In this document: one piece after another, positions 1 through 22,324 of the stretch | Layout: each line of letters opens with the position of its first letter | Position numbering within the stretch: the stretch's first letter is position 1 | Origin: a virus | Direction: 5' to 3' (one strand) | Virus record (IMG/VR): IMGVR_UViG_3300010354_000745 | Coordinates: 1-22,324 of that record | Length of the DNA: 22,324 nt | Program-made: the position numbers and the translations under genes | The notes under the pieces: model-generated | Seen by the model: only the letters and a program-made list of their open reading frames with translations | Databases searched by the model: none | Told to the model about the DNA's origin: nothing

Positions 1-3000
1 CTACCATCAATGTTTGAACAACACCTTGAATCTGTGCTCTTGTAACTGCATCGTTAGGTTCAAATACGAAAGGACGAGCAGCAAGTGTTAACTGTCTACG
101 AGTATACGCAATTAAACGTGCAACATTAATTCTGTCTAATGCAGACTGTGAATCAAAACTAGTCTTGTTACCATAGTTTAATAGACCTTGACCAGTAAAG
201 AATACCATTGGATTAATAAAGTTTACATACAATGTATCACGTATACCTAAACGTGTCTTTGTTGTAATAAACTCACCTGTTGTACTATCTAAGTATCCAA
301 TACTTAATGCATTGTCAATAATACCTCTACGTGTACCAGCAGGAGCGAACCATGGATAAGCCAATTGGTCATTACGTATTATTGTACGTAACATCATATG
401 ACTTGATGGAACTGCAACTTCATTACCTGACAAGTCTGAAGCTAATCCACTTGGATAGAATAAGCCCATATAAGTATTGCGTGTGACTAAACCATTTTCA
501 CCAGTGCTTGTAGCACCTGCTGCGTTAGTAGCCCATGCCTGAATAGCTGTTGCTTGTTCTTCTAATCTCATTGGTGTGTCACCAACGATATAACCTGTTT
601 CTCCACGATCATTATTTAATACAACCATGTTAGGTTGTAGTTCTGGATAATTAGGTGTAGCAATTAAATTAAATGCATTATCTTCATCACGTATTGCTGT
701 ATTTGTGTCAATTACACTACGTAATGATTGAACTACCATATTGCGTTGTGCCTTGCGACCAGCAAACATAGCTCCATTACTTTGATTACCGCTTACTGTA
801 ACCCATGCATCTGTTTCTGTTGGCAATGTTTCATCAGGGAATGTTACACTGTTAAAATAATTTAATCTAAATTGTTTTACGTTGTATCCACTACGGCGTG
901 TATTCCACAATAACATTCCAGAAGGATATAATGCTGGACTAGGTGCATCTAAGTCAAGATAATTACTAGTCAATAATGACTTGATTGTTGGCACAGGATC
1001 ATCATAAGGATTTGTTGTTCCATTAGGTGCCCAACGTGCATCAGCAAATACTATACCAGTACTACTTACTTGATCTGTTGTATCAATTAATACCCATTGA
1101 TCTGTTGCGTTTGCATTTTCCCAACGATACATAACTGGATAATTTTCAAGTTCATTAGTATCAATCCATAAATCACCATACACTAATGGAGTTCCATCAC
1201 TTTGAACTGTAGGTTCACTAGCTTGACAAATAGGACCATTAGGATCTGTGAAATTTGTACCTGCTGCAGGGAAGCCAGAACTGTCATACGTTAGAGTTCT
1301 ATATCCTCTCCATTGACCATTATAATTTATCATAATGTCAACTTCATCATTTACACTATAGAACCAGTTTGTGTTATTAGCTGGCGCAACATTTGGTGCT
1401 GTTGTACTTGGTGTATATGTTAATGGATACCAATTAGTAAGTTGATGCCAATATGAAACTGTTGCTGTACCTGAAACAAATACTGCTGCTGTAATTGCAC
1501 CTGATGATACAGACACTACTTTAACTGTAATATCATTTGTACCACTAACGCCGCCTACGTCTGCTCCGTCTATTGTTACAATGTCTCCAACAGAATAGCC
1601 ACTACCACCGCTTGGATAACTTGTTCCTAATATATAATTTCCATAAGACTTAACAACATTAAAGGTTGCACCTGAACCAGGAGAACTTGTACTTGAAACA
1701 CCATTAAAAACAAAAGTAGTTGAAGGACCATAGTTAACACCAGGAGTAGTGTTTATGACAAAACCAAAATCATTCAGTAAACCAGTACTTGCCCCAGTGG
1801 CATAATTATGGTCATCTATAATTATAACTCCACCTTCAGTATGAGTGATAACAACTGCACCTTCTGAATTTACTTCAGCGGTTGTATATGGTATATTTGC
1901 ACTTTGCCATGCAAGAACAAAATCATTCGCATCATCGCCTGATGTTAAACTAACAGTATAAGCACCAGCACCTGAAGGTGTTAATGCGCTTGATCCTGGA
2001 GTTGAAATTTTAACGTATAAGTCCCCTGTAGTACCTGCTGTTGGAGACGTATCTGTTCCTGTAACGATAGTTGATCCAACTGAAGCTCTATAAAAATAAT
2101 ATATACTTGGTGTTGGGTCAGTTTGAGTTTCTGGATTACTAGACAATGCTAAATTGTCATAATTATATTGAGCATAAACAGTATTTTCAGGTATTGTTTG
2201 TCCGCCAGTTGAATCTAGTCCTGAACATGCTGCCCAATCTGATGTATATAAAGAAACAGTCTTTGCTCTCCAGCTTGCAAGAGCAGTGCTGTATTCAGAT
2301 ATTACAGGATTTAAACCTGTACCAGATGATCCAACTTTTAACCATACAGATCCAGTTGGTCTAGGTGATGGCTGACCAGTGGTCCATAATGGCATTTGTG
2401 CTGATGTGCCCCAAGCTAAAGATGGTTGGTAATATGTTCCAACACTTAAACCTAAGTCAGCAAGTACAGTACCTGTACTACTTACTATCTGTAAGTAATC
2501 ACTTTGTTCAGTAGTAAACATATAAATTGCTAGTTTACCACTTACATTGGCTGCGCTAAGTCCGCCGTAGCCCAAATTATTAATTTGAGTAGCTACCCCA
2601 CTAACTGTATCATTTGGTCCTGCTGGAACAGTAATAGTAAATTGAAATTGTCCGTTCCAACTAAAAACAATTGTATCACCCGGATCTAAATCAGGATTAG
2701 ATGCAGTTCCTTGTATGGTAGGCCAAGATTGCTTCCAATCTGTACTTCCAACTGCAACCCATACATTGTCGGGATCTTTATAAAAATATGTTTTTCTACC
2801 ATCTACTGGATCTTCGCCTTCATTATCCAAACTAATAACACAATAATCACCGATGTTACCAATTGATTGGTTTGGCTCATCACCTGTGAGATTAGAAACA
2901 TCATCAATTACAATAGGTAATTTGTTTGTAAATTTACCTGTTGTTTGATTAAATTCGTAGATACCCCATGTAGTAGTAGATGAATTCAACCAAAATGAAC

Positions 3001-3397
3001 CATTAGCAGGAGTACCTACAGGGCGTCCTGTCTGTCCAACTAAACTTGCAAGATCAATATCAGCACGTAGAATATACGCACGATTTGTAACCCCTAATAC
3101 ACTATAAGCTGCCAATAAACCATATTCGTTTAATTCATATCCTTGTATAGGAGTACCATTTGTAGTTGTATAGAAGAATGGTGTACCATATAAATTTACT
3201 AAGTCTCGTTGACTTGTTACAAGATATAACTTACCTGCATTAGCTGCTGTCGTAGCTTGTGCTACTCCATCGCCGGCAGCATTTGCTTTATTCTGTGCTG
3301 TTGCTAGTACAACTAGCGGAACTGAGTTTTGTGCGGCTGGAAGATATTGACTTTGGTCTGTGATTGTAACTTCTACGCCTGGAGATACTAATGCCAT
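1..3397 (-). CDS. 18: Tail sheath protein, gp18-like, giant, partial (3' end beyond window)
   Basis: Contractile tail sheath subunit that polymerises around the tail tube. Codons are open from ATG 3397 to the left edge (1132 residues visible, no stop). The N-terminus MALVSPGVEVTITDQS is the usual sheath opening. Residues from about 965 on match the conserved gp18 C-terminal part, including GLFYPSG, WFAPAGTRRG, LYVNFINP and FEPNDAVTRAQ. T4 gp18 has 659 residues, so this one is far larger. The excess lies at about residues 120-800 and is beta-rich, with repeated short modules of the type G-[DS]-[LFV]-[WY] (near residues 133, 349, 458 and 741), each followed by an aromatic strand. AAGGA lies 7 bases before the ATG, and a perfect late box lies 56 bases upstream. 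The family call is secure; the role of the insert is inference (surface-exposed decoration). Confidence 0.93.
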   Translation of the reverse strand, partial: MALVSPGVEVTITDQSQYLPAAQNSVPLVVLATAQNKANAAGDGVAQATTAANAGKLYLVTSQRDLVNLYGTPFFYTTTNGTPIQGYELNEYGLLAAYSVLGVTNRAYILRADIDLASLVGQTGRPVGTPANGSFWLNSSTTTWGIYEFNQTTGKFTNKLPIVIDDVSNLTGDEPNQSIGNIGDYCVISLDNEGEDPVDGRKTYFYKDPDNVWVAVGSTDWKQSWPTIQGTASNPDLDPGDTIVFSWNGQFQFTITVPAGPNDTVSGVATQINNLGYGGLSAANVSGKLAIYMFTTEQSDYLQIVSSTGTVLADLGLSVGTYYQPSLAWGTSAQMPLWTTGQPSPRPTGSVWLKVGSSGTGLNPVISEYSTALASWRAKTVSLYTSDWAACSGLDSTGGQTIPENTVYAQYNYDNLALSSNPETQTDPTPSIYYFYRASVGSTIVTGTDTSPTAGTTGDLYVKISTPGSSALTPSGAGAYTVSLTSGDDANDFVLAWQSANIPYTTAEVNSEGAVVITHTEGGVIIIDDHNYATGASTGLLNDFGFVINTTPGVNYGPSTTFVFNGVSSTSSPGSGATFNVVKSYGNYILGTSYPSGGSGYSVGDIVTIDGADVGGVSGTNDITVKVVSVSSGAITAAVFVSGTATVSYWHQLTNWYPLTYTPSTTAPNVAPANNTNWFYSVNDEVDIMINYNGQWRGYRTLTYDSSGFPAAGTNFTDPNGPICQASEPTVQSDGTPLVYGDLWIDTNELENYPVMYRWENANATDQWVLIDTTDQVSSTGIVFADARWAPNGTTNPYDDPVPTIKSLLTSNYLDLDAPSPALYPSGMLLWNTRRSGYNVKQFRLNYFNSVTFPDETLPTETDAWVTVSGNQSNGAMFAGRKAQRNMVVQSLRSVIDTNTAIRDEDNAFNLIATPNYPELQPNMVVLNNDRGETGYIVGDTPMRLEEQATAIQAWATNAAGATSTGENGLVTRNTYMGLFYPSGLASDLSGNEVAVPSSHMMLRTIIRNDQLAYPWFAPAGTRRGIIDNALSIGYLDSTTGEFITTKTRLGIRDTLYVNFINPMVFFTGQGLLNYGNKTSFDSQSALDRINVARLIAYTRRQLTLAARPFVFEPNDAVTRAQIQGVVQTLMV

Positions 3398-3452
3398 TTT
3401 GTTTTCCTTTATGTAAAATTGTGAGGTTTACCACCTGATAAATGCATAACAT

Positions 3453-3460
3453 TATTTATA
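3453..3460 (-). promoter_or_regulatory. T4-type late promoter for tail sheath
   Basis: Read on the minus strand this is TATAAATA, the full T4 late -10 element. The predicted start near 3447 gives a leader of about 50 bases that contains AAGGA before the sheath ATG. A weak AGGT/ACCT hairpin lies in the leader. Confidence 0.75.
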
Positions 3461-3488
3461 TAATATTAAAAAAAAGTCGGTATTAGTG

Positions 3489-3502
3489 AACCTTTAAAGG
3501 TT
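3489..3502. repeat. Perfect 14-bp palindrome upstream of a late box
   Basis: AACCTTTAAAGGTT is perfectly self-complementary with no loop. It ends 4 bases before the plus-strand late box at 3507 and lies in the divergent gap between the sheath and the zinc-finger gene. It could be a protein-binding site or chance in AT-rich DNA. Confidence 0.4.
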
Positions 3503-3506
3503 ACCA

Positions 3507-3514
3507 TATAAATA
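3507..3514 (+). promoter_or_regulatory. T4-type late promoter, leaderless arrangement
   Basis: Perfect TATAAATA, only 4 bases before the ATG at 3519. In T4 late promoters transcription starts about 6 bases after this box, so the mRNA would begin at or inside the start codon. Confidence 0.55.
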
Positions 3515-3518
3515 TAGT

Positions 3519-3860
3519 ATGCGACCTATATGCAAAACATGTAATAAAAACTTTTCTGCTGTAAATTATATACGTAATAAAAAAACATACTATAGAAGCA
3601 TTTGTGATGAATGTGGCAGAAACAAAAAGAAAAAAAAGCCGTTAAAACCCAAATGGCAAAAAAGCGGATACAAGAAAAAAACCACATGTGATATATGTGG
3701 TTTTAAAAGTTTATATCATACACAAACTACAGTATTTCATGTAGATGGTAATTTAGAAAACATTGAATTAACTAATTTACGGACTATTTGTTTAAACTGT
3801 GTTGAAGTAGTAAAACGCAAAGAAATTAAGTGGAAACGTGGAGACTTAGTAGTTGATTAA
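3519..3860 (+). CDS. Small zinc-finger, HNH-like protein
   Basis: 113 residues, very basic. Four cysteine pairs are visible: CKTC (5-8), CDEC (29-32), CDIC (57-60) and CLNC (91-94). The second half, with FHVDGN around residue 73 then NLRTICLNC, resembles the core of HNH/endonuclease VII-type nucleases, where a zinc-held fold presents a metal-binding H-x-D. A clear second catalytic His is not evident, so it may be a degenerate nuclease or a plain DNA/RNA-binding zinc protein. It is the only plus-strand gene between the sheath and gp14. Its 3' end overlaps the dNMP kinase 3' end by 35 bases, tail to tail. There is no Shine-Dalgarno; a late box abuts the ATG. The gene call is good, the function tentative. 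Confidence 0.7.
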   Translation: MRPICKTCNKNFSAVNYIRNKKTYYRSICDECGRNKKKKKPLKPKWQKSGYKKKTTCDICGFKSLYHTQTTVFHVDGNLENIELTNLRTICLNCVEVVKRKEIKWKRGDLVVD

Positions 3861-4470
3861 TTTTATCATGTAATTCAACAATTGTGCCATTATTGTTTAT
3901 ATAATGGTCGTAATTAAGACCAACACTTGAATACTCACTTGCATGTACTTTTTGTCTGCGTAATTCTTCTCTGCTTATAGCCCAAGACATATTTCCCCAT
4001 TCTCCCTTATTGAAGGCAACCGCAGCCTCATACCAGACTGGTCTAGGTCCTCGCTCTACTCTAATAGCTATTCCTCCTGATGATTTAATTGCTTGAACTT
4101 CGTTTGCAAATCTGCAATCAGTAATTACAATATCATCTTTAGCTTGTCTAAGTTTATTTTCAACACTTGCTACCCAAATGTCTTTATGAAAATGTTCTCT
4201 AAAAACGTCAGTACCCCAATGTTGTAATATCCATCTAGGAGTTATATCCATGCTCAAACGATTACTCCACCACTCGTCTTTTACTTCACGCCATTTTCTA
4301 CTTGATTTTGTGGTGCCTTCAAGTAGTTCACGATCCCAACCAAATACTGACGCAACTGCATCTTTTAAACTTGCAGCAAAACTTAATCGTTTAAATCCAT
4401 GATCTGTGACCAAATAATCTGCAATCGTGTCTTTTCCACTGCCTATAAATCCAGTTATACCTAGTATCAT
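3826..4470 (-). CDS. 1: Deoxynucleoside monophosphate kinase (gp1-like)
   Basis: Phosphorylates dNMPs to dNDPs for phage DNA synthesis, a cytosolic enzyme of the T4 nucleotide pathway. It has 214 residues (T4 gp1: 241). A Walker A P-loop GFIGSGKDT lies at residues 7-15. WILQHWGTDVFRE corresponds to the family's LQ-x-x-GT segment, and ITDCRFANEVQAIKSSGG to the D-x-RF-x-NE...GG segment. The start ATG has AGGA about 9 bases upstream. It follows gp13 on the same strand after a 64-base gap and converges on the zinc-finger gene. A nucleotide-metabolism gene is thus embedded between the structural genes gp13 and gp18. I found no convincing promoter of its own, so it may be carried on gp13 transcripts. 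Confidence 0.9.
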   Translation of the reverse strand: MILGITGFIGSGKDTIADYLVTDHGFKRLSFAASLKDAVASVFGWDRELLEGTTKSSRKWREVKDEWWSNRLSMDITPRWILQHWGTDVFREHFHKDIWVASVENKLRQAKDDIVITDCRFANEVQAIKSSGGIAIRVERGPRPVWYEAAVAFNKGEWGNMSWAISREELRRQKVHASEYSSVGLNYDHYINNNGTIVELHDKINQLLSLHVST

Positions 4471-4534
4471 ATAATAGTTCCTATCGATACTTATTGTACT
4501 GTAAAGATTGTATATAAAAAGTATATAGGGAAAA

Positions 4535-5332
4535 TTAGCCTTGTACCCAAGTCAATGGTTGGCTGTAATCTACATAACGTTTTAATTCATCTATTAATGA
4601 TTCTTGTAATGCTTTACCTTCAGCTTTCATAGCAGTACCATTTAATGAAGAACCTCCACCTGGACCTGCTATTGAATTAAATTTTTCACGTGCTTCACCA
4701 ATTGTTACTTTAAGTGTGCCGAGTATAAAATCACCAATCCAAACGCCAGCACCTGGATCTTGCAATAAGACAATCTCTGGTCTTTGTACGTCCGCCCAGA
4801 TCAATACACGTTCACCAGTGGCTTTAGGATCACGAACAATACGCAAGACTTTAGTTACTGGATCAAATGTATAAACAACATAACCACCAAACATACGTGC
4901 AGCTAACTCAATGTAACCAGCATAAAAATCATATGTTGCCATACCACCTGCATAGTTATAGTTCAATAAGTATGTGTTAAGAATAGCACTACTAAATGGA
5001 TCAAAACTGCTTGCACCAGGGCCTGTTTCTAAACCAATAGTTCTACGAAAGATAGAACGCACATTAATGATATCTTGAGGCAACGTGTAAGTGTCCACAT
5101 TCTTTATAACTGTCATTAGTATGTAAGATTCTGCGGTTGAGTTTTGCGCTCTTTGACGATATATTTTTATGGCGTAGTTATAAGCCGCTTCGTAGTGATC
5201 TGGATCTAACTCCAAATCAATCATACCATCACCTAAACGTAGGCGAATATTTTTAAATAATGCTTGTTTTAATTCGTCAAGTGTTAACCCTGACGGCGTA
5301 CTCAAAGGACTTGCTAGTACTGATGCGCTCAT
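4535..5332 (-). CDS. 13: Neck protein gp13-like (head completion)
   Basis: Head-completion/neck protein that with gp14 closes the filled head and joins it to the tail. It has 265 residues (T4 gp13: 309). The N-terminal LKQALFKNIRLRLGDG then ELDPDHYEAAYNYAIKIY parallels T4 gp13 LKDVILRRLG...ELTPDQIYDCIQRALELY. The end, ALQESLIDELKRYVDY...WVQG, parallels the T4 helical tail ending in LYLLDPPFGILVG. These comparisons are from memory, not a search. GGAG lies 6 bases before the ATG, inside one arm of a 13-bp inverted repeat that also holds the late promoter. It is separated from gp14 by two non-structural genes and by strand, unlike the contiguous 13-14-15 order in T4. Confidence 0.85.
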   Translation of the reverse strand: MSASVLASPLSTPSGLTLDELKQALFKNIRLRLGDGMIDLELDPDHYEAAYNYAIKIYRQRAQNSTAESYILMTVIKNVDTYTLPQDIINVRSIFRRTIGLETGPGASSFDPFSSAILNTYLLNYNYAGGMATYDFYAGYIELAARMFGGYVVYTFDPVTKVLRIVRDPKATGERVLIWADVQRPEIVLLQDPGAGVWIGDFILGTLKVTIGEAREKFNSIAGPGGGSSLNGTAMKAEGKALQESLIDELKRYVDYSQPLTWVQG

Positions 5333-5335
5333 AAA

Positions 5336-5366
5336 AAACTCCAGATAACTTATTTATCTGGAGTTT
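5336..5366 (-). terminator. Inverted repeat/terminator overlapping gp13 promoter and Shine-Dalgarno
   Basis: Thirteen-base arms 5336-5348 and 5354-5366 are perfect complements with a 5-base loop. On the minus strand the stem ends in GGAG followed by a run of T, as in an intrinsic terminator for transcription coming from MazG. The second RNA arm contains the GGAG used by gp13, so read-through RNA would hide it. Confidence 0.75.
5351..5358 (-). promoter_or_regulatory. T4-type late promoter for gp13, nested in the inverted repeat
   Basis: GATAAATA on the minus strand, one mismatch from TATAAATA. The predicted start is near 5345, between the two arms of the inverted repeat. Late RNA would therefore lack the first arm, cannot fold the hairpin, and leaves GGAG free about 6 bases before the gp13 ATG. 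Confidence 0.65.
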
Positions 5367-5374
5367 GTTCTTAT

Positions 5375-5788
5375 TTAAAGATCACCTTCTTTTCTATTCT
5401 CACTATAAAATGCATCAAAACTTCCGCCGGGATATCTTGCTTCAAGTTTCTTTACATTCTCTGCAATAACATCATTAGGATCGTATCCAAGTGCCCTACA
5501 AGCATTGATCCAATACCAAATGATATCACCGAGTTCACGCTTCATATGAAAACGATTTTCTTCATTGAAGGGTTTACCTTGAAATATCATTTTCTTTACA
5601 ATCTCATCAAACTCGCCACCTTCACTTGCTAAACCAACTGCGGCTGTCATCAATAAACTAATGTTTAGGTTTGGTTGATCGTCCAACTCTTGCAGCCGGC
5701 GGATCATAGCCGAAACATCATTGCTTGCTTCGCTGGTTACCGCTTCTACAAAGTCCTGATATTTGTTTAAGTCAATTTTTTGTGTCAT
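5375..5788 (-). CDS. MazG-like nucleotide pyrophosphohydrolase
   Basis: All-alpha NTP pyrophosphohydrolase of the MazG/dUTPase-2 superfamily. It hydrolyses (d)NTPs or related nucleotides and is a common phage auxiliary gene, especially in marine T4-like phages. It has 137 residues. The metal-binding pattern ExxE...ExxD is complete: E56/E59 in SEGGEFDE and E85/D88 in RELGDIIWYW. The preferred substrate cannot be told from sequence. The ATG overlaps the end of the upstream 385-aa gene by one base, with AAGG about 8 bases before it, so the two form one unit behind a sigma70 promoter. It ends 9 bases before the inverted-repeat terminator that precedes gp13. Confidence 0.88.
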   Translation of the reverse strand: MTQKIDLNKYQDFVEAVTSEASNDVSAMIRRLQELDDQPNLNISLLMTAAVGLASEGGEFDEIVKKMIFQGKPFNEENRFHMKRELGDIIWYWINACRALGYDPNDVIAENVKKLEARYPGGSFDAFYSENRKEGDL

Positions 5789-6945
5789 TAGAATGCCTTT
5801 AGAATAATAATATTTTCATTAAAGCGGCCGTTAGGCTTTGCAGCTACTGCTTTAATGTTGTCAAAGTATTTACGTGCAGCAGGTTTGCTGCCCATAATTT
5901 CTTTAATTTGCTCACCTGGTTTACGCAATGTTTTGATTTCACTTTTGTTTGCATCAAATCCAAGCAATGTGTTACCTTTAACAGTAAAGGATTTGCTATA
6001 CTCATCTGCAATATAATGATGCAGTTTTCGTTTGCCCGTGTCATATACCCACGCCTCACTTGCACCGTGCAACTTAGTAGGATGGATACTAACCAGTTCA
6101 AGTTTATTTGCAGGATCCTTAAATTCTTTGAGGTATTTAAGTTTGCTAACAATTTTCTCAACAGGTACAGCCTTGCGTTTGCGTGGTGCTTTGCTGGCTT
6201 TCTTAATAGAAATATAACTATTTAGGTCACCCAATACTTGTTCAATGTACTTGATAATATTTCTGACTTGAACCTTACCCAAATATGCATATGCCTCTTT
6301 GAGGTCTTTATCCTCACCTTGAGACAGTTCATCAAACTCAGTTTGTTTTCTTTTCCAAATTTCAACAATCAAAGGAATATGTTGTGGCATAACATTGAAT
6401 TTACTAACAATATCAACTACTTTGCCATTTACCTTACCTGTAGTGATAAAGTCATCAAACAAACCCTCAAGTTCGCCTGCGGCTTCACTTGCCTTTTCCT
6501 TCATTAGTTCTTGTACATTGGGACGATTACTTGGTTTTTCTTCTTTTTCTACAAGTTGCGGCTTTGCGACAACTTTAAGCAACCTACTGATTTCATTTTC
6601 AATTGTTGCTTCCTCATGCTCGGTCAATTCTAGACCTCTAAGTTTCATCCTAGCTAGCCAACACAAGGTCATCAAAAATTCTTTTTCATCTACTTTGCGT
6701 AGAATTTTAGCATCATTTGGTCGGTCGTGATGTTCACAATATTGTGCAAGCAATTCCTTAGCATCTTTCTTACCGTAAAAACGATTGTACCAAGTAAAAC
6801 TTCTTGCCAATGCAATCCTACGTTCAACTTCAATTGGCTGCAATGGGAAGAACGGTTCTTCTCCTAGATACTTAGTATCAGCATCACGCGGATTTAGTGC
6901 TTTAATAAAATGGTCACTAGTCTTTTTAGGCTTTCGAGTTGCCAT
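5788..6945 (-). CDS. Conserved-looking phage protein of unknown function, Lys-rich
   Basis: 385 residues, not assigned to a function. The start is taken as the ATG at 6945 because AGGAG lies 5 bases upstream; the frame also opens at an upstream TTG (6963) with no such site. The protein is charged and mostly helical. There is an acidic/basic mixed middle (residues about 115-225), a basic patch with APRKRK near residue 260, and a more beta-like C-terminal part containing SEAWVYDTGKRKLHHY. No catalytic motif, signal peptide or membrane segment is visible. It is the first gene after a consensus sigma70 promoter and is one-base-coupled to MazG. This points to early, host-polymerase expression and a role in takeover or nucleic acid metabolism rather than the virion. 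That is inference from context. Confidence 0.8.
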   Translation of the reverse strand: MATRKPKKTSDHFIKALNPRDADTKYLGEEPFFPLQPIEVERRIALARSFTWYNRFYGKKDAKELLAQYCEHHDRPNDAKILRKVDEKEFLMTLCWLARMKLRGLELTEHEEATIENEISRLLKVVAKPQLVEKEEKPSNRPNVQELMKEKASEAAGELEGLFDDFITTGKVNGKVVDIVSKFNVMPQHIPLIVEIWKRKQTEFDELSQGEDKDLKEAYAYLGKVQVRNIIKYIEQVLGDLNSYISIKKASKAPRKRKAVPVEKIVSKLKYLKEFKDPANKLELVSIHPTKLHGASEAWVYDTGKRKLHHYIADEYSKSFTVKGNTLLGFDANKSEIKTLRKPGEQIKEIMGSKPAARKYFDNIKAVAAKPNGRFNENIIILKAF

Positions 6946-6970
6946 AAACGCTCCTGTTAACAATACAAGT

Positions 6971-6999
6971 ATTATATATCAAAGTCCATTTATTGTCAA
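6971..6999 (-). promoter_or_regulatory. Consensus sigma70 promoter (early) for 385-aa gene and MazG
   Basis: On the minus strand TTGACA (6994-6999) and TATAAT (6971-6976) are both 6/6 consensus, with an exact 17-bp spacer. The predicted start near 6964 leaves about 19 bases, including AGGAG, before the ATG at 6945. It is the strongest host-type promoter seen in the window. Confidence 0.88.
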
Positions 7000-7023
7000 G
7001 TACTTTGAAGCTAATACTTTAGC

Positions 7024-7031
7024 GATAAATA
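7024..7031 (+). promoter_or_regulatory. T4-type late promoter for gp14-gp15
   Basis: GATAAATA, one mismatch from the late consensus, 19 bases before the ATG at 7051. It would give a leader of about 14 bases without a clear Shine-Dalgarno. It is back to back with the early sigma70 promoter on the other strand. Confidence 0.6.
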
Positions 7032-7050
7032 CACAATAGAGTTTTAAAAT

Positions 7051-8766
7051 ATGCCAAGACTAAGCCTTTACCGCCCTAATAAAACTAATGATTATAGATT
7101 TTTGGACAGAACTATCCATGAAATGTTTACTGTGGGCGGGACAGATTTGTACATACACAAGTATCTTGGTCCTACTAATCAAGGTCCAAGTATTGATTAT
7201 ACTCAACCAGAATATGCTAATTTAAGTCCACTTAACATACAAGATTTGTTATTTTTAGAAAACCGTGATAGAACATATGACCCTAATGTATACAGACTAC
7301 GAGGTCATTATAATGTTGCTAATTTAGATTTTGATTTAAGTCAGTTTGGTTTATTTTTAAACAACGATATTATATTCATTACTGTTCATTACAATGACAT
7401 GATTGAGCAATTTGGACGTAAATTAATGGTAGGTGATGTTATTGAACTACCTCATTTATTAGACTATAATCCATTAGATGAAAAAATACCTACTGCACTT
7501 AAAAGATTTTATCAAATTACTGATGCAAACTATGCAAGTGAAGGCTTTAGTGTAACGTGGTATCCGCACTTATGGCGTATTAAATGTGAAAAATTAGTAG
7601 ACAGTCAAGAGTTTAGTCAAATACTGCAAGAGCCTATTAACCAAGACAATTATCTTGGTTTATGGGATAAAGATAAAACATATCCCCCTGGCTATATAAT
7701 TAGCTTTGGTGATAAAAATTATGAGTCTATAATCGAAGTTCCTGCAGGTATTACACCTCCCAATTCTACATATTGGAAATTAAGTGATGAGCAAAACTTA
7801 AAAGATATACTTGCTACATATAATAAGAACATATCTATAAATGACAAAAACTTACAAGAGGCACAACGCATAGTACCAAAATCTGGATATGATCAAAGCA
7901 ACCTATATGTCGTGCCAACGTATGGAGTTTTTGAAAGTAACGTTCAACTTTCAGGTAAATTAAATCAACCTGCTCCACCAATTAGTTTAGGTATACCGAA
8001 CGGTCCTCCCGTAATGCCATATGGGACTGTTACTATAATACAAAGTCCTAGTTACAGCATGGCAAGTCCTGTAATTAAAATATCTAAAAAAATTGTTAAA
8101 AGTATATGGGACATGACAGCAGATAGTGATGGTAGTGCATTAGATTCATTTATGCAAATAAATTTAGAAAGTATGGTACTTGCACCACAATTATCAGACA
8201 CTGGTTCTGGACCAGTAGAAGGCACTAAACTACTTACAATAACACCTATTGATGGCGTAATAGGTCCATATGGAACTGCCGATAATACATACGCAACTGC
8301 TGATGAAGATCCAACACAACCAGGATTTACTGGCACTGAACCATATGGGCCAAACACTATGGATTATCGTGCTGATGCAGATCCAAGATTCCAATATATA
8401 GCAAGAAGTAGTCCACGAAGTTTTGGGTATACAACAGGTTATTTAACTGGCGATGGTCAAGCACCTAATGGATTCCCTACAGGTGCAGGTATTAGTTTCC
8501 CACAAGATCCACAAGTTGGAGATTATTTTTTACGTATTGATTATAGCCCTCAGTTACTGTTTAGATGGGATGGGCGTGTATGGGTACGAATAAGTGAAAA
8601 TGTACGAACAAATACTGGATTTACATCAACAGATACGTCACAACTATCAGGATTTATTAACAATGAAAATCAAACACAACTTACAGATGGTTCTTTTGTA
8701 CCACAAGCACAACCACTAAGTAGTATATTAACATTAAGTCCAGACCCAATCAATCCTATAATATAA
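7051..8766 (+). CDS. 14: Neck protein gp14-like, enlarged, with extra binding-type modules
   Basis: Probable neck/collar protein partnering gp13. It has 571 residues against 256 for T4 gp14. The N-terminal part (about 1-190) carries segments I associate with the gp14 family: FLDRTIHEMFTVGGTDLYIHKYLGP, then FGRKLMVGDVIELPHL (about 121-136) and WYPHLWRIKCEKLVDSQEF. Residues about 199-245 (GLWDKDKTYPPGYIISFG...YESI...PPNSTYWKL) look like a carbohydrate-binding-type module (CBM5/12-like aromatic spacing). Near residue 490, GDYFLRIDY...LFRWDGRVWVRI repeats a module type seen in the sheath gene. It is followed after one base by gp15, so the two are co-transcribed. There is no Shine-Dalgarno. An alternative is another neck- or tail-associated structural protein; the gp14 label is the least certain of the neck set. 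Confidence 0.68.
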   Translation: MPRLSLYRPNKTNDYRFLDRTIHEMFTVGGTDLYIHKYLGPTNQGPSIDYTQPEYANLSPLNIQDLLFLENRDRTYDPNVYRLRGHYNVANLDFDLSQFGLFLNNDIIFITVHYNDMIEQFGRKLMVGDVIELPHLLDYNPLDEKIPTALKRFYQITDANYASEGFSVTWYPHLWRIKCEKLVDSQEFSQILQEPINQDNYLGLWDKDKTYPPGYIISFGDKNYESIIEVPAGITPPNSTYWKLSDEQNLKDILATYNKNISINDKNLQEAQRIVPKSGYDQSNLYVVPTYGVFESNVQLSGKLNQPAPPISLGIPNGPPVMPYGTVTIIQSPSYSMASPVIKISKKIVKSIWDMTADSDGSALDSFMQINLESMVLAPQLSDTGSGPVEGTKLLTITPIDGVIGPYGTADNTYATADEDPTQPGFTGTEPYGPNTMDYRADADPRFQYIARSSPRSFGYTTGYLTGDGQAPNGFPTGAGISFPQDPQVGDYFLRIDYSPQLLFRWDGRVWVRISENVRTNTGFTSTDTSQLSGFINNENQTQLTDGSFVPQAQPLSSILTLSPDPINPII

Positions 8767-8767
8767 C

Positions 8768-10144
8768 ATGGCACAATTTTTTTACGATAATCAAGTACGC
8801 AGATTTTTATTACAGTTTGCAAAAATTTTTAGTAATTGGTATGTTACTAAGGGTAAAGACCCTAACGGAAATGATATACTTGTACGTGTTCCTGTAATGT
8901 ATGGTGATCAAAGTCGTCAAGCATCAACTGTAATTGCAAATAATAGTGCAAGCAACTTGCCAAGCGCACCACTAATCACATACTACATAACTGGTTTAGA
9001 ATATGACCAGCGTAGAACCCAAGATCCTACATTCATTGACAAAATTCAAGTACGACAACGTGCATATAATCCTGAAACAAAAGTATATGAACAAGTACAA
9101 GGGCAAGCATTTAGCGTAGAAAGACTAATGCCTGTACCTTATACACTTAGATTAAGTGTAGACTTTTGGACTACAAATTATAATCAAAAATTAGAAATTA
9201 TAGAACAGTTAGGCACATTATTCAATCCATCTTTAGAAATACAAAGCACTGATAATTTTATTGACTGGACAAGTTTAAGTGTAGTATATCAAGATGGACT
9301 TACATTTAGTAGCAGAACAATTCCTATAGGTACTAATAATCCCATAGATGTATTAACATGGAAGTTTTATATTCCAATATGGTTGAGTACAAGTGCTAAA
9401 CTCAAAAAGATGGGTGTTATTGAAAAAATAATTTATTCAATACATACAAGCACAGCTTTACAAGATATGACAGATAGTGATTTGCTTAATGGCACAAGAC
9501 ACAAAGTTACACCATATGGATACAATCTATTATTAATAGGAAATCATTTACAAATCTTGCCGGCAAATCAAAACTTTAATCCTCCTAATGTAGATTTAAA
9601 TAATCCACCTCCTCCTAATACAGGTTTATATTGGTCAAGTTTATTAAATGTTTATGGTGCTATACGTCCAGGTATAAGTCAGATTTGGTTACAAAATCCA
9701 TATATGGAGACTGATATAGTAGGTACAATAGTTCCAGATCCAGTTGATGATAGATTATTAATTTACAACATTGACCCTGATACACTACCAGAAAATACAC
9801 TCGATCCTGTAGATAGTGTTGTAAACCCATTAGTTACCGGACCTAATGCAGGATTGCCAGGGCCTATTAATGGAAGACGATATTTAATTGTTGAAGATAT
9901 AGGAAGTCCAGGCAGTCCTACTATTGCATGGGGAGACTTAATTGCAAAAGCAAATGATATTATACAATTTGATAGTAGTACTATGAGTTGGTATGTAGCT
10001 TTTGATAGTAATGAAGCTATTACAGTTCAATACGTTACTAATTTAAACACATCCATACAATATCGTTATGTACCAAATGAAGGAGTTTGGATGAAAAGTT
10101 TTGAGGGATGGTATAATGAGGGTGACTTTAGTATTGTCATCTAA
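8768..10144 (+). CDS. 15: Tail sheath stabiliser/terminator gp15-like, enlarged
   Basis: Hexameric protein that caps tube and sheath and connects the tail to the neck. It has 458 residues (T4 gp15: 272). The opening FFYDNQVRRFLLQFAKIFSN then VRVPVMYGD parallels T4 gp15 YFYNSSFRRYATLMGDLFSN...FIRVPITYA. YTLRLSVDFWTTNYNQKLEIIEQLG parallels its YELSIFTRYEDDMFQIVEQI segment (recalled, not searched). The gp15-like core fills roughly residues 1-265. The C-terminal extension includes a module near residues 363-430 with NGRRYLIVEDIG, AWGDLIAKANDIIQFD and SWYVAFD, a motif set found in marine phage structural proteins. It follows gp14 after one base and lacks a Shine-Dalgarno. Its last codons overlap the -35 of the Nudix promoter. 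Confidence 0.88.
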   Translation: MAQFFYDNQVRRFLLQFAKIFSNWYVTKGKDPNGNDILVRVPVMYGDQSRQASTVIANNSASNLPSAPLITYYITGLEYDQRRTQDPTFIDKIQVRQRAYNPETKVYEQVQGQAFSVERLMPVPYTLRLSVDFWTTNYNQKLEIIEQLGTLFNPSLEIQSTDNFIDWTSLSVVYQDGLTFSSRTIPIGTNNPIDVLTWKFYIPIWLSTSAKLKKMGVIEKIIYSIHTSTALQDMTDSDLLNGTRHKVTPYGYNLLLIGNHLQILPANQNFNPPNVDLNNPPPPNTGLYWSSLLNVYGAIRPGISQIWLQNPYMETDIVGTIVPDPVDDRLLIYNIDPDTLPENTLDPVDSVVNPLVTGPNAGLPGPINGRRYLIVEDIGSPGSPTIAWGDLIAKANDIIQFDSSTMSWYVAFDSNEAITVQYVTNLNTSIQYRYVPNEGVWMKSFEGWYNEGDFSIVI

Positions 10145-10162
10145 ATAATAATAGTTTATAAT
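10134..10162 (+). promoter_or_regulatory. Sigma70-type promoter for Nudix gene
   Basis: TTGTCA (10134-10139, 5/6) and TATAAT (10157-10162, 6/6) are separated by exactly 17 bases. The -35 lies in the end of gp15. The start predicted 7 bases after TATAAT is 10169, the A of the Nudix ATG, so the transcript would be leaderless. A TCTAAATA late-like box at 10140-10147 overlaps it. Confidence 0.6.
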
Positions 10163-10168
10163 ATTATT

Positions 10169-10585
10169 ATGAAAAATACCTCTGCCGGAGTGTTCTTTTA
10201 TTCCAAAACAACTGATAGATTTTTATATCTACTAAGAACAGACAATAAAAATCCTGGAAACTGGGGTATTCCTGGTGGAAAAATAGAAGATGATGAAAGT
10301 TTATTTGAAGGTTTAGAACGTGAATGTACTGAAGAAGTAGGTTATTTTCCCACTAAAGCTAAACTTGTTCCAATACAAAAATTTGTCAACAGAGACTTTA
10401 CTTATCATACGTTTTTTTGTGAAGTTGAAAACGAGTTTGTTCCAGTTTTAAATGACGAGCATTGCGGATATGCATGGGTAGGCGATAATCAATACCCTAA
10501 ACCATTGCATCCTGGATTGTTCAGTACTGTTAATATAGATATTGTTCAAGAAAAATTACATGCTCTAACTAAAAAAGGGGCTTAA
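10169..10585 (+). CDS. Nudix hydrolase
   Basis: Hydrolyses a nucleoside diphosphate linked to another group (damaged NTPs, NDP-sugars, ADP-ribose, dinucleotides or 5' caps are family substrates; which one is not readable here). It has 138 residues, normal for a single Nudix domain. The Nudix box GX5EX7REUXEEXGU is complete at residues 37-59: G37, E43, R51, E52, E55, E56 and G58, with Y at the last, usually aliphatic, position. There is no Shine-Dalgarno; the ATG coincides with the predicted sigma70 start site. It sits at the 3' end of the gp14-gp15 unit but has its own promoter, so it could be made early although late RNA would also cover it. The stop codon lies in the loop of the shared terminator. 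Confidence 0.92.
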   Translation: MKNTSAGVFFYSKTTDRFLYLLRTDNKNPGNWGIPGGKIEDDESLFEGLERECTEEVGYFPTKAKLVPIQKFVNRDFTYHTFFCEVENEFVPVLNDEHCGYAWVGDNQYPKPLHPGLFSTVNIDIVQEKLHALTKKGA

Positions 10586-10597
10586 CGCCCCTTTTTT
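10571..10597. terminator. Bidirectional intrinsic terminator
   Basis: Eleven-base arms 10571-10581 (A6 then GGGGC) and 10587-10597 (GCCCC then T6) with loop TTAAC. It serves the convergent Nudix (+) and holin-like (-) genes. The left arm and loop are the last codons and stop of Nudix, and the right arm ends one base before the stop codon of the minus-strand gene. Confidence 0.92.
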
Positions 10598-10598
10598 G

Positions 10599-10910
10599 TT
10601 ACTTAAGTAGTTTAGCTACTGCATCAAAACCTAACGACCCTATAACTATACCTGCCCCCATCATCATCCAACGCCATTTTTCTAGTGCAGAAACTTTTTG
10701 TGCTAAAGATGCATGTGCTTTTGAGTCAGCCTCTTGCAACTCTTTAATCATCTGTTTCATTTCCTCACTATTTCTATCCAAACATTCATGCACTGACTTC
10801 AAGTCCTCTTTTATCTCACCGACTTTTTCTTCGATGTTTTGAACTTGAACTTGAAGCACTGCTATTTCAGTTTCTGTATGTAGTGGCATTTTAATTGACT
10901 GGGTAGACAT
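10599..10910 (-). CDS. Coiled-coil protein with C-terminal membrane segment, XhlA/holin-like
   Basis: 103 residues. Residues about 12-78 form a long amphipathic coiled coil (repeated E/K/L/V heptads such as VLQVQVQNIEEKVGEIKEDL). It is followed by one hydrophobic segment at about 80-96 (WRWMMMGAGIVIGSLGF) and a short basic end, AKLLK. This architecture matches the XhlA family (hemolysin XhlA, Pfam PF10779), associated with holins and lysis cassettes, but no endolysin is next to it here. The ATG is 2 bases after the stop of the upstream virion-type gene. There is no Shine-Dalgarno, so translation is probably coupled. An alternative is a membrane-anchored spanin-like or virion-associated protein. 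Confidence 0.62.
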   Translation of the reverse strand: MSTQSIKMPLHTETEIAVLQVQVQNIEEKVGEIKEDLKSVHECLDRNSEEMKQMIKELQEADSKAHASLAQKVSALEKWRWMMMGAGIVIGSLGFDAVAKLLK

Positions 10911-10912
10911 AA

Positions 10913-12025
10913 TTAAGCGTTGCTAATAGTTACGATTGGGTTAGGCTGTCCACCGTATGTATTTGCTGCATAAGCTGTACCAAATGTAGCAATTACGTCT
11001 GGGTTAGCATTACCTAATATTGCAGTACCTGTACCAGAACCTGCTCCTGTAGCAGTGAAAGTAATACCAGTCATATTTGCATAAGCACCAACTGCTGTCC
11101 AGTTTGTATTGCCTGCATTTTGAATTGTATATACTGTTCCTTGTACTAATGAAGCTGCTGCAACTGTTGCCGGGAACACTTCTGATTGATAATCATTTAA
11201 TGACTCAACATACTTTGTTGAAGAATTTGCATATGTTGCTAAGATGTTCATTGTGTTTGGTGTTAGTGCAGCATTGGCAACGTTTGCTGTAAAGCACTGA
11301 GCCACTAAACCAGTTGTTGCACCTTGTACAAGATATTTTGTTTTACCTTTTTGACGTAAGATGAAACCTGCTTCGTTAGTTGCATATACATAACTTGCAT
11401 CTGTAGCATTTGCTGTTGCGTTTGCTGCAAAAGTAGCAAATGTTGCATTTGCGTTAGCGATATCATCAATAACACCCAATACTGTACCATCTGTTAATGT
11501 AACAACTGTACCATCTGTTAATGTGTTAGCAAAGTCAGTACCAACACCATCTAAGTTAGGACTGTCATCTGCAACAGTAATTGTACCATCACCTGCAACA
11601 CCGATAGCAACACGAACTAATGTTTGTGATCCATACAATGCTGTGTTTCCACCTACTACACCATAACTTGTTGAGTTAGTTGCTGTATTGGAACCATCTG
11701 GATTACTAAAACCATAATCAACTAAACCAACTGTAGCAGCTACTGTAGTACCTGAGGTACCTGATAAGTTAACTGGCGTATATGTTGGATTAGCACTTAA
11801 TTGTGTAGCTGATACTGTGAATGTACTTGCACCAGTTACTTTTAAAATCCAATATGTAACACCACCTGTTAAACCACCAGTTGTGCTTGCTGGAATAAAA
11901 GGCATACCTGCAATTACACCCAATGTAGATAATGTTTGTGAAACTGTTACTTCTTCTGTAGTAGCATCAGTTCCTGTGATTGTTAAGACTGCTTGAGCCT
12001 TAGCTATTTTTAAAGGACGTCCCAT
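10913..12025 (-). CDS. Beta-rich virion-type protein, unknown
   Basis: 370 residues, rich in Thr, Ala, Gly, Val and Asn, with almost no charge in the middle. This composition is typical of phage head-fibre, decoration or tail-fibre proteins. Near residues 55-75 it has TYWILKVTGASTFTVSATQL, and near 300-340 VYTIQNAGNTNWTAVGA...GITFTATGAGSGTGTA; both are widespread in phage surface and fibre proteins. No enzyme motif is seen. It has its own late promoter, a leader with two predicted hairpins, and a strong AAGGAGA 8 bases before the ATG. All of this suggests high late expression. The holin-like gene follows after 2 bases. It is probably a structural component; which one cannot be told. Confidence 0.72.
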   Translation of the reverse strand: MGRPLKIAKAQAVLTITGTDATTEEVTVSQTLSTLGVIAGMPFIPASTTGGLTGGVTYWILKVTGASTFTVSATQLSANPTYTPVNLSGTSGTTVAATVGLVDYGFSNPDGSNTATNSTSYGVVGGNTALYGSQTLVRVAIGVAGDGTITVADDSPNLDGVGTDFANTLTDGTVVTLTDGTVLGVIDDIANANATFATFAANATANATDASYVYATNEAGFILRQKGKTKYLVQGATTGLVAQCFTANVANAALTPNTMNILATYANSSTKYVESLNDYQSEVFPATVAAASLVQGTVYTIQNAGNTNWTAVGAYANMTGITFTATGAGSGTGTAILGNANPDVIATFGTAYAANTYGGQPNPIVTISNA

Positions 12026-12064
12026 TTTTTTTCTCCTTGTTTTGATATGTGGGTTCTATTCCAC

Positions 12065-12103
12065 TACGCGGCGGGGACCGCATAAACTCTCAGAATTAAG
12101 AGT
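12065..12103 (-). other. Two hairpins in the 5' leader of the 370-aa virion-type gene
   Basis: In the minus-strand RNA, hairpin 1 pairs 12099-12103 with 12086-12090 (5 bp, 8-base loop). Hairpin 2 pairs 12078-12084 with 12065-12071 (7 bp including one G-U, 6-base loop). The G-U pair forms only in minus-strand RNA. The GC-rich block GCGGTCCCCGCCGC stands out in AT-rich surroundings. Both lie at the predicted 5' end of the late mRNA. Confidence 0.6.
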
Positions 12104-12111
12104 GTACAGAG

Positions 12112-12119
12112 TATTTATC
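12112..12119 (-). promoter_or_regulatory. T4-type late promoter for the 370-aa virion-type gene
   Basis: GATAAATA on the minus strand, one mismatch from TATAAATA. The predicted start near 12106 is immediately before hairpin 1, giving a leader of about 80 bases to the ATG at 12025. Confidence 0.65.
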
Positions 12120-12138
12120 AAAAAGGATAAAATATTGG

Positions 12139-12146
12139 TCTAAATA
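12139..12146 (+). promoter_or_regulatory. Late-promoter variant, leaderless arrangement
   Basis: TCTAAATA, one mismatch from TATAAATA, 5 bases before the ATG at 12152. If active, the start would fall on the A of the ATG. It is divergent from the late box at 12112. Confidence 0.4.
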
Positions 12147-12151
12147 AATTC

Positions 12152-13126
12152 ATGGCAAAAGTATTTGAATATGGAAGAATATACGGTGCAGAACCACCTA
12201 GTATTGGAGAATATGAACGTGAATGGTTAGACAATCTGAAACGTGAGATAGAAACTACTAGCGACTGTGAAATAAATTTGTTAATAAATCTCACCTGGAT
12301 TAATATTGGTGAAGATATGTTAAATTGGATATTTCAACATGGAAGACCAGATAATTGTAAGTTATGGTTTGCGGGTACTGTAGATGGAAATCAATGGATA
12401 TTACATACACACTCTATGAAATATCTAATTATGTGTGGATTCAAATATGAATTTGTAGGTAACGCTATAGATCATTTTCACGCATGGATGCCAAGGTTAA
12501 TGATTCAACATAATAATATTAATGATTATGAACTTAAAGATATTAAGTATTTGTTTTTGTCTTATAATAGGAAACCAAGAACGTGGAGAGAACAGTTAGT
12601 AAGAAACTTAATTGATAGTAATCTGCACACAAAAGGTTTTATTACATTTGAAGAAGGTCATTTTCCTGAAATAGATAAACAAACTAAAAACTATGACCAA
12701 GAGTTACATACCACTGATAGACGATTTAGTAGACCAGAAGATATTCTTACAGTTGGTGGTTTAGATATTTGGAATAGCTGTTACTCTGTGATAGTTAGCG
12801 AAACAGAATTATATGATGCATGGCAATTAAGTGAAAAAACATGGAAACCATTAATGGGTTTAAGACCCTATTTTCTTAATAGTAACAAAGGTATTGTAAA
12901 AATATTAGAAAGACTAGACATTTATACACCAGCAATGTTATTTAAAAACAGTAAATTAAATGACTGCTCTATAGAAGAAATAATAAAACAGTTAAAAATT
13001 ATAGATAATCCGTTAGAACTATATGAAAGTCAACTGGATATGTTAACACATAATCAAAAAAGATTTATTGAAATAGCAAACAGTGATCCAACTAAAATTT
13101 TAAATTGGTCTCAATCAAGGTTGTAA
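12152..13126 (+). CDS. Glycosyltransferase-like protein (fucosyltransferase-type C-terminal motif)
   Basis: 324 residues. The N-terminal half has alternating hydrophobic strands and helices like a Rossmann half (INLLINLTW, CKLWFAG, YLFLSYNRKPR at 133-143). The second half has SETELYDAWQLSEKTWKPLMGLRPYF around 216-241. There, SEKTWKP resembles the (T/S)EK-x-(F/W)KP nucleotide-sugar-binding segment of GT-B/fucosyltransferase-like enzymes and many marine phage relatives. It may modify surface glycans, the virion or DNA; the substrate is unknown. It lies beside the tail-fibre gene, convergent, its last 12 bases overlapping the end of the 83-aa gene. There is no Shine-Dalgarno, and a late-like box abuts the ATG. 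Unknown conserved phage protein is the alternative. Confidence 0.6.
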   Translation: MAKVFEYGRIYGAEPPSIGEYEREWLDNLKREIETTSDCEINLLINLTWINIGEDMLNWIFQHGRPDNCKLWFAGTVDGNQWILHTHSMKYLIMCGFKYEFVGNAIDHFHAWMPRLMIQHNNINDYELKDIKYLFLSYNRKPRTWREQLVRNLIDSNLHTKGFITFEEGHFPEIDKQTKNYDQELHTTDRRFSRPEDILTVGGLDIWNSCYSVIVSETELYDAWQLSEKTWKPLMGLRPYFLNSNKGIVKILERLDIYTPAMLFKNSKLNDCSIEEIIKQLKIIDNPLELYESQLDMLTHNQKRFIEIANSDPTKILNWSQSRL

Positions 13127-13366
13127 TTTCCATGGTCTGCCTTGATCAGGCAATAATGCTCTGTCTGCCCATGTGGTAAAATAATTATATTCTCTATAAT
13201 ATGGCTCACCAACACTAGAACGAATTGGTTCAGCAACTTCTAATAATTTAATACTAGCCTTTGCTTCTTGTAATGTTAGACTTTGAGAAACTGCTAGTGC
13301 AGGCGCATTGGTCTCTATATAATCATTCCAATTATCGTATCCAGATGGTGTTGGTGGTAATGCCAT
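13115..13366 (-). CDS. Small unknown protein coupled to the tail fibre
   Basis: 83 residues, unknown. It is rich in aromatic residues and proline, without a signal peptide or membrane segment: SGYDNWNDYIETNAP near the start, YYREYNYFTTWADRALLP near the end. The ATG overlaps the tail-fibre stop (TAATG), with AGGAAG 7 bases upstream, so it is translated with the fibre and is probably a fibre-associated virion protein or assembly factor. Its 3' end overlaps the glycosyltransferase-like gene by 12 bases on the opposite strand. Confidence 0.72.
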   Translation of the reverse strand: MALPPTPSGYDNWNDYIETNAPALAVSQSLTLQEAKASIKLLEVAEPIRSSVGEPYYREYNYFTTWADRALLPDQGRPWKLQP

Positions 13367-15435
13367 TATAGTCTTCCTACTGCTATTTCTATAATGCCTT
13401 CAACACCTTCAAAATTTTGAATAGCTTTACCTATTACCATGCCAGGTGTTGCATTATTCCATGGTCTTGCATAACCATTTCCTCCAGATACCATTAAGTC
13501 ACCCTTTTTAATATGACCTCTTACTTTAACAGGAACTCTACCTTGTAATGCAATAGGAACTGCATGTCCTGGACATCCAGCATTCATAACATATGCAGGA
13601 TCCGTACTGACTACACCTGCAACTCTAGTAGTACCATCTTGTGCTAATGTAACTTCTTTTTCACCGCCAAATTCTAATACAGTAGCAGGTTCGTATAGTT
13701 GATCTGCTTCATAATATTCAGCCAAGTCAGCATATGTAGCTTGTAAACGTGACCCTGCTGTTAGAACCCAATTACCAGTAATATTACCTAACGTTGTGTT
13801 AGCACCTGTACTTAGTTCTGTTGTAAGCATATTGCCAACAAAGTTTGTTGCTCCAATATTACCTACGTTTGCGTTTCCACTTACACTTAATGTTCCATTA
13901 ATGTTTGCACCAGTAGATGTGATTATAAGTTCAGTGGCGCCACCTGCAGCAGTGACTGAAATATTACCATTTGCCGTTATTGCAATATTACTATTACCGT
14001 TCTGAAGTAATCCACTATTAATTGTAGTAATGTTACCAGTTGTGATGATTGCTGTTGTAGTACCTAAGTTTCCAACGTTTGCATTACCACTTACTGATAA
14101 ACTTGTTAAAGTACCAACGCTTGTAATATTTGATTGTGCGCCCGTTGTAACAGTTCCTGCTGTTCCAGCAGTTGCAACACTCAAGTTAGCAACTTGAGTT
14201 GTTGATGTTACAACAAATGGAGCAGTACCAGTTACAATGTTAGATATTAATTGTGGTGCGGTAATATTAGCAGACGCCAATAATTGAGTTGTACCTAAGT
14301 TACCGACATTAGCATTTCCAGTTACACTTAATCGTGAGGAATTCAATAATCCTGTCGCAACATCAACGCTTAAATTTGCATTTGCAAATTCACTTACATT
14401 ACCTGTTAGTGCATTAGCTAACATTAAATAATGTGTACCTGTTGTTGCTGTAGTTATACTTATAAAATCTGTAACATTTGAATAAGCAACATTTAAGTTA
14501 CCTACACGTGTAGTACTAGTAACAACTAATGGTGAAGTTCCTGTTGCAACGTTAGATATCAATCTACTTGCAGTAACATTACTACTTACATTTAAATTAC
14601 CAGTTACATTACTTGTACCGGTAACATTAAGTGTTGAAGTTGTATTATTCCATGTAAAACTTGAGTCTCCGGCTGGGACACCTGCATAGTTATACTGTAC
14701 TGAAAATGTTGTGCCGGCTGCGCCTCCACCGCCCCCACCACTTCCCCCAACACTTGTAATAGCCCTACCATTTCCAGTATATGCTCCATATCCAGTGCCG
14801 TTAATTGGAATAGTCAATGCTGAATCACTATACAAACTAAACGTATTTGATGTAAGAACATTTGCAAAGTAACTGTTGCCGTTAAGTTGAGTCATGCCAC
14901 TGACGTTTGTGATTGTTACAACATCCCCGTCTGTAAAAAAGTTATCTGCACTTGTTGTTATAACAACAGGACTAGCTTGTGTAGCATTAGATATGTTAGC
15001 TGAAATAACTCCTTTAGGAGTCCAAGACAAGTTACCAGTACCATCAGTTTCTAATATATAACCAATAGCGCCACCACCAATTTTTAGTGTGCTTACGTTA
15101 CCCAAATGTATAGGACTACTGGCCCAATAGCTTGGTTCACCTGGATCAAGCGCATTGCCACCTCCATTTAACCAAGCATTTGAAGATTCATCATATACCA
15201 ATACTTGTCCGGTAACTGGACTTGAAATATTTAAATTCCCATAACTTCCAGTTAATTGACTGAAATCAATATTAGAGTATGAGGTTAATATTTCAATGTT
15301 TTCATTAGGTGTTGTTTTTCCTATAAACAGTCTTTTAGTATCTGAGGCCCAACCGAATTCAGCTTCATCAAGTTGCGGCAAATCAACTAAATTGCCAGAA
15401 CGAACTTGTATTTTTGATATTTGAATAATTGCCAT
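13366..15435 (-). CDS. Long tail-fibre/adhesin protein with repeats and C-terminal chaperone-like domain
   Basis: 689 residues. The N-terminus IQISKIQVRSGNLVDLPQLD then AEFGWASDTKRLFIGK (about 4-40) is the attachment-type head common in phage fibres. A Gly-rich linker GGSGGGGGGAAG followed by TTFSVQYN is also typical. The shaft repeats SGNANVGNLGTT-type units three times (roughly 14294-14331, 14060-14100 and 13853-13890). LISN-x-x-TGT-x-P-x-VVTSTT occurs twice (around 14521-14564 and 14211-14254). The last ~124 residues (from about 566: YADLAEYYEADQLYEPATV...GRVPVKVRGHIKKGDLMVSG) form a conserved C-terminal domain of marine phage fibres, resembling trimerising/self-cleaving chaperone domains. 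The likely role is host recognition. The late promoter lies in an inverted repeat just upstream; only a weak GAGA precedes the ATG. Confidence 0.87.
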   Translation of the reverse strand: MAIIQISKIQVRSGNLVDLPQLDEAEFGWASDTKRLFIGKTTPNENIEILTSYSNIDFSQLTGSYGNLNISSPVTGQVLVYDESSNAWLNGGGNALDPGEPSYWASSPIHLGNVSTLKIGGGAIGYILETDGTGNLSWTPKGVISANISNATQASPVVITTSADNFFTDGDVVTITNVSGMTQLNGNSYFANVLTSNTFSLYSDSALTIPINGTGYGAYTGNGRAITSVGGSGGGGGGAAGTTFSVQYNYAGVPAGDSSFTWNNTTSTLNVTGTSNVTGNLNVSSNVTASRLISNVATGTSPLVVTSTTRVGNLNVAYSNVTDFISITTATTGTHYLMLANALTGNVSEFANANLSVDVATGLLNSSRLSVTGNANVGNLGTTQLLASANITAPQLISNIVTGTAPFVVTSTTQVANLSVATAGTAGTVTTGAQSNITSVGTLTSLSVSGNANVGNLGTTTAIITTGNITTINSGLLQNGNSNIAITANGNISVTAAGGATELIITSTGANINGTLSVSGNANVGNIGATNFVGNMLTTELSTGANTTLGNITGNWVLTAGSRLQATYADLAEYYEADQLYEPATVLEFGGEKEVTLAQDGTTRVAGVVSTDPAYVMNAGCPGHAVPIALQGRVPVKVRGHIKKGDLMVSGGNGYARPWNNATPGMVIGKAIQNFEGVEGIIEIAVGRL

Positions 15436-15461
15436 AAGTGTAAATTCTCGGATTTACACTT
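15436..15461 (-). other. Inverted repeat abutting the tail-fibre start codon
   Basis: Perfect 10-base arms AAGTGTAAAT (15436-15445) and ATTTACACTT (15452-15461) with a 6-base loop. In minus-strand RNA the hairpin ends directly at the ATG (15435), with the weak GAGA site in the loop. Read-through RNA from the exonuclease gene would fold it; RNA from the late promoter would start inside the first arm. Confidence 0.68.
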
Positions 15462-15468
15462 ATTTATC
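15461..15468 (-). promoter_or_regulatory. T4-type late promoter for the tail fibre
   Basis: GATAAATA on the minus strand, one mismatch from TATAAATA. It touches the inverted repeat; the predicted start near 15455 would remove most of the first arm from the mRNA. Confidence 0.65.
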
Positions 15469-15469
15469 A

Positions 15470-16150
15470 CTATAGAAGGTAATACTGTTCAAGCCTACGG
15501 AACCACTTATCACTCCAGTTATCAAACTCATTACCTTCTATAATAAATTCTTGGTAGATATTATCAGCAGAACACATAAAAATAACACCTTTACGTATCT
15601 TTGTTCCGTGAACTTCATTGTGTGCATTAGCGTAGGCTGCTAACTGTATAAAGTAATCATCAATCCACTCACGTTTCTTGAGTTTATTAGTTTGTTTGTG
15701 GTCCATGATAGCTTCGCTATTGTCATGTACACCAACTAAGTCGGTAGTTCCTGCGTAAATTTTAGGAAAATATAATGATACTTCTGTGCCCCAAAATTCA
15801 TTACATTTACTTAATCCCTGATAGATTATACTTTCTGCCATTTTGTGACTTTGTATACTGTATGGATTAGAGCCAGGGGTACCTAACTTTCCTGTTTTAA
15901 TATAATCTTCGATCCATTTATGCATACGTGTACCACGACCTGCAGCCTCTGTGGTAATCTCTTGTGCTTTTTTATGACCCACTCTATTACGCCACTCGTT
16001 AAGTCTTTCGAGTTTTTCCTTTGGGGTAGTAGCTGAAAGTATAGTAGTTACGCTAGGTAGTTTCTCACCATCTGGTGTAGCGTATCTACGTTCTCCATTG
16101 ATTGTTTCCCTATTAATTGAAACATAATTAAATTTGTTTGGTATATACAT
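15470..16150 (-). CDS. PD-(D/E)XK exonuclease, RecB/Cas4-like
   Basis: 226 residues, the size of a single RecB-type nuclease domain. GRGTRMHKWIED (71-82, His77) is the usual N-terminal His motif. AGTTDLVG (133-140, D137) and IMDHKQTNK (149-156, D150 and K152) give the G-x-x-D...D-x-K active site. YFIQLAAYANAH (166-177, Q169 and Y173) is the Q-x-x-x-Y motif. Such phage enzymes digest DNA ends in replication, recombination or host DNA breakdown. The ATG overlaps the SGNH stop (TAATG), and the stop is 2 bases from the tail-fibre promoter. A DNA enzyme in a late unit with fibre genes is odd but is seen in crowded T4-like genomes. Confidence 0.87.
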   Translation of the reverse strand: MYIPNKFNYVSINRETINGERRYATPDGEKLPSVTTILSATTPKEKLERLNEWRNRVGHKKAQEITTEAAGRGTRMHKWIEDYIKTGKLGTPGSNPYSIQSHKMAESIIYQGLSKCNEFWGTEVSLYFPKIYAGTTDLVGVHDNSEAIMDHKQTNKLKKREWIDDYFIQLAAYANAHNEVHGTKIRKGVIFMCSADNIYQEFIIEGNEFDNWSDKWFRRLEQYYLL

Positions 16151-16926
16151 TAAGGTAGTATATCATCTTTTAATTTAAAATTACACCATTCTGGGAATTT
16201 TCTATGATATTTACTGGTTTTAATATAATCGTTTAATGTCAAAAATTTACTATTGTTGACAAACTCTAATTGAGGGTATACTTCTTTAATTTTATTGCTT
16301 ATAGTTTTATTCAGTGCATTTTGTCCATCTATATCATCATGACCGCAAGGTAATTTTGGCAATGCCCCTGTTAAATGACATAATGATCCCATGTCAAATT
16401 TATTTTGACTAAATCCATACATAGTGGGGAAATTCATCTTTACTTTATCTTTTTTCTCACACGGACCATCTGACCCATCATAATCAAACATAAGAAAAGG
16501 AATATTTAAGTTTTCAAATAAATTTATTAAACTTAATTTATATAGAATTGTACGTCTAATAAAATCTTCATCATTCCAGTTATCTAATAATGCCTTTTGA
16601 TTATTATTCCATTTTTGAACGTCTGTATCAGGATAAGTAACAAATATATAATCAAGTTCCTTATTTAACCAGGATTCTTTCCTCCATTTTTGTGACCATT
16701 CAATTATTACAAGTGGTTTATATTGATCTACTGATAAATTTTCATAAATGTATTCATATGTTCTTCTATGGATGCTATCGTTACCAACTCCCGGTATACC
16801 TAAATTTACAACAGGACAATTAAAGTTATTAGCTATTTGTGCAGGCCAACCATCAACAATCATGTTTGGTAAACCTTGACAATATGTATAACTACAACCG
16901 TTCGTTACAATATGAGAAATTTTCAT
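16150..16926 (-). CDS. SGNH/GDSL-like hydrolase family protein
   Basis: 258 residues from the ATG at 16926, chosen because it directly follows the IscA-like stop (TGAGATG). The frame also opens at an upstream TTG (16989) inside that gene. The opening KISHIVTNGCSYTYCQGL matches block I of SGNH-type proteins with Ser in GCSYT. NLGIPGVGNDSIHRR is the glycine/asparagine block, VIIEWSQKWRKES a core strand, and GHDDIDGQNAL near residue 216 supplies the late Asp/His. Members act on esters and acyl groups of glycans or lipids. In marine phages this subfamily is common but uncharacterised, so substrate and activity are unknown. It is one-base-coupled to the exonuclease downstream. It could modify host surface glycans or fibre-linked sugars (inference). 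Confidence 0.75.
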   Translation of the reverse strand: MKISHIVTNGCSYTYCQGLPNMIVDGWPAQIANNFNCPVVNLGIPGVGNDSIHRRTYEYIYENLSVDQYKPLVIIEWSQKWRKESWLNKELDYIFVTYPDTDVQKWNNNQKALLDNWNDEDFIRRTILYKLSLINLFENLNIPFLMFDYDGSDGPCEKKDKVKMNFPTMYGFSQNKFDMGSLCHLTGALPKLPCGHDDIDGQNALNKTISNKIKEVYPQLEFVNNSKFLTLNDYIKTSKYHRKFPEWCNFKLKDDILP

Positions 16927-16927
16927 C

Positions 16928-17248
16928 TCAAACTCTGAAACTTTCTCCGCAACCACAACGGTCACGTTCATTGGGGTTTTTAAATTCAAACCCTTCGTTT
17001 AATCCGTTGCGTACAAAATCAATTGTCATACCTTGAACGTAAGCACAACTTTTTGGATCAACATAAATTGTGCAATCATCACAATCAATTAAAATGTCAT
17101 CATTATTTTGTTTGTCAACGTATTCAAGGACATAAGCTAAACCAGAGCAGCCTGTAGTTTTTACGCCTACTCTAATTCCTATTCCTTTGCCTCTTTTTGC
17201 AAGAGTTTGTTTTACTTTACGTTTTGCAATATCTGTAATATTAATCAT
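16928..17248 (-). CDS. A-type iron-sulfur carrier (IscA/SufA/ErpA-like)
   Basis: 106 residues, the full length of the family. Three ligand cysteines are in the canonical places: C34 in TTGCSGLAYVL and C98/C100 in the terminal RCGCGESF. A-type carriers receive Fe-S clusters or iron and pass them to apo-proteins. This is a viral auxiliary gene known from marine phages. The start overlaps the upstream 109-aa gene by ATGA, and the SGNH gene follows at once. The unit starts at a late promoter (18353), implying synthesis during virion assembly rather than early infection. The client protein is unknown. Confidence 0.93.
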   Translation of the reverse strand: MINITDIAKRKVKQTLAKRGKGIGIRVGVKTTGCSGLAYVLEYVDKQNNDDILIDCDDCTIYVDPKSCAYVQGMTIDFVRNGLNEGFEFKNPNERDRCGCGESFRV

Positions 17249-17574
17249 TTCATCGCATTTTTAGCCATTTGTTGAACGACTTGTTGGCTTTGATTTTGAT
17301 CCGGTGTTGGTAGTTCGGGTTGATCTAGGCCTTTAAATGTTACAACATCGTTTTCAATATTACTTATGACTTTACTCAGTGGAGGTTTTTTTACCATGTC
17401 GTAAATGTCAGGTTCGCCGACGTAGACTCGGTTAGCAGCTAAAAAGTTTAGCAACTGTTCCAATGTCCATTCACCCTGAATTTTTTTATTATCTATGTCT
17501 GACTTAAGTTGATTACTTAATACAACAAGTTTAGAAATTATCGGGTCTTTACCAGCGAACTCATAAAGTCGCAT
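17245..17574 (-). CDS. Conserved-looking marine phage protein, unknown
   Basis: 109 residues, unknown function. The N-terminal two thirds look like a compact helical domain (SKLVVLSNQLKSDIDNK, then WTLEQLLNFLAANRVYV, then IYDMVKKPPLSKVISNI). The C-terminal tail is a Pro/Gln-rich linker ending in QQVVQQMAKNAMK. No catalytic motif or membrane segment is seen. The ATG follows the 248-aa gene after 4 bases, with AAGG upstream, and the stop overlaps the IscA-like ATG by ATGA. The tight coupling suggests it is made in step with the Fe-S carrier. Confidence 0.75.
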   Translation of the reverse strand: MRLYEFAGKDPIISKLVVLSNQLKSDIDNKKIQGEWTLEQLLNFLAANRVYVGEPDIYDMVKKPPLSKVISNIENDVVTFKGLDQPELPTPDQNQSQQVVQQMAKNAMK

Positions 17575-17578
17575 GGTA

Positions 17579-18325
17579 TTACCTTTTACTTCTACCTACG
17601 CCACCGACTGGTTCTGCTTCTGGTTCTTCTGCTGGCATTGCTGGCCCTGCTGCCGGAGCTGCTGGCATTGCTGCACCTGCACCCATCTCTGCTGCGCCGG
17701 CTCCCATTTCTGCTGCACCTGCACCCATCTCTGCTGCGCCTGCTGCCATTTCTTGACCACCTTGTGCAAATGCATTAGCTGGGCCGCCTTGACCTGTGAT
17801 ACCACCTAATGCACCCTGTAAACCACCACGTGCCGCTGTAATAGCTGCTTGTAACTGTGTTAATGCTTCTGTGGCAGATTGACTAAATGCTTGACTGGAT
17901 TCTTCACCCATTTCATTAGCAATGCTTGTAGTTAGAGCAGGAAGTTCTTTAACTAACATGTCACTAACTTCTTCAAGCATTTTTTGTGTACTATCAACCA
18001 AATCTTGTGCTGCTAACACAACTTGAGATTTTTCAACTTCTTCATTCTCAAGTACAATTCTAGTCCTAGGTCTAGATTTTAAATCTTGATAATGATGTGA
18101 TAGTGCTTGTTCCATAAAAACTAATTTCATATATGCAGGCGTTGCTTGATTTTGATAAAAGTTTTTACTTTCTTTTGCTTCACGCATTAAGCCACGAATT
18201 TTATTTAACATGGTTACTGTATCAACCGTACCCATTTTGTCCACATTAAATGGAACCTCATAATTCTGAGATAATGCTTTTTTAGCTGTGATAACTGGAG
18301 AGCTATCTAAATCTGTTAGTTTCAT
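17579..18325 (-). CDS. Helical protein with EMGAGAA repeats, unknown, probably virion-related
   Basis: 248 residues, unknown. Residues 1-150 are charged and helical (AYMKLVFMEQALSHHYQDL, VVLAAQDLVDSTQKMLEEV). A Gly/Ala/Gln-rich stretch follows, then four exact-length heptads of the type E-M-x-A-G-A-A (17669-17752), and finally a Pro/Ala/Glu-rich tail ending GRSKR. Long helices plus a low-complexity tail are compatible with an internal head or scaffold-type protein, but I cannot name it. It is first in a late unit: the late box at 18353-18360 and AGGAT 9 bases before the ATG. The fibre and Fe-S carrier genes lie downstream. Confidence 0.72.
   Translation of the reverse strand: MKLTDLDSSPVITAKKALSQNYEVPFNVDKMGTVDTVTMLNKIRGLMREAKESKNFYQNQATPAYMKLVFMEQALSHHYQDLKSRPRTRIVLENEEVEKSQVVLAAQDLVDSTQKMLEEVSDMLVKELPALTTSIANEMGEESSQAFSQSATEALTQLQAAITAARGGLQGALGGITGQGGPANAFAQGGQEMAAGAAEMGAGAAEMGAGAAEMGAGAAMPAAPAAGPAMPAEEPEAEPVGGVGRSKR
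17669..17752 (-). repeat. Four 21-bp in-frame tandem repeats (EMxAGAA)
   Basis: The GAAATG/GAGATG codon pairs recur every 21 bases (17747, 17726, 17705 and 17684). They encode four copies of a heptapeptide E-M-[AG]-A-G-A-A with silent third-base differences. Confidence 0.85.
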
Positions 18326-18352
18326 AGTTAAGATCCTGTAACTTATATCTAT

Positions 18353-18360
18353 TATTTATC
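18353..18360 (-). promoter_or_regulatory. T4-type late promoter for the 248-aa/IscA/fibre unit
   Basis: GATAAATA on the minus strand, overlapping the stop codon of the upstream 162-aa gene. The predicted start near 18347 gives a leader of about 22 bases with AGGAT before the ATG at 18325. Confidence 0.62.
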
Positions 18361-18844
18361 TTTGATGGCTTAATAATTTGGATTTATCAAATAAACCATT
18401 TTGATAGTTTTTATATTCTGTGATAAAATAATTTAATTCGGATATAAAATTTCGTTTTTTTTCTTTATTATTTGAGAGTTTAGACAAGTAAATTATTGCA
18501 TTACTTGGGTCTTTGGTCTTTTTAAGTAATTTGGCTTGAATTTGTATTTCTGTATCCATACTATAAACTAATCTATCCAACTGTTGCAACCTTGATGCTT
18601 TATTATAAAGTTTTCTTTTATCAAAACTGCACCACGCAATCGCATTAGTCAATTTATAAAAAATTTGTTCAGTATAGGTTGTGTCAACATTTACTTTATA
18701 AACACCATCAACTGTTTTTATTACTTTATACTTACCGTACAAATTAAATGATCCGTCTATATCTTGATAGATTATAATATCACGTAGTTCATCTATGTAT
18801 TCTTGAGATATAACTTTTTCAAGTTTTAACAAATTCTTATCCAT
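18356..18844 (-). CDS. Charged helical protein, unknown
   Basis: 162 residues, not recognised. The N-terminal ~65 residues look like a small beta-rich domain (GSFNLYGKYKVIKTVDGVYKVNV). The rest is strongly helical and Lys-rich (KRKLYNKASRLQQLDRLVYSM, AKLLKKTKDPSNAIIYLSKL). No cysteine clusters, membrane segment or enzyme motif are visible. The start overlaps the end of the preceding 148-aa gene by 8 bases, with GAGG 9 bases before the ATG. The two probably act together. The stop codon lies in the next late promoter. Confidence 0.75.
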   Translation of the reverse strand: MDKNLLKLEKVISQEYIDELRDIIIYQDIDGSFNLYGKYKVIKTVDGVYKVNVDTTYTEQIFYKLTNAIAWCSFDKRKLYNKASRLQQLDRLVYSMDTEIQIQAKLLKKTKDPSNAIIYLSKLSNNKEKKRNFISELNYFITEYKNYQNGLFDKSKLLSHQR

Positions 18845-19283
18845 TATTTAAAACCTCAAAATATATATTTTTAAGTTCCTCAGTAGTATCCAACACATTA
18901 TCTAGCTTCCCCCATTCAGTTCCACATTTAATCATTGGAACATTATGACAATCTGAATATAGTGCTCCTAACTCTGAAATACCATCATTAAAAACGCTAC
19001 CGTGCTGGACAACAAAATCAAATGTCCAACAGTTTACTTCTTGTTCATCTTCGTATAAAAAACCAAAATTGCGAAAATCGTCAAATAATATTTGAATTTT
19101 TTTAGGACTTTTCAATATGTCCGGTTGACTACGCAAGGAAATAGCTTGCAATATAGTATCAAAATTACTTTGCGTATTTCTTTTGTATGTCCAATCATTT
19201 TCTTGATTTATAGGTCTTTGGCGATTTAATACGCCTGTTTGCGTAATATCATATAAAGTATAGCAAGATATTATATAGCTCAT
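18837..19283 (-). CDS. Unknown protein, leaderless late gene
   Basis: 148 residues, not recognised. It is a mixed alpha/beta protein with notable segments ISCYTLYDITQTGVLNRQRP at the N-terminus and KIQILFDDFRNFGFLYEDEQ and WTFDFVVQHGSVF in the middle. The cysteines are not arranged as a zinc site. It has no Shine-Dalgarno. A perfect late TATAAATA lies 5 bases before the ATG, so the mRNA should start at the A of the ATG. It is translationally overlapped with the 162-aa gene downstream. A strong terminator separates it from the small virion-type gene upstream. Confidence 0.75.
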   Translation of the reverse strand: MSYIISCYTLYDITQTGVLNRQRPINQENDWTYKRNTQSNFDTILQAISLRSQPDILKSPKKIQILFDDFRNFGFLYEDEQEVNCWTFDFVVQHGSVFNDGISELGALYSDCHNVPMIKCGTEWGKLDNVLDTTEELKNIYFEVLNNG

Positions 19284-19288
19284 AGAGC

Positions 19289-19296
19289 TATTTATA
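19289..19296 (-). promoter_or_regulatory. T4-type late promoter, leaderless arrangement
   Basis: Perfect TATAAATA on the minus strand, exactly 5 bases (GCTCT) before the ATG at 19283. The expected start, 6 bases after the box, is the A of the ATG. It lies 7 bases after the strong terminator at 19304-19330. Confidence 0.7.
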
Positions 19297-19303
19297 GAGG
19301 TAA

Positions 19304-19330
19304 AAAAAGCCCGATAAAATCGGGCTTTTT
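19304..19330. terminator. Strong intrinsic terminator after the small virion-type gene
   Basis: Perfect 12-base arms 19304-19315 and 19319-19330 (A5-GCCCGAT / ATCGGGC-T5) with a 3-base loop and an extended T run on the minus strand. It ends the 121-aa gene transcript and insulates it from the late promoter at 19289. Confidence 0.92.
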
Positions 19331-19345
19331 ATGAACAAGTTTAAA

Positions 19346-19711
19346 TTAACCTGTGAATGTTGCACTAGCAGCAACTGTACATGCTTCAACAGCAGCAGTT
19401 AACGCTGTGTCTAGAGATGTTGTTGTCCATGCACCAACTGGATATACAGCAACAGCTAATGTGTCGTTTGTGTCGTCTGTATATTCATACATGTAAATTG
19501 TAGCTAATTGCTGAATTGTCTGAACTGCTGTGTTCAACTGTGTTGTTGTCAATGCACCTGTGAAAGTGATTGTGAAAAAGTCTAATTTAGGACCTTGTGG
19601 TTGAACTGTAGCACCAGAAACAACTGCGTTTACACCGTTGTTTGTGTAATCAAAACTGTCAAAGTTTTGTACTGGTTGATAGTCACCGTTAACTCTTGTA
19701 AATTGTGCCAT
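19346..19711 (-). CDS. Small virion-type protein, single-gene late unit
   Basis: 121 residues with few charges, rich in Thr, Ala and Val. Features: an N-terminal strand region (YQPVQNFDSFDY), then LDFFTITFTGALTTTQLNTAV, then IYMYEYTDDTNDTLAVAVYPVGAW and a Thr/Ala-rich end. I recall similar small proteins in marine T4-like phages but no proven function. It is isolated as its own unit: a late box (19757), a 5' hairpin, AAGGAA 8 bases before the ATG, and a 12-bp terminator after the stop. That is how very abundant virion or decoration proteins are organised, so a capsid or tail-surface role is inferred. Confidence 0.75.
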   Translation of the reverse strand: MAQFTRVNGDYQPVQNFDSFDYTNNGVNAVVSGATVQPQGPKLDFFTITFTGALTTTQLNTAVQTIQQLATIYMYEYTDDTNDTLAVAVYPVGAWTTTSLDTALTAAVEACTVAASATFTG

Positions 19712-19733
19712 TTTAAAATTCCTTTAATAAGTT

Positions 19734-19750
19734 TGAAGCCTACTGCTTCA
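19734..19750 (-). other. 5' leader hairpin of the small virion-type gene
   Basis: TGAAGC (19734-19739) pairs with GCTTCA (19745-19750) across a 5-base loop. The predicted late start (about 19751) puts this hairpin at the extreme 5' end of the mRNA, upstream of AAGGAA and the ATG at 19711. Confidence 0.6.
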
Positions 19751-19756
19751 TACACT

Positions 19757-19764
19757 TATTTATT
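19757..19764 (-). promoter_or_regulatory. Late-promoter variant for the small virion-type gene
   Basis: AATAAATA on the minus strand, one mismatch from TATAAATA, followed immediately by the leader hairpin. It lies between the stop of the KWDG protein gene and the 121-aa gene. Confidence 0.58.
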
Positions 19765-19800
19765 CCATTTTAAAAAAAACTTGGTTTAGTGCGTAAAAAA

Positions 19801-20955
19801 TTATCGTTGACCTGCTAAGTTTTGAGCACTAAATCCCATTCTGTCTACGAATTTTAGACCCTGTGACACAAATCCCTCTTGCGTTCTTGTTCCGTCTTGT
19901 AGATAACCTTGTACCGGGGCAGTCTCAGCCGCTTTATTTAATTGCTCTACAACTGCCATTTTTAAGTTATACAAAGCTACCCAAATAGTAAATGCACCTA
20001 TTAGACCTTCTTTGTTTGCTTCTATGTGTTGTGTCAGTTTATTACGCATACTGTCAGTCATTGGACGACTATTGAAATATTCCATAAATCCGTCAACTAG
20101 GTTTTCAAGATTTTTAGACACTATTCGTTTGTTAATGTATGTAGTGAATAAACTTTGAAATGCGCTTGCAGCTTGAGGTGCTGTAGTCATTAATTGATCT
20201 ACTGCTTTTCCATATTTGGCAATAGCAGATTTTGCATTTCTTACCAAATTACCATCAACTCTTAACTTTGGAGTCATTGGCATCTTAGCAGGAACGATAG
20301 CAACATTACTATTGTTTTTAAGTTTACCAATAGTTCCATTTAATGGTGTTGCTTCGTCAGTAGACATAGCTCCTGGTGGGATGAACTGATGAACTACAAT
20401 CGCAGCTTGTTTACCAGTTAACTCTTTTCCAATTTCACTGTCTGGGTCAACTGTATAAGATATTCCGTTTGGATTAGCTCTAAAATGATATAGACCATCA
20501 CGTTGTGGTTCTAGTGGTTGACTAAATAATAAGTCGCCCCAATAGTAACCTTTACTTCTATCAGCTTTTTCTAAACCAGGCCATATTTCAGAAATAAGTT
20601 GGTGCAACTGTGTACGCTCTACACCGCGATCCATGTCATACTTAATGAATTGTTCTGGGCTGAATACTACACGACCTGACCCGTCTTTTTTATTAAACAT
20701 ATGCTTGTCCATAATAGAAAACTTTCCATCAGGACCACGTCCAAATATCAATGCAGGATATCCATCCCATTTAATGGTTATGGCAGTAGGATTTTTAACC
20801 GTTGTTTCAATAGCATTTACTGCGTTACTAGCACCTTGACTTCCACCTAAGAATACTAAATCTTCAGGGTGGTCTAAGTGGCCTTTTGCTTCAGTAACAA
20901 TAGACAATGCATGAATTTTATCAGCGAGTAATGATAACGACTCGGCTAAATTCAT
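19801..20955 (-). CDS. KWDG nucleotidyltransferase/ligase-like protein (DUF6267-type)
   Basis: 384 residues from the ATG at 20955, chosen because it overlaps the upstream stop (ATGA) with GGGGA 5 bases before it; a TTG 12 bases earlier also opens the frame. TIKWDGYPALIFGRG (KWDG at 62-65) fits motif I of covalent nucleotidyltransferases (DNA/RNA ligases and capping enzymes), where the Lys is adenylated. YYWGDLLF (137-144) resembles motif III and AAIVVHQF (184-191) resembles motif IV. The helical C-terminal half is not a known ligase domain. It resembles the DUF6267 proteins I recall from cyanophages. Activity is unproven: it could be a polynucleotide ligase, a protein-modifying transferase or an inactive relative. 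Confidence 0.72.
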   Translation of the reverse strand: MNLAESLSLLADKIHALSIVTEAKGHLDHPEDLVFLGGSQGASNAVNAIETTVKNPTAITIKWDGYPALIFGRGPDGKFSIMDKHMFNKKDGSGRVVFSPEQFIKYDMDRGVERTQLHQLISEIWPGLEKADRSKGYYWGDLLFSQPLEPQRDGLYHFRANPNGISYTVDPDSEIGKELTGKQAAIVVHQFIPPGAMSTDEATPLNGTIGKLKNNSNVAIVPAKMPMTPKLRVDGNLVRNAKSAIAKYGKAVDQLMTTAPQAASAFQSLFTTYINKRIVSKNLENLVDGFMEYFNSRPMTDSMRNKLTQHIEANKEGLIGAFTIWVALYNLKMAVVEQLNKAAETAPVQGYLQDGTRTQEGFVSQGLKFVDRMGFSAQNLAGQR

Positions 20956-22324
20956 TTGATTCCCCAAACTTTATATTGTTTTGATTCGGCAACTGGTAAA
21001 GGAGATGCTTTTTTAGTTTTTGTGGGGACAGCCTGTTTTGTTCGTGTAGCTTTGGCCTGTTTTACTTTTGTTCCTTTACCTGCTGTATGTTTTACTACCC
21101 CCGAACCTACACCAGAAACTCCTGTAGTGGTTCCACCGGTGCTCGACGGTGTTGGTTGTTGTGCTAGTTGTCCTGCCATTTGCCCAAATGCTCCAGCGCC
21201 ACCTGTAGCTGTTGTTGCACCTGCAGCAGGTTTTGAAGGTTCAGCTCCAACTTCTTTTTCTAATGTTGCTAAAATTCTTTGTTTACCTTTTTTGTCAAGT
21301 TTATTAACTAAATCTTTTACTTGCATATATACAGTTTTAACTTTTTCAGGTGATGCCGGTGGTGTAGTCTCAGGTGATGCTGATGGCTCCATCGCATTAG
21401 ATTTTGCAGGTGCAGTCGCCGGTGTAGTCGTTGGTGTAGTTGTTGGTGCTGCTGGTTCTTCTTCGGGTTTGACTGTAGTTGATGCTGGTGTGGTTGATCC
21501 TGTAGACACGGCTGGTGATTGTGCAACTGTTTCGGGCTCTGCTGAAGCCTTATTGGCACTTCCACTATAAATATCAACTAGTGAAGGTCCTTTTGCTTTG
21601 TCTGTACCTACAGTTGTATCTGTTTTTTCTTTATCTTGTGTAGTATCTGCTGGACTTCCTCCAGTAGAATATAGAGAATATGCAGCGGATGCTAGTTTCT
21701 GCAAGGCATTTCCTCCTCCGCCCAATTTCCAACTTTTCTGAACTTGGTCTGTCATAGGCTTAAGAGCAGATATATCCATTCCACCCATATATTGTTTTAG
21801 ATAATCTTGTAGGTAAGAACTAATAGTAAAAGCATACTTACTTTTAGCCTCATCTAACGATATGATAGATTCTAATACATAGTTTAATTGAGAGAATTTG
21901 CTTTCACGTTGTATTTTTTTAAATATAGGTGCACCCGACTTATCAACACCGGTCATTCTTTCGCCACTTCCTCCCACATAATTTTTAAATCCGCTTTTTG
22001 CTGATGTTGCCCCTGATCCTGCCTTCAGTCTGCCTTTTAAAGCTGCTGCTTGTTGAGGTGTCATTTTTGCTTGTGCAGCCGATGTTGCTGCAGGCGCAGT
22101 AGCAGATTTTGGCTTCATTTGAGATTGTGCGTTTGCACTAGCAACTTTTAATTTTTCTTGTCTAATTTGTGCCGGAGTTTTAGCTCCCGGTGCTGCTGCT
22201 GGTGCTGCTGCCGGTGCTGCTGCTGGTGCTGCTGCTGGTGCTGCTGCCGGTGCTGCTGCCGGTGCTGCTGCTTTTCCCCCTGCTGGTGCTGCTGCTGGTG
22301 CTGCTGCTGGTGCTGCTGCTTTTC
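20952..22324 (-). CDS. Low-complexity Ala/Pro/Thr/Lys-rich protein, partial (5' end beyond window)
   Basis: The frame is open from the right edge to TGA at 20952 (456 residues visible). An internal ATG at 22118 should not be taken as the start, because coding continues upstream through AAAP repeats. In order: AAAP tetrapeptides with Lys spacers (first ~45 visible residues); a helical basic stretch (QIRQEKLKVASANAQ); a folded-looking helical block (KFSQLNYVLESIISLDEAK...YLQDYLKQYMGGMD); a Thr/Pro/Glu-rich linker; a short helical block (VKDLVNKLDKKGKQRILATLEK); Gly/Thr-rich sequence; and a basic tail with KGTKVKQAKATRTKQ. The alternating basic and disordered parts recall DNA-condensing or internal head proteins. 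That is inference; I do not recognise the family. It is coupled by ATGA to the KWDG gene. Confidence 0.75.
   Translation of the reverse strand, partial: KAAAPAAAPAAAPAGGKAAAPAAAPAAAPAAAPAAAPAAAPAAAPGAKTPAQIRQEKLKVASANAQSQMKPKSATAPAATSAAQAKMTPQQAAALKGRLKAGSGATSAKSGFKNYVGGSGERMTGVDKSGAPIFKKIQRESKFSQLNYVLESIISLDEAKSKYAFTISSYLQDYLKQYMGGMDISALKPMTDQVQKSWKLGGGGNALQKLASAAYSLYSTGGSPADTTQDKEKTDTTVGTDKAKGPSLVDIYSGSANKASAEPETVAQSPAVSTGSTTPASTTVKPEEEPAAPTTTPTTTPATAPAKSNAMEPSASPETTPPASPEKVKTVYMQVKDLVNKLDKKGKQRILATLEKEVGAEPSKPAAGATTATGGAGAFGQMAGQLAQQPTPSSTGGTTTGVSGVGSGVVKHTAGKGTKVKQAKATRTKQAVPTKTKKASPLPVAESKQYKVWGIK
22189..22320 (-). repeat. 12-bp tandem repeat encoding AAAP tetrapeptides
   Basis: Eleven consecutive 12-base positions. 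Seven units of GGTGCTGCTGCY (plus strand) are followed by one variant at 22273-22284 (encoding AGGK in the protein) and three more units, then a Lys codon at the edge. In the protein this gives AAAP blocks separated by Lys, reminiscent of histone H1-like tails. Nearly all alanines use GCA. Confidence 0.9.

Follow-up and report, generated by a model that had tools for sequence, protein, structure and literature searches.

How can a late gene be kept silent if early genes precede it in the same orientation? This general problem is raised by a locus in IMG/VR virus record IMGVR_UViG_3300010354_000745, from which a stretch of 22,324 nucleotides (hereafter the window) was analyzed and in which a perfect inverted repeat separates a presumed early unit from a structural gene. 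The gene concerned encodes a 265-aa head-tail adaptor (neck protein) of the gp13/Ad2 type (4535..5332, minus strand; PHROG 211, E=3e-22). By gp13, the closest named phages are jumbo myoviruses, namely Agrobacterium phage Atu_ph07 (41% identity), Sinorhizobium phage Phosso, the RaK2/PBECO4/GAP32 group and PA5oct, and IMG/VR holds many much closer relatives with gp13 proteins 80-90% identical. Directly upstream of gp13 lies a gene for a MazG-like pyrophosphohydrolase (5375..5788, minus strand; PHROG 229, E=3e-48; Pfam MazG, E=8e-9), preceded by a 385-aa gene (5788..6945, minus strand; PHROG 11903) that comes first in the presumed early unit and whose conserved start in relatives is the ATG at 6945. 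The unit is headed by a sigma70-type promoter, TTGACA-17-TATAAT (6971..6999, minus strand), that matches the consensus at 12/12 positions; a promoter with 11 or 12 of 12 matches and a 17-bp spacer was found upstream of the orthologous gene in 55/56 relatives. Given the same-strand genes upstream and the conservation of this consensus promoter, early read-through from it into gp13 is likely.

The minus-strand leader of gp13, starting at the stop codon of MazG (5375), is ...AACAAACTCCAGATAAATAAGTTATCTGGAGTTTTTTATGAGCGCA, and its parts follow in the order AAACTCCAGATAA (5366-5354), ATAAG (5353-5349), TTATCTGGAGTTT (5348-5336), TTT and the ATG (5332). Re-reading of the sequence confirmed the coordinates and description of the 13-bp perfect repeat: between 5366 and 5336 all 13 of 13 positions pair, 4/13 as G-C, around the 5-nt loop ATAAG (5349..5353), and the resulting stem exceeds in length every other terminator-like stem in the part of the window that was scanned. 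Both the first arm (5354..5366) and the second (5336..5348) are defined by sequence, by fold and by their covariation in relatives, the loop by sequence and fold, the spacing between the arms differing among relatives. The Shine-Dalgarno sequence of gp13, GGAG, is read directly within the second arm (5342-5339), as had been claimed, and a run of six T's (5333..5338) extends from it to the ATG, giving the element a terminator-like appearance in this phage. A 51-nt RNA containing the element folds at -17 kcal/mol, compared with -5.0 +/- 2.0 for shuffled sequences (z = -6.1; 0/200 shuffles equally stable). Because the first arm begins only 9 nt past the MazG stop codon, a ribosome terminating there could open part of the hairpin.

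Nested in this hairpin is the box GATAAATA (5351..5358, minus strand). The sequence-only reading had located it inside the first RNA arm; its first five bases are indeed there, and its last three belong to the loop, so that it overlaps the arm without being wholly contained in it. The box was present in 80/80 of the closest IMG/VR relatives and in 81/81 gp13 leaders examined, and it recurs before many structural genes in related records. There, exact GATAAATA is strand-biased, commoner than its reversed control and usually located ~20-35 nt ahead of structural-gene starts, which makes it very probably a late promoter. A simple count of GATAAATA-like sites at one mismatch in the window revealed no enrichment (78 found, 77.6 expected). 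A late motif, ATAAATA, together with a gp55-like sigma factor has been proposed for RaK2-type phages by the authors of the CBB study, in its section on transcription (PMC5259590). We identified a late sigma factor gene in one related record, G001 (PHROG 12791, E = 4.5e-73, and, less strongly, PHROG 234); none was seen in the window's own 22-kb record, and the gp55 search gave no match in RaK2 itself and only a weak one in GAP32. In T4, the late TATA box lies about one helical turn upstream of the start (PMC2988020). Applied to GATAAATA, this T4-like spacing predicts a late start at the end of the box plus 6 (+/-2), at 5345 on the minus strand, about three bases into the second arm. An earlier proposal that late RNA starts between the arms would thus be essentially correct in position, the predicted start lying slightly inside the second arm. 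From there the late leader of gp13 would measure about 13 nt, and the RNA beginning at this point has no comparable fold.

These observations led us to regard the gp13 hairpin, with high confidence, as a probable stage-specific lock on translation, of the type known from T4 genes e and 49 and the I-Tev genes. Early transcripts begun at the sigma70 promoter (6999-6971) would cross the 385-aa gene and the MazG gene into gp13, and the read-through RNA, holding both arms, would fold into a hairpin covering GGAG and leave gp13 untranslated early. Once a gp55-type late sigma factor has taken over, RNA polymerase would initiate inside the hairpin, at the GATAAATA box; lacking its first arm, the late RNA would be unable to fold, and its short leader would present a free ribosome site from which gp13 is translated. 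What the sequences contribute to this reading is the anatomy of the leader, its conservation, the compensatory changes between arms, the sigma70 promoter, the late sigma factor gene and the computed accessibilities of the ribosome site.

We computed accessibility as the mean probability that positions -14 to +3 are unpaired, the late RNA being taken as starting 6 nt after the box. Folding both transcript forms, as had been suggested, gave the expected picture of a start region closed on read-through RNA and open on late RNA: mean accessibility over 44 gp13 leaders was 0.18 for the former and 0.71 for the latter, and the corresponding values in the window were 0.07 and 0.50. Late genes without a strong hairpin gave 0.53 on read-through RNA and 0.68 on late RNA. 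The late value depends little on the exact start, being 0.70-0.72 for any start 4-8 nt past the box. When the 14 nt upstream of the box were exchanged between loci, accessibility rose from 0.18-0.19 to 0.30, and when they were shuffled it rose to 0.47; therefore the arms are matched locus by locus.

Covariation was assessed on 44 distinct gp13 leaders that have no intervening noncoding stretch. Far from showing the non-complementary arms that had been set beforehand as the finding against the hairpin, the relatives have arms that co-vary. Changes on both sides occur in 9/15 pairs, all within the 11-pair outer helix, and amount to 71 cells compared with 34.5 +/- 4.7 in shuffled controls; the covariation score is 0.279, against 0.135 +/- 0.011 for shuffled leaders and at most 0.061 with slid partners. 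Pairing is kept in arm variants as different as AAACTCCAGAT/ATCTGGAGTTT, GTTTCCTGAT/ATCAGGAAAC, ATTCCCTGAT/ATCAGGGAAT and GTTCTTAGAT/ATCTAGGAAC. The covarying arms lend strong comparative support to the claim that a putative late promoter is nested in a hairpin that would hide the gp13 ribosome site, as in T4 genes e and 49.

The arrangement extends to distant phages. Across groups, gp13 homologues share only about 31-42% mutual identity, and GAP32, PBECO4, Munch, Hallingskeid, XbC2, XaC1 and RaK2 all have a long stem in the gp13 leader with the same order of parts and group-specific letters. In leaders of the RaK2 type the late box (CTAAATA or CTATAAATA) is in contact with the first arm, and GAGG or AGGGG lies in the second. 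In RaK2 itself (NC_019526; L086:1441-1454) the annotated gp13 ATG sits in the middle of the hairpin, and translation probably begins 12 nt downstream, at an ATG where the second arm ends. Four phages, Atu_ph07, Phosso, Vibrio phage 2.275 and Salicola phage SCTP-2, have a divergent gene upstream of gp13, and no comparable hairpin over the ribosome site was found in their gp13 leaders. This absence in a handful of cases agrees with a putative role against early read-through.

A second hairpin of this kind is found in the window before a tail-fibre-like gene (13366..15435, minus strand), which matches PHROG 19602, tail fiber protein (E=3e-9), and two larger families of unknown function. A second GATAAATA box lies upstream of this gene (15461..15468, minus strand), and the hairpin ATAAGTGTAAAT/ATTTACACTTAT (15434..15463, minus strand), recognized by its fold and by covariation in 37 leaders, forms a perfect 12-bp stem (15463-15452 / 15445-15434) whose first arm starts inside the late box. 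The 3' arm takes in the AT of the start codon, so that the A and U of the AUG are paired with the late box itself. The box thus occupies a position in the stem unlike that in the gp13 leader, yet a late start would again take away most of the first arm. The covariation score of the fibre leader was 0.210 in 37 relatives, compared with 0.096 +/- 0.012 when shuffled, with arm variants AAGTGT/ACACTT, AAGTAT/ATACTT, AAGAGT/ACTCTT and AGATGT/ACATCT. Other genes in related records also carry hairpins at late boxes, among them the gene of a 55-aa protein with AAATACTC/GGAGTATTT. Across seven records, strong hairpins accompany 18/65 late boxes behind a same-strand gene and 0/11 behind a divergent gene, a small, phylogenetically uncorrected contrast that is only suggestive of a read-through role because many of the loci are orthologous. 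The 54-55-aa protein (MAKIVxx...) has a near-invariant AAATACTC/GGAGTATTT hairpin over the late box with GGAG inside it (G001:28281, G002:87155, G003:10967, G005:72176 and G006:41367), and since its arms do not vary it gives little covariation information.

Several loci depart from the compact leader. A stretch of ~400 nt without a convincing gene separates gp13 from the upstream gene at L071:1140-1510 and in L022, L028, L053, L069, L070, L077 and L080; it is similar among the loci that carry it, ends in GAGTAGAT..ATCTACTCGCC, and is accompanied by a degenerate gp13 hairpin. A phylogenetic test of the stretch against hairpin loss pointed in the expected direction, with just two supported independent pairs, too few to be used as evidence. 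The stretch was rejected as a known RNA: it contains no tRNA or tmRNA, six scanned loci had no Rfam match, and the L071 copy has no excess fold stability. Comparison of L071:1525-1570 with L064 revealed an unchanged second arm (TTATTAGGTAACAC) and entirely different sequence upstream of GATAAATA, as if leaders behind the stretch had arisen by module exchange at the late box itself.

Elsewhere in the window, positions 12023-12102 (minus strand) match the Rfam freshwater-2 RNA (RF02980; 63.5 bits, above the gathering score) directly downstream of a late box at 12119-12112, and the match touches the start of a 370-aa ORF at 12025. Since look-alikes come after late boxes in five related records (G001, G002, G003, G005 and G006), a late gene may have this RNA as its 5' leader. 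At 19304-19330 (AAAAAGCCCGAT/ATCGGGCTTTTT) and 10571-10597 (AAAAAAGGGGC/GCCCCTTTTTT), two inverted repeats richer in G+C and bordered by A and T runs resemble ordinary terminators, unlike the A+T-rich gp13 hairpin.

The sequence-only reading had also made the gp13 hairpin the terminator of the early unit. In its strongest form, this idea would make the element mainly an intrinsic terminator of the 385-aa/MazG unit, the overlap with late promoter and ribosome site being compact but secondary. We consider this unlikely, even though the window has six T's at the end of the perfect stem (GGAGTTT then TTT) and a T run also follows the gp13 hairpin in GAP32, PBECO4, XaC1 and their relatives, as well as one other hairpin leader (G004:28979). 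Within the clade, the T run is confined to the window, L003 and L025, and 41/44 distinct leaders lack it while retaining a covarying hairpin; therefore termination is not what conserves the element. Moreover, just 4/13 pairs of the stem are G-C, and the window's second hairpin (15434-15463) has no T run. The hairpin also goes with gp13 rather than with the gene before it, which is MazG in 46 loci and one of several other genes in the remaining loci, and is retained regardless. Termination is thus unsupported as a general function of the hairpin; it may be an extra function in the window, in a few relatives and in some RaK2-type phages.

The association with gp13 bears equally on the idea that the hairpin is a nuclease barrier or processing site at the 3' end of the upstream mRNA, with no control over gp13 translation. 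Its location just past the upstream stop codon, and its retention mostly behind same-strand genes, would suit such a function. The hairpin, however, does not belong to any one upstream gene, its second arm invariably contains the ribosome site or AUG, and a 3' barrier needs no stem covering the next start; we find this explanation highly improbable. A role at the DNA level, in which the palindrome would be an operator through which a dimeric repressor or the phage's own late factor controls the late promoter, in the way that I-TevI regulates its own, appears improbable as well. The palindrome does overlap the promoter, I-TevI autorepression is a precedent (PMC2988022), and the RNA-strand test leaves room for it, G-U and A-C mismatches standing at 27:11 in gp13 leaders, where the excess comes mostly from one pair, and at 5:8 in fibre leaders. 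On the other hand, the distance between arms varies among gp13 leaders and in fibre leaders runs from some 4 nt up to much greater lengths, while the arm letters differ wholly between gp13 and fibre leaders and between phages, as does the position of the box in the stem; no common binding site is therefore left, and the feature that the leaders do share is a masked ribosome site or start codon. An operator for a dimeric repressor with shared half-sites at fixed spacing was rejected, as neither spacing nor sequence is kept.

The proposed translational lock also has implications beyond gp13. Its spread across gp13 homologues that are only distantly similar, together with covariation at two genes in dozens of leaders, gives a lock on jumbo-phage virion genes the look of a general solution. 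It leads to a testable rule, according to which the lock is expected where early read-through reaches a late gene and missing where read-through cannot. We tentatively propose, as a possibility that is still rather doubtful, that a late promoter nested in a masking hairpin is a routine way to place late structural genes behind early operons in these jumbo phages, and that in some lineages the same 31 bases act as promoter, lock and intrinsic terminator. Annotators should be cautious, as hairpins beside late boxes may be ribosome-site locks and not terminators.

Previously, the T4 e/49/I-Tev switch had been described in T4-like phages, usually one leader at a time and mainly for lysozyme and mobile endonucleases. 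As described in PMC3014915 (section 29), T4 gene e has a late box in the upstream part of a hairpin and its Shine-Dalgarno sequence in the second arm, and late RNA without the first arm is well translated. Computed by our method, the accessibility of e is 0.18 on the long RNA and 0.54 on the late RNA, resembling the values in the window. The two differ in that e encodes a lysozyme and the locus studied here a head-tail adaptor, that the T4 leader has two late promoters and no T run, and that repression is experimentally shown in T4 while here it is predicted from sequence. Gene 49 is named in PMC3014915 among T4 leaders with an inhibitory structure. With its box at the outer end of the stem and an accessibility of 0.07 on the long RNA and 0.55 on the late RNA, it matches the fibre leader of the window (15434-15468), the differences being that gene 49 encodes an endonuclease rather than a tail-fibre-like protein and that in the fibre leader the A and T of the start codon pair with the box. 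In T4 itself, the 70 nt preceding the gp13 start contain no recognisable late box, and gp13 lacks this arrangement.

In the CBB and GAP32 phages, the ATAAATA motif is likewise a predicted T4-like late box before structural genes, accompanied by a predicted gp55-like sigma factor; the transcription section of that study (PMC5259590) leaves a ribosome-site hairpin unmentioned, and the hairpin is the addition made here. A further parallel is found in the homing endonuclease genes I-TevI, I-TevII, I-TevIII, segB and Aeh1 mobE, for which PMC2988022 (section 12) describes a hairpin covering the ribosome site in early and middle transcripts and an internal late promoter that frees it (I-TevII gives 0.31 on long RNA and 0.88 on late RNA by our method). 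A hairpin lock on jumbo-phage virion genes, or such deep conservation of one, was not found in the part of the open-access literature searched. Those endonuclease leaders belong to mobile elements of T4-related phages, whereas the leaders described here precede structural genes of jumbo myoviruses in the RaK2/Atu_ph07 neighbourhood: the kind of device is already known, and what is added is its use on jumbo-phage virion genes and the depth of its conservation.

Follow-up and report, generated by a model that had tools for sequence, protein, structure and literature searches.

A covarying hairpin that encloses a predicted T4-type late start probably delays translation of a putative tail-fibre gene in uncultured jumbo phages

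The start of a putative tail-fibre gene in a group of uncultured jumbo phages carries a conserved RNA hairpin which, judging from sequence comparison and predicted folding, probably delays translation of the gene until a late RNA is made. The site was studied in a DNA stretch of 22,324 bases (hereafter the window), a fragment that makes up the whole of its virus record. The fibre gene (13366..15435, minus strand, 689 amino acids) is assigned by a match of its C-terminal part to the tail fiber family phrog_19602, and its N-terminal part has no counterpart in any cultured phage record. Upstream and on the same strand lies an exonuclease gene (15470..16150; phrog_298, E = 8.5e-55), and a terminator scan detected none between the two genes.

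On the minus strand, positions 15468-15430 read GATAAATAAGTGTAAATCCGAGAATTTACACTTATGGCA. This segment holds a perfect 12-bp inverted repeat with arms at 15463-15452 and 15445-15434, and folding as well as covariation argue for a stem-loop (15434..15463) with a 6-nt loop, ATAAGTGTAAAT CCGAGA ATTTACACTTAT, in which the A and the U of the fibre AUG (15435-15433) are paired inside the 3' arm. The initial annotation had rightly seen a repeat here and the absence of a T run, but it had given a length of 10 bp and an end before the ATG, which the repeat in fact enters. It had also placed a late box over the distal arm, and the T4-type late promoter box GATAAATA (15461..15468, minus strand) does share 3 nt with the 5' arm. 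The strand with the hairpin folds with z = -3.18 relative to shuffles that preserve dinucleotides but not codons where the upstream sequence is coding, and a stem of at least 12 bp in this topology is expected by chance 0.01 times among the late sites of the window.

Boxes of the ATAAATA type act like a late promoter motif in these phages, since ORF starts are enriched nearby. Among the ten such boxes of the window, eight have the start of a mechanically called ORF (at least 60 codons) within 75 nt, versus 24% for control 7-mers, and the corresponding values in two related records (about 350 kb) are 67% and 20-21%. A late sigma factor resembling gp55 gives weak matches in five of seven related records (best E 1e-6 to 6e-3), the window itself being a fragment. 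Furthermore, late boxes stand 11-13 nt ahead of an ATG at 102 of 324 late sites in five relatives (G001-G004 and G006; L082-L153) and at none of 30 in T4. As few as four of these 102 have a Shine-Dalgarno sequence, and we predict from this arrangement that they give leaderless late mRNAs. Such a spacing is expected if the RNA begins at the ATG itself, which supports placing the start 13 nt past the first base of the box. Together with the T4 spacing, it puts the predicted late start of the fibre gene at 15455 (minus strand). The proposal of a late start near 15455 agrees with T4 spacing, but RNA begun there would keep four of the 12 arm bases, that is a third of the arm and not half of it.

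A search of viral contigs with the fibre protein returned 80 related loci, and the box-to-ATG region is represented by 34 distinct sequences, one from the window and 33 from relatives. The late box is present in every one, and in 32 of them box, hairpin and AUG keep the same register; here the pairing begins at the same base, and perfect stems of 8-12 bp enclose loops of 5-17 nt. Among the exceptions, L066 has its final bases unpaired, and L067 and L068 have no hairpin and carry a Shine-Dalgarno sequence, AGAAGGA, upstream of the ATG. In an alignment of the 33 distinct hairpins (L067 excluded), double-sided changes occur at eight of the 12 pairs and amount to 36 cells, against a shuffled mean of 9.6, and 91.9% of the cells are paired, a value that falls to 28-56% once the arms are slid. 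The covariation score of 0.268 is equalled in none of 500 shuffles (0.113 when shuffled, at most 0.070 when slid). By Fitch parsimony on a tree of 45 taxa, pairs 4 to 8 take 5, 6, 4, 2 and 2 changes, mostly of both partners together, in a set of related records that are not mutually independent. On the evidence of this covariation, the fibre hairpin is an RNA element under selection.

The same observations bear on the alternative of a DNA operator, in which a protein dimer would bind the repeat, as a palindrome immediately past the late box, and repress or activate the promoter. Indeed, the repeat overlaps the region where the promoter starts, and the operators of T4 I-TevI overlap late promoters (PMC2988022). 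We nevertheless consider an operator improbable. An operator would tend to keep its letters, whereas the arms change in sequence with pairing kept, and an RNA hairpin is therefore favoured. The loop varies in a way that breaks half-site spacing, and 32 of the 34 variants have the repeat directly against the AUG. Finally, a covariance model of the hairpin matches a single gene, with one strong copy per record in four related records, at the fibre gene; one of the four has a weaker extra copy as well, which lies at a GIY-YIG gene.

The RNA hairpin would work as a switch in the following manner. RNA from the early-type promoter of the exonuclease would read through into the fibre gene, and in this RNA about ten bases at the end of the leader, together with part of the AUG, would be paired in the hairpin, which would keep ribosomes from starting. 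Late in infection, a T4-type late RNA polymerase would initiate within the 5' arm; the late RNA, deprived of most of that arm, would stay open and be translated. The observed basis of this scheme consists of the hairpin with its conservation and covariation, the position of the box and the -10 element ahead of the exonuclease in most relatives; from these we infer the late start site, the read-through, the block of translation and the timing. In line with it, the predicted probability of being unpaired, for bases -10 to +3 around the fibre start, has a median of 0.14 in the long RNA and of 0.60 in the late RNA begun 13 nt past the first base of the box; the long RNA of the window itself likewise has 0.14. 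The switch had been proposed in the initial annotation, and comparison bears it out with a covarying hairpin, a box in the 5' arm, an early-type exonuclease element and an accessible late leader, while the extension to a genome-wide rule went too far. A Shine-Dalgarno sequence occurs in two of 33 fibre leaders only, both of them exceptions, whereas other late leaders with a length of 20-60 nt have one in 56-78% of cases. Because the leader is without one, translation of the open late fibre RNA is an unexplained assumption.

The switch requires an early exonuclease followed by a late fibre. The exonuclease is probably early, since a sigma70-type -10 element stands at a fixed place upstream of it. 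Of 41 distinct relatives, 25 have the hexamer between -14 and -11 relative to the exonuclease ATG, compared with 5.4% of other genes and with a mean count of 1.5 per 4-nt bin at other places, and matches to the -35 element are above chance (3.92 versus 2.63). In the window, the element is an extended -10-like TGATATACT (16157..16165, minus strand) with a poor -35, its hexamer being at -12 from the exonuclease ATG, a position that suggests a leaderless early RNA as well. Some observations speak against a delay imposed on early read-through: the window promoter is weak at -35, 16 of the 41 relatives have no -10 hexamer at that place, a late promoter at 18360 might serve the exonuclease too, and L067 and L068 manage with a Shine-Dalgarno sequence instead of the hairpin. 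Read-through from the promoter at 18360 would be silenced by the hairpin as well. In the cultured phage PA5oct, TTGACA-17-TATAAT precedes the exonuclease and a late box precedes the next structural gene; no hairpin was found downstream of the exonucleases of XbC2, Kaldavass and PA5oct.

The exonuclease stop lies near the 5' arm, at 6 nt from it in the window, which lends itself to another reading, translational coupling, in which the hairpin bars independent starts and ribosomes finishing the exonuclease open it, tying fibre output to that of the exonuclease. The stop-to-arm gap rules against coupling, as it is not fixed but ranges from 5 to 24 nt wherever it can be read; moreover, the ribosomes would have to restart without a Shine-Dalgarno sequence, and coupling gives no reason for the late box to keep its place in the arm. 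We rate coupling as slightly less probable even than the operator. Lower again stands the hairpin as a terminator of the exonuclease RNA or as a processing site at which that RNA is trimmed. Its position between two genes and the T run of the counterpart at gp13 would suit this function, but a terminator need neither abut the AUG nor contain a promoter, the fibre hairpin is omitted by the terminator scan, and the want of a T run after it leads us to reject this candidate; RNase cleavage at the hairpin is still conceivable. Although short repeats are plentiful in AT-rich genomes such as this one, a chance repeat beside a true late promoter has next to no credibility and is refuted by the shuffle tests and by the way in which 33 distinct hairpins are conserved and covary.

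The likening of the fibre hairpin to a site at gp13 proved apt, as the latter is a second conserved nested case, present in relatives and in cultured phages. In the window, it spans 5333..5369 on the minus strand and consists of 16-nt arms (94% complementary) around a late box at 5358-5351, with a T run ahead of the ATG of gp13, a neck gene (head-tail adaptor Ad2; 4535..5332, minus strand). The gene upstream encodes a MazG-like pyrophosphatase (5375..5788, minus strand) and ends a gene pair headed by a perfect sigma70 promoter, TTGACA-17-TATAAT (12/12; 6971..6999, minus strand); the gene preceding MazG begins just past this promoter. The same promoter stands back to back with a plus-strand late promoter at 7024. 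Among relatives, the gp13 hairpin recurs in L107 and L143, where its arms differ, is weaker in L125 and L136 and is absent from L098. Among cultured jumbo phages whose gene upstream of gp13 lies on the same strand, Munch, fENko-Kae01, Muenster, RCIP0023 and XaC1 each show a strong hairpin that encloses a late-type box and finishes near the ATG, and PA5oct has a weak one. No hairpin was found in Vibrio 2.275.O, Phosso and Atu_ph07, where the upstream gene is on the opposite strand. The resulting count, five of six against none of three, is no test of independent events because these phages are interrelated.

Enrichment over shuffled sequence, proposed at the outset as a check, is indeed found. 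In a wide scan of five relatives, with the fibre site excluded and the late start required to lie between the arms, late promoters behind a same-strand gene carry stems of at least 9 bp in 14 of 115 cases, where shuffles predict 2.04, and the other late promoters do so in two of 54, where 1.02 are predicted. For stems of at least 10 bp, the counts are nine (0.62 expected) and one (0.26 expected), respectively. A narrower scan, in which the 5' arm starts at the box, misses sites of the gp13 type. By itself, the difference between these two classes of promoter is no more than suggestive (Fisher p = 0.064). A genome-wide rule therefore receives support as to enrichment and none as to generality: with 14 of 115, about 12% of the late promoters preceded by a same-strand gene, the device serves a minority of late genes although above the shuffled expectation, and most late genes have no stem. 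Nested hairpins thus guard some early-to-late junctions; they do not guard every late gene.

The guarded genes, whose names other than gp13, MazG and exonuclease were read off translations, tend to follow non-structural genes: MazG precedes gp13 in two relatives as well as in the window, a HesB-like gene precedes a fibre-like gene in two relatives, and a methyltransferase precedes the terminase. At L090:8228 (G001), a gene resembling GIY-YIG homing endonucleases lies directly behind the ribonucleotide reductase gene nrdA, with a nested hairpin as in T4 and Aeh1. Also in G001, at L098 around 11625 on the minus strand, a GIY-YIG-like ORF ends with the C-terminus of MazG (SFDAYYSENRKEGDL), an arrangement that would result if an endonuclease gene took the place of most of MazG, and the next gene is fibre-like with a 13-bp nested hairpin.

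Elsewhere in the window, late boxes at leaderless spacing are found at 3507 on the plus strand and at 19296 on the minus strand. Just before the latter, which an ATG follows at that spacing, lies a strong terminator-like hairpin (AAAAAGCCCGAT/ATCGGGCTTTTT; 19304-19330, minus strand). At 19711-19764 on the minus strand, the last bases of the late box AATAAATA pair with a downstream ACTTATT in a larger hairpin, the fold having -11.9 kcal/mol versus -6.9 for the late RNA (p = 0.035).

These results widen the reach of a mechanism described for a handful of T4 genes to a large uncultured group of jumbo phages, and the covariation is evidence of selection. They provide a simple and testable rule, namely that a hairpin guards the place where early genes run into late genes, and designate Munch, Muenster and XaC1 as cultured phages that share the design at the gp13 junction. 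The leaderless spacing suggests a second route to late genes that can be read solely from late starts. As a conjecture that falls a little short of being probable, jumbo phages with T4-type late promoters might generally guard the junctions between early and late structural genes with nested hairpins, each with its own arm sequences, and together with leaderless late RNAs this would leave many late genes translatable solely from late starts.

In the open-access literature, we found no report of a nested hairpin in jumbo phages. The promoter-stem-loop cassettes of T4-like phages are intergenic mobile cassettes; they share a promoter and a stem-loop between genes with the fibre element, but the latter is fixed at one gene and has its promoter within the stem. 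Experiments have established the same design of hairpin and nested late promoter for T4 e, soc, 49 and I-TevI (PMC3014915, PMC2988022). In the case of e, long transcripts yield about 100-fold less lysozyme, and late transcripts are devoid of the 5' strand (PMC3014915). The homing-endonuclease genes segB of T4 and mobE of Aeh1 carry such hairpins too (PMC2988022), in the same arrangement as at the fibre site, whose gene is structural and not mobile. The same scan, run blind over 150 kb of T4, places I-TevI, e and 49 as its top three, with energies of -11.6, -13.3 and -13.5, compared with -11.5 for the fibre site. As in the four T4 genes, the start region would be covered in long RNA begun upstream, the late promoter lies in the DNA of the 5' strand, which late RNA would mostly lack, the late gene stands behind early or middle genes, and stem length and energy are comparable. 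Unlike e and I-TevI, which have a Shine-Dalgarno sequence, the fibre site has none in its 3' arm, which reaches only the AUG; it also differs from the four in guarding a tail fibre, in uncultured jumbo phages, and in covarying, with the hairpin kept in 32 of 34 variants. The fibre site belongs to the T4-type mechanism, itself already known, and since T4 e, soc, 49 and I-TevI share its design, it constitutes a new case of that design and not a new kind.
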